Positions 1 to 64,000 of a stretch of DNA of 64,000 nucleotides are shown here, piece after piece. The translations under genes were made by a program, and so were the position numbers. Numbering within the stretch: position 1 is the stretch's first letter; each line of letters begins with the position of its first letter. The stretch comes from Tomocerus qinae. Its lineage: Eukaryota; Arthropoda; Collembola; Entomobryomorpha; Tomoceridae. The stretch is from NCBI GenBank assembly GCA_020055645.1, contig CM034546.1, positions 138,529,875-138,593,874 on the forward strand. Reading direction: 5' to 3'. Under the pieces are notes generated by a model, which did no database searches, was not told the DNA's origin, and saw nothing but the letters and a program-made list of their open reading frames with translations.

Positions 1-906
1 AGGCCTACTATGTAGTCATGGCCGTTAATTGATCTTGGAAGATTGTCAAGCCATGGAAGCATAAAAAGGTATTGTCCTCTTGTGGTTGACACATAACTAA
101 AAAAATTAAATACATTATTCGACACCCTTATTCTCACTCACTCAAGTCTACTAAACCTCCCTAAATAAATAGTAAAATATTCTGAGAGGTATGAATGGAT
201 TTACCATAATGATTTTGGACTTAATTGGTCGCGAATGCAAGACGTCGATGTATTATAAATTTTAAGAGGAAACATTATAATTGGGTTGGAATGCGTGAAA
301 GTTAGAGTCCAGGTTAGGTTGGTTTAGGGGGGTTGGGGAGGGTGGATACTCGACCTTTAGGTCATGCCCGATAAACATCCGATGAAACATTTGGGGGCCA
401 TGTCTTAACTTTCTCACGCACCGTTTGCTACACTCTGACCCAAAATTGAAATTTATGTAAATGATTAACCAATACAGTACGTATATCTCATTAGAGCCTG
501 TTACGGGTATTATCACGTCTGTCTAAACCGTGCAATGCCAACAGCAGTGCACAGACTGAGAAGGACCACCAACTTCAAATGATAACTCAATGCGGTGGAA
601 CTCAGAAGGGAAAAAGCCATGCAGAACAACAGAACTCAATCAGTGAGCTCCAGCACTCCGAACTGTCACTACCATGGCAGTGCGCATACAACCAGCAGTG
701 GGAACATTCTCCAGAAGACCTCCTCTCCTAATTACATAGTACTGACGACTGACATTATAATTTCTTGAATTGATATATTTCCTTTGAATTATCTTTCTCG
801 CATCCTAACCGGTATTGTAATCAGATTCAGTGTGCAAATAAATCTCTATAACGGAATTACTACTAATCTCGGCTCGCAACACTCATCTTGGCACTGGACA
901 CTTGAA

Positions 907-1264
907 ACATAATAGTAAGGCAAGGACTCACCCTCAGATTAATCCTATCATACTAATCATCCGTAAATTTATCATACAATAATATTTATCATTAAATATC
1001 ACGGTTATTTTGGAAATATCTTATACTATCCAATCACATGTATGCATAATACATATAACATTCCATATAATCTGTGACATATGGCGCCCCACGTTGGGCG
1101 CCATATATTACTGGAGTAATATTTATCATACGTATATTATGTGAGAATAGTATGAATCAATGCCAATAAATATTATGTTAGTGTTTAGTTTGATAAATGA
1201 AATATGTTTTGCTATTATATTAATATGAATTCGGAGTGTGGTTCCTCGCCTTACTATATTCGAT
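907..1264. repeat. Imperfect palindrome centred on a GGCGCC hairpin
   Basis: The centre (about 1080-1107) is a perfect 11-bp stem, ATATGGCGCCC, with a 6-base loop. Outer parts match weakly in inverted orientation: AGTAAGGCAAGGA on the left and the complement of AGTAAGGCGAGGA on the right. On the minus strand the centre reads TGGCGCCCAACGTGGGGC, which resembles a primer-binding site of some insect LTR retrotransposons. No LTR pair or coding region was found with it. Confidence 0.45.
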
Positions 1265-2103
1265 GATATGTCTGGTGCCACGGTGCCAGGTATTGAATGC
1301 TGCGTGCAATTTCCAATTGTTGCTTTTAACTTGGATTTAATTTATATTAATCACCAAATCAATACAGTACATGTCGAGTCTCAATCAAAGATACGATAGG
1401 AAAATCAAAGTATGAAAACTGAATTCAAAATTATGAGAAAGGGGAAATTGAAGTGTAAGAACAATTACAGTGAGTGAGATCTGGGAGTTGTTCTCCGTTG
1501 GGCCGATTAATGCGCACTGGCATGCTTCTTGGTTGTGCTTCGCTGTTTTCCTTTCCTCCGCATAGAGCTGTGTTTGGAAGTTGGTGGGACTTGTTTGGCT
1601 TGGATATTCTTGTCAGTACACTGTTTAGGCGTACTGACTTTAGCGCGTAACAAGCCGAGCTATGTTTTCATGGTTTTAGAATAGATGCAAAGGTGGCAGA
1701 AAGCATGTCTTTCATCACAAAATCAACAAAAATTAAGTTCAAAAAAATCCCAAAATCTATGGGTGGCTTCCACATGCTGGGGGCTCCCAACTTTGGATGC
1801 AGATTACAGACGAACCCTTTGAGCTACGAAGTCGAATTTTTTTCAAAAATAAGAGAAAACAAATCCTGACAGCGGCAAGAAACAAATTCACCACTATTTG
1901 AAACTTTTGGTGGGATTTTTAACGTCTGTAGTTGCTTAAGTTTTTGAAATATATCTGCCATATAAATTAAACTATTGATATTTTTGGATTCCAAATTTGT
2001 AAGTAAAATCAAATGCTTGGTTCTGGAGGAATTTCGCCAAATGCAACGACAATTTTTCAAAAATTGCGAATTTCAAATTCGATGGAGGTTAGCCCGAATT
2101 TTT

Positions 2104-2560
2104 AGCTCGCCTGACAAGGCAGCTTATAGAATCGCACAGTCCGTCCGTCCGTTCGTCTGTGAGCACGATAACTTTCGAACGCATTGAAGGATATTGACCA
2201 AACTTGTCAAAAACATTGCATATGACCACAGGACAAAGCCTTTTGAAAATGGGTCAATTTGGTCCAATGGTTGTCAAGATGCCGTGCGCTGACTTTCTCT
2301 TCAATTTGATAGTCAAAGTAGATCTATTTTGTATTTCTGTTGATATTCATAGTCAACATTGATGTATTTTGATTTTCTGCTGATATTCAAGTAATAGTAC
2401 ATTGATTATTTAAATCAACAGGAAATTATTATTGTTGACAATAAAAATCAAAGTAAAATTAAAATAGATTAATATTGACTATCAAATTCGAAATAAAAAC
2501 AAAGCAAATTACTATCCACTACAGAAACATAATAAATTGAAAGTAGATTGTCTATGAAAA
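2104..2560 (+). repeat. Left-end fragment of the CTCGCCTGA repeat family
   Basis: Begins AGCTCGCCTGA and continues through the GTCCGTCCG iteration and the GATAACTTTCGAACG core, as in the full element at 57449-59100. It then passes into degenerate units of the 'TGATTTTCTGTTGAT' minisatellite, first direct and then inverted (from about 2400). It lies in an intron of P450 copy A. Confidence 0.7.
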
Positions 2561-4042
2561 TGAAAGGAATTCGGAAAATTAAATATAAAGTCGCAATAAC
2601 CTATTTCCAATTTATATTTCGTTCCTTTCCCACTTCCTAGTTTTATTTGCTTTATTCAAAGCAGTATATTGTATGCTTTGTATACGAAAACTATTTTTGT
2701 TCGTCCGTCCGGAAATCGCTGTGTATAATAAATTTAGAAATGCTCTAAATATTAATAAACCAGTTTGTGTTTCCTGGATTTGACTGTGAGAAAGTACAGG
2801 AAGTTGATGTGTGGGCCCTACTATCTCACATTTATTGCCAGTCAAATCCCCCTAAAATCCTGTCGTACCAATTTATTCGCATTTATATTAAGGCCTGAAT
2901 ATAGTGACGGCCTGGGTATATTGACGGGCTCGTCTATTCTAAAACCATGAGTACATATAGCCCGGCTCAAATGAGAAGTATGTACCCAATATCTTACCGT
3001 GTAATGAATTCAATTAGTTTTTTTATTCTCTGATCATCGTGACTATATCTGTCTCCAGTCACAATGCTCCATAAAGCGTTGACTACTGCAATGTTGAAAG
3101 TCATTTCCGTTGAAATGGGCTTCGTGGTTTCTTTCCGAAGATTTTCAATCAGTTCCGAGACTTCTTCTTGTACCAAGTTCTCCATTGACTTTCTGCCAAA
3201 CCCAAAATCGCGTAGATTTTTAAGAATGAAACGCCTTTGCTCCACCCATTCCGACCCTTCCGTCATAATCACCCCTTTCAAATAAACGAATAAAAATATT
3301 AGTATTTTGTATGTTTATGCACTTTACATGTTTTCGTTTGACTGTTTATTTTTAGTTTTGGTTAGTTGATTGCATTGGTTAGGAAGTATTTTAGTTGGCA
3401 ACCTACAAATATATTGTTATTAATAATTTATATACTGATTTTATTTAAATTCCCAAAGAAAATACTTATAGTTGAATATAAATCCCTGTAAACCTCTCAT
3501 TTTTTCCGTTTTAAGATTTGCAGCATGCCTTACATGGGGACGACCAGTAAATGCGGCCAAACCAAAAGCTTCTTTGACCAATTTATAATCATTTAGGATA
3601 ATTGCGCTGCAATTACAAATATTTTCATTTGTTGGTTGCATATTTATAATAGTACATTGCTCCTCGAAATGTTACTTACCGCCGATTGCCAAAATCAATT
3701 GCCATAATATCTCCATACTTTTCTTTCATCTGCATAAAAGTCACATGCGGTTTTCTTCCAAGCTGGAAAATATTTCCTACTAGCGGAAAGCTGAATGGAC
3801 CTGCAATTCATATTCGAACAAAAATCAACAGTTTTTTAGGCTAAAAATATATTAAATCTCATTTGCAAGTAGCTTGTTTAAAATTGACCTTGAAGAGAAA
3901 ATACCATACGAACGAAAATAATCAATATGAAGGATAAGACAATGGTTATGCATTACCTGGGGGGTAATTTTTTGGTCGTCTGTTGAGTAAAGTTAGATAT
4001 GTAAAAAAAAGTCAGAAACGCAACAAGAAGTTCAAGTAACAT

Positions 4043-5850
4043 AGCTGGAGCCTTTTTGAAATCATAAGGTGAAATCTAGGATGTAATATTTAATTAACTA
4101 AAGACACTGATACTATATAAGATACAAATTGAGGGTTTTCTTTGAAATCAATAACCACAATTGTTTGGACGTTTTATTTGGAATGCCTTTGTAAAACAAG
4201 TATTTAAAGAATGTACATAATGTGTGATTGGTGGTGGAATTTTTATGCTGGAGATAGTAGTGGCCAAGTGTTAGTACTCAGCCACAGGGTTAGCAGATTT
4301 CTGTCATCATCGCGACACTCTGCCCTTATCTATCTATCTCTGTCTATTATGTATGTAAATGCTGTAATACGAATTGTGTACATTGTGATTGTGTTGCTTG
4401 CATACAAGCAAATTCCTACGTTTTTCATAGTGTACCGAGTGAGATCAGCAGCTCCGATCCGAGTCTGCTTCAAAAGGTTTCACCTTCGTAATTCTTTCAA
4501 ACCCGACCCACCCAGACAAGGTTACCAGGTTAAATGACAAGTATGTAGTAATACTTATAGCTTAAATTATATATATTATGATGCTTACAATACTTGCAAG
4601 TGTTAGGAAATACTTAAATCAAACTTATAAGTACTTAAATGAGTTATAATTAGTAACAATGAAATAAAATTAGAGCAATCTTTATTTTTGTTCTAATTAG
4701 TAGAAAGAAATGTTAAAATTTTCTTGTACATAGCGAGAATTTTTATTGCAGTATCTTCAAAATTTGACACTAATGTCAAAAATCTCCTTCAATTACCATT
4801 AACGTCCATTAATCACCAATCTGGAGATGCTAAGAAGTAAGCCTTATCTTCTTTAGCTGTGTAACTAATGAATTAAAGGTAAATTAAGGTAAATTCGTTT
4901 TGTCTTTGTTTAATGTTATTTGACTTCTTAGCAATTCTATTTTCTCATTTAGTAATATCATTTTTGGTATCATTTAACGCGTTTTGGTTTCCCTATTATG
5001 CATATTTTTGGGATATAAAAAAGTACATAATATCACGCGGCCTGTTCATGGCTTTTAAAAACCCATGGACTGGGTTTATCAATGTTACCTTATGCTACAT
5101 CTCGCAGTCAGCTTCAACCCTTGTACCAGATGAACACAGATAAACACTATGCTACAGCAATGTAGTGTAGATTGTTGGTACTGCGGCTAATTAGAGTACC
5201 AATTGTTTAGGCACAAACATGATTTACCTTCTCACGTGATTGTATTCGTTGCTGGAATAGGGAAATTATTAATATATTAAAACACAATAATATTATTATA
5301 CCTTAGTTACTGCAAGTTCATTTTTCGGCCTTGGATTATAAAGTGATGCATGATGATCATACAGAAACAGATGAAGATGGTGATACAGATGGAATTCCAA
5401 ATTAAATATATAGTATGCACTATATATTACACAACATTGTCAACGTATAATGATAACATTATGTACTCTGTCTGACTGATGGTCTAACGATTTAAACATA
5501 CAAAATTGTTTTTGCTCGTTTTTGTTACTTATAGTTGATGCAACGTATAACTATACATTATTATGTACACATCCTTGAAAGCCTGCACTTTTTATACCGA
5601 GCAATTACCCAAGTCAACTACTCATGTATGTAGTGCCAATGCCAATTAATTGTTGAGTTGGTTTATACTAATTTAGAATTTTCAAAATTAACTGGCGACG
5701 GATTTTTCGAATGGGTGGTACCTTGAACGGAATAACTCCTTGATATTTAATAATATCAATAAAGAATCATAACAAATTGGACTTGAGGTTAGCAATATTC
5801 ATATTGTTTAGTTTTCAAATTGGTTTTGATTATTATGAACCACATCATAC
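4043..5850. other. Upstream region of P450 copy A, homologous to that of copy B
   Basis: Blocks at about 4200-4530, 5140-5500 and 5690-5830 align in order with 14600-14820, 16430-16770 and 17360-17560. They share, for example, the GTGAGATCAGCAG and CAATGTAGTGTAGATTG segments. This places the segmental duplication well beyond the genes. A TATA-like TTATATAG on the minus strand about 75 bp before the exon 1 start is a possible promoter element. No other gene is seen. Confidence 0.65.
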
Positions 5851-6790
5851 TAATATCATCATCATAATTTTAATGTCAGTCAAATACGGTATTCCTTTTA
5901 GAAAAACTCAAGCATCTTTTCTGAATTGAGATTACAGAACAATGTAGGTAGATAACGAGGACAAAAGCGAGAGTTGAAGGTAGAGTGACCCCAAAGACGA
6001 CGTGGGCAAGGTCACAACGTCCCCTCCCCCAAATCTTGAAAAATGAAGAAATTTTTGTCTAAAATCGAAAACATTTTCAAGTAATATCAACACAAAATTT
6101 TATGCAAAATAGTTTTCTTCTAGCAATAAGACATTTGGGTAACAATAATATTTTTGATTTTTATTTTGCGCCATAAACTGAAGAAGAATAAATTATTTAC
6201 AACAAATACAAAACCGAGAGATGAAAGGAGGGGCAAATATCTTCTTCTTTATGAAGACTGCTTTATCACTGCAGTCATTGAAATGGTTTCGACATTTTGC
6301 GAATCTCCCTTTTGCTCAAGTAAATCAAATCATGTCATTGGGAATGGCACTTTGTCTAAATATTCTATAGCTGATGCTTGATTGTTATCCCCTTTGTTAA
6401 AAATATATTGTATTTATATAACAGTCGTGATAAATATTCATTATTTTTTCTAATTTTGTTCCACAAGTTGGAAGACATTCGTTAAAAATTTGATTATTAC
6501 AATGATAGTATGAAGCAGTAAATTTCATTTTATACAAACAAACATGGCAAATATATGGACACAAGAAATTAATACCAAGAAGATATATACAGCTAATTAG
6601 CAAGTTAAATTGTTAGTTGAATTATCAGAGAAAAGAGTTAACGGAAGCTTTAAAACCCTGTTTATAACTGTAAGGATTGTATTGTCCTTTGTTTGAATCA
6701 CTAAATCAGTATTACAATAATTTGCACATCAAATCTATATAAAATATTTAGTATTTAGAAGTAGATTGACATTGGAAGATTTTAAAAGTA
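5851..6790. other. Intergenic, nothing recognised
   Basis: AT-rich DNA between the two duplication units. Only short non-conserved open frames occur, and I see no repeat or domain. Confidence 0.5.
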
Positions 6791-6826
6791 GCTACTTATT
6801 TCTTACCTGGCACAAGAGCAGGCAAC

Positions 6827-7045
6827 AAAAAAGATACTCCTTTTTAACAAAAAAGTAAAACAGTACTGCCTTTTTTTTAAAAAAAAGCAGTCCTTATTAC
6901 CCTTTCTACCTCGTGTAAAGTTGAAGTAAATAGAGCAAGCTGCTACATCAAAAAAGGTAAAATGGCAAAAAGGGACTGCTCTAAGCAAATCTTACTCCTA
7001 AATTTTTTATAAAAAAGGTAAAAGCCAAAAATGGTCTTAGGGACG
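6827..7045. mobile_element. Degraded hAT-like MITE (AAAAAGGTAAAA family)
   Basis: A diverged relative of the well-bounded MITE at 60676-60880. It has the same runs of AAAAAGGTAAAA, GCCTTTTTT and the AAGGGACTGCT segment, in the same order. No target duplication can be set, so the ends are approximate. Confidence 0.5.
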
Positions 7046-8160
7046 ATAATATATTTACTTTGACATTGGTCTTCAGATTTTAATATCGTATAGTTTAAGT
7101 TACGTTTTTTTGACGATGGCGACCGGTCATTGAAAATAAGGAGAAGTGCATTTTTACGCTGCTATTATTGTATATTTCTGCCAAAAGAAAAATCCACTGC
7201 GTGGATGAATCATTGCCAATTTCATAAGGCAACATGAAGTGGACCGTATATGTCGAATATTGAATGTGCACCACGAAATGATAGAATAGGACTAAAAATT
7301 ACACAGTATGGCGAAACATTCTTAGTTGAACCAGGTATATTTGTACGTTTTTGAAATAAATTTTGGAACCTATGCTTTCCTTACATGCCTCTTATACCTC
7401 TAGCCCTCTAGCCGTGGAAGTCCACGTCCACCGTACCAAGGCAACAAAGTCTTTCCACACATTTAAATAACATGAGAATCAAGTCTTCTTAAGGCTGGCT
7501 CTACGGGTTTTCACCATTTACTAAATACTGCCCACTCTCACGCTGTAGAGAATAGAAATACAAAAAACGTAGAATGGCAATGCTGTATCTGCCTGTGTTA
7601 TTCCAATTTTCATGCAGTTGTCTCATTTCTCGCTGACATATCCTTACCAATACTTTTCACTTATTGGTTGTAAGAAAGAGTGGAGGGAACGAATGAATAA
7701 TGCATTGCAGAAGCCTGCCGCAATGACAACAAACCTGCTGGGGGTGAATTGCACTCTGTATACCAACCAATGCATTGTTCATCCTTCCCTCTCCGCGACT
7801 TCCAAAGGCAGCTCCAAGGAACAAGAGGAAGGCCAGCTTAGGCTTCTATACGTCTCCCAAGTATATCTCTCATCAGAGCTCCCAGAGCTCCTTGCTGTGT
7901 GCTACAAGTTCGCAGGCGTTTTGCTATTGGTCGGTCGCAGCCGCTCTCTCATTGGTTCTCGTATGTACCTACGTGTATTCTAAGTGTGGACCATTTCTCT
8001 TATGGAAGCTGGCCTTCTATAGTGAAGCGCCAGCTTCACAGCCACCATCGGTATTCTATGGGCAGCTCTTAACCAATAGACGAAAACTGCCTGTTAGAAT
8101 AAACCAAGGATCGAGACAGAAATGAAATTTGACGTCACAATTTCAATTACCTATCTCTCT
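7046..8160. other. Intergenic; GC-richer stretch with CCAAT-like boxes
   Basis: From 7700 to 8120 the base composition is less AT-rich, with two overlapping open frames of 116 and 123 codons. Neither resembles a known family. Several ATTGG/CCAAT motifs (about 7925, 7950, 8072) could be promoter-like or part of an old LTR. No function assigned. Confidence 0.3.
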
Positions 8161-8167
8161 TTATTCA

Positions 8168-8603
8168 GAGGAGTTTACTCCGATGTATGCGTTTACACTT
8201 TCTGTCTGTCTGTCTGTCTGTGTGTCTGTCCGTCCGTCCGTCCTTATGTGCGATAACTTTCGAACGGTTTAAGTTAGACAATTCAAATTTTCAGGATACA
8301 TCATTAAGGTAAAATGTAGGTCTGAGTCCGTATATGAGCAGGATCGGTCACATCCCCTGACTGGGGGAAAGGGTTGAAAATATCAATTGGCGATAACTTT
8401 GAAACGGTTATACCTAAACTACTCAAATTTTCAGAGCACAATATTGAGGTAAAATGTAGGTCTGAGTTTGTATATGAGCAGGATCGGTCACATCCCCTGA
8501 TTGGGGGAAAGGGTTGAAAATTTCAATTGGCAATAACTTTGGAACGGTTATACCTAAACTACTCAAATAAATTTCAATTGGTGATACTTTGGAACGCGAA
8601 ACT
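8168..8603. repeat. Inverted-end element with CGATAACTTTCGAACG core and tandem units
   Basis: Bounded by CAGAGGAGTTT (about 8168) and its complement AAACTCCTCTG (about 8603). Inside are a CTGT/CCGT simple repeat and then about 2.5 tandem copies of a ~125-bp unit, each with a 'CGATAACTTT(C/G)(A/G)AACGGTTA' core. The core matches the element family at 57449-59100, but the terminal motif differs. Confidence 0.6.
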
Positions 8604-8985
8604 CCTCTGCTGTTATACCCCGTTTTGCAACGGTTTATTATATCTATGCTGTAGAGAAACACGAACATAAACTCACCATAATTTCAAGTTACGAGTCAGT
8701 AGTGTATAGTATTGTATATACTGTAAAATCTAACTGGTTTTTTTCCGTGTCTACAAAATGAATCAGTTTTCTATACCACAGAATATTGAACTAATGTAAA
8801 ACCACCCTGTTACAAAAACATTATGCTCGGTCAAAAATATTATTTGATAAATAAACAGACAGTACATTTGGGCTACAAAGCTACAAGCGCAATCACAAAT
8901 CATCAGCAAAACTTTCATTTCAGGTTTTCATATTTGCTGTTTAGAGAGTGACATCTTACTCAATGATATCAATCCCCTAATCTAA

Positions 8986-9330
8986 TATCTGTAAATAGTT
9001 ATTTGACCTTTTGGGGTCACTTTTAGGGATTTTGTAAAGATACCAAAAAAGAGGAGAAAAATATCTAGTGAACCTAGAGCCTACTTTTCTCAGTTACGCC
9101 ATTAGTAACGACTACAGAACAGAGTGAATGTATCCGTCTCGCAGGCTCTTTTGTATGCATTAACTTTTGCAGAAAATGGCTCAACTTTTTATTTTCAAAA
9201 ATTAAAAAATGCTATTTTATTTCCTTGTAAACAAATTCTAAGGACTAGGTTCACTAGATAATAAGTCTAAGATCTTCAATTTCAAATTTGGGTTCGTACG
9301 CCTTGTGGTAATGGAGGTAGGAGGATTTTG
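8986..9330 (+). repeat. Dispersed repeat, copy 1
   Basis: Found again in inverted orientation at 61232-61590. Shared landmarks in order: TTTTGGGGTCACTTTTAGG, ATATCTAGTGAACCTAGAGC, the GCATTAACTTTTGCAGAAAA segment, CTAGGTTCACTAGAT and the AATTTCAAATTTGGGTTCG segment. It is about 350 bp, noncoding, with no clear terminal repeats. Confidence 0.7.
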
Positions 9331-9770
9331 CCAAACGTAATGGAAAGCCGTAAACGTATCGTTGCTTGAAACTAGATGACAAATTTTGCATATTATGTAT
9401 AACTATATGGAATTAAAACATGAATTTGGTATCACTTTGGCATATAACGTCATTTAATTCCATTAACCGTAGGAGTCAAACCATTTAATTGGTAACCTAA
9501 TTTTAGAGAAAAATATTCATATGGTTTGACTGATGTCGAATTATGTCAATACGTCGATTGTAATCGAATTTTATAATAATTAAAGTTAACATTTACAAAA
9601 CTTTTAAACGACTTGTCAGTATTCAAATAATAATTACTTTCAGTTTTGTAGGCCAAAAAAATTGATTGCGTAACCCAAATAACGGTGTAAGTTAGAAAGA
9701 AGATTTTAAATGTTTAAAAATCCATAGTTACGAGCATTGTCATAATCTGAAAATCCCAAGATCTGACAAG

Positions 9771-10139
9771 CAGTGTTGTGCAGTGATTAAAACCATTAGT
9801 GGTCACAATGGGCAAAATGGCCCGGTCAAAATACACTCAAAAGGTAAAAATGCCTTTTTGGGGTTAATTGAGACCCCAAGGTAGCTTTTACTGCAACAGT
9901 AAACAAAGAATATAACTTTCTAAAGATAGCAGTTAAAAATGATTAGAGAGTGTCATTTTGTAGTCTGATGTTAGTAGAATAGTGTTTCATTGGTTTTAGG
10001 CCATATTTCATTCTCTAAATATTTTAAATTTTTAACCTAAGTAACTGCATACTGATATTTTGTCCATTTTGACCACTTTTGACCATTTTGACCAGCGGCC
10101 AGGTCAAAATGCAAAAAGGTGGTAAACTGTACAACACCG
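9771..10139. mobile_element. hAT-type MITE with 8-bp target duplication CTGACAAG
   Basis: Terminal inverted repeats CAGTGTTGTGCAGT and, on the other strand, CGGTGTTGTACAGT. They are flanked by a perfect direct 8-bp repeat, CTGACAAG, at 9763-9770 and 10140-10147. It is 369 bp and noncoding. An 8-bp duplication with CA(G/A)-initial ends is typical of hAT elements. A larger, invaded relative lies at 35765-36715. Confidence 0.8.
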
Positions 10140-10489
10140 CTGACAAGAGATTACATCCGACATTTTACCAATAGTTGAACTGACGTAACTCTTAGGGCGG
10201 CATCTTGAGTGCTGCAGCCCTTCCGCTGGCAGGACTGGAGGGGTACCTATCGGCTACCCTCCTCAGCCGAATGAGAGTTAGTAGTTGGTAGCCCACCTTT
10301 TCGACATTATATACATTATGTACCACAAAATTTAAACTAAACTTTATTTTACCTTTGAATTTTCAAGTTTTTTATTGTTCATGACCTGTTTAGAAGCGGT
10401 TTTTCCATACCACATCCATGTGACCCCCTAAAAAATTTCGCGAGCCTAATGGGCGCCAACCCGCCCTCCCCACCTTTAGTACCCCCTCG

Positions 10490-10560
10490 GTGAACTCAGC
10501 CACATTGGCTTGGTGGAGCACTCAGGCTTCCACTGCCAGTTCGAGTCTTTGGCTAAGTGA
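10490..10560 (+). repeat. Possible tRNA-derived SINE fragment
   Basis: TGGCTTGGTGGAG (about 10506) resembles a pol III A box. AGTTCGAGTCT (10538-10548) resembles a B box at suitable spacing. No clean cloverleaf can be folded, so this is not called a tRNA gene. Confidence 0.35.
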
Positions 10561-10888
10561 AATATTCGAGGGCTGTTTTATAAGCGAGTGTTTGAGTTGT
10601 AAATGTGGAATTAAGACAAAGGTTAAGCACGAAGCCGCAATTACAAGGGCCTCCCCTCTTAGATAAACGAGTAGCTTAGATAACCTGTCTTTGTTGGGCT
10701 AGTAGACTTCCGATAAGTCCCACAACAGTGACTCGTAATGACAGCCTTAGGCTTCTCGGGTATTAATTGCGCCCAATACTATCACTTAATACAGTAAACA
10801 TACCCCCTCCGTGAAACTCAGAGGTGGGAAGGTATTTTCCTGGCATAGTCTCAATTTTTTGTTGCTTAGCTATGTGACACCACACGGC

Positions 10889-11009
10889 GACATTTCCTAT
10901 ACATTTGCATGGGGCATCATCAATTATGGTGAAAGTGCATGTCAAAAAATTAGAATAATTTTTTCTAAAATATTTTTCTGACGCATGGAAATGTATAGGA
11001 AAGTCTCCG
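10889..11009. repeat. Short inverted repeat
   Basis: Arms of about 22 bp around TTTCCTATACATTT and its complement AAATGTATAGGAAA, separated by about 75 bp. Could be a decayed MITE. Confidence 0.5.
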
Positions 11010-11343
11010 TTATCGGTTTACATACAAAAAAATTCTGAATTGCCTGGGAATTCCAACATATTTTACTTCTACTAGCTTTGTGGTTTCAGTATATTTTGTC
11101 CATCTAGGGATTATCTAGTTCGGGTGTTCGGTTTTCCTTGCTGAACTATTCATTGTTGTACTGCAGGCTGTTTCTGCTTAATTTTTTTCCATTTGTGGGA
11201 AGAGAAGTTGATCGTAAATTATAAGTCGGTTGTCGGATGCGTTACTTGTAACTATTGGCTTTTCAGTTTGTTTACAATTACATTTAAAAAATAAATGCCG
11301 AGTATTATTCTAAGATACACCCTTATTCAGGTTATACAATCAA

Positions 11344-14300
11344 TTATTGATCATAACGATCATACATTACAATTTTGTGTTTCTTTGGAACTAATATACT
11401 TGGCACGATTGTGTGATCTAAATCAGGCTTAGGAGAATTTGGGTCAAACTCAATTCGAAATCTCTGAAACAAAGCCGTTGAGAAGAGAAAGAGTTCGTCC
11501 CTTGCCAAAGACTCTCCCAAACAGACTCGTTTGCCGGTGGAGAAAGGGATGAATGCCTCGTGCCTGACGACGCTTTTTCCGTCTGCCGACAGAAATCTCT
11601 CCGGGCGAAAATTTTCAGGATCTCCCCAAACTTGTTTGTCGTGTAAAATGCCATATTGATTTGGGGCGACAAGAGTTCCTTTTGGAATTGTGTATCCATG
11701 AAACTCGACATTTTCGCTCGCAACGTGAATAACCCCCAAAGAGGCGATGGCACTGTACCGCAATACTTCCAAAATAACAGCTTCAGCGTAAGGAATTCTA
11801 TATTAAGAGAATTGTCCACTTTAAAAATTATACTTATAATTGGGACCAATCACTAGCTAGCATAACGGATTCATAGTTTCGGATATTCCCATTTCCTACT
11901 CAATTTTGTTTGACCCTGGGAAAAGTTGGAATTATATACTGAGGTAGTAAATATTGTTTTGTAAATTTTATTTTGAATGTTATATTTATTTAAGAAATCA
12001 ATATATAAATATAAATAAATAAATAGTCAAACTCAAACTCATATGGAAGCACCACATTGAAAAAAATTAAACCCTCAAAATTTGAAATTTTTTTAAGCAA
12101 GAGAAGCAGAAAATAAATGTTTTGAAAATGGAAACCGAAAATATGGTTTTACACCTAAATCTTCCATTTGTTTTAAGATTATTTCAACTTTAACTCTTCG
12201 TCTTCGTTTCGTGTTTCCAAAGTCTCAGAATATTTAGAATCCGATTATACATGGGAGATTTTGGGTAGCTAAAGTAACAACTTAGATTTTACAAGGGCGG
12301 AAGACAAAATAGCTGCTCAGAAACCGAGCACGTAATGAAAGTTTATTTATACTCTATCTTACTTTGGTCTGTCCTCTAATGATGGAAGTCTCGACTGTCC
12401 TATGACCTCTTTGATCTTTTGATTAAGTTTGGATTGACATTCTGGGAAGTGGCAGAGAAGAAAACAGGTCCAGGTCAGAGTCGTGCTTGTAGTCTCAGCT
12501 CCGGCGAGAAACAAATCAAATACTCCATGCAGCATATTTTGATCTACATTTGTTACAATTGGTATCAGTTTTTGGATAATGTTTTTAGAGATTATACATT
12601 TCATTTTTACGAATATTTTCGTACCTCCTGTATCTCCGAAGAAGCTGGACGAGTGTGGGGCTTTGCTGATTTCTTCTAAGAAGCAGTCGATCAGATCTCT
12701 ATTAGATCCTTGCTGATATGATTTCTTGTGCGAATCTATTGACTCTTGAATGAAGTCATAAATTGGTCGGACAAGGCCTACTACGTGGTCATGACCAGAA
12801 ATGGAGCTTGGAAGATTGTCAAGCCATGGAAGCATGAAAAGGTATTGTCCTCGCATGTTTGACACATAACTAAAGGTATATTTAAAAAATTAAGTTTAAA
12901 TTGAATGTTAATGAAATGGTTAGTTGGTAATATCCAGAGTCACGCTATTTAGGTGTATGTTTTTATTTGAGAATTCATGCAATCCTGTAGTTTTGAATGT
13001 CTCACAACTTTCTGAGTATTAGCACCCGCTTTTTCAATACTTTGCATACTTAGGGGAAAAACATTTGTCTATTTCTTGGTCTTTATCGAAAAATTAACCG
13101 ACATTTTAACAAATTGGATAATTATATAAAGGAATTTGGCACTAATTTGGAAATAATTTGCTACATAATACATAATAATTAATAATGTTTGACCTTTTCA
13201 TAAAATAACTTTAAAAGCGCATTCTATTTTGTAATTTTTGTACATATTTTCTTACCTACTTAAACGTTTTTGGTACATTTTCTACATATTTTGTAGTTTT
13301 TTTACATAATATATTTTCCTATATACATTTTTTAGTACATATCACAAATATTTTCGAAAAAATAAAAAAAAATCATCGCGGCTCTGTGACCAATATCTTA
13401 CCGTGTAATGAATTCAATTAGTTTTTTTATTCTCTGATCATCGTGACTATATCTGTCTCCAGTCACAATGCTCCATAAAGCGTTGACTACTGCAATGTTG
13501 AAAGTCATTTCCGTTGAAATGGGCTTCGTGGTTTCTTTCCGAAGATTTTCAATCAGTTCCGAGACTTCTTCTTGTACCAAGTTCTCCATTGACTTTCTGC
13601 CAAACCCAAAATCGCGTAGATTTTTAAGAATGAAACGCCTTTGCTCCACCCATTCCGACCCTTCCGTCATAATCACCCCTTTCAAATAAACGAATAAAAA
13701 TATTAGTATTTTGTATGTTTATGCACTTTACATGTTTTCGTTTGACTGTTTATTTTTAGTTTTGGTTAGTTGATTGCATTGGTTAGGAAGTATTTTAGTT
13801 GGCAACCTACAAATATATTGTTATTAATAATTTATATACTGATTTTATTTAAATTCCCAAAGAAAATACTTATAGTTGAATATAAATCCCTGTAAACCTC
13901 TCATTTTTTCCGTTTTAAGATTTGCAGCATGCCTTACATGGGGACGACCAGTAAATGCGGCCAAACCAAAAGCTTCTTTGACCAATTTATAATCATTTAG
14001 GATAATTGCGCTGCAATTACAAATATTTTCATTTGTTGGTTGCATATTTATAATAGTACATTGCTCCTCGAAATGTTACTTACCGCCGATTGCCAAAATC
14101 AATTGCCATAATATCTCCATACTTTTCTTTCATCTGCATAAAAGTCACATGCGGTTTTCTTCCAAGCTGGAAAATATTTCCTACTAGCGGAAAGCTGAAT
14201 GGACCTAAAGTTTTCAAGATTTCGTATAAAATAAGTGTGAAAAAGTTTTAAATCTCAGAGAAGTAAAATAACTTCTTTGTTTAATACCTTGAAGAGAAAA

Positions 14301-14432
14301 TATCTTACTGAAAATCGTGTGTAGGATAAAATATTTGATAATCTTACCTGGGGGATAATTTTTTGGTTTCCTGTTGAATAAAATCAGAAAGACAAAAAGA
14401 GTCACGAATGCAACAAAAATTTCGAATAACAT
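11344..14432 (-). CDS. Cytochrome P450, CYP2-clan type, copy B (complete, 7 exons)
   Basis: Haem-thiolate monooxygenase expected on the ER membrane, oxidising a small hydrophobic substrate that cannot be told from sequence. Exons on the minus strand: 14348-14432, 13898-14084 is not one exon but exons 2 (14084-14204) and 3 (13898-14010), then exon 4 13402-13678, exon 5 12625-12869, exon 6 12363-12543 and exon 7 11344-11797. All have GT/AG borders and matching phases. The total is 1476 bp and 491 residues, normal for the family. Visible motifs: hydrophobic N-terminal anchor (residues 1-20), proline hinge NYPPGP (about 25), WVEQR (W116), I-helix AGAETT (294-299), K-helix EVLR (351-354), PERF (406-409) and haem loop FSTGKRVCLG with the axial Cys at 433. 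The ATG chosen opens the anchor directly. The arrangement resembles arthropod CYP2-clan members (CYP15/18/305-like), but I cannot assign a subfamily. Confidence 0.93.
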
Positions 14433-14925
14433 AATCGGAGTTTAATCTGTTTTCAAATCCCAAGGTGAAATCTAAGATGCGATTATTTAGCTGAACTATA
14501 TATTATATGTCGTAATACTAAAATACAAGTTTTGAGATGTCTTCAAGATCGGCGACCACAATTGGACTTTTCTGCCTGTAATTGCTATGTAGAAATGACT
14601 AATATGGGAGATAGTAATTTCAAAATGTTAGATCAAGGTAGAATCAGCAGACTTCTGTCAATATAAATGATAGTTTACGAGTTGTGTATATATTGTGGTC
14701 GACGTTGGTTTGCTATGTTCTTTCACAACAGTACCAAGTGAGATCAGCAGATCTGAATCTGTGCTTCAAAAAGGTTTCATCCCTGCCAATTCCTTCAAAA
14801 CCGACCCACACACAGACTCTTTTAATGCACAGATAGGTAAGGCTAGGCAGAAATACATTGACATTACCCAACTACTTATAGGTATAAATACTTAAATATG
14901 CACAACATTCCGATTACCGTATATA
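14433..14925. other. Upstream region of P450 copy B
   Basis: Homologous to 4043-4540 upstream of copy A, sharing AAGTGAGATCAGCAG, GTGCTTCAAAAAGGTTTCA and the AACCGACCCAC segment. A likely shared promoter region. No other gene is seen. Confidence 0.6.
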
Positions 14926-16085
14926 TGTTGTAGGCGGAGAGGGAAAGGTTACTGGGAGGGATATAATGGCCCTCTCCGACTAGGCAGGGAGAGATAGCGA
15001 TTCTATGTGTATAAGTGCCACCAATGTCGCAGATTTTAGGTTACTCTGATATTTATTCATTGTAATCATTATTTTCTATAATATTCATAAATATTAAGTA
15101 TATTGCACTTTTTGAATCAGTCATAATAAAATCAAAAATTATTAAGTCAAGATTGACAGTCAAATAGTTAAGTATGTTTCGCTGCTATAATTATTAATAA
15201 TTGATATTTTTTCCAAAGCCAGGAGTTCAATTATCTAAATTTTTGCAAGAACGGCTGCTGCCGTTGTGGCATTCAGTGCCACAGTGTATATCATTCTTTT
15301 TACAGGGGCATATTTTACTTTAAAAGTTACCCTTGCACTTGCAAATGGATTGAGAGGTGTACGATGTTACAGATCGCAATGCAGTTATGTGCTTTATAGA
15401 TGCCTCCGGCTATCCAGTTGTGTCGATTTCAGCGGTCCATCGACCGACATTTATTTCACTTACCGTACATTCAATGATCCCTTTGGCACATTGTAGCTTA
15501 AGATTACCATTTTCTAGTCTTTGGAGAACTTTACATGGTAAGTTTGTTGGATCAGTATTTGATAAACAAATAAACGAACTGACCAATTCCCAAGTGACTT
15601 AAATTACGATATATTAGTAAATATTATAAAGTACTAAATGGTAAAAGTATATAAAGTTGTACTAAATGCCACAACGGCAGCAGCCGTTCTTGCAAAAATT
15701 TAGATAATTGAACTCCTGGCTTTGGAAAAAATATCAATTATTAATAATTATAGCAGCAAAACATACTTAACTATTTGACTGTCAATCTTGACTTAATAAT
15801 TTTTGATTTTATTATGACTGATTCAAAAAGTGCAATACACTTAATATTTATGAATATTATAGAAAATAATGATTACAATGAATAAATATAAGAGTAACCT
15901 AAAATCTGCGACATTGGTGGCACTTATACACATAGAATCATTCATATCAATCATTTACGACATATCCCTCCCAGTCGGATACCTTATGGCTCGGTACCGC
16001 TAGCGGTACAGAGCTATCTCTCCCTGCCTAGTCGGAGAGGGCCATTATATCCCTCCCAGTAACCTTTCCCTCTCCGCCTACAACA
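14926..16085. mobile_element. Foldback transposon with ~350-bp inverted arms
   Basis: Left arm 14926-15273 and right arm 15665-16085 are near-identical inverted copies, both ending TGTTGTAGGCGGAGAGGG. The right arm has about 75 extra bases (roughly 15948-16012) containing a near-perfect palindrome, GGTACCGCTAGCGGTAC. The centre (15274-15664) is noncoding. The element is flanked by TATA on both sides (possible 2- or 4-bp duplication). It is absent from the matching position upstream of copy A, so it inserted after the segmental duplication. Confidence 0.85.
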
Positions 16086-17620
16086 TATACGTTTGAGAAT
16101 TCAGCAATGAAAGTTTGCATGTCAACCCTTCGCCACTTTGTAAACATTTTGATACTCATTTTTCAAACCCATTTCATTCATTTTTGGAGTTTTCGTAAAT
16201 ATTTTTGGGCTAAAAATATAATGTTCGCTTATTATGAAATTTTTACCCATTAAATCTTCGACAGTTGAGCAAAGAAATATTTATACACACATTTTCGGGA
16301 AATAAATAAATTATTATCACAGCCAATTAATAGAACTCCAACCAATGGGTTTTATTAAATGTTATCTCATCCGCACTAAGTTGTACACTGGTTCCTTTGT
16401 TTTATTTTTTTTAACAATTTGTAACACAGGTGATGTATATGAACATAGGTATAACAATGTAGTGTAGATTGCTTGTGGTAGGAATTAAAGCATACATTTT
16501 GTGAGCACATTACATGATATATCTAACCTTACAATTTGGTTGTATACGTAGATGTTATTGGGGCAATTATTAATAAAATAAATGGAAACACAATATTATT
16601 ATGCTATCTAATGTGGTCAGTGCAAGTTCTTTTTGCGACCTTGGATTGTATAAGGCGATGATGACCAGACAGATTATAAAGATATAATGCATTATATTAT
16701 GCACTGTATATATAACATGACATAGCTTCACCGTATACTAAGTACTCGCCTGAATGGTCTAACGAACGATTTAAGCACACGAAATGCTTTTTGTTGCTTA
16801 TGCATACGCAATTTATTTATTTACTTCCATAGTTGGGCAAAATGCATGTATTTTAAATATATATCGTATTTAAAAAGATACCTAGAATAAACTATTTTTG
16901 TATTGTCAAAATACATTTTACAAAACACTAAAATACTTATTTGTCGTATGAAGCTACTAAAAACGAATGAAGAAATATTTTTATTGCTTCATATTAGCCG
17001 AGAAATGTATTTTGTATTTTCCTGGATAATGCATAATGTTCAATTATATTATGTATTTGTATGTATATGTATTTTGCAATTTGTATTTTGCAATCATTAA
17101 TGTATTTTGTATTTTAAGCTTAAAATTTGTTATTTTGAGGAAAGAATCTCCCAAATTCTTTATCCTGTATATTGCCCAACTATGTTTAGTTATTGTATTA
17201 ATGTAGAGAGTAGAGATGCAGTATAGAATTGTTATGCATGCATCCTTGAAAGCATACTTTACGTTCTTTTTTCTGTGTACCCAACAATTAAATAAAATAA
17301 TATGGTATATGTAGTGCAAATTGTAGAGTGGGTATACAATAGAGTCTGGAAAATTGAATTTAACTGGCGGCATAGGATTTAGAGCATTTTAGGCCGAGAA
17401 TTCAGAATTCAAATGGGTGGTACATGCATTCATCAGAATTCTGAATCCTTGGACAAAATAATTTCCTTGCATTTTTAAAATATTTATTATTAGTTAAAAT
17501 AAATTGCATTTAAGTTTGGCAATTTTTAATTTTGTAAAATTTTCTAATAATTTCAATGTAGGTATTCAAATTTTGGTCAAGTTTTGATCAACGATAAAAG
17601 GTATGTTACGGCTATTTTGC
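16086..17620. other. Far-upstream part of duplication unit B
   Basis: 16430-16770 matches 5140-5500, and 17360-17560 matches 5690-5830, all in the same order. The shared landmark TGGTCTAACGA occurs in both. Highly AT-rich, with no coding exon recognised. Confidence 0.6.
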
Positions 17621-18271
17621 AAGTAACAATACGAAAGTGAACAGGTATGAATATTTATTATCTGCAAATGGGGATAATTTATTTTGGCAACTTCCATACT
17701 CATACATGTCGATATTTAAAGAAGTTTATCTTCTCTGTATAGGTTTACTATTTCTATCTGTCTGTCTGAAAATTTCTGTGCATCATAACTTTCGAACGGT
17801 TTGTGCTAGACTAGACTGATCAAATTTTTAAGATATAATCCACAGGTAACTAAAAAGGCCTTTGTGAACAATTGATTGAAAAACTAATTGAATATTGATA
17901 TCGATGTAATTTCGGTTATGTTCATCGTTCAGTCGCTCGTTAAAAGACTGAGAAATAACATTTCTAAGTAGGTCAATGTTAGTCAGAGGTCAAAGGTCAC
18001 TGGATTTGAGCTCAAGACAAACTTCTATATTTCCGTTTTGTAATGGTTTATTATTACACTTTCTTACATCTTACACATGAATGCTTTCCTTGGATGACCA
18101 TCAAAATTATAAAGCGCTAAATATACTTTGCTTACAATAGTATGGGTAGGTATACCTAAACGTACGAGGGTTACTCTGCCCGAATCCTCTAACGTGGCTA
18201 AATCTGACCTAATAAATCCTAACCTAACCTAACTTTCAATAATTTTACCTACGTAAATTTATACTCATAGC
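17621..18271. other. Intergenic with a CGAACG-core repeat remnant
   Basis: 17750-17830 has CTGTCTGTCTG followed by ATAACTTTCGAACGGTTTG, the core of the families at 8168 and 57449. 18025-18060 matches the right end of the 8168 element (CCGTTTTG and GGTTTATTAT). Nothing else is recognised. Confidence 0.5.
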
Positions 18272-18437
18272 CAAGGACGTACTATTTAGGGGGTGCTAGG
18301 GTGCTTAAGCACCCCCTAAATCTTCCAAAACCACACTAGATAGGTCTCAAAAATTGATAAAAAGTAGTTTTATACATAAGAAAAATCTGCTGGTATGTTT
18401 AAGCACCACCTAAATTTGATTTCTGGATACGCCCTTG
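18272..18437. mobile_element. hAT-type MITE with 8-bp target duplication CTCATAGC
   Basis: Ends CAAGGACGTA and, on the other strand, CAAGGGCGTA. A perfect 8-bp direct repeat, CTCATAGC, flanks it at 18264-18271 and 18438-18445. It is 166 bp, noncoding, with GGGGGTGC-rich subterminal parts. Same family as 31521-31692 and 31947-32129. Confidence 0.8.
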
Positions 18438-18445
18438 CTCATAGC

Positions 18446-18784
18446 GGCAAATCCACCCGGTCTCACCTATACCAATTCAGCATGCGTTATACCCAAATAT
18501 TCTTAGCTGGACAAATACTTTGGGCGGGAGTGAGTGATGATTCCGGTCGGCGGTCTGGCGAAAACCGTTAGCCAAGGCATGGCTTTCATTTGTGTGGTCT
18601 TTAAAACGACATTTATTCGCTAGGTACTTTAATTTAATTGGAAGAAATGGTCATTGAATTGAAATTAAATATTTTATGAGTAAATAAATAAGGACGATTT
18701 TGTCCCAATTAGCTGAGTTGGGTTAAGTAACACACATTAAGTTGGGCAGTCAATTTGTGGCAACAATCGTCAACTGCGAAGGTA
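18446..18784. other. Intergenic, nothing recognised
   Basis: No repeat, gene or RNA feature is seen here. Confidence 0.4.
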
Positions 18785-18788
18785 TTAA

Positions 18789-19200
18789 GGGCCCAGTACC
18801 TTTAAATTTGGAAATCTCTGATGACTATCAAAATACATGTAAAAATTGCTTTACAACTCTTGGAATTCTGTCTAAAGTTCTTACCCGATTTTCTTGTGTG
18901 GCACATTTTTGGAATCCTGAATATATTGTCAACCACCCCATTGTACAAAATATACGATATTTAAATTTTATAGCAGATTTTGTCGTTTACAAAATTATAA
19001 TCGCAATAAGATATAGTAATGAGTAAACATATCGTATATTTTGTACAATGGGGTGGTTGACAATATATTCATGATTCCAAAAATGTGCCACACAAGAAAA
19101 TCGGGTAAGAACTTTAGACAGAATTCCAAGAGTTGTAAAACAATTTTTACATGTATTTTGGTAGTCATCAGAGATTTCCAAATTTAAAGGTACTGGGCTC
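18789..19200. mobile_element. Foldback element 1 of the ACTATCAAAATACATGT family, TTAA-flanked
   Basis: Two inverted arms of about 180 bp (18789-18965 and 19028-19200) differ at few positions. They surround about 60 bp. The outer ends are GGGCCCAGTACC and its near match, bordered on each side by TTAA (18785-18788 and 19201-19204). TTAA is the piggyBac target, though the arms are far longer than usual for that group. Because of the palindrome the same short peptide is open on both strands; I do not treat it as a gene. Confidence 0.75.
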
Positions 19201-19204
19201 TTAA

Positions 19205-20410
19205 TGTATGTATTAGCAGCAAATTTTTTTCAAAATTCTGTGCGAAAAAATAAACCTATTTTTTACCATTTTTTACCAATTATACCAGGTACTATCAATT
19301 TTAGGTGGTGGCAAATAACATTAAAAACCATTAAAAACCACTTGCCACTGGTAATTGGTATTTTGTTCAATGTTAAACTCCAACTATGGCTAATTTCCCT
19401 GAGAATTATTTAAACTGATTCAATTTTTTTTGGTTGTCACGAGACGGATATTTAACTACATTTCAGAATTCCCCAGCCATGGAAATGTCCTTACTGCTGA
19501 AACAATCTACAGTATGGCACATTAAAAAGTTTTCATAGGACTTTGTACGTATATAAGCAAAAAAACCCAATAAACCCCGGTTTGTTTTAATGAATCGGGG
19601 TGGGTTTTTGGCAAGAAACTCAAAAAACCCCAACACCATACCTACTTACGAACCACATAATATGTTGTACGCATGAGTTAATGATTAATGTTATGTTGTA
19701 TATGGATTTCAAACGGACACTTTCTAAATTGCAATACTCTATCCAGAACAAAATCCAATCGTATTATGTAATATCCTAGCACACAAAATGTGCTAGAAAA
19801 TGTTGCAATCAGTAAATTTCTAGCGACTGCGCATTGGCCCGAATTTCACTAATTAATTACAAAATATTACGGACATAGAAACATACAAACATTTATTCAA
19901 GAATAATGAAAGAATCCCATGCGCATGCCCCACTTTATGCTTATGTAGAGTAAAGAATGAAAATATCTCTATATAATAAACACAGAAGGAAAAAAACTTA
20001 CCAATCTATCTATGTAGCTATATATGTATGTGTGGTAGGACAGCCTAAGTAACATGCATATATTGCGTAACGCAAAACCCACTCCCCATGTGCAACGCAA
20101 ATGCTGACTGCAACTCTTTTGAGTACCTCCTCCTCCCATCAACTGCACACGTAATATATGCACATTCCCTAGAAACAAAAATGCGCATGTTCACTTCCTC
20201 TAAGCTACCAAAATGAGTGCGAGTGGTTCCATGTAATCCGCCCTAATTTTCAGCAATTTCGAATGCGTGAAAAGTGCTCTGCTCTGTTGTGAGGGGTGAA
20301 ATTGTAATTTTCCTTTTTGACCGCTACGATTTACATTCACCACCATTTTAGTTCATTCTGGTATTTGATTTATGACCTAAGGACACAAGCTAAGTGCGTC
20401 TGCTGTTTCT
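19205..20410. other. Intergenic with several transposon remnants
   Basis: 19251-19350 has TTTTTACC/GGTAATTGG motifs of the 26572 MITE family. 19555-19640 matches the right end of the hAT element 28808-29482 (AAACCCAATAAACCCCGG and GGGGTGGGTTTTT). 20040-20180 is a copy of a repeat seen again at 22620-22700 and 23040-23180 (CAACTGCACACGTAATATATGC, in part). No host gene is seen. Confidence 0.55.
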
Positions 20411-20478
20411 TTATTTAAGGTTACACTTTGGCCCTACATAGCAACCACAGGGGACTATCAAAATGCATGTTAAAAAAT

Positions 20479-20805
20479 CTTTTACATCATCTACTATAAC
20501 TTCCGGAGGATCAGTCTGATTTTTATGGGACCTACATTTTTGGAACCATGGACTATCAAGGAACAAAAGTTGGCATTCGGAACTTTGATATAGTTGCTTT
20601 AAATGGACCAAAAACCTCAACGTTTTATAAAAAACTAAAAATGACACATATTTTTGGGAATTTTATATTTTTAAATTCATTTAAAACAACTATATCAAAA
20701 TTCCGAATGCCAACTTTTGTTCCTTGATAGTCCACGGTTCCAAAAATGTAGGTCCCATAAAAATCAGACTGATCCTCCGGAAGTTATAGTCGATGTAAAG
20801 ATGTT
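20479..20805. mobile_element. Foldback element 2 of the same family
   Basis: Inverted arms 20479-20605 and 20670-20805 share ATAACTTCCGGAGGATCAG and CCAACTTTTGTTCCTTGATA. Just outside the left arm is GACTATCAAAATGCATGTTA, the family's terminal motif. The loop is about 65 bp. No target duplication is fixed. Confidence 0.7.
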
Positions 20806-21430
20806 ATGATGAATTTTAAATGCATGGAAGTTGACCCGAATTGCTGTAGATGGAATATCCGAGGGCATAAGTCAGTGCAATTCCAAAAAATTAATTTCTA
20901 GGAAACGGGGAAGTGTATTATATTATAAAGATTTCTATACTGTCTTGTAGTAGCATTTCCACCTGTCGTCATTGGAAATGTTATTACTTTAGTACAAAAT
21001 CTTTTTTGTTTGCATCTTTCTCCAATGCATTCATACTTGTATATGTTTAGGTTATAACCATGGTTGTTATAACTACTATCAAGGATGTCCATTGTCCATG
21101 TGACATAAACGGCCTTCAAGTACAAGCATTGACGCCGTAGTCATAGTGATATAGTACTAACCTAAGTACTAACCAATAGATTTACAAATACTATTAAGTA
21201 ACTAACCGTGAGACGGCCGTTTATGTCGCATGGAATTCATTTTGTTATTGACTTAATAGCATTTTGTTTATCAATATTGCACTGCCAAAACCTCCCCCTT
21301 GAGGTTGTGGAATGGCCGGGTAGGTTAACTATGGGGTTTCGGATGTGACAACTGACGGGATAAATTTTGGAAATTATATTTATTTCGTTAGCAACCAACG
21401 TAAACTGCGTCCTTAAGGTGATTGTGTATA
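20806..21430. other. Intergenic, nothing recognised
   Basis: Includes a short repeat of GGCCGTTTATGTC(A/G)CATG in inverted form (about 21098-21115 and 21215-21232). No coding exon is seen. Confidence 0.4.
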
Positions 21431-21435
21431 CGATT

Positions 21436-21800
21436 TGGGAATCTCTGGTGACTATCAAAATACATGTTAAAATTTTTTGCTATTTTTGATATAACTTCCA
21501 GAGTTTTACTCCGATTTTCTAATGAAGTACATTTTCGGAAAGGTAAAAACATTGGCTAGGATTTAATTAGAGAACATTTTCGATTTTTTTGATTAGTTAG
21601 CAGTAGCAATGGTTCAAAATTTTATGCGAATTTCTATCCAGATGTCATCATTAAAGTGTGACATGTATAAAAACTGAGGCAATAATCGAAAATTTTCACA
21701 ATTTAAATCCTAGCCAATGTTTTTACCTTTCCGAAAATGTACTTCATTAGAAAATCGGAGTAAAACTCTGGAAGTTATATCAAAAATAGCAAAGAGAGTT
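21436..21800. mobile_element. Foldback element 3 of the same family
   Basis: Left arm about 21475-21565, right arm about 21705-21795. Both carry GATATAACTTCCAGAG, then AATGAAGTACATTTTCGGAA and CATTGGCTAGGATTTAA. The left end carries ACTATCAAAATACATGTTAA as in elements 1 and 2. Confidence 0.7.
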
Positions 21801-22440
21801 TCATGGAAAAGGTTGAAATGTAAACTTCCTCATACTTGACCGGATTTGCAGGTCATGAATATCCGACAGATTGAAGCGATGGACTAACATGAGACAGAGC
21901 ATTGAACTTTTCTCTATGTCAACGCTGGTGTAGTCAATTTGCCCTGCGAATTTCCATTATGTAAAAAAATTACTTATATCACACTACAGTAATTCGATCC
22001 CATGGTTACGGATTACTGTCCCAAGAGATCTAGCAGTGCAATACGACATACGACAATACTCGAAATAACACTACGTGCTAATGCAAATGTGCACCAAGGT
22101 GTTGTCAATGGCCAAGTCAGCCTTTTTCTGCAGCCTGTTTGATTGAAGTCTAGCTGGGTGCATTCAGTCCACGGGCTGGGAGAAGCCCGTGGTCATGGAT
22201 ACAGCCACTGATCCCCTCGGTTTTATCTTATTCAAACTGGTGGCAGAAGGAGAGCAAAACAAAACACATCCTCTTATTGACTTCACCAAAAGTGGTAGGA
22301 GCTACATTTATGAAGATTCTGCAGATTACTGTTGCTATTGGCCCCCTGTGTTAAACAGCTACATAACCCACTCAAAATTATGGAACTTGGGTGTAAACGT
22401 AAACATTTTGTTATTTTGAGGATATTGCACTGCTGTCTTG
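21801..22440. other. Intergenic; one 76-codon open frame of unknown value
   Basis: 22189-22419 on the plus strand is open with less AT-rich codons, but it resembles no family I know and has no supporting splice context. Nothing else is seen. Confidence 0.3.
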
Positions 22441-22599
22441 TGTTTGCATCCTCAGTTAGTTTGTCGGTTAGTAGGGCTATGGGTTTCGGCTACTATTAAG
22501 AGCATATTTTTATTCGAATTTCGAAATATTTCAAAACTTCGAATTTCGAAATAATAAAGGAACAGCCACCTTAAAGGAAAAATTCTCAACTTCTTTTTG

Positions 22600-24010
22600 A
22601 TATGATCTGACTGAAATTGGCAATACGTAATATATGCACGTTCCTTAAAAGCAAGATGCGCATGCATGCCTCTTCCTCTTAACCACCGAAATGAGTCGTT
22701 TCAAAATATTATAACATTTTGCCTGTATTTGGTGCTACGATCTACCTACAGTTATTATTTTTGTTTAGGAGCTTCCTTTTGATCAGAAAGTTGTCATTTT
22801 CCAACCGCTGTAGAAAATTAAAGTATATTTAAAATATTGTATTTACAAAGTTAACATAATAACTTAAGGGAAATACCGATGATATTTTCGGAATTGTTTT
22901 TATTACTGTGATGGGTGGCCTGCTGAATTTCTCTTGAGTGCTAGGTTCACTCCTTTTAGCTGGGTTCACTAGTCTATAATATAATCCTAGACTTGAAAAA
23001 AATTACCAATCTATGTTTGTCTTGGTAGGAGAACTTAGGAAATCTACATATATTACGTAATGCAAAACCCTCTCCCCCATGTGTAACGCCAGTGCTGGCT
23101 GCAACACTTTTGAGTACATCCTCCTCCCATCAACTGCACACGTAATATATGCATGTTCCTTAAACGCAAAATGCGCAAGCCCAACTAATGTTTTTAATAA
23201 TGCACCCGAACGCATACCTTCATGTGCTAAATTTAGTACATGGAGGTATGCGTTGGGGTACATTATTGAAAACATTAATTCCTTTAAACAACCGAAAGAG
23301 TCGTTTCATATTATTGTAACGTTGTAACATCAAAACAATAGAAATTTACACACGAAGGTTGAATGGTGGTGATTCGTGATTGAATGGAAATGATTGGCGA
23401 AAGGGGACATTTCGTAATGATCGTAACGTGACTTATTAAGTAGTATTTCAAAATTTCTAATCCAAATTGGTTCTGTTATATCGACAAACTTTTAGAACTG
23501 GGTTTACTTTTTTACTACCCTCTTGATTCCTTTGGCAGTTGGCACACCTTTTTGTAGAGTTAAATAACAGTACTGGGTAACTAACTATTTATTCTTTTAA
23601 AATATTTATTCCTAAGTTGTACTCATTGAATTTGTACGTATTTCTAAAATCCCAGGGAGAATCTTATTTTTTGATTTAAAAAGGGAGCTTTTTGGTGACT
23701 TTGTGGGATTTTTTTCAAAAATGGAGCCTTTCATTGTTCCCTGAATTTGATGCTACGATCTACAGTTATAATTTTGGTGCAGGAAATTCCTTTTTATCAG
23801 GAAGTTGGGGCTGCAGCTAATTTCACCAAACACAAGATAAAAGTATATTAATTTAAATATTTAAATGTTTAAATATTTAAATTTACAAAGGTGACATAAT
23901 AACCTAATAGGTTGTTTTCGAAATTGTTATTACTGTGATGGGTGACCTGCTGAATTTCTCTTGAGTGCTAGATTTGCCCCTTAGCTGGGTTCACTAGTAT
24001 TCTATAAAAA
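22600..24010. repeat. Locally duplicated repeat block
   Basis: 22730-22980 recurs at 23740-24010, sharing GGTGCTACGATCTAC-type sequence, TACTGTGATGGGTG, CTGAATTTCTCTTGAGTGCTAG and CTGGGTTCACTAGT. 22620-22700 recurs at 23140-23300, and the 23140 copy is interrupted by the hairpin at 23187-23276. Noncoding. Confidence 0.65.
23187..23276. repeat. Compact 90-bp hairpin (MITE-like or small-RNA-precursor-like)
   Basis: Two 39-bp arms pair with about five mismatches around a ~12-base loop, read from AATGTTTTTAATAATGC to its complement. The related repeat copy at 22655 lacks it, so it is an insertion. A tiny hairpin transposon is likelier than a host RNA gene. Confidence 0.55.
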
Positions 24011-25250
24011 GGACCTAATCTCAGAAGTATACTAATGTGAACACATGTACAAGACATGGAATCATAAATGTGTCAGTGTCACATGTGTGGGTCTGGTGAA
24101 CACAATAATTTCATTAAACATTATTTCCAGTGTACAGAATACCACTTACCAGTGGTAAGTGGTTTTTAATGGTGTTTAACGTTAAATACCACCACACAAA
24201 AATTAGTGGTATTTATTTATATATATAATCGTGGTACCGATAGAGCAATAAATTTACCTGTCTATATATCTATGTATGTAACTATGTGAAGTAGGATGAG
24301 TGATGAATGGTAGGGTACGTGCAATGATCTAGATTAGATGTAATAATAAGACCCCAAATACAAAATGCGCAAGTCTAATATTTCGAAACTACTGAAAAGC
24401 AGGAAAAAATGTATGTTTGTAATGAACTACACATTTTGATAATATTACTATAGATATAATATTTCAAAATCAAACCATATATTGACGGGTGAATATTTGA
24501 AAATTCAATCAACCAATGGAGGTTGGAGGACATTAGTCGCCCTTATTTTCCGATTGAGAAATTAATTAAAATGCCACATTCATATCAATTTTAAGTTGGC
24601 GATACCAAATCATTAATCTGGGCTTTAGTAACATTGATTTTGTAACTTTCGGTGAACAGTCAAATAAATAGGATTAATTTCATTAATTAATGGGGTAGTT
24701 GGAAATATTTCATAGAAAATAAAGTTTGAAACCCTTATTTTTGATATTTGATATTTTTGCAAGTCTTGTGTATATGTACTAGGCTGTTATAAGCTGACTT
24801 ATAAATCGGTAAAATTTACCATTTTTACCATTAAGTGCATTTTTACCGCTGTGATGGTAAAAAAGCCTAAAAAGTGTTAAATTTTGTACACTGATTATTC
24901 TCATTCTGGGACAAGTGTTTCTATCTGTATTACAAATTCGAACTTTATGTTTATTTTTTTCTTGTGCAAAGAGAAGTATCTGTAGTGTTGTGGGTACCAC
25001 AAAACAAAATAACATTGGAAAACATGAAACATCCCACGCCCACGTCGCCTTTCGTCCCTTAATGTATCAAACGCAATATGCAATTTCAGTTTGTCCCGAA
25101 AATACGCATTATGCATTTTCAAGCTGCCACCGAAAATACGCATACCCTTCAGGCTGTATATTGCGTACTCAACGTTGTTTTATTTAATTTTACTATCCTA
25201 TGTCCTTGATAAGGGTTGCAGTTTTGAAAGTACCTGTTACAGGAACGAAA
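24011..25250. other. Intergenic with truncated MITE ends
   Basis: 24131-24240 starts CAGTGTACAGAATACCAC, and 24800-24894 ends AAATTTTGTACACTG. Each is a one-ended relative of the complete MITE at 26572-26709. No host gene is seen. Confidence 0.5.
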
Positions 25251-25985
25251 TCAATTTATTTTACATTTCTTTTGATTTTGGGAGTCAGTATTAACCGATT
25301 TTGATTTTCTGTTAATGATAGTAGACAACATTAATCTATTTTGGTTTTCTGTTGATTTTGATAATCTATATTGATTTGTTTTTAATTTTTGTTCATTTTT
25401 TTGATTTATGATCAATAGGGCAAATCAGTGAAAATTTGGCACTTGGGCAGTTGAGCGGTTTGGCAAACCTTTCCAAAGTGCCAATCGGAAGATTGAGTTT
25501 GGCAGTCAGTTACAGACTGTGATTGGTGGAGAGCATCTGTCAAGACTTTGCGCGACTGCCAAGCTAAAAGGCATACTGTACATATATTTGTGCACTTGGT
25601 CACATCCCACTTGTTGTTATGACTACAAGATCAAAATTATTCACAAAGCACAACATGAGCGATAAACCAAAGTAAAAAATGCTTGTAGTCATAGAAATAG
25701 TCGTCTTACATGATTTAAAATAAATTGACTCAAATTGCAAAGTCATATCAAAAATTATCGAAATTGCAGTTTAGCAAAAATACTGCGCATGCCTCAGAAC
25801 TGCAACTTTTACATCTGCCAACTTGCCAAAAGTCCATTGATTATCCCAAATATTGATGTAATTTGAAAGACTATATTTCAGTAATCAAAATAGATTCATT
25901 TATACTAGCATTCATCCAAAAATGTACACAAGGTTGTCTTTACTCAGGCGAGCTTCTGCTACGACTTGCTGTAGGTTTTACCACT
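25251..25985 (+). repeat. Right-end fragment of the CTCGCCTGA family
   Basis: 25255-25420 holds degenerate TGATTTTCTGTTGAT units. 25944-25954 reads TCAGGCGAGCT and is followed by TCTGCTACGACTTGCTGTAGG, as at 59090-59125. The DNA between (25421-25930) differs and may be an insertion or rearrangement. Confidence 0.55.
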
Positions 25986-26222
25986 GTGGTGGTAATAAAA
26001 CCCCAAAAAGTTGCAAATTTTGCACACTGCCATGTCGTACCTATTACCGTAATGATCGAATTAATACCTCGGGGGAATTATAATTGCATGCTTACTTTTT
26101 GTGCAAGAAAAATTGATGTAGTTCCCCGGATGGGGAATTATTTCGAAACAGGGAATTATAGTTTCAAAGTCAATATTTATTAGATTATCAATGCATTATT
26201 TAAAAGTTATATTAAAATGTAA

Positions 26223-26834
26223 TTAATTTTCTTCGTCAGAGGAGAGTAATGCGTCCATATGTTCCGTGAGATTTACATGCATATCATCATCGTCCGAGGG
26301 CAGCAAAATGTCATCCTCGTTAATCAATGGCTGTTCCATTTGTGAAAATTGATTGCACTGCTTTAACCTTTCCAGTCTTTCACTGCAATCTTTGTCTGGT
26401 TCAAAGGCGGTGATCAAATGATCCTCACTTCCATCCACAGCATTAAGAATTCCACAAGAAGAAAAGGAATTTTTTTACATCTTTAGGAATGTTATCCCAG
26501 GCTTCCATGATCCAATTGCAGACAATAAGCAATGTGGGTGGCTTGGGGTTTCCTCCTTTGGTTATTTCAATCAGTGTACAAAATACCATTTACCACTTAC
26601 CAGTGTTAAGTGGTTTTTAATGGTATTTAACGTTAAATACCACTACCTAAAAAGTAGTGGTAAGTGATGATGGTAAAAAAGGCTAAAAAGTGGTAAATTT
26701 TGTACACTGATTTCAATGCTTCCAGGTGTTGTCACCCATTCATTGTATTGTGCCCGGATGGAGGATCGTTGTTCTCCTCCTTCTGCCATTTCAGATTTAC
26801 TGTGGACTGCAACTATTCTACCTTTAAATGCCAA
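26223..26834 (-). pseudogene. pogo/Tigger-type transposase, C-terminal fossil
   Basis: On the minus strand the reading QYNEWVTTPGSIEI continues, once the MITE at 26572-26709 is removed, into TKGGNPKPP, then CNWIMEAWDNIP and SCGILNAVDGSEDH. It ends in an acidic tail rich in D and E (DDDD, SSDEEN) before a stop at 26223. The W-x(2)-AWD-x-IP and CGI-x-NA-x-DG-x-ED pattern is typical of the C-terminus of pogo/Tigger DDE transposases. A one-base frameshift in the A/T run near 26460-26475 separates the last two blocks. The catalytic domain is missing. Confidence 0.75.
26572..26709. mobile_element. hAT-type MITE with 8-bp target duplication ATTTCAAT
   Basis: Ends CAGTGTACAAAAT and its complement ATTTTGTACACTG, flanked by perfect ATTTCAAT at 26564-26571 and 26710-26717. 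It is 138 bp. Removing it with one duplication copy restores the transposase reading across the site, which proves the insertion. Confidence 0.88.
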
Positions 26835-27711
26835 TCACATGTACTTACTGTAAGTGCACACGTACCAAATGACCTAAATTTTGACCGGGGAATTGTTTCG
26901 AAATGGGGAATTATAAATTCAAAGGCTGACATTTACGGGAAAAAATTGATATGGTTCTCCGGTGGGGGAACTATTTCGATGTGGTGAATCAATATGTGTC
27001 GATATTGATTATTACGGTATGTAAAATCACTAACTTACTTAGTGACGTTATTATACCCCTTCATTAAATTTGAATTGCTATTTTTGCAATGAATAGGAAT
27101 ATTTCACAAAATTTTAAAATCGTTAAAAAATTAATCGTTTAAAAATACTTTTATTGCGTTAATTTATTAATTTATTTTATGCCTATGATGACGTCTATAT
27201 GTCTAGTAGATTTCAGATATATATTTAAGACTTCTTTGCATGGAACCAAATAAATGAAAAAGAAAAGTGGATGGCTCTCGGTAGATAAAATCTTGTACTT
27301 TGCCATTTACACCAATGTAACTTATTCTTCGGAGGTAAATAATCCATATAAGTGCATGTTGGCGGAAGGAATGTTATTGTATAGGCATTGAAATGATGAG
27401 ATTAATATCCTTCTCTCCTAGTTCCTCCCAGCAGTGTTTTGTTTCGGCTACCTTTTTAGATTTCAGCCAGCCATCTGCTTTACAATGGTACAAAATGGTC
27501 TAGTAGTTAAAATGGCCTAGCATACTGGCACAGATATTCTAATTGTGGGCCCTGCCCTATATTCACTAGAAGACTTATAATGTTATACTACTTTCGTTAA
27601 TCATTACATGCAATATGAGGATAAAAGATAATAATATTCTTCAAGAAAAGGTGCAGAGTTTATGCTCTCTGTGTGTTAAAGTTACATTTCCCACTTGATT
27701 TTTCTATTTCG
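26835..27711. other. Intergenic, nothing certain
   Basis: Possibly more transposase debris near 27240-27480 on the minus strand, but no motif is clear enough to call. Confidence 0.35.
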
Positions 27712-27852
27712 GTCCAATAAAGTCCAATTCTGTCCAATAAGGATTAATTTGGTCCAATAAAGTTCAATAAAGTGTAATTCAGTAAAATTCGGTCCAATTC
27801 GGTCCAATTCAGTCCAATAAAGTCCAATTCGGTCCAATGAAGTCCAATTCTG
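27712..27852. repeat. GGTCCAAT(T/A) minisatellite
   Basis: About 14 imperfect copies of a 9-11 bp unit of the form GTCCAATTCG or GTCCAATAAA. Confidence 0.8.
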
Positions 27853-28799
27853 AAGTGACTTTATCCATTTGCATAGTTTCGGATATTCCCATTTCCCACC
27901 AATTTTTCTTGGACACCTGGGAATTGGGGAAAAGTGTGAAATAGTGGGAAAGTGGGAAATTTCAGGGAAATGAAAAACCTAAGTGAGAAATGATAATGGT
28001 TGGCCCACTAGCTCTAAGCGGCAATCATCCTTTAAGCTTAAATTACACCTTATCGATTGTCGATATTATACATGTGCTACATTTTACATTACTACCACTA
28101 TTACTAAATCTGGATTTTGGATACGGTGTGTTTCGATGTTTAGTTAGTCCCACTAATCAAAAAGCTAATTAAAAGCAAATGTTAAAGAAAGGAAAGACGT
28201 AAACAAAGTGTTTTTAAAATCTTGCAGCATAAAAATTTGATTTTTATACAGTTTATATTACATTTAAACAAGTATAATATTACTCTCTAATAATAGTGTC
28301 ACTACTCAGTTAAATAAAAGTAACCTCTTAATTACCGTAAGTAGATTATAAGCCTTCTAGTGAATTTGGGGCTTACTAAAGCAACTCTTAATACAACTCT
28401 TAGTATTTCTACGATCCCTAGATGCTGCACCACAGCACTGATGACTGAAAACTGATTATTTACACTCATACATTCTACTTCAGTGCAGTGCAGCGTCTAT
28501 CGGGCACACTGGTAATACTCCTTCCGAAAATGTATTCCATGATTACCTACCTATGGGCGTAAATACATAAGAGGGTCCAAAATGAATTAAGTTAAACTAC
28601 TTAACTATTTCAAACATATTTTATAGCAACATTTAAAAATAATAGTTTTTTCTTGAATAAGTTTTTATTTTTGGCCATTGTCTATTCTATTGTCATCCAT
28701 TTTAGCCAGCCACTATACCATTTTAGCCCCTGGCTAACAAAGACTTGAGACAACCCCTAATCCATTTTAGCCACTACCATTACAACTAGACAGTGACTA
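27853..28799. other. Intergenic with one short shared repeat
   Basis: 27875-27940 (CATAGTTTCGGATATTCCCA) recurs at 11866-11930 in intron 6 of P450 copy B. No gene is seen. Confidence 0.45.
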
Positions 28800-28807
28800 G
28801 TCAAACA

Positions 28808-29482
28808 CAAGGTATCGAAAAACCCGGGTTTTTTAGGAAAAAACCCTCGACCCCGGGTTTTTTGGGTTTTTTAGGGTTTTTTGGGTTTTTTGGGTTTAAG
28901 GGTTTTTTATATAATTATAGACATAAATACAAGCCTATACTATAGTATATATAGGAAAACTACAGCTGACAATAACAATAACCATGTAATCCTAAAACTA
29001 CCATTATTTACGTCTATAAAATCAAAAATTAAGGCATAAAAATTTAATTTTTAACATGTGTTAGTACAGTTACAGGCAGTAGTTTTCGTAAAAGCCTATA
29101 TTAATTATTATACTGTTTGACATGATAACAACTAGTGAAATACTATGCACTTATTATATATTACATTGACTTTAATAAATCGTGATTTCTATATATTCAC
29201 GTGATTCACTATACAGAATTACTGCAAGTATTAAAGTATAAAAAAGCTATAATATTATTTTGTTTCCACCTGATTATGCATTTGTTTACATTTTCGAATA
29301 GAATTATGACAAAGTTAGTTTGTTTTGCTTATATAGATGGAGCTTTAGTGCAAATTATTGTATGTTTTGTAAAAAACCCAATAAACCCAATAAACCCCGG
29401 GTTTTTTAAGTAAAGCGGGGTGGGTTTTTTGCCAAAAAACCCAAAAAACCCCAACCCATAAAAAACCCGACCCACAACCCTG
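28808..29482. mobile_element. hAT-type nonautonomous element with GGGTTTTTT iterations
   Basis: It is 675 bp, flanked by the 8-bp repeat GTCAAACA at 28800-28807 and 29483-29490. The ends are CAAGGTATCG and, on the other strand, CAGGGTTGTG. Both subterminal regions carry iterated GGGTTTTTT or its complement. The interior is AT-rich and noncoding. A one-ended relative lies at 19555-19640. Confidence 0.78.
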
Positions 29483-29490
29483 GTCAAACA

Positions 29491-29792
29491 CTGCTTTCGA
29501 TGGTATTTCTAGTATATGACATTTTACAAATAGGGGGCATGTAAACATAGAGCCAAGTCTAAAATATATCTAAAATTCATATAGGTATATAGGATATAAG
29601 TTCAGGTGAAAGGAAAAGGAATTGTCTAAACTCTTCCTGTAAGCACATAGTAGTACCTAGTAGAAAGTTGTAATATAAATGCTAAAAGAACTCATCTCTT
29701 TTAATGGGCTCCGGCCAACTTTTCATATTAGGTCGAATTGAGTCGCTAATACAAATTGTATATTTTTGTGCGGTGAAAGTAAGCTAAGCGGG
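29491..29792. other. Intergenic before the five-exon gene
   Basis: Nothing recognised. Confidence 0.4.
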
Positions 29793-29979
29793 CTAGATCT
29801 GGAGTAGAGTTGGCTGTTGAAAAGTAGACAGCGACTGAAGTGAGACGTGCGTGCATGCCTCTGCTATACTGCAGTGAATCTCCGCACAAGATCGATCAAT
29901 ATATTGAACGCTTTCCGCGAGTTTATACCTTAGTCGAGTTGTGGACGCGAATGAAAGCAGCTGTGTCGTAACCGTCAAG
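29793..29979 (+). other. Possible 5' noncoding exon of the five-exon gene
   Basis: This less AT-rich stretch ends TCAAG followed by GTAATT, a fair donor. The first coding exon is preceded by AACAG at 30011-30015, a fair acceptor. The start of transcription cannot be fixed. Confidence 0.35.
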
Positions 29980-30019
29980 GTAATTAAACCAAAGAAAACA
30001 TTTATTGACAAACAGTGAC

Positions 30020-33000
30020 ATGAGCGTGTTTTTCCACCGAGCAATCCATCCAAGACCTCATCCTTCGTCTACTGACAAGGGAGGATTTCATGACGGATGT
30101 GTCTACAAAATTATCAACCAACTCGACAAAACGGTCAGTAAAATAACAATTCTTGAATCTCACTCATTTGTAGCGTCAAAACTAATTTAGACTGAATTAA
30201 CCTGAATGAGAAAAGGTGGGAAATCGAGAAATAAGTAGAAAATAAGTATATAGACAAGTATAATCGTATAACAATAATGACATGCTAGGGTTTAATTATT
30301 CAATGTACTTGTGTTTGCAAACGGGTAGTTACCAAGTTTCTTCACAATGGAAAATCCCATCAAATATTTTCTAGTCCTTTCCCCATGCACAATAAAAAAT
30401 TTCATTGAGTACTTTGCTTCACCAAATTTTGTATTTGGAAAAGGACAGAAAATAAGCCATGTGCAATGGGAAAAAGCTTTGAAAATATTCGTGGTTCCCA
30501 TTTTCAGCAATATCTAGCTAATGTATATCATGCAGCCGTGTTTGCATGGTTATCGTAATACATTATCAAATGCATTTACGATAGGCACGAACATTTTTGA
30601 ACTTTGGGTTTATAAGCTACAGATTTTGTTGTATTTGTGGTTTCTGAGAAGGATTGTAAGGATTGTGATGAATGGATGAAAATGATAAGTCGTAAATAAA
30701 TAACGTGCAGGTGCTGCAAGTGGAATGGGAAGAGAAGGATGGAAAGCACATCTGCACCATTGTAACAGAGCTGGATGCGGACAGCGATACACAAAGATTT
30801 CGCGCAACACAAATCGGTATCAAATAATGTTTATATCTCTGCAAGATATTATCTTCTAATAATGCATGCATGTTGTGTTTACTACTGCAACCTACTCAGT
30901 ATTACATTTTTTATGCCACAGATAAGTCAACGAAGCACGAGAAGCATTTTCAGATGCAGTCAGTGGTGCAGAAGGAATTGAACCACGACTACATTTGGGA
31001 CTATGTTCCTCATGTCAAACACCTCATTCAAAATGTAATCAATTTATTTCATCCACAGCATTATAAATACTAAATACCTATAAAGGTTGAATGAAATTAC
31101 ATTTTTTAAGTTTCTGCAACAGTATTCAACAAATTCCTTTCTATTTTAATACTACATTAAATTTTCTGGCATGAATTAATGTTTATCTTTACGTCCAAAG
31201 TATCAAAATTATACTTTAATTAATAATTAATTCTATTCTATTTTTTTAAAAGAACTATTTCTGATTCTGCCCGTGAAAACGAAATATTACAACAGCTTGT
31301 TGACATTACTTTAATCGTATAAGAAAAGGGTAACGGTTACCATTTAAGGCTATGACAGAGCTTCAATAGAAATTTCTCCAATAATTTTGGAGAAATCTTC
31401 AAATAAAAAGTTAAGCGCGGAAAGTTGGAGTAATCATAATCATAATAATATCAAGGCCTACAATATTTATAAATGTATGAATATACTACACAGAAGCTAC
31501 ATTGAAGCGTTTGGCTAGTCCAAGCACGTATCCAGGAATTTGACCAAGTGGGGGCCCATCAAAATATATAGGTAAAATAAAGACATATTCGCAAAATAAA
31601 ATTTTTTGGATTTTTAACCTTTTTTGACAAAAAAATCGTATTTTTCTGAAAAGTTTGGGGGGCCTGGGCCCCCCCCTCTGGATACGTGCTTGGACTAGTC
31701 ACTGGTAGTTGTAGTTGTAACGACAATCACCAAAATGTCCCAAAAATAAAAATAAATTCAGGAGAATCAATTTATTCAAATGATTGTTGACAGTGAATTG
31801 CTATTTTTAGTTTGTAAGAGTTCAATAGTTGATCTAAATCTGTTTTGGGTCCATTAAGGAATTTAGGCAATTATCTCTATCGGGAGAATTTACAAATATG
31901 TACAGGGCATTTTTTACCACTAGACCATTATAATAAAATAATGGCTCAAGCACGTATCCAGTAGGGGGTGGGGGGCGCTCCCCTAAATCTGAGAAAAAGA
32001 GAAGTTTTTTCCCAAAAAAGGCCAAAAATTGTAAAAAAAACATTTATACAATATTTCGCGAATATGTCCTAATTTTTTCATTCTTTTTGATTTCGTCCCC
32101 ATCTGACCTAATTTCTAGATACGTGCCTGCTTTAACTTGCTAATTTTTTTAAAAAAACGGCAAAGTTAAAAACTGATGCTAAGTAATTCTTATCTCAGAT
32201 AAAGATACTTTCAATGAACTGAATATGTTAAAATTATATATTTTGAATGGAAAACTTATTTTGAATTTCATTTTCTGCCACGAATACGATATACATCACA
32301 TTTATACCGTATAGGATCAGGTACAAATTTTTGATACAATTTTCAGTCAAATGCACTTATTTTCATTTCTACAAACCTAAGAAGCACACATCTCATGTAA
32401 TAATTTATTCCATAGTTTGATACGTGTTTCTAACTCTGTCTTGTGTCTGCCAACTAGTTTTAAATTCTGCATCATGCAGAATACTTTAGTCTCATTGTTG
32501 ATTTTGGGCGTCGGTTGATTTAGGCATCGCATAAAGTGTGGAATCGCATGTGGTATGCCAAGAAGAAATCACAAGGATCTAGAGTATACTTCCTAAAACC
32601 AACGACAGACGACCTTTGTCTAACTAACATGGGGTGAGCCATAAAGTTCTATGAGCAAGAAATGAAATAGGCTAATTTCAATTTATAAAAAACTATTTTT
32701 ATATTTATACACTTTTATTTTATTTTTAATGTACTATTATCATCTAATATTTAACTACATTTATTTAATTAATATATAATGTTTAGTTTATTATGTTTAT
32801 TTATTTACTTTTGAAGATAATATTTTATTTGACTTAATCTATACGATAATATTTTATTTGACTTAACCTACAAGATAATATTTTATTTGACTTAATCGAT
32901 AAGATACTTTTTTATTTGACTTAACCTATTAAATAATATTTTATTTGACTTAATCTATAAGATAATATTTTATTTGACTTAACCTATAGGATAATATTTC

Positions 33001-34432
33001 ATTTGACTTAACCTATAAGATAATATTTTATTTGACTTAATCGATAAGATACTTTTTTATTTGACTTAACCTATTAAATAATATTTCATTTGACTTAATC
33101 TATAAGATAATATTTCATTTGACTTAATCTAAAGATAATATTTTATTTGACTTAATCTAAAGATAATATTTTATTTGACTTAATAGATAATATTTTATTT
33201 GACTTAATAGATAATATTTTATTTGACTTAATAGATAATATTTTATTTGACTTAATAGATAATATTTTATTTGACTTAATAGATAATATTTTATTTGACT
33301 TAATAGATAATATTTTATTTGACTTAATAGATAATATTTTATTTGACTTAATAGATAATATTTTATTTGACTTAATAGATAATATTTTATTTGACTTAAT
33401 AGATAATATTTTATTTGACTTAATAGATAATATTTTATTTGACTTAATAGATAATATTTTATTTGACTTAATAGATAATATTTTATTTGACTTAATAGAT
33501 AATATTTTATTTGACTTAATAGATAATATTTTATTTGACTTAATAGATAATATTTTATTTGACTTAATAGATAATATTTTATTTGACTTAATAGATAATA
33601 TTTTATTTGACTTAATAGATAATATTTTATTTGACTTAATAGATAATATTTTATTTGACTTAATAGATAATATTTTATTTGACTTAATAGATAATATTTT
33701 ATTTAGCTTAGGTACCTAATTATTTTAGATAATTTTTTATTTAACATAATCTTTTAGATAAGTTTATATTTAACTTAACTAATTTTTTAAAGACAATTTT
33801 TAAACTTAATTTTTTAGATATTTTTTAACTTAATATTTTAGATAATTTTATGTTTTATTTAACTCAATTTTCTTAGCATTATGATATAAAGTTTTACTAA
33901 TTTTGTTTGCGTATACATATACTATAATGTTTTTAGCTATTTCAATGCCCAATCGTAAAAATATAAAATTTTACCATTCTGTAAAGTACGATTAATAAGG
34001 GTACTGTGAGCAGGCACTTTGGTTGTATTATTTCTGATGAGTTGTAGTCCGTGTTTATTTACTAATAATTTTTTTAAATTTCCTACAAGTGGGAAGTGGA
34101 CCTGTGGCTCAGAAATTTACGGGAAATCATTTCCCTATACTTTCTTCACGCTATAATTCAAAACTTATTACAATTTTTTAATGTTTGTTTGGCAACAACT
34201 GCAAAGTATTGACCTCCTGCCACTTTTAGGAAATTTCAAAAACATTTGGAGAATAAATTCGAACTGCACTCTAATCCGAATTAATACACATAAAGTGACC
34301 GGTCAAAGTCCGCCTATTAACCAACCTTAATACAATTGCAGTAAAGGGAAGCCGGTTGCTTTGCTGCCAGCGGATCCGGAGCAGGATTTGCGTCAACACT
34401 GGACTTTAGAGCAGGCAGACCAGAATGAATAA
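30020..34432 (+). CDS. Unrecognised protein, five coding exons, ~177 residues
   Basis: Exons: 30020-30133, 30711-30816, 30922-31034, 32524-32633 and 34342-34432. Each intron has GT/AG ends. The phases chain without a stop (0, 1, 0, 2), giving 534 bp and ending in TAA. That agreement over four introns is strong support. The protein is soluble-looking, with no signal peptide or membrane segment. It has an acidic middle (TELDADSDTQRF), a charged helix-like part (KSTKHEKHF), an aromatic-basic segment (KVWNRMWYAKKKS, then SRVYFLKP) and an acidic tail (LPADPEQDLRQHW). I do not recognise the family and give no function. The ATG at 30020 is the first after the acceptor, but upstream coding exons are possible. 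Intron 3 carries two MITEs and intron 4 a 24-bp satellite. AATAAA overlaps the stop, and another lies near 34613. Confidence 0.65.
31521..31692. mobile_element. hAT-type MITE, CAAGCACGTATCCAG ends
   Basis: Perfect inverted ends CAAGCACGTATCCAG. Flanking 8-mers GGCTAGTC (31513-31520) and GACTAGTC (31693-31700) differ at one base. It lies in intron 3 of the five-exon gene. Confidence 0.78.
31947..32129. mobile_element. Second MITE of the CAAGCACGTATC family
   Basis: Ends CAAGCACGTATCCAG and, on the other strand, CAGGCACGTATCTAG. It lies 255 bp from the first copy in the same intron. The target duplication is not preserved. Confidence 0.65.
32813..33704. repeat. AATATTTTATTTGACTTAAT satellite with a unit-length gradient
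   Basis: From about 33177 to 33700 there are some 22 essentially perfect copies of a 24-bp unit (AGATAATATTTTATTTGACTTAAT, given here as two parts: AGATAATATTTT and ATTTGACTTAAT). To the left the units are about 28-30 bp and diverged, with CTATAAG or CGATAAG spacers in a repeating higher-order pattern. It lies inside intron 4 of the five-exon gene. Confidence 0.92.
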
Positions 34433-35239
34433 ATCTTGAACATTAATACAACGGCCTAGTTCAGGCCTGTTTATTACTCTCCACTTAATTACTACATTTT
34501 CTAAGCGCATGAGCTTACAAGAGTCCCGCATGCACGACTGATGTTAAACTGCACAGCCCTATTCACTAACCAGACAAAGTCAAGATAAGCGTGCCTTTAA
34601 CATTAGCATGCTCAATAAAAATCTACAAAATGCATTAATCTATGTATATTAATTTGAAATGTACCTGCACACAAGACACTAGAGTATCTTGCCATGGAAA
34701 TCTAGATTTCAGTTGTACAAGGGAATGGGGAACAACTAATTGCACTGCACGCCTTTTACTCAGGATCTAATCCTACCTTTCGTTTATCAGGTATAACGGA
34801 TAAACAAATAGCAACAATTGTTTACATGTGACAAGAAAATATTGTGATGTTTTTTACGCTTCAAAAAGTATACTCAACCTGCGGACCTAAATACTTTATT
34901 TAAATTAAACGCTAGTCACTGGTTTTCTAGTCAGAATAGTTTAATGTAAATAGGGAAGCTAACATGTGATTTTCCTAAATTGTTTATACTATCGTTATGA
35001 CTGTTCAATAAAGTCCATTCATTCATTATATCAGAAATGCGCTTGTAATTTCATTTTTCAACGATACTTATGCTAATTATTTTAAAAATAAAGTTATATT
35101 ATTCCAATCTCAAAATACTAAGTAACGTGTTATTTCCTTCTTCCGGACTAGGCCCAGCATTGTTTGCCTTCCTTGCTTTAAATTGCGAAAGGGGATTGAA
35201 ATTAAAATCATATTTTTTTATTTCGTCCATCACCTTTTG
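34433..35239. other. 3' region of the five-exon gene and intergenic DNA
   Basis: Holds AATAAA signals near 34613 and 35007. Nothing else is recognised. Confidence 0.4.
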
Positions 35240-35258
35240 CTACTTAAACTTAAGAGGA

Positions 35259-35475
35259 TAGAGGCTATTTCCTGCACCAAACGAAAATTGGATATAATAT
35301 AGGCTTTTTCCTGTACCAAACGAAAATTGGATATAATATAGGCTTTTTCCTGTACCAAACAAAAAATGGATTTGGGCTTTTTCCCAAACAAAAAATGGAT
35401 TTGGGCTTTTTCCCAAACAAAAAATGGATTGGAGCTTATTCCTGTACCAAACAAAAAATGGATTTAGGCTTTTTC
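35259..35475. repeat. Minisatellite of 'GGCTTTTTCCTGTACCAAAC' type units
   Basis: Two ~48-bp units with GAAAATTGGATATAAT are followed by shorter ~30-bp units with AAAAAATGGATTTGGG. They are open on the minus strand only because the repeat lacks stops, so I do not call a gene. Confidence 0.8.
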
Positions 35476-35764
35476 GGTCCTTAAGGGACAATATTAATAA
35501 TTTTGAAATATTAGTCGAACAGCATGAGTTACTTTTAATTCGAAAATGCATTCCTACAAAAAATTCATGCTTAATTACTTTGGACAAAATACTATTGAGT
35601 TGTACATCTCCACGCAAGCCATGACAGAAGAAGCATAGTGAAGTACAGTATCTTAATAACAGAGAAACGTATGATTCAAAATCAATAGAACAGCTGGCTA
35701 ACAAACGTCTTCTCAAGACTTATGGAACCGAGCCCTAAATGAACCGAGGTCACTATGACCCCGT

Positions 35765-36715
35765 GGACATCTGTCTGCGGGGTCATTTTGGGATACATTG
35801 AAACCCCAAGGTAGCTTTTACTGCAACCGTAAACAACAAATATAACTTTCTAAAGATTGCAGTTAAAAATGATTAGTGTGTGCCACATAGTCTGTTATAG
35901 CCTTTTGATCGGGGCCCAAATTATGAATATAGTGTAAACCATTAAAAACTGTAGAGGGGTATGTGAAAATGTGTTACCAAACGATTTTCAGCCAATACAA
36001 AAAATTGGGGGGGGGGGCGAGCTACCCCCTTTGGGGCTATCTCCGCCCCCTGTTGTAGGAATTGTTTGAAACTTTTCTCACATTTGCTGAAACTTATCTG
36101 CGAAGTTTCATTAAAATATTCCCTTTACTTTCTGAAATATTTAACTTCAAAGACAATTTTTTGTCATTTTGGGATCCTTTTTGAACGCATATAACTCGAA
36201 AGTTGGTATAGTTTTTGCAGACTTTAAATTTTTTAAAATTCACTCTACATGTCGGTGCATCACTCTGATAAGAAATCTCGGTGGGAACAAGCTGATTTCT
36301 TTAGATATAAGGCTCAACAGCTAAGAGAGTATTGGGTATCTTTTTTCAGGCGAAGACGTACTCCAGTGCATATGTACTTCGGTATTAGCTAGATAGCCCC
36401 AAAGGGGGTAGCTCGCCCCCCCATTTTTATATGGTCTGAAAATCGTTTGCTAACACATTTTCACCTACCCCTCTACAGTTTTTAATGGCTTACACCATAT
36501 TCATAATTTGGGCCCGATCAAAAGGCTATAACAGACTGTGTGACATTTTGTAGCTGGATGTTTGTAGATTAGTGTTTCCTTGGTTTTAGATAATATTTCA
36601 TTCTCTAAATATTTTAAATATGCGTGGCTAGCCTAAGTAACTGTATACTGGTATTTGGCCGGTTTAAACCGTTTTGACCACCCGGCCTGGTCAAAATGCA
36701 AAAATGTGTCCAGTG
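35765..36715. mobile_element. Relative of the 9771 hAT-type element, split by a foldback insertion
   Basis: 35800-35885 matches 9880-9960 (ACCCCAAGGTAGCTTTTACT and onward) and 36543-36715 matches 9960-10125 (TTCATTCTCTAAATATTTTA, GGTCAAAATGCAAAAA). The two halves are separated by the insertion at 35884-36542. Both outer ends are degraded. Confidence 0.7.
35884..36542. mobile_element. Foldback element nested in a hAT-type element
   Basis: Arms 35884-36040 and 36393-36542 are inverted copies, with CTGTTATAGCCTTTTGATCG outside and GAGCTACCCCCTTTGGGGCT inside. An 11-G run on the left pairs with 7 C on the right. The centre (about 350 bp) is noncoding. The short TGTG at each border is a tentative duplication. 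Confidence 0.75.
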
Positions 36716-36859
36716 GATCCAGACAGTATCCAGCAGGCAGCAATTCCTAGTGACTTCCACCAGCAGACTTCAGGTTTCAGGAACTAATGATTTTTCTACG
36801 TTTTTGTAGATCTTTATATACCTGCCCAAGGTCAATCGCACTGTTGTCTGTGTTGGCTG

Positions 36860-37125
36860 TTTCACTTCCAGCCGCAGTGGAACATTACTAACCCAGATTA
36901 CTGAACTATTTTAAAACATAGCTCTAAAATACGCCCCCTCCGCTTCTAGACACAGTGGAGCATTACTTATCCCAATTACTGAACTATTTTAAAGCTTAGC
37001 TCTAAAATAAGCCTCCTCTGCTTCCAGACACAGTGGAACATTACTAATCCCAAGGTCTAAAGCATAGGTCTAAAATACTCCCTCTCACTTCAGAAGCAGC
37101 AAAGTATTGCTAATCCGGATTAGTT
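36860..37125 (+). repeat. LINE 5' UTR monomers (~78 bp x 3.5)
   Basis: Repeated CACAGTGGAACATTACTAA at about 36873, 36951 and 37029, 78 bp apart. The first two units also share ACTGAACTATTTTAAA, and a decayed fourth unit lies near 37100. They sit immediately before LINE ORF1, like promoter monomers of some LINE families. Confidence 0.7.
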
Positions 37126-37241
37126 TACTGATTCAAGAAAGTGTAGGGTAATTAGTGTTTAACACAGTCTGAGTCCAGCTCTTGAGCTGGTAGGTCGTGC
37201 TCAGACCTGTCTCTGCTGCTCTTACTTCTGTGCCTTCTGAT

Positions 37242-38230
37242 ATGTATGGCTTCCTTAAAACTCTTACACGAAGTGTAGAAGATACTGATCAGAATAACAC
37301 ACAACCAACTGACAATCTATCAAAACGAAGCCTGTCGGAATCACCAAAAAGTGACCAGAACAAAAGACAAAAAACCGACTCAGAAATGGAAGAAATTAAG
37401 CTGCTTATTAGAACTGAAATTGCAAATCTGAGAAAAGAAATCCTTGACCAGCTAAAACCACTTCAAACACTAGAAAATGTTCTCAAAAACCAAAAGACAC
37501 TAAGTGAGCAAATTGAAAAAATTAATAAAACAAGCCGGGAAAAAAACATAATAATCCATGGGGTGGAAGAAAAAGTTGGAGAAGATGACAACATGAGAGT
37601 GCTTGCAGTGATCAAATTATGCAGAAAATGGGAGTAGAAGAATTTGGATACGATGACATTTACAGAATTGGCAAAAAAGGAGAGAATCGGCCTCTATGTG
37701 TTAAATTTCTATCGATGCTGGATAAGAAGACAATGAGAAAATATCTGAAAGGATCCAAAATCTTTATAAACCACGACCTCACCTCAGAAGAGAGAAAAAT
37801 TGAAAAAACACTTCGCGAAAAACTTAAGGAAATGAAAATCAAAAATGCAAACACCAAAGGCTCAATAAACAGAGGAAAGTTGTATCTGGAAACAAACGGT
37901 TTAAAGCAAATCGTCACAACGGATGCCAATGGTGACATTGTAGAATTATGAAGAGACGGTCAGCCTTTACAAGCACATAAAAAAACACTCCTAAATCTAA
38001 ATTCAATATTATATTGGAACTGCGATGGATTGAAAAACAAAACGGTTGATTTTTTCACGGAACAGTTCACTCTCGAACCAACCATTTTTGCCCTATCCGA
38101 AACCTGGTGCACTCAAAATTTTACTCATTCTGGCTTTGAAGATTACTTAATTATAGAACAACGAGAAATGCAGAACGTCCTACGGACGGGGAAATAACTG
38201 TTGGTTAGCGATCAGGACTTTAGAAATTAA
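37242..38230 (+). pseudogene. LINE 1: ORF1 and the beginning of ORF2 (endonuclease), truncated
   Basis: ORF1 runs from an ATG at about 37242 to a TGA-free acidic/basic coiled coil (EIKLLIRTEIANLRKEIL), then REKNIIIHGVEE. A -1 frameshift near 37590-37620 leads into YRIGKKGENRPLCVKF and KIFINHDLTSEER, ending at TGA 37951. This is the RNA-binding ORF1 pattern common in invertebrate LINEs. ORF2 then opens with the endonuclease start YWNCDGLKNK (catalytic N) and LSETW (catalytic E) at about 38013-38110. It soon meets stops and loses similarity by about 38230. No reverse transcriptase follows here. Confidence 0.8.
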
Positions 38231-38398
38231 TATCATAAAAGATAAGTCTGTGATGTCCTAGGAAGAAATTAAAAAGTTACAGTAGACACATAATATTATA
38301 CTGCAGGGAGACAGAAAGGGTTACGCACCACGCTACAGTGTTTGGTAGCAATCAATACTTTATTTAAAATCTCTTACTATAAAATTCACAATATTTTT

Positions 38399-39163
38399 TT
38401 AAAGCATTTGCTTATCTTCCTCAATTAATGCCATCTCCGCATCACTAACTAAATTAGATTCAGGTAGCAATAAATTCTTTCCTTCCGAAATGTTGGCACC
38501 AGTTATAGAAGTGTCGCTATTTGCGGAGCTAAGTAAAGCAATGTCTTCATCAACAACGTTACCATTAGAATCCTTGGTCATTTTTTCTACAGGGTGGTCC
38601 ATCTCCGACGATTTTTGATACTTCAAAAAAAGATCATCTTTTTCAGCAAAATGTTTTCGATTTAGATCTTTGTTAGCCTTATAGTAGGCTGTACCAATCG
38701 TCGTTGGGGAATTGCGCACCAAACAGCGAAAAGGGCCGTGGCGAATAGGTGCAATTTTGCATGCCGCACACCATTCCTAACCAATGGCTAACATCGGCAA
38801 ATCGTGCTTCAATGATTTTCTGCACTGTGCATGGACACATTCATCTGCAATAAACAAAATCCAAAATTACAATTTTTGCATTCTCCTCTGAAACTTATTT
38901 AATATTTTAATAAAAAAAATATTTAATTTAAACATTTTTTTAAATTTACCCTTACCTTTATCATAATAGTCTCGAATTGTTCTTGAACAGAAAGGGCAAA
39001 ATCTATCATTTAGTGATAAAGAAAGCTTGCCAAGTTCATGTTTATCCTCAGGAGTTTTGGAAGCTGACCCACTTAGCTGTAAACTGCGTTTAGGTATAAC
39101 GAATTGGCTCGAAGTGGGTGTGGAGCCCTGATTAGGATTACTTCCCCGACGTTTATTACTCAT
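38399..39163 (-). pseudogene. Cysteine-rich (zinc-binding-like) two-exon gene with in-frame stop
   Basis: Exon 1 38956-39163 (ATG at 39163) and exon 2 38399-38844, GT/AG borders, phase 1, TAA at 38399. The protein has a basic, Ser-rich N-terminus, CPFCSRT at about residue 57, then DECVHAQCRK across the junction, WCAACK and HGPFRC. These are paired Cys/His positions suggesting a zinc-binding fold. The C-terminus is acidic. A TAG at 38777-38779 lies between AIG and EWCAAC, although Cys pairs continue beyond it in the same frame. Possible readings: young pseudogene, sequencing error or readthrough. The family is not recognised. Four tandem ~165-bp repeats lie just upstream. Confidence 0.5.
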
Positions 39164-39242
39164 TATTAGGCCTAAAAATACAAAAAAATGTTATGAGGCA
39201 TTTTAAATGCAATGATTGGTGAATGCAGTTCATAGTTGAAAT

Positions 39243-39893
39243 TAATCCAATATAATTTTAATTACATCATAGAGTTGTATTAGTTTGCGATGATGCTAAA
39301 CGTTTTAGTCCGTATTTTCCTATCATATCACATGTCTGTAGTTCAAAGTTCAGTGTTGAAGTAAATATTTCCCCTGGGGAGGATTTATGAAAATCATTGG
39401 TCAATTTTCCAATATAATTTTAATTACATCATAGAGTTGGTACAGTGTATTATTTTGAGATGATGCTAAAAGTGTTAGTCCGTATTTTCCTATCACATGT
39501 CTGTAGTTCAAAGTTCAATGTTGAAATAAATATTTCCCCTGTGGAGGATTTATGAAAATCATTGGCCAATTTTAAAAATGCATCCACCAATCAGAAGCAA
39601 TTCTCCAATATAATTTTAATTACATCATAGAGTTGGTACAGTGTATTATTTTGCGGTGATGCTAAAAGTGTTAGTCCGTATTTTCCTATCAAATGTCTGT
39701 AGTTCAAAGTTCAGTGTTGAAACAAATATTTCCCCTGGGGAGGATTTATGAAAATCATTGACCAATTTTCCAATATAATTTTAATTACATCATAGAGTTG
39801 GTACGGTGTATTATTGTGCGATGATGCTAAAAGTGTTAGTCCGTATTTTCCTATCACATGTCTGTAGTTCAAAGTTCAGTGTTGAAATAAATA
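39243..39893. repeat. Four tandem copies of a ~165-bp unit upstream of the cysteine-rich gene
   Basis: CCAATATAATTTTAATTACA starts copies at about 39247, 39410, 39605 and 39770. Each has TGTTAGTCCGTATTTTCCTA (or TTTTAGTCCG) and AAATATTTCCCCTG(G/T)GGAGG. The third spacing is longer because of an extra AATCAGAAGC segment. They begin about 80 bp upstream of the start codon. Confidence 0.9.
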
Positions 39894-39895
39894 CC

Positions 39896-40640
39896 CCCCC
39901 CCACTTACTTCAGTAGTTTGGTCCAGATAACAATAACCGTGTGAGAGATGACAAATGGCAGGCAGACAGGACAATAACAGGTAGAAATGTGACAGGTAGA
40001 GATGTGACAGGCAGAGAAGAACAGCCAATGACGACAACAACCACTAACCACGTCGTAGGTAAGGTGATTTTCAAAACAATAGACTCAGACTATTGATTCT
40101 CTAAGAATAGAATGCAGGAAATCGTGATTAGGTCAAAGTGTATGTTATTCAACTCTGCCTTTGCAGAAATTAAAAAAAATACACTTACTTAGTTAGTTTG
40201 GTCCAGATGACAAAGAAGACAGGCAGAGATGACCAATGACAGGCAGATGACTAATGACAGGCAGATGACTAATGACAGGCAGATGACCAATGATAGGCAG
40301 ATGACCAATGATGGCAGGCAGAGATGATGCAGAGATGACTAATGACAGGCAGACAGGACAACAATAGGTAGAGATGCGACATGCAGAGAAGAACAGCCAC
40401 TAACGACATCAACCACCAACCACCATGCAGTCATAGACAGTAGACACGATGAAACGTAATTTTTTTTGCAGATGCCGCAAAAATCAAAAGTTGGTGCAAG
40501 GATGGCTTGCACTAACGAAAGAAAGAAATGTGAAATGAGAAGGCAAGCAGTGCTTGTCTTCTCATCTCAGTCCAGCCAGCAGCAGCCGAGTGAGTAGGGT
40601 AGTAGAAGGCAAGCACGGCAAGCAGGCATAAGCACTACAC
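39896..40640. repeat. Intergenic with ACAGGCAGATGACTAATG minisatellite
   Basis: 40215-40345 holds about seven copies of a ~17-bp ACAGGCAGATGACCAATG-like unit. A related decayed stretch lies at 39955-40025. The rest has no recognised feature. Confidence 0.6.
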
Positions 40641-40812
40641 TGCTTATGCCTGGCTCCGCCAAGGGTAAACCGTCTCACATTGTTTTTACAATGTCTTGCG
40701 ATACCCCAGGTACATTTTTGGAGGACGAACACTTACATGAACTCTTACTTTTTATAGAGAGATTTGCTGAGAAAAAAAATAAAGGAAGAGCTTCTGGAGG
40801 TCTGCTAATTGG

Positions 40813-41909
40813 TGGTAGGTCAGTTTGGCAAAAGCCATTTTGGCAAAAAAATATTTTTTTTCAAATTGACCACTGTGGATAATTTGGCAAAACGAGTCGG
40901 ATAATTTGGCAAAACGAGTCGGATAATTTGGCAAAACGAGTCGGATAATTTGGCAAAAGTCGGTTTAAGTAATGTTTAAGACGCTGCAGGACATGTAAGT
41001 CATGTTTTATGCTGGGTTCAGTACTTAATGCGAAGGTTGTGCATGTTAATACATTCTAATTTGTATGACTGATTTATCACTCACCTCTCAGTTTCTTCTG
41101 AGGAATGGCTGAGTCAACATTAAAGTACGTTTCCCGAACGCTGACCAAAGTAACGCATAAGTTGGCTCGTAATGGATATTCTTATAGTTTGCGAAACACT
41201 TGTGGACAGAAGAAATATTGGTACTGTACCCAAAGGGAGATTTGTACTGCATCGTTAATTGATAAAGGAGTGTTTACTTGTGGCCGTAAAGGTCGGTTGG
41301 AGAAATGGAAATGTCCACGTTAGCCATGACCCTCACATTGATACTTTTTCTGTGGATTTGATTGAAGGAAGAGCAAAGTAGATGGCAATTAATAGCCCAT
41401 TAAAGTGCACAGGAGACATATACGATGAGATAACACAGGGAGTTTGTTTTCACTTAAAGATGGGCTGTGAAAAACCACCAATATATGGAAATTCATTTTA
41501 GTTATGATGAACGAACAAGAACGAACAGAAAATACACTTTTACGAATTGTAAATGGTATCTACCCAATAAGAAGTTTACTGTATGCTAAAATACACAGTA
41601 AACTTAAAAAAACAACCCAGAAAATATGGCAACAAGAGGTTTCCCTTTTCAAAATATAAAAATCGTTGCCATGAACTTGAAATAGTTTTACCATAATTTT
41701 AACTTTAATTTATTTCTGCCTATTTGACTACGTGTTCATGATTTTTTATGACTTGATAATGATAATGTTTGTTTTATTGTCCTACAAAGCCATAATAAAT
41801 GTAACTTGAACATAAATAACACATTTTGCCAAATTATCCGCTTTTTTGCCAAATTATCCACAACGTTTTGCCAAATTATCCGACTTTTCAAAACATTTTT
41901 TTTGCCAAC
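40813..41909 (+). mobile_element. FLYWCH-bearing transposon (family 1), plus-orientation copy
   Basis: Starts TGGTAGGTCAGTTTGGCAAA. Both ends are built from iterations of GGATAATTTGGCAAAA: four units near 40870-40955 and three inverted units at 41826-41885. The inside encodes an FLYWCH zinc finger at 41105-41323 (LARNGYSYSL, KKYWYCTQREIC). A frameshift then separates the closing H-x3-H part (SHDPH) near 41327. Further open pieces (GDIYDEITQGV near 41420, NEQERTENTLLRIVNGIY near 41510) follow. FLYWCH fingers occur in Mutator-type transposases such as Phantom. No DDE domain is seen, so it is nonautonomous. The right limit is approximate. Confidence 0.75.
41105..41323 (+). pseudogene. FLYWCH zinc-finger protein fragment (family 1, copy 1)
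   Basis: A 72-codon frame beginning MAESTLKYVS. It holds GYSYSL, YWYC and REIC, the first aromatic and Cys positions of an FLYWCH finger (C2H2-type DNA binding). The second half with the two His is in another frame just downstream. The copy at 42936-43154 has the same break and one amino-acid change (TAS to TAL). Confidence 0.7.
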
Positions 41910-42362
41910 TCTAATGATTTTAAACATATTGAAAAATACATAAATGATGCTGCTTTAGTGTGCGGTTTAGTGAAAAAAAGATTACTCCCGTCAAAGCCCA
42001 TTCTATACCCTAAATATTTTAATACTTTGTGCCTTGCCAAGAAAAGAGAAGCAAGAAAATCTTATCAAAGATATACCAGGGAAGGTTGTGAGACATCAAA
42101 AAACATGTACATATCGACTAAAAGAGACTATCAAGCATACAAGAACAAATGCAAAAAAGAATATTATAACAATTTAACTAATGACCTAGCCAACTGTAGA
42201 AAACCTGCATTCTGGGCTGCACTTGCACTGTCACATTATCGAAGGAAGTCTAATTACAATTACAAAACCCAACCATCCTTATCTGCATTCAAAACCCATT
42301 TTGAGCAAACCTACTACTCTGAAGAGAGATTATACTGATGAGAATGAGCCACAAAGTTTTAA

Positions 42363-43402
42363 ATGTTTTGAAAAGTCGGATAATTTGGCAAAACGTTGTG
42401 GATAATTTGGCAAAAAAAGCGGATAATTTGGCAAAATGTGTTATTTATGTTCAAGTTACATTTATTATGGCTTTGTAGGACAATAAAACAAACATTATCA
42501 TTATCAAGTCATAAAAAATCATGAACACGTAGTCAAATAGGCAGAAATAAATTAAAGTTAAAATTATGGTAAAACTATTTCAAGTTCATGGCAACGATTT
42601 TTATATTTTGAAAAGGGAAACCTCTTGTTGCCATATTTTCTGGGTTGTTTTTTAAGTTTACTGTGTATTTTAGCATACAGTAAACTTCTTATTGGGTAGA
42701 TACCATTTACAATTCGTAAAAGTGTATTTTCTGTTCGTTCTTGTTCGTTCATCATAACTAAAATGAATTTCCATATATTGGTGGTTTTTCACAGCCCATC
42801 TTTAAGTGAAAACGAACTCCCTGTGTTATCTCATCGTATATGTCTCCTGTGCACTTTAATGGGCTATTAATTGCCATCTACTTTGCTCTTCCTTCAACCA
42901 AATCCACAGAAAAAGTATCAATGTGAGGGTCATGGCTAACGTGGACATTTCCATTTCTCCAACCGACCTTTACGGCCACAAGTAAACACTCCTTTATCAA
43001 TTAACAATGCAGTACAAATCTCCCTTTGGGTACAGTACCAATATTTCTTCTGTCCACAAGTGTTTCGCAAACTATAAGAATATCCATTACGAGCCAACTT
43101 ATGCGTTACTTTGGTCAGCGTTCGGGAAACGTACTTTAATGTTGACTCAGCCATTCCTCAGAAGAAACTGAGAGGTGAGTGATAAATCAGTCATACAAAT
43201 TAGAATGTATTAACATGCACAACCTTCGCATTAAGTACTGAACCCAGCATAAAACATGACTTACATGTCCTGCAGCGTCTTAAACATTACTTAAACCGAC
43301 TTTTGCCAAATTATCCGACTCGTTTTGCCAAATTATCCACAGTGGTCAATTTGAAAAAAAATATTTTTTTGCCAAAATGCCTTTTGCCAAACTGACCTAC
43401 CA
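42363..43402 (-). mobile_element. FLYWCH-bearing transposon (family 1), inverted copy
   Basis: Nearly identical to 40813-41909 on the other strand, with the same iterated GGATAATTTGGC ends and the same FLYWCH frameshift (42936-43154). Flanks read AGTTTTAA (42355-42362) and AGTTTAA (43405-43411), an imperfect target duplication. Using the left flank, LINE 2 reads on in frame as EPQSF then NYAVKRL, which supports an insertion here. Small indels distinguish it from copy 1 (e.g. an A-run near 41610 versus 42650). Confidence 0.78.
42936..43154 (-). pseudogene. FLYWCH zinc-finger protein fragment (family 1, copy 2)
   Basis: Same 72-codon frame as in copy 1, on the minus strand, ending GRLEKWKCPR at a premature stop. 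The shared break shows both copies descend from one already defective master. Confidence 0.7.
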
Positions 43403-44823
43403 TCAGTTTAACTATGCTGTCAAGAGGCTGTCTACCGGAAAAGCACCTGGAGAAGACGGACTACCTAATGAGATTTGGAAAATTTCCTCCCTCAACCTTA
43501 GACTATGCATACTGGACTGCTTCAATAATTATTGGCGACAAGAAAAGACGCCTTCATCCTGGTCACAAATTGTCATATCTCCAATATTCAAAAAAGCAGA
43601 CAAACTCGACCCAAAAAACTATCGTCCGATATCCCTAGCCAATACAATCTTAAAACTCTTTACTTCAATTATGAGCTATAGATTAAGTGGTTGGTGCAAA
43701 AGAAATAAAAAAATAACCGAATATCAAGCTGCGTATAGGCCTGGTCTTGGATGTGAAACTCAAATATTTAACCTTAACTAAATCATCCAGAATTCAATAT
43801 CTGCAAAAAAGAGGAAGTTATTTGCACTCTACGTTGACCTGTCTTCTGCATTCGATACAGTGTCAAGGAGAAAGCTCTGGAATAAGTTAAAAGTGATTGG
43901 TCTTAGTGACAAATTCATCTCAGTTGTCAAAAACATCTACTCTGATGCCAAAGCGAAGGTGAAAGTGGCTGCTTCCCAATAAGGACAGGAATTCTACAAA
44001 GTGAAACGTTATCAAGTAAATTATTTACTCTATATATTAATGACTTAATAGAAACTCTTGAAAATTCTGGTATTCCAGGAATTAAATTAGGAAAGTTAAA
44101 TGTCCATGCCTTATTATATAGTGACGATATTGTCTTGTTAGCTACAAATTCTGTGTACTTGCAAGATAAAATTAATATCTTAGCTAAATACCTAAAAGAC
44201 AATGGTTTAAGGGTTAATCTCAGTAAAACAAAAATGGTAGTGTATAGGAGAGAGAAAACACTTAAATCTGTACCAAAACTGTATTGGGAAAATGAGTTAA
44301 TTGAAGTTCTAGACTCTTATATATACCTGGGAATTCCTTTCCATGGGCACTATAACCAGAAAAAGATTTTTGAATACTTTAAAGAAAGAGCAAATAGTGC
44401 ACTATCTGCTTTATTTATACTATTTTACAGATCTAGAACTTTCTCAAGTCATAACAAATTATTTGAATCATTAATACGCTCTGTTATGACATACTGTGTA
44501 CCAATCTGGGGTCTAAAATTCTTTGAAAAATTTGAGATATTCCAAATGAACTTTCTTAGAAGACTATTTAATGTACCTACATGTACACCAAGATGGCTTC
44601 TAAGAATAGAAACTCTAGTTCGCCCTATCCAACTCTTCTTGATAAAGAATGTATTAAGTTTTTGGCAAAAGATTGTAAACCGGTCTAAAGATAGTTTGAT
44701 ATATCAATGCTATATTACTTTAAAAGTAAAATTCTCTGTGAAAAATGAAAAATATAATTGGTTTACTCAATTTAAAAACCTTGTCGATAAGTATAAAATT
44801 TATAATTTTGTAGACACTAATAT

Positions 44824-45309
44824 TTGAATTGAGTTTTATTTAATATTCTCGACGGCCCTTGGCCCATAGAATATGGAATTGATATATTTTACAAAATTAT
44901 AATTCTAATTAGGAGAATTTTACTATATTACAAAGGATTAGTTGTTTTCTAAATTGTCAATAAAGCTAATATTACATAAAGCAGACTTAACATTATCAAT
45001 AATGTTTCTTATGTCTCTTACGTTAGCACAGTCTAATACCTGATGTAACGAATCCAAGTCCTTGATGCCCAATGTTTCAATCTTTTGACGATTATGGATT
45101 CTACATTCCAGTATTAGGTGACCAAATGTATTGCTTTTCCCCATGTTACATAGATTACAAATGTCAGTGTTTTTAAACATAAAAATCTTGTTCTTATAAC
45201 TTAATAGATCACAATTTAACCTTAACTGATTCAGCAATCTAGCGTCCCAAAATGGTAATTTTATCTCAGTAAATTGGGAATGATCCCCTCTTGTCACAAC
45301 ATCATATGA
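44824..45309 (-). mobile_element. 5'-truncated LINE inserted in LINE 2, with 14-bp target duplication
   Basis: A perfect 14-bp direct repeat, GTAGACACTAATAT, lies at 44810-44823 and 45310-45323. On the minus strand the insert encodes the end of a LINE ORF2, with C-x2-C-x9-H-x4-C (ICNLCNMGKSNTFGHLILEC), stopping at 44938. A 3' UTR follows with GGGCCAAGGGCC and AATAAA. Truncation at the 5' end plus a long duplication is the signature of target-primed reverse transcription. Confidence 0.88.
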
Positions 45310-45954
45310 GTAGACACTAATATAGAGGCATGGGAAAGAAAACACTTCTACTTTACTGTGAATAAGTTACTCTACAATATTAATAGTGATATTCAAAGCT
45401 CAGATATCTCATGTATGCGCTTATCAAATACTTTTAAAAACTATTTAATCAACAAATCTCACATTCTAAGCCAAGAATATTTTAATTGGAACCAATCCTG
45501 GAAGTGGAATTTAGCAAGTCACTTTTTTCAGATAAGAACAAACATCAATCAAATCACAATAAATAATAAATCCTTAAATCTAAACTCTCTTAAACATTTT
45601 TATAACACTGATATAAATGAACTATGTGAACTCTGTGATCTTAAAGAAAAAGAAACAATAGAACATATTATGTTTGTATGTCCATGCTATAATAATATAA
45701 GAGGAACTCTTGTAACTAGTAATATACTATGCTTTAATGACATATATAAAAATCTATCGAAAGATCAGCTGAATGTTTTGTATACATTTTGGGTTAATGC
45801 AGAGAAATGTAAAAACTAAACATATAGCAATTATGATTATGAACTATAATATAAATACTACTACAACTATATAACCTCAGACTAGTCAAAACTATATTGT
45901 AATTGTATCCATATTATGCGATGTAAAGGCTTTGGCCAAAATCATCTGAAATAA

Positions 45955-45955
<1 letters not shown>

Positions 45956-45991
<36 letters not shown>

Positions 45992-45993
45992 GT
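45956..45993 (+). repeat. (CTA)n microsatellite tail of LINE 2
   Basis: About 12 CTA units directly follow AATAAA. Simple trinucleotide tails in place of poly(A) are known in several invertebrate LINE clades. Confidence 0.85.
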
Positions 45994-45995
45994 AC

Positions 45996-46480
45996 CTAAC
46001 ACAAACCCACCACTCCATACTTTTTAAAATTAGTTTTTTTTCATTCCACTCTACATTATCACTCCAGTTTTTTAACCATTTCCCTCATACGACACTATTA
46101 GTGCAGTTTTATAACAACTCCACTCACGCAACACTATTTCTGTAGACTTTATTTATAAACACCCCACTCACACAACACTATTATTGTACACTTTATTTTA
46201 TAAACACCCCACTCACACAACACCATTAAAGCACAGTTTAAAACTTCCCCACTCATACTGCACTATTTAATAAAAACTCTAATGACACTTTATACGCCAA
46301 CACTATTAGCAGAGTGTGATAAAAGATACCCATTATCGCGACTCTATTAAAGAGTTCAGTAGAATTCACCACTCACAGTTCAGTTTAATAATAAAGGGGG
46401 TTAGCACACTCACCATTACCACATTTTAACTTTTCAAAAGTGGAGTGTGCACACTGATTTAAACACTACACTCATTTTAG
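45996..46480. repeat. Degenerate tandem repeat, ACACCCCACTCACACAACAC units
   Basis: Imperfect units of about 45-50 bp containing CACTCACACAACACTATT and TTTATAAACACCCC are clearest at 46080-46230, decaying to the right. Confidence 0.7.
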
Positions 46481-47337
46481 TGTGGTCTGCTGCGCCGAGC
46501 TATGGTCACATGACACATGCATTCATACATAGGTAGGTATGGGCTATACAGCTACATGCTATGCTATACTAAATACAAGTAGGTAGGTGGGTTAGACTAC
46601 ACACTATTGTACATTACATAATATTATTATTACTGTGGAAATCTCCAGCCTATTATCTAGTATGTGAAATAATGTGTTAGAATATTGTATGTTATTGTAT
46701 TGTATGATGTGTCCTATCTATATTTCTAGAATCTTAAGATTATTTGTGAACTTTTGTTCTACTTTTTCTCTAAATGTATGAGTTGGGTTGCTGTCCAGAC
46801 CTCATAATTGCATAATTGGTGTCTGGAAGCAACCTTGCTTAAACTTGAACCTAAATGTATGAAGGTAACCATGTAATTCCCTATTCAATAAATACATGTG
46901 TCTTACCTGTACTCTGTGTGCACTTACCTCTTGCCTGTAGCTGTCAACACACCTCTCTTCTGTAAATAAATATTCTACAGATTTATACGTTGTTGTAGTA
47001 CCAGTCTCCCATTCCTCACATATCAGTTAGGCTCATCTCACAGTTTTGTCATAATTTAATTTTAGAAACTAGACTTTTCCTAACGATTTTCATTAACTTT
47101 GTGTTAGCACACGTAGCCAGGATAGCTTTTCTCAATTACATTGCATATTCATTTTATACTTGGAAAGCCCTCACTAAGGGATTCCATACTTAGCCTAGTA
47201 CGTACATAACACTATAGCATAAGGTTCACACTCTAGAAGAGGTTTCGAGCTAACGCCAAAGCAACCGTCCGTTCCGTCGCTTCCATGGTGCTCATGGAGG
47301 GATGTGGCAGAAGGGCTTTGGGGGTAACTATGACTCA

Positions 47338-47377
<40 letters not shown>

Positions 47378-48656
47378 ACATGAATGGATTAATGAGATTC
47401 TCACTGTCGCAATCTAATCCTTTTACCAGAGGAAAGCCTATCCAGGCGTCTCCAGTAGTGAATATTCTTGGAATCAATGTCATAATTTTACTAAAAACGA
47501 GAGCAAAGTCATTCATCTAAAGACGTCTGAGAGGTCAACAGGTTTGTCAAATGCATTAATTTTAAACGAAATAAAAGGACGATTTATTTTAATTTTTGTT
47601 TCAATCATGTAGTATGATTTTAAACACATTGGTGGATTTAATATATGTGGCCCCCTCAGCAAATTTAATCTTTCTGGTGGTGACTGAAGATTTTGGTTTT
47701 CTATTTCATAAAATAAAGAAAAAAATTCTTAATTTTAAACGCATTTCTACTATTTTTAAAAATTCATTGAAAGGGAGACAATTATTTTATGCTTTCATAA
47801 AATAAAACAAAAATAAATACATTAATCATACGTGTAAAATACTGAGAGGTTAGATTGATGTGGTTGGCTTGTATTCTGCTTTACTCAATACTGTAGTTTG
47901 CACCAGAAGGTTTAAGATTGCTGAGAATGGCACATATATTTTGAGAAGCAAATTTGTATTTAATTGAAACGAGAAAATTAGGGAGTGTGGTGTTAAGTGA
48001 AATGGCGAAATGATGGGATGTGGAGTTACGTGAAATAACGAAATGAGCAAATGTGGATTTACGTGCTCGGGGAAGTAAGGTGTCGTGCTACTACCACTAC
48101 TAATGTCGGTATATAATTTACTAGTCCCCGACGCTTTTTTAATTGCCATAAATATCGAAATGCTTAACCATAACATTATAGCTTCCCAGTAATCTCTGCT
48201 TTCATTCATTGATTTATACATTCTCTTGGTTTTAATTTAAAATTAAATATTAAGATGACATTAATAATCAATTTGCTAATGTTTGTACCGTCCAGGGCAA
48301 AGGCAAAAAGGTGCCATTTTGCCTTTTTGGTTATTTTAAATTAAATGAAATTTGTATGTGATCACAGACTAAACGTATGGAAAAATATCCATATAAGATA
48401 GAGTAATGTATGACAGAGCAATGTAATAACTAGGTAGTCAAATTTTTGCCCGTTATCTTGTTTGATTGGCTTCCGCGCTGCTCAGCATCACATGTCATTG
48501 GATGAAGGGAGGAGTTTAGGCCTTAGCCGCATGTTTACGAAACCACAACCCACTGAACCCCTTTTATTATATGGTTTCTGTACATCTTAAGTAAGAAAAA
48601 ACATTGTTTTTTCTTGTTTGTGAAAGTTTAATCTATGGTATGTCATATGTTATAAA
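46481..48656. other. Intergenic, no gene recognised
   Basis: A 123-codon minus-strand frame (47850-48221) contains repeated PH-x-x-I-S-x-F-H runs reflecting a short DNA repeat at 47950-48060. I do not call it a gene. 48296-48340 resembles one end of the 60676 MITE family (GGCAAAAAGG). Nothing else is supported. Confidence 0.35.
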
Positions 48657-49332
48657 GGAAGAACCCCTTATTGTCAACACCTTTTCGTCAACCCTGTTTT
48701 ATCAACAACATTTTTTTGTCAACACAAAGACTCTTTTTGTCAACACGTTATATGGAAATGTACTCCTTATAAACGTGGGCAGTTTAGCACAATAGGAAGA
48801 TGGTAACAAGTCGTCCTGCTATGTGGAAATTTATCAATGTGCTATAAAAAGAGCAACATAGGACAGAAAATACGTTTAAGCCAGAATCATTGGGCAACGA
48901 AAGAAAACAAAAAATCCACATGTTGCTAATTTTACAAAACGCTTAATAAAAATAGTTTACAACAAAACTAAAATGTCATTCCCAGAATGGATTTACAAAT
49001 TAGCGGACAAATTATAATAGGTATAAATTGTTTCACTGCCACATTTAATTATTCTTTGACTCAAACCCTTAAGCTCGGATGCTTAATTGTCACGTATATT
49101 AATATTGCTTATTGTATGACTTACTCAATTATTATTATCCTATAAATACTTTTTACACAACATTCTCATGCTTGTATTACTCACTTGTTCACTCAATACA
49201 ATTTCTAGTGCAATGAATAAAAATTTCTGTTTACAAAACAGGAAAAGTAGTGTTGACAAAAGGGAAAAGTGTGTTGACAAAAAGTATTTTTGATGTGTTG
49301 AGAGTTTGGTGTTGACAATTAGGGGGTGAATC
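48657..49332 (+). mobile_element. Iterated-end transposon (family 2), copy alpha
   Basis: It is 676 bp, with target duplication GTTATAAA at 48649-48656 and 49333-49340. The ends are GGAAGAACCCCTTATTGTCAA and, on the other strand, GATTCACCCCCTAATTGTCA. Each is followed by three to five spaced TTTTTGTCAACAC motifs. The inner part shares CTCCTTATAAACGTGGGCAG with copy beta. No FLYWCH code is seen in this copy. Confidence 0.82.
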
Positions 49333-49340
49333 GTTATAAA

Positions 49341-51001
49341 ATATATAGAAAAAAGCAATATTAAGATCTCATGTGAACAGGAAAACTGTGACAACCTCGA
49401 ATCCAATTATAATACTACATCTTTAAATGTAATAGCAAATGCTACAAGCTACAACAAAAGGGAACAAAGTCGTTGCATCGTCGAAAAGCACAATAAAACT
49501 CTGTCGACTGTAATTAATCGAATCGAAACTCAGTCTTCTAAATATCACTTTGCCCAACTTACAGAATTAATTGAGCATTTTCATTCCAAGCCACTAGCCA
49601 CTGCAACTCCAACGAAATATTAAATTATTTCTTATCTGATGTAAAGTAGATAGCAAGCTATCACTGCATCGCCCTACGCTATGTTGAATTGCATGCGTCA
49701 TTCAGAGTCGAGTCGTAACCTTTAGTGGAGTGAGTACGTGTGTTAGGGAGCTCCAACCAAATCATCATTTTGCAGCATAAAGCTAGATCTGTCCGACCGA
49801 AATTGGTTTCAAAAATTGCCTCTTAAGAAGACCTGGAAATTCCATTATCAAGTTGAGAAGGTCAGTAATTTTTGAAAAAACACACTTTTACCAAAAATTG
49901 CATGCCATGCATGGAGTAGTGAGAAAAATGGTTGTCCAGACAGACGAAGCGACATTGAAGCCCATAAAAAATGCAAACAATAAGCAAATCCCTTATTTGG
50001 TTATCAACGATCAACTTGGAAGTCATCCTAGCCTACTCCAAGCCACACTCGTACTCACATCCACATCGTACAACAGCCTTACGAAAGCACGACTCGACTC
50101 CCCCGACTTCTCTGGGATGGGTGTAGGTAGTCATAATATTATAGCTATTGTTTCACATATCTAAATACTAGTAGCCCCCAGAGCAGGACTCAATTTCGAA
50201 ATGTATATGCAATGATCATGCGGATTGGACATACAAATATTTATTTGTTCCCGCTTTTTACCCTACCACACATAGTTACATACATCTATAATATAAACGT
50301 CATCGAAATGTATGTTGTGTGTACAGATGTTGTAATGTTAAGAATGTTATTATTCGGCCACCGTACCGTTATTTCAAAATGTATTAACAACACAGTTTGA
50401 TTTATTTGCAAAAGATGCTAAATTCCATCCAGATAGAACTTGGTTTTATGCATACACGCTTGCGAGGTGATAAAATTATGAAAGTCACTGTTGTGAGACG
50501 TGGTAGTTGATACTCTTTCTTTCAAATTTAATATACCGTGCCGTGACCTTATTTTATACGCAGGAAAGTTTAAAATTTGGCTATTCACATTAAAACTATA
50601 TTTTTTCCAATTCGCAAATGGTTTTAAGCTAATAGGAGGTTAAATTAAAAATGTTATACGTCTTAAATAGAAAAGCTAAATCCATTCTTAAATAGAAAAT
50701 AATCAGAGCGAGATGAAGTGGTAAACAATTTTTTAATTGCAAATGTGTACGTTTTGAATTTGCCACTTATGTGTTATAGAGATTTGTTATCTTAAAATTA
50801 TGGCTTCTAATATGACGTCACAAATCGTGATGATGATAGGATTAGGAAGAGTATAAGTAGCCCTTAAAAAGTTTAGGTGGGTGAATATTTATGAATATAT
50901 AGAATATTTCTTTAATGTGATTCCATTTTCGTAGGTCATAGTCATGAATGTCATGGAAGTTGACATTTTCCTTGCATTGACACTATACAACGGTAGTATA
51001 T
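49341..51001. other. Intergenic between the two family 2 copies
   Basis: A 103-codon plus-strand frame (49853-50164) is preceded by AAG and GTCAG in a possible exon-intron context, but it resembles nothing known. No repeat is recognised. Confidence 0.3.
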
Positions 51002-51009
51002 GTAATTAG

Positions 51010-51719
51010 GATTCACCCCCTAATTGTCAACACTAAAATCCCAACACATCAAAAGTACTTTTTGTCAACACGCTTTTCCTTTTTGTCAACACCACTTTTC
51101 CTTTTTTGCCAACAGATATTTTTATTCATTGCACTAATTGTATTGCCTAAGAATTCCTTCCATCTACCCAACCTATTACTCCTTCAGCAAACTCTCCGTT
51201 TTCTTCTACCACTACTGCAACATATATCCCTTTCTGTACATGACCAGTACTTTTTTCTGGTCTTTGAGTTATTAGACTATAAATATAACCGTTTCTGGCC
51301 AGTGTTTGGGTCACTTTATTCTTCGTTTTGGAAGTAAACAAAGAAAAATATAAATACGATGCCATTTTTTCGTTATGTATTATTCTGTAGTGCACAGCTT
51401 GAAGAGACAAGAACAAATAAATTTCAGAGTCAGAGACTTACCTTATATTCCCCCTTGCATTCATTACCAGCAATTTAAATATCTGATAATGCATAAAATG
51501 GTAATCAACCCAGGCAGTAATTTATATTAGGAGAGGAATGTAACAACGAAACACATATCTTACATGAACTGTATAACATAAACTGCCCACATTTATAAGG
51601 AGTACATTTCCTTATAACGTGTTGACAAACAGAGTCTTGGTGTTGACAAAAAAAACCGTAAAAAATGTTGTTGACAAAAGAGGGTTGACAAAAAGGTGTT
51701 GACAATTAGGGGTTCTTCC
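51010..51719 (-). mobile_element. Iterated-end transposon (family 2), copy beta, with FLYWCH remnant
   Basis: It is 710 bp, inverted relative to alpha, with perfect 8-bp duplication GTAATTAG at 51002-51009 and 51720-51727. The ends carry the same TTTTTGTCAACAC iterations as alpha. On the minus strand at about 51180-51330, LARNGYIYSL is followed, after a frameshift, by KKYWSCTERDIC. This parallels LARNGYSYSL / KKYWYCTQREIC of family 1. Confidence 0.82.
51180..51330 (-). pseudogene. FLYWCH zinc-finger remnant (family 2)
   Basis: Aromatic and Cys positions of an FLYWCH finger (GYIYSL, YWSC, RDIC) lie in two frames. A stop follows soon after, and the His pair is not visible. It links family 2 to family 1 at the protein level although their terminal DNA motifs differ. 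Confidence 0.65.
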
Positions 51720-51727
51720 GTAATTAG

Positions 51728-53074
51728 TTATTCCAAATCAAAAAAACAAAATTTTCTAAAACTTCAGCGTATTACGACCAAGGGCCAATATTTTTGTGTT
51801 GGAATTTCATTGTGACTATCGGTACTTACTCTGGTCACCCATTATGGTCACATTTTTGACTTGGGGTATAATGTTACGCCTACGTTACTCTGACTCATCA
51901 TTATGCATACTGCCAAGCTTAGATGCAAGCATCCCATCCATTATACCCAACATCCCCATCCAGGTGTATGAATTGGCTGAAAGGGATGTGTTGGTGATGG
52001 CTGTAATGGTTAATGGTACTTTATTTGGAAACTGGGGATGGGCTATATTAGATGGATTACTTTATTTGAATATTGGTGGTGGGCTGGATAAGATGTTGAT
52101 CTTTTCTTGGGTGTTTGGTGAGGATGGAATGGATGGGGTTGGGTGTTCCATCTTTTGCATTGGACGGGATGTTTACCAACAACTTACATCTATGCTGCAA
52201 ATTGTTATTCTGTTTTATCCGACCAAGCAAATAAACTGCTTCCCCTCACGCACCAGGCGGGTGAGGGAAAGAAGTTTCTGAAATACATTCTATCCATCTT
52301 ACAATATTGCCCCGGAATACACACTAGCTTTATTTATAACAGGGCCTGGGCCCTGTGACCGGCTAGTAGATAGATAGGCAGGTAAATTTATTGCTCTATC
52401 TAAAACGGTGGTTATAAAATAGAATTCTAAGAGAGATTTAGTAAGGTAAGTCCAGCGCGGGTTTTTCTGCTGCATAGGCGGCATGTTAATATGTATTTCC
52501 CTAATTCTTGTATTGGATACATAATTGCGACTGAAATAATTATATTTAAAATATATACCAATGATTACCATTATATGTCTGTCTGTAAATCTTTCCAATG
52601 ATTATTGTACTTCAGGTGATAATTTCAATGGCATGGTAAAGTATATACGTGTATTTATGATATTGTAAAACTGCCTATTACCTTGCAGAATAAATACGCC
52701 AATACCAATACCATGCTCAAGAAGTATTAAAAGCCTTAAGTCTTGTTAAATGCTTTTCAATGAGCCGTTCAATGGTTTTTGTGCTACAGCCACTACTATA
52801 CTCATACTACTGCCTTTCGTAATTTATCTTACCGCCCTGAATACTTGGTATTACCCCCTATTGTATCCTTCACCAAAAGACCTTTTACTGCCAAACTCTG
52901 TACAGGTGAACTCAGCGGCCGGAATTTGCATCCTAGCATTTCAACGATGGTTTAAAAAATATATAATGATTCGATTACCAGCTAAAGCCCATTTTCGAGT
53001 GAAAAGGACAAGAAACATCATTTTCTCAAAAAACATAATAAAATATTCGACAAACTAACTCGATAAACCAACAC
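51728..53074. other. Intergenic, long but unconvincing open frames
   Basis: 51796-52281 (+) is open for 161 codons and 52750-53058 (+) for 102, neither like a known family. The first overlaps a loose inverted repeat (CATCCCATCC near 51928 against GGATGG runs near 52122). A short palindrome, CAGGGCCTGGGCCCTG, lies near 52340. Confidence 0.3.
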
Positions 53075-53119
53075 AGTAAATGCAACAACTTAATACAATA
53101 TATCCAGCTAATAACAAAC

Positions 53120-53250
53120 AAATGGAAAAACCTACAGCAAGCCGTAACAGAAGCTCGCCTGAGTAAAGGGGATCCTGTGCACATTTTTGGTAGAATAATA
53201 GTAGATATAAATTTATTTTGATTACTAAAGTAACTATTAAACAAAACAAT
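53120..53250 (-). repeat. Right-end fragment of the CTCGCCTGA family, inverted
   Basis: CCTACAGCAAGCCGTAACAG then AGCTCGCCTGA (53152-53162) match the right end at 59090-59125 on the opposite strand. It abuts the satellite to its right. Confidence 0.65.
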
Positions 53251-54895
53251 CTGTAAAATTATTGGACATGCCCATGACCATTAAGGGTGCAATTTGTAGT
53301 CTCATATAAATGTCTACATCGTATGGGTAAAACGACAGTTTGGACTTTTGTGTATATAATTTAAAAGCGAATGAACCAAATTCAACCATATTTTGCTGAT
53401 AAATACTTTATATATGTACCAACATTCTGTAAAAATATTGGACATGCCCATGGCCATTTGTAGTTTCATATTATAAATGTTTAAAACGTATCGGTGAAAC
53501 AATTTAGAAATTTTTTGTAGATAATTCGAAAGCGAGCGTACTAAATTCAATCAAATATTGCAGACTAATACTTTATATATGTACTAACAATCTGTAAAAT
53601 TATTGGACATACCCATGACCATTAAGGGTGACATTTGTAGTTTCATATAAATGTCTATATCGTATGGGTAAAACGACAGTTTTGAACTTTTGTGTATATA
53701 ATTTAAAAGCGAGTGAACCAAATTCAACCATATTTTGCTTATAAATACTTTATATATGTACCAACATTCTGTAAAAATATTGGACGTGGCCATGACCATT
53801 AAGGGCGGCATTTGTAGTTTCATATTATAAATGTTTAAAACGTATGGGTGAAACAATTTAGAAATTTTTTGTAGATAATTCGAAAGCGAGCTTACTAAAT
53901 TCAATCAAATATTGCAGACTAATACTTTATATATGTACTAACAATCTGTAAAATTATTGCACATACCCATGACCATTAAGGGTGACATTTGTAGTTTCAT
54001 ATGTCTATATCGTATGGGTAAAACGACAGTTTTGAACTTTTGTGTATATAATTTAAAAGCGAGTGAACCAAATTCAACCATATTTTGCTTATAAATACTT
54101 TATATATGTACCAACATTCTGTAAAAATATTGGACGTGCCCATGACCATTAAGGGCGGCATTTGTAGTTTCATATTATAAATGTTTAAACCGTATGGGTG
54201 AAATAACCATTTTGAACTTTTTTGTAGATAATTCAAAAGCGAGCGAATTAAAGTCAATCAAATTTGCTAGATATACACTTTATATATATGCCAACATTAT
54301 GTGAAAATATTGGACGTGCCTATGACCATGAAGGGTGCAATTTGTAGTCTCATATAAATGTCTATATCATATGGGTAAAACGACAGTTTTGAACTTTTGT
54401 GTATATAGTTTAAAAGCGAGTGAACCAAATTCAACCATATTTTGCTAATAAATACTTTAAATATGTACCAACATTCTGTAAAAATATTGGACATGCCCAT
54501 GACCATTAAGGGCGGCATTTGTAGTTTCATATTATAAATGTTTAAAACGTATGGATGAAATAACAATTTTGAACTTTATTGTAGATAATTCGAAAGCGAG
54601 CGAACCAAATTCAATCAAATATTGCAGATTAATAGTTTATATATGTACTAACAATCTATAAAAATATTAGACATGCCCATGACCATTAAGGGTGGCATTT
54701 GTAGTTTCATATAAATGTCTATATCGTATAGGTAAAACGACAGTTTTGAACTTTTGTGTAGATAATTCAAAAGCAAGCGAATTAAAGTCATTCAAATTTG
54801 TTAGATATACACTATATATATAAGCCAACATTATGTTAAAATATTGGACGTGCCCATGACCATTAAGGGCGGCATTAGTAGTTTCATATGAGAGA
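53250..54895. repeat. ~175-bp satellite, about ten monomers in alternating types
   Basis: The landmark ATTGGACATGCCCATGACCA (or close) recurs near 53260, 53440, 53603, 53782, 53960, 54132, 54310, 54487, 54668 and 54843. Spacing is about 163-180 bp. Monomers differ by TTTGTGTATATAATTTAAAA versus TTTTGTAGATAATTCGAAAG, largely alternating, which implies a ~350-bp dimeric unit. Minus-strand open frames here are by-products. Confidence 0.9.
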
Positions 54896-55520
54896 TGTTT
54901 TTTAAACCCTATTATATGCTAACTATAATCAATATAACTTCACGTAAATAATTATAGCATAAAACCGAACGTACAGATGTTAACCAAACTTCCAGAATTT
55001 GTGCATTATATGAGTGGCTAAAACATGTAAAAAATACAGACGTTGATACGACATGGACGTATGAATTTTGAAGAGATGTTTATCAAACCCTACTATATGC
55101 TGACTATAATCAATACCTACTTCACGTAAATAATTATAGCATAAAACCGAACGTACAGATGTTAACCAAACTTCCAGAATTTGTGCATTATATGAGTGGC
55201 TAAAACATGTAAAAAATACAGACGTTGATACGACATGGACGTATGAATTTTGAAGAGATGTTTATCAAACCCTATTATATGCTAACTATAATCAATACCT
55301 ACTTCACGTAAATAATTATAGCATAAAACCGAACGTACAGATGTTCACCAAAATTTCATATTTTGTGCATTATATGAGTGGCTAAAACATATAAAAAATA
55401 CAGACGTTGATACGACATGGACGTATGAATTTTGAAGAGATGTTTATCAAACCCTACTATATGCTAACTATAATCAATACCTACTTCACGTAAATAATTA
55501 TAGCAAAAAACCGAGCGTAC
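54896..55520. repeat. 181-bp satellite, 3.5 copies
   Basis: Copies start near 54895, 55075, 55256 and 55437. Each holds CTATAATCAATA, CGTACAGATGTT, GTGCATTATATGAGTGGC and GACGTTGATACGACATGGAC. It joins the ~175-bp satellite directly, with a different sequence but nearly the same length. Confidence 0.92.
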
Positions 55521-56470
55521 AGATGTTCACAAATATTACTATGTTATTTGTGATAAATAGGAAATTCTTAATTGTGATAAATTGGGAATTTGTTAATACG
55601 ATTATTAGCGAATTTAGATGTGATGAAAATTTTTATTTTAAAACCATTAAAGGGGAGAACCGTATAAGAGCACATTATTACAATTGGATATTTGACACTG
55701 GGCCCATGAAGTTAGAGCATCCAAATTTTGAAGACGCGTAGTTTAGTTAATGGTTAACAACATATTTGAATCTGGTAAATGTTGTTTTTTTCGTTTATGA
55801 AATATTCGGTTGAAACCACTACCTCTTATAGCATGTAATTTAGTACTCAAATCAACTTTCATATGGTTTTCTTTAAAAAACGCAATGGGCCCATAAACCG
55901 AAAGAGCCCAAAATCTCAGGATATTTAGAACAACCGTTTTTGAATACATAAAATGAGTCTCAAAAAAGTTGTTTTTTCTGTTCATGAGATATTGATTTTT
56001 AAAAATAAAATGTCATAATTTTTAGTGGATGACACCATAAGTAAAGGCATTTGGCCATAAAAAGTACTGATACATAGTGTATTATGCGTTGCTATATGCA
56101 TTTTTTGCTTGGATAGCATTACTTATTACATGCACATGAAACAAACACAAACCAAGGTTGCTGTACTGTTGAGTACTTGGTAATCAGGTTGGCTGTTTCA
56201 GTGGACAAGTCCCATCCCAAGATGCCTCTAGTGTTTAAACTGGTGCTTACCGCTCTGTGCATGGCATTAAAGAGGTCAAGTTCCTCGGCACCCAACCCAG
56301 AATGGAAGTAATTTTTTTACTTGTAAAACAGAGGCACTCACACCAGGAGGCAACAACAATATCAAGCAAAAATATTACTTGCGGTAGCTGGTAGCAACCC
56401 GTGGACATCCCCTATGCAACAGAAAAATGGGTGGAGTTTGTGGGAACTTTATATGGGATTTTGACTTCGA
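55521..56470. other. Intergenic, nothing certain
   Basis: A 72-codon frame at 55523-55741 is open, but no family is recognised. Confidence 0.35.
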
Positions 56471-57231
56471 TTGACGTCACTCGAGTATTTTTGAAACTTT
56501 TCGAATATTTTTCGAATTTTCGAGTATTTTAGAAACTTTTCGAGTATTTTCGAACTTTGCGAATATTTTCGAACTTTTCGAGTACTTTAGAAACTTTTCG
56601 AGTATTTTACGAACTTTCTGAGTATTTTCGAACTTTTCGAGTATTTTTGAAACTTTTCGAATATTTTCGAATTTTCGAGTATTTTTGAAACTTTTCGCAG
56701 AATTTTGAAACTTTTTGAGTATTTTCGAACTTTTCGAGTATTTTCGAACTTTTCGAGTATTTTAGAATTTTATAAACTATTTCCGAACATTTGAGGCTAT
56801 TTTGGACAATATTTGTTATTTTGTTATGCTTTGTAAGACTAAAATTCATCAGATACGACGAGTTAAAACAGAAATACTCGAGATACTCGAGAAGTATTAA
56901 ATAATTAAAACGGTTACAAAAGTTTCATAAATACTCGTAAAGTCTTAATGATTAAAGCTTCGCCAAAAGTTACGAAAATACGGGAAAAGTTTCGAAAATA
57001 TGCGAAAAGTTTCGAAAATACGCGAAAAGTTTTAAATATACTAGAAACAATTTGAAAATGCTCGGAAATATTCGAAAAGTTTCATTCGGAAATGCTTGAA
57101 TGGAATCGAAAAGTTTTGGAAATGTTTGAATTGAATCGAAAAGTTTTGGAAATACTTGAATGGAATCGAAAAGTTTCGGAAATACTTGAATGGAATCGAA
57201 AAGTCTCGGAAATACTCGAAAAGCTTCGGAC
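56471..57231. repeat. GAAAAGTTTCGGAAATACTC minisatellite, two opposed arms
   Basis: 56471-56770 carries the ~20-25 bp unit as its complement (GAGTATTTTCGAACTTTTC). 56940-57231 carries it direct (GAAAAGTTTCGAAAATACGC, later GGAATCGAAAAGTTTTGGAA). The two arms form a long imperfect hairpin. The same array resumes at 59252 after the element at 57232-59251. Confidence 0.88.
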
Positions 57232-57448
57232 AGGCATACAGAAAATGTTTTTCCTGTGCGGTAACCAAAATATTTTGGACTTCCCTTTTCGGGGAGGGAA
57301 AAAGCTGCCTACCCGGTAATCATGTTAGGGCAGCCAAAAATTGTTGACTGCCTGGCAACTACGTTAGGTCTTGTGTCCGCAAGTCCACATTTGTTAATAT
57401 AAAATGTGTTCAGCCGGGAAGCGCTTTGCGCTACCTGTGCGTCTTTTT

Positions 57449-59100
57449 AGCTCGCCTGATAAGGCAGCTTATAGAATCACACAGTCCGTCCGTGCGTCCG
57501 TCCGTTTACACGATAACTTTTGAAGACATTGATGGATTTCAACTAAACTTGGCAAAAACATTGCCTATGGACCTGTGACAAAGCCTATTGAAAATGGGCC
57601 ACATTGGTCCACAGGTTGCTGAGATGACGCGCGCTCACTTTGTCTTCATTTTGATAGTCAAAATGAAAATGTGACATTAAATGGACATTAAAAGTTCAAA
57701 TGTGCTTCCTATGGATTGTTAGCGGGATAGTACAAAATATTAAATGCCGCTTCGACCAAATTTGAAATTTTATAATAAAGTAAATAAAACCGGAAAATAC
57801 CTATTATAGGACGGAAATAAATCTATTTCGCATTTATATGCAAATAGATAGTTAAATTTATATTTTTCGAATTACTTTTCATTATGATAGCTAACATTAA
57901 TCAATTTTGATTTTCTGTTGATTTTCATAGTCAACATTAATAAATTTCGATTTTCTGTTGCTTTTCATAGTCAACGTTAATCTGCTTTGATTTCCTGTTG
58001 CTTTTCATAGTCAACGTTAATCAATTTTGTTTTTCTGCTGATTTTCATAGTTGGCAATTACCTATTTTGATTTTCTGTTGATTTTCATAGTTGGCAATTA
58101 CCTATTTTGATTTTCTGTTGATTTTCTTCATAGTCAGCAACTACCTATTTTGATTTTCTATAGATATTTTCATAGTCATCACTTATCTATTTTGATTTTC
58201 TGTTGCTTTTCATAGTCAACATTAATCTATTTCAAACTTCTGTTGATTTTAATTGTCAATATTATTAATCTATTTTGATTTTCTGTTGATTTTCATAGTC
58301 AACAATTATCGATTTTGATTTTCTGTTAATTTTCATAGTAAACAATTATCGATTTTGATTTTCTGTTGATTTTCATAGTTCGCAATTACCTATTTTGATT
58401 TTCTGTTGATTTTCATAGTCAGCAACTATCTATTTTGATTTTCTGTTGATTTTCATACTCAACAATTATATATTTTGATTTTCTGTTGATTTTCATAGTC
58501 AATAACTACCTATTTTGATTTTCTGTAGATTTTCATAGTCAGCAACTACCTATTTTGATTTTCTGTTGATTTTCATAGTCAACATTAATCTATTTCAAAC
58601 TTCTGTTGATTTTCATTGTCAATCTTATTAATCTATTTCAAACTTCTGTTGATTTTCATTGTCAATCTTATTAATCTATTTTGATTTTCTGTTGATTTTC
58701 ATAGTCAACAATTATCGATTTTGATTTTCTGTTGATTTTCAATGTCAATCTTAATTTATTTTGAATTTCTGTTGATTTTCAATGTCAATCTTAATTTATT
58801 TTGAATTTCTGTTGATTTTGATGGTCAAAATTCATCTATTTTGATTTTCTGCTGATTTTGGAAATCAACATTCATCTATATTGATTTTTTATTGCTTTTG
58901 ATAGTCAAAATGAATCTGATTTTATTTTCTGTTATTTTTCATAGTCAATGTTAATCTGCTTTGGTTTTCTGTTGACTTTGATGGTCAAAATTCATACATT
59001 TTGATTTTGATACTCAATATTAACCAATTGATATGAAAATAAACCTATTTCTATTATTCTACTAAAACTGTGTACACGGTTCCCTTCACTCAGGCGAGCT
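57449..59100 (+). repeat. Complete CTCGCCTGA-family element carrying a minisatellite
   Basis: Left end AGCTCGCCTGA (57449), right end TCAGGCGAGCT (59090-59100). The left part has GTCCGTCCG iterations, ACGATAACTTTTGAA and a conserved stretch (TTGGCAAAAACATTGCCTAT). The rest is the minisatellite 57880-59030. Fragments of the family lie at 2104, 25944, 53152 and 62045. Confidence 0.8.
57880..59030. repeat. TATTTTGATTTTCTGTTGAT minisatellite (~42 bp x ~26)
   Basis: The unit is TATTTTGATTTTCTGTTGAT plus TTTCATAGTCAACAATTATC, with variants such as CAAACTTCTGTTG and AGTCAGCAACTACC. Local blocks of near-identical units at 58370-58600 suggest recent tandem growth. Confidence 0.93.
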
Positions 59101-59251
59101 TCTGTTACGGCTTGCCGTAGGTTTTATAAAGTTACGGCCTGGAAAAAAATCGGTTACCGGACAGGCAACGCAAAGTGCTGCCCTCCCGGCAATCGAATTT
59201 TTTTCCTGCCCGGTAATGAGGTTTTCGTAAAATTATATTTTCTGTATGCCT

Positions 59252-59625
59252 GGTTTCGGAAAAACTCGAAAATATTCGAAAATACTTCGAAAGTTTCGAA
59301 AATGCTTGGAAATACGGGAAAATACTTCGAAAGTTTCGAAAATGCTCGGAAATACGGGAAAATACTTCGAAAGTTTCGAAAATGCTCGGAAATACGGGAA
59401 AATACTTCGAAAGTTTCGAAAATGCTCGGAAATACTCGAAAAGTTTCGGAAATTCTCGAAAAGTTTCGGAAATTCTCGAAAAGTTTCAGAAATTCCCGAA
59501 AAGTTTCGGAAATTCCCGAAAAGGTTCGGAAATGCTCGAAAAGTTTTGGAAATACTCGAAAATACTCGAAAAGTTTCGGAAATTCTCGAAAAGGTTCGGA
59601 AATACTCGAAAATATCCGAAAAGTG
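59252..59625. repeat. GAAAAGTTTCGGAAATACTC minisatellite, right part
   Basis: Continues the 56940-57231 array. First come units of about 43 bp (GGAAATACGGGAAAATACTT then CGAAAGTTTCGAAAATGCTC), then ~20-bp units. Open in several plus frames because the unit lacks stops; not a gene. Confidence 0.88.
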
Positions 59626-59630
59626 ATTAC

Positions 59631-60389
59631 TTTAGTGTTTTCTTTGCGCGTGGCAGATTACGGTTTAGGTTCAGATTTAGGTTGTTCACCAGTTTTCGAT
59701 TCTTGTAACATTAACATTAAGAGCATCATTTTTCTATGGACCCCCAAGGGTTGTGAGACACCTATTCTTAAGGGCCTACATGTTCGGAGTAAAACTTTGA
59801 ATCCGGTCCACCTGGATTATTTTACCCATGGCACATATCCTCCCTCCATCAACTCAATTTGCTCTAATCACCTTGGAATTATTAGCGGAGGAGTATCATA
59901 ATGGATTATGGAGGATCTTAGCCAATTAATTCTTTTTGCACAATACACAGTTACTACGACAATTTAAGCAATTTTCGTCAAAACTCTCAGGCCCACCCAT
60001 GCCCCATTTGATTTTCATGGGATTTTTTCAAAATTCAATTGACCTAGGCCAATGTGCCCAGCGATACCCGGTACACCCCTTTGGGTTTTCGTTTTAGGCG
60101 TTTTTACTGAATATCCTGAAACTATCTCTCTATTGCAGATTCAAATGTTTTACCTCGATAGTTAGTTACAGACAGATATAAGTCTATAGGAACCAGGGTC
60201 ATTTACACTACCTTTTGGTTTAAGTAGAGGTATTGCTGTGCCATGCTTGTCCTGTCCTGGTGGAGTAGTCGCATGAACTTTAGTGAGATGTGCTTCTACG
60301 ATTTAAGGTGTAATTTTAATTATTTTGCGAGTGCGATAACGTAAATGTGTTATAAAAACATTTTGCTGTCATTTACATTAGTGTAGGAA
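59631..60389. other. Intergenic, nothing recognised
   Basis: No gene or repeat family identified. Confidence 0.35.
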
Positions 60390-60660
60390 TTACCAACAGC
60401 GATTAGGTTCCTTTACTATTGTGTGCTTATCATCAGTGTTTGATAACTTTATATAAGCTTTCCATAGTTCACTAGCAGTACTACGCAATGTACCGTAACC
60501 GTCATCCAAAGGATTCTGAGCAGATTTTATATTTCTACGAATAGTCGGTGCCAAGTCGTTAGTGACTTCAAGGCATAGTTTGTTAAATGTATCAACCATT
60601 TCATATACTGAGTCCCAAATATCAAGCACCGACCATGGTATATTCTGAAATTCTGAAGCT
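60390..60660 (-). pseudogene. Possible coding fragment, perhaps LINE linker
   Basis: An 80-90 codon minus-strand frame with normal protein-like composition (WSVLDIWDSVYEMVDTFNKL, ending EPNRCW). The pattern of a helical stretch followed by a basic-x-P turn and L-x-x-W-x-AY recalls the region between endonuclease and RT in some LINEs, but this is weak. It could also be an isolated exon. Confidence 0.3.
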
Positions 60661-60675
60661 ATATTGAGATGGAAT

Positions 60676-60880
60676 CAGGGAACAAAAAAGGACCGTTTTT
60701 GCCTTTTTTATAAATCGTAAGAGTACGATTTTAAAAAAGGAGTTCTTTTTTGCCTTTTTTGATGTAGCAACTTGCCGCATTTGCCACTTTATAGGTAAAA
60801 AAGGTAAAAAGGACTGCTATTTTAGAAAAAGTAGTACTTTTTACCTTTTTTGTAAAAAATGAGTACCTTTTTGTTCCCTG
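60676..60880. mobile_element. hAT-type MITE with CAGGGAACAAAAA ends
   Basis: Inverted ends CAGGGAACAAAAA. Flanking 8-mers GATGGAAT (60668-60675) and GATGGAAA (60881-60888) agree at seven positions. It is 205 bp, made mostly of AAAAAGGTAAAAAGG-type runs. A decayed relative lies at 6827-7045. Confidence 0.78.
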
Positions 60881-60888
60881 GATGGAAA

Positions 60889-61231
60889 AATTCCAGGAAA
60901 AAACACTGATGAAAACTACTAAACACTATATTGAAACTCAATAAATTAACAATTTTACAGAGAAGACAATTTTGATACCTTATCGCGAGACATTTTTAGA
61001 CAGAACTGATTTTAGAAATGAGATATAAACCTCTCCCACGGTCAGGGCTGTGACCGATTTTTCCCGTTTACGATCTCGGCCTTCCTATATATTTACCTGT
61101 AAATTGTACCCTGAAAATTTGAATTTTTTAAACCACCCATCATCACCAATTACCCTATACCTATCAATACCAAACCAAACATAAACCAAACCTGATATAG
61201 AAATAAATGGAAAAACATTAAATTTGTTTAA
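60889..61231. other. Intergenic, nothing recognised
   Basis: No gene or repeat identified. Confidence 0.35.
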
Positions 61232-61590
61232 GGCTGGTTCTACGGATTTCCATTACGTTTCGCAAAATCCTCCATTAACACAGGGCGAACGAACCCAAAT
61301 TTGAAATTGAAGATTGTCCGACTTACTATCTAGTGAACCTAGTCCTTAGAATTTTTTAAACGGAAATAAAGTAGTATTTTTTGATTTTTGAAAATAAAAA
61401 GTTGAGTCATTTTCTGCAAAAGTTAATGCATGCAAAAGAGCCTGTGAGACAGATACATTACATCGGTAGTCGTTACTATTGGTGTAATTAAGAAAAGTAA
61501 GCTCTAGGTTCACTAGATATTTTTCTTCTCTTTCTTTTTGGTATCTTTACAAAATCGCCAAAAGTGACCCCTATAGGTTAATATTGTTTA
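61232..61590 (-). repeat. Dispersed repeat, copy 2 (inverted)
   Basis: Complement of 8986-9330, with the same landmarks in reverse order (ACCCAAATTTGAAATTGAAG, CTCTAGGTTCACTAGATAT). 7490-7510 and 61228-61250 share AAGGCTGG(C/T)TCTACGG. Confidence 0.7.
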
Positions 61591-61591
61591 T

Positions 61592-62055
61592 ATGCAAAAC
61601 TTATTGACATATTTTTTTAAATTTATACATAATTTTAAAGTAGGTAAATTGTTTTTCCATGGGATTTTTCTTTAAAGTAATAAAACCAACATATCTCAAA
61701 ACCTTGCTTATAAATAATGCAAAACTCATTGACACATTTCCTTTTAATTTTTACATAGTTTTAAGGTAGGTAAATTGTTTTTCCATGAGATTTTCCATTA
61801 AGGTAATAAAACAGACATATCTCAAAACCTTGCTTATAAACAATGCAATACTCGTTGACACATTTCCTTTTTATTTACATAATTTTAACAATGTAAAACT
61901 CATTGACATTTTTAACTTAAGACTTTGGCTTTGTCACAGGTCAACAGGCAATGTTTTTGCCAAGTTTAGTAGTTGAAATCCATCAATGCCTTCAAAAGTT
62001 ATCGTGTAAACGGACGGACTGTGCAGTTCTATAAGCAGCCTTATTCAGGTGAGCC
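61592..62055 (-). repeat. CTCGCCTGA-family fragment, inverted, with a ~120-bp tandem repeat
   Basis: 61920-62055 is the complement of the left end of 57449-59100, ending TTCAGGTGAGCC. 61592-61900 has 2.5 copies of a ~120-bp unit with ACTCATTGACA and AGGTAGGTAAATTGTTTTTC in place of the usual minisatellite. Confidence 0.7.
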
Positions 62056-62748
62056 AATAAACGACGTACATGTACATTAAGCGATGTGGACAAGAAGATC
62101 AAATTGAATAAAAGTCATTAACGTTTAATGAAACAATGGTTTCGCACTTGAAATTCAAATTCCAAACAACTTACCATTTTAGTCACATTTATTAAAGTTC
62201 CAGGTTAGCTGCCCAACTGAGCGGATGACTTAGTCGTGGTCCGCGTACTTGTAAATTTTAGTCTTAATTTAGGGAGTTAAGAGACCCAAATTGTGGTGCT
62301 GTGCTGAGACTGGGGAGACCTTTTTCGCCAGGACAAAATTCGGTGCGTGAATCGAATGTGGGGCCAAAACCCGAAAAAGACGTGACGTGTTTGCGTTATG
62401 AATATGAGCGATAAGGCCTATTGAAGATCTGAGCTTGTACTCTGCCCTGTATTAATTGTCGCTTGACTAGTAAATACTTTTCTTACTAGGCTGAATTCGT
62501 CTACCTTTGTTAATTTATTACATTTGTATTTGTATGTATTTTTTACCTTTTCTTTATGGGGACTTTGTTTTGGGTATTATACGTTAGCATAGATACTCGG
62601 GGACATGCAGAAGCAAATATTAATTTTTTAGTGTAAGAGTCATTGGAAAAAACGCCTAATCATGGAGCCTTGCGCCTGCTTCTAATTGTAATATGGACTG
62701 TATGGTTAATATATATGAGATATTGTGTATTACTCTGGGTACTGCGAC
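62056..62748. other. Intergenic, nothing recognised
   Basis: No gene or repeat identified. Confidence 0.35.
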
Positions 62749-62897
62749 CAGGGCCGCAGCCAGAAAAAAATTTCGGGAGGGGCACCAAGAAAAAATTATA
62801 GCGATTTTTTTGCCATTTTAGAGAAAAATTTCTTTATTTTTCTCGATTTCGGGGGGGGAGCACGTGCCCCGGTGGCCCCCCCCTCGCTGCGGCCCTG
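62749..62897. mobile_element. hAT-type MITE with 8-bp target duplication ACTGCGAC
   Basis: Ends CAGGGCCGCAGC and its near complement GCTGCGGCCCTG. Perfect ACTGCGAC flanks at 62741-62748 and 62898-62905. It is 149 bp with G-run and C-run subterminal parts. Confidence 0.88.
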
Positions 62898-62905
62898 ACT
62901 GCGAC

Positions 62906-63335
62906 CTGTCGGCGAATATGGCAGGTGGTAATCCTATATTTTATGTTAACAAGATGGTATTGTACTTGACTTGTGTGGGACTTGCAAGTTGGTGTGGGAC
63001 TATGTGTACAAATGTTTTGTAAGTAATATAGTGTTCTAGGTTAAGCTTTACTATTTTATATGATTGGAACTATATTGAAAACTTACAATGTAATGGATAA
63101 TGCTTGAAATTCGTTAATAAAACATACCTACCTACCCAGCCCATTTATTATAATGTAGCGAATAAAGTTGTTGAAAATAATATATTATAAAAAATCATTT
63201 AAGGTTTTATTCGAAAGTTTAAATCATGCAAAAAATTGTAATTACAAACAGATCAATCAACAGTTGATCATTTTGATGTTCTTCCATTCCATTCTGAACT
63301 TGACTATGACACAGAATTCCTATTATAATATTTAA
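62906..63335. other. 3' flank of the terminal gene
   Basis: AT-rich. Nothing recognised beyond possible 3' UTR of the gene ending at 63336. Confidence 0.35.
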
Positions 63336-64000
63336 CTATTGTCGTGGACCAAAGTTATTAAAAATAGGGTATCTATTGTCTTGGTAAGGAGCGGGCTGTT
63401 GGTATTGTTGCGGATGGTGATAAGCTTGTTGGGCTGCAGGATGTTGCTGCTCCTTGGCCAAATGTTCCTACAATTAAATTACGATTAAAATTAAAATATT
63501 TTTCATCACTAATGCTATCCCCACTTGGAGGGAACTTAAAGTTAAAGCTATGCTTTATAGTCAATACAGGCCCACTAGTATTAAACATTGATACTGAATC
63601 AGTGGAATGATGTAGTTCGTAATTTCTGTAAGTTTGAATGAACTTTGTACCTGGATCTGACGTTGATGGGCAGCGAGACCTGCCTGGTAGGATGGGTCGA
63701 TGTTGTTTTGTGGATGGGCTGTGTAGGCCTGTGGATGGTGGTTTCCTTCTTTACGGAGATGTTCCTGGATTTGCCGTTGGTGGGCTGCGAGTCCAGCCTG
63801 GTATTCCTGCTCAGCATTGACCTGGGTATTCGGTTGGTATTCAGGCTGTTGATATTGGGGTTGCTGGTATTGGGGCTGGTGGCTGTATTGTTGTTGGACA
63901 GGAAGTGTGGCAGCGAACTGTTGGACTTGTCTTTGTTGCTCTTGTTCTTTGCGGATGTGTTCCTGGATCTGCTGGTTATGCTGGGACAGGCCTTGTTGGA
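63336..64000 (-). CDS. Gln/His-rich repeat protein, 3' two exons (5' part outside window)
   Basis: Minus-strand exons 63651-64000 (open to the window edge) and 63336-63467, joined CAG|GTACAA ... TTGTAG|GAA in phase 0 and ending TAG. The protein is low-complexity, rich in Q, H, Y and P (PQYQQPQYQQPEYQ). It contains a repeated unit, AGLAAHQRQIQ, followed by EHL(R/A)KE, seen twice exactly and once as QGLSQHNQQIQEHIRKE. The units are about 35-50 residues apart, and the intron lies inside one of them. Such repeats suit an extracellular or cuticle structural protein, but no chitin-binding consensus or signal peptide is visible, so this is only a possibility. Confidence 0.75.

Follow-up and report, generated by a model that had tools for sequence, protein, structure and literature searches.

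The window, the 64,000-nucleotide stretch of Tomocerus qinae DNA analysed here, contains four insertions, two from each of two families, and every one of them carries iterated inverted ends. These insertions are very probably non-autonomous, internally deleted MULEs belonging to two related FLYWCH-MULE families of the Phantom type with foldback-like structure. All four, named e1 and e2 (family 1) and A and B (family 2), are what deletion has left of FLYWCH-MULE transposase genes. In design they match Phantom-type MULEs whose ends are foldback-like, such as Muta1 and Tm1, so that the kind is already known and the members are new. The initial annotation had proposed a candidate novel group, a claim that is not supported, since such a design is already described for Muta1 and Tm1 (PMC5225508; PMC3169594); the elements are placed in a known group instead. 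In this genome, aligning end units base by base from the tip is possible for several FLYWCH-MULE families, and such alignable ends make the DNA code of FLYWCH, a poorly known finger, testable.

Structure of the four insertions

The features of family 1 and its host sequence are as follows.

40811 to about 41908, + strand: e1, delimited by comparison with intact relatives, 3' end placed by eye
40818..40958, + strand: 5' array of e1, TTTGGCAAAA units
41105..41323, + strand: FLYWCH remnant of e1, 72-aa ORF (PF04500, E 9.3e-5, 22.9 bits, just below the Pfam cut-off of 23.6)
41480..41551, + strand: C-terminal transposase scrap of e1 (tblastn with the L060 C-terminal ORF as query, E 2.4e-4)
41824..41881, - strand: 3' array of e1
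about 42361..43404, - strand: e2, delimited by its arms against e1 and by comparison with relatives
42936..43154, - strand: FLYWCH remnant of e2, 72-aa ORF (PF04500, E 5.4e-5, 23.7 bits, just over the cut-off of 23.6)
43409..44827, + strand: LINE with reverse transcriptase, host sequence of e1 and e2 (RVT_1, E 2.2e-4, under the Pfam cut-off; resemblance to the long LINE ORF in locus L009 judged by eye)

The features of family 2 are as follows.

48649..48656, partner 49333-49340: target duplication of A, GTTATAAA
48657..49332, + strand: A, 676 bp, complete ends
48794..49014, + strand: C-terminal transposase piece of A, two matched stretches (tblastn with the L060 C-terminal ORF as query, E 6.2e-18)
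51002..51009, partner 51720-51727: target duplication of B, GTAATTAG
51010..51719, - strand: B, 710 bp, complete ends
51157..51416, - strand: FLYWCH remnant of B in two frames (LARNGYIYSL, then KKYWSCTERDIC)

Each family is thus represented in the window by two insertions in opposite orientation. The 5' terminus of e1, GGTGGTAGG, is present and the final ~29 bp of its 3' terminus are absent; e2, inverse to e1, has the outer terminus GATGGTAGG, and both copies are truncated at the inner end. The arms of e1 and e2 are 100% complementary over 691 and 241 nt. A piece of the host LINE ORF also lies between e1 and e2, and a piece upstream of e1 is presumably endonuclease-like.

The inverted ends of iterated GGATAATTTGGCAAAA and TTTTTGTCAACAC described in the initial annotation were confirmed in the sequence, giving the long inverted ends of iterated short repeats that define the Foldback structural class. 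Genome-wide, GGATAATTTGGCAAAA occurs 142+130 times (2+0 for the reversed control) and the family-2 terminus CACCCCCTAATTGTCAACAC 26+32 times (0+0 for the control); because both counts are far above those of the controls, the end arrays are not due to chance. The 8-bp duplications reported for family 2 were found at A and at B, and intact family-1 relatives have 8-bp duplications too, within the 8-10 bp of Phantom-type FLYWCH MULEs. An exact duplication abutting both complete tips was not found in 8 of 20 family-1 loci, e1 and e2 included, which counts against the main reading.

Transposase sequence in the window and in relatives

Both families had been credited with a FLYWCH protein marked by LARNGY and KKYW. 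This holds for e1, e2 and B, where remnants of it were found (in B split between two frames), and fails for A, in which a finger was looked for and none was found. Pfam did not call FLYWCH in the frameshifted family-2 ORF of the window. In the same 334-Mb genome there are relatives with FLYWCH and MULE sequence, including the N-terminal FLYWCH finger of Phantom-type FLYWCH MULEs; the MULE DDE transposase was found in these relatives and not in the window copies. In the portions inspected, the end of contig C1 and the starts of contigs C2 and C3 showed no telomere repeat diagnostic of the host. A non-MULE transposase, which the initial annotation had named as counter-evidence, did not turn up, the relatives carrying PF10551 or aligning to PF10551-bearing proteins. 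These results support the earlier proposal of a MULE with a FLYWCH finger, Foldback/Phantom-like ends and 8-bp duplications.

Among family-2 relatives, L059 matched FLYWCH over the cut-off and L060 under it (E 3e-4). Against the main reading, Pfam recognised MULE neither in the family-1 fragment L014 nor in the family-2 ORF L060 at a maximum E of 10, and no fully intact transposase ORF was seen among the examined family-1 and family-2 loci. Pfam SWIM was present in L082 and L084 and not found in the single scanned ORF of L081.

A shared core in fixed register with the tip

The two families had been described as having unrelated end sequences; on the contrary, their units share a core and a fixed tip distance. 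The first unit of five LARNGY-finger families reads TTG(G/T)CA(A/T), placed at element bases 15-21, and T15, G17 and C19 recur in three further families, in one of which they are present at only one of the two ends. Family-1 and family-2 units match at 8 of 9 bases when any register and either strand are allowed (p 0.0095), and at 7 of 9 at the fixed register (p 0.012). Unit spacing in S1, S2 and S4 is mostly 14-15 or 20-23 bp, with further values of about 25, 33 and 44.

An alternative, which we consider unlikely, is that the end motif grew as a neutral tandem repeat rather than as a transposase site, and that A/T-rich DNA gave rise to the shared core by convergence. It would accommodate the 6-of-7 match of family-1 and family-2 units in any register, which is not significant (p 0.18), and also S1 versus S7 at the fixed register (p 0.26). 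Likewise not significant pairwise at this register were S1 versus S9 (p 0.053), S4 versus S7 (p 0.40), S4 versus S9 (p 0.45) and S5 versus S7 (p 0.29). The core is absent in SWIM-type MULEs and in one FLYWCH family; S8 and the MULEs L081 and L084 (L084 SWIM-type) lack it, as neutral growth would allow. Against this alternative stand the fixed tip distance across S1-S5 (p values from 0.0003 to 0.012 for S1/S4, S1/S5 and S4/S5) and the 82-100% identity of seven core positions within families (379 units from five families, selected for resembling the unit, a choice biased towards high core identity).

A four-group register test gave a p value that is flattering, because the test was devised with the ends already in view, scored each family by the better of its two ends, and excluded S2, S3, S5 and S9 (kin of those used), S6, S8 and the SWIM group. 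S6 (TTTAGGCCAAT) was omitted with tips that showed no convincing duplication in two loci, one of them single-ended. The duplication of S8 in L079 is a palindrome of 8 or 10 bp, that of S7 is present in L077 and was not found in L083, and that of S5 is present in one of three loci, with one S5 tip 3 bases off. One end of S10 fits the register and the other is off by one base.

Finger loop and motif centre

In the LARNGY families the centre of the motif, GGC or GTC, follows the loop type of the finger. The two agree in 36 of 39 loci, counted over whole loci that are related and in some cases overlap: the TxRP loop goes with TTGTCAA in 6 of 7, and other LARNGY loops with TTGGCA(A/T) in 30 of 32, with two ties. 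This correlation comes from a single switch on the tree, and the co-evolution of finger and site raised in the initial annotation is a possibility at most. A simple loop code outside LARNGY fingers is contradicted by S7 (TGG(T/C)C) and S10 (CGTCAA), which have a GTC centre without a TxRP loop. In the broken family-2 copy L064, the sole end contains two units of TTGTC and two of TTGCC.

It is conceivable, though on balance rather doubtful, that FLYWCH fingers read a T-N-G-K-C core 14 bp from the tip that outlasts family divergence (between the S7 and family-2 fingers identity is down to 26%), and that the loop after NGY tunes the flanks and, in LARNGY fingers, the centre (LRTxRP with GTC, xTxx(G/K) with GGC). 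The family-2 motif on its opposite strand is TTGAC, a sequence also present in the W-box bound by WRKY proteins, which belong to the same finger superfamily as FLYWCH, and the core may represent an ancestral recognition mode. Fold searches gave no WRKY chain among the matches listed, and passages from PMC12265568 and PMC10027918 gave no FLYWCH site.

The small ORFs and the paired arrangement

The 72-aa FLYWCH ORFs could be under selection, for example as repressors made from small elements, which seems very improbable to us. The ORF is open in both e1 and e2, one residue apart, and a third open copy lies at C2:1750679; however, in many other family-1 copies the finger is interrupted by stops, gaps or breaks of frame, the ORF ends where the reading of the gene shifts frame, and the identity of e1 and e2 runs through their non-coding arms. 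That a single long foldback element makes up each family, with e1-spacer-e2 and A-spacer-B as the arms of single transposons, is scarcely credible despite the complementary arms of e1 and e2. For family 2 it is refuted by the distinct 8-bp duplications and two complete tips of A and of B. The e1-e2 spacer reads as a LINE ORF piece that continues beyond e2, solitary copies with two tips and a duplication occur elsewhere, and no duplication was found around the e1-e2 pair (one 7-base match lies inside the tips).

A proposed model for mobilization

For the four insertions as separate deleted MULEs, the following scheme is proposed. The full-length gene would encode a protein with a FLYWCH finger at the N terminus and, after it, a MULE DDE catalytic domain. 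This finger would dock on the repeated motifs of the ends, where the core of the first unit starts 14 bp inside the tip, and several transposase molecules might align at each end and pair the ends. Cutting at the tip would then be followed by insertion with an 8-bp stagger. Gene-less copies that have arrays (A and B, and e1 and e2 before truncation) were presumably moved in trans.

Comparison with known systems

In Drosophila Foldback/NOF, iterated short repeats form long inverted ends, as they do here. Muta1-Muta14 are MULEs of Aedes aegypti, and in the portions of their description that we cite they have target duplications of 8-9 bp, like the present elements, terminal inverted repeats (TIRs) of >100 bp in 12 of 14 families, subterminal repeats of 9-15 bp in 10 of those 12, and a predicted N-terminal FLYWCH in 13 of 14 (PMC5225508); they fall in the Phantom group of PMC6446971. 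As here, there are non-autonomous derivatives and several families with differing repeats in one genome. Muta1 units are 3-4 bp apart, unlike those here, and the likeness is one of description rather than of compared unit sequences (PMC5225508). Tm1, a Mutator/Foldback family of root-knot nematodes, is similar in its composite TIRs of about 14-bp units, its 496-aa protein with FLYWCH and MULE domains and its MITE-like derivatives, and differs in its mostly 9-bp target duplication and in its unit CGATTCAGTATCCGC, which is unlike TTGKCA, as far as the passages on this family go (PMC3169594). Galileo, of the P-element superfamily, also has long foldback-like ends, whose tandem repeats hold binding sites for the transposase finger. 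It combines a THAP finger with a P-type transposase, whereas the present elements combine FLYWCH with MULE; Galileo provides a working model for the docking of a finger on an array proposed here (PMC3688188).

The window copies derive from MULE genes

Family 1 has two copies in the window, e1 on the plus strand and e2 on the minus strand, with iterated arrays at either end of each; 691 and 241 nt of their arms are complementary at 100%. Their inner ends are cut off: compared with intact relatives, whose terminus is GGTTCTAGGTCATTTTGGCAAAAGTC, e1 ends ~29 bp short and e2 stops further in. LINE ORF pieces surround them: one, endonuclease-like, lies upstream of e1, another separates e1 from e2, and the reverse transcriptase follows e2. 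Comparison by eye revealed a similar long LINE ORF nested within element L009. The family-2 copies, A and B, are both complete and lie in opposite orientation. The 8-bp duplications initially reported for family 2 were confirmed, with GTTATAAA and GTAATTAG flanking A and B. Another family-2 terminus lies ~5 kb past the window (same assembly, G000 C1:138599168). The window also holds other repeats.

14922-16089: a further inverted-repeat element, with nested arms of 292 nt (97% complementary) and 77 nt (100%)
33017-33880: tandem array, 24-bp unit
53226-54889: tandem array, unit ~177 bp
57780-59088: tandem array, 40-bp unit

Both e1 and e2 carry a 72-aa FLYWCH ORF (PF04500, E 9.3e-5 and 5.4e-5) that terminates where the reading of the gene shifts frame, and scraps of the remaining transposase lie 3' of it. 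The finger of B is broken across two frames; A retains a C-terminal transposase piece (E 6.2e-18), and a search of A for the finger found none. Given these remnants of finger and later transposase, the window copies are deleted derivatives of a single gene plan, not bearers of a free-standing FLYWCH protein.

Relatives in the genome

In the G000 assembly (334 Mb, 115 contigs), which contains the window and is presumably from an animal, there were at least 125 matches to the finger query (150 of 234 candidates scored), at least 133 to Pfam FLYWCH (150 of 270 scored) and 59 to Pfam MULE (92/92 scored). Fetched loci were sorted by finger and end into groups S1 (family 1), S2, S3, S4 (family 2) and S5-S10. 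The initial annotation had named MULE DDE domains as something to look for, and MULE catalytic blocks were found in relatives of both families: the first catalytic D sits in a block that reads LLDGTF in family-1 relatives and WIADGTF in the family-2 relative L054. The second block is present in L061 of S5 (PF10551, 3.9e-8), to which L059 of family 2 is alignable (E 5e-36). Pfam FLYWCH matched the fingers of S7 (E 5e-15), S8 (2e-13) and S10 (1e-12); the MULE parts of S7 and S8 are above the Pfam cut-off and that of S10 slightly below. In S9, an end and a MULE piece are present and the finger was not seen. The finger profile recovered the solved FLYWCH domain 2RPR (E 4.2e-6).

The S5 FLYWCH-MULE gene of L061 lies inside a satellite of ~77-bp units, where the usual end arrays were not seen. 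L078 has one 489-aa ORF with FLYWCH and MULE domains, no end arrays were found within the 3.3 kb examined, and it is a candidate domesticated transposase. Among the matches listed, FLYWCH matches cluster tightly on a single strand at C1:106985540-107011035 (11) and C1:125064628-125070713 (5), with no MULE match listed at either; these are perhaps host FLYWCH gene clusters.

A common core at a fixed distance from the tip

The two families had been described as having unrelated ends. However, bases 15-21 inward from the tip read TTGGCAA in S1, S2 and S3, TTGTCAA in S4 and TTGGCAT in S5, which shares the GGC centre of S1. Fixed-register shuffle tests gave p 0.012 for S1/S4, 0.007 for S1/S5 and 0.0003 for S4/S5. 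One S4 tip and one S5 tip have 17 bases in common (GATTCACCCCCTAATTG), but at opposite gene ends. S7 and S9 have TGG(T/C)C at bases 15-19, and one end of S10 has TCGTCAA at bases 15-21; in S1, S4, S7 and S10 alike, one end carries T15, G17 and C19 (p 0.004, chosen after the fact). Across 379 units of S1-S5, identity within families ranges from 82 to 100% at the seven core positions. These results indicate that the end motifs of the two families are related.

Units are spaced by 22 bp (41 times), 15 (36), 44 (11), 34 (9) and rarer distances in S1, and by 14 bp (18), 21 (13) and rarer distances in S4. Steps of ~21-22 bp, two helix turns, would place many putative sites on the same face, an arrangement that steps of 14-15 bp do not match.

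Finger loop and core centre

The loop following NGY was located by script in 39 loci, some overlapping and two (L029, L030) being the window itself; only these loci were counted, with cores taken across the whole locus. TTGTCAA predominates in 6/7 loci with a TxRP loop, the seventh (L064) being a broken copy whose one surviving end is evenly split, two cores against two. TTGGCA(A/T) predominates in 30/32 loci with other loops; L057 and L058 tie with three cores of each type. The association represents one evolutionary switch and, because of this, is explained equally well by ordinary descent or by co-evolution of finger and site, which the initial annotation had proposed to switch together. 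The rule fails beyond LARNGY fingers: the centre is GTC in S7 and S10, yet neither has a TxRP loop.

Target site duplications

Loci with exact duplications adjoining intact tips, by group
S1: 11/20 in one scan
S2: 5/5
S3: 2/7
S4: 8/8
S5: 1/3, one tip 3 bases off
S6: 0/2
S7: 1/2
S8: 1/2, length ambiguous
S9: 1/1 (9 bp)
S10: 1/1

The S1 loci L011 and L012 share a flank, leaving ten sites; a separate scan added a duplication at L017. Duplications in S1-S4 are 8 bp, except a single 9-bp case in S4. The MULE L084, which has a Pfam SWIM finger, and its kin L081 have 9-bp duplications. Both have iterated inverted ends of a different unit (AATGGGTAAATG in L084). L079 has 22-bp tandem units, an imperfectly palindromic tip and a palindromic duplication, (T)ACATATGT(A).

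Comparison with known systems

The Phantom group was reportedly named by Marquez and Pritham. Phantom elements are listed as carrying FLYWCH or SWIM, with TIR lengths of 18-613 bp and 8-10 bp TSDs (PMC6446971). In Galileo, the transposase finger binds sites within the repeats of foldback-like ends (PMC3688188). WRKY proteins bind TGAC(C/T), and FLYWCH proteins have been used as WRKY-GCM1 superfamily members (PMC2390551); a possible link between the TTGAC of family 2 and the W-box is a lead. Muta1 and 13 sister families, as outlined in PMC5225508, and Tm1, as outlined in PMC3169594, have the same plan as the present elements. The elements are ordinary in kind but offer one useful comparison: FLYWCH-MULE families that once appeared unrelated share a core held in fixed register.
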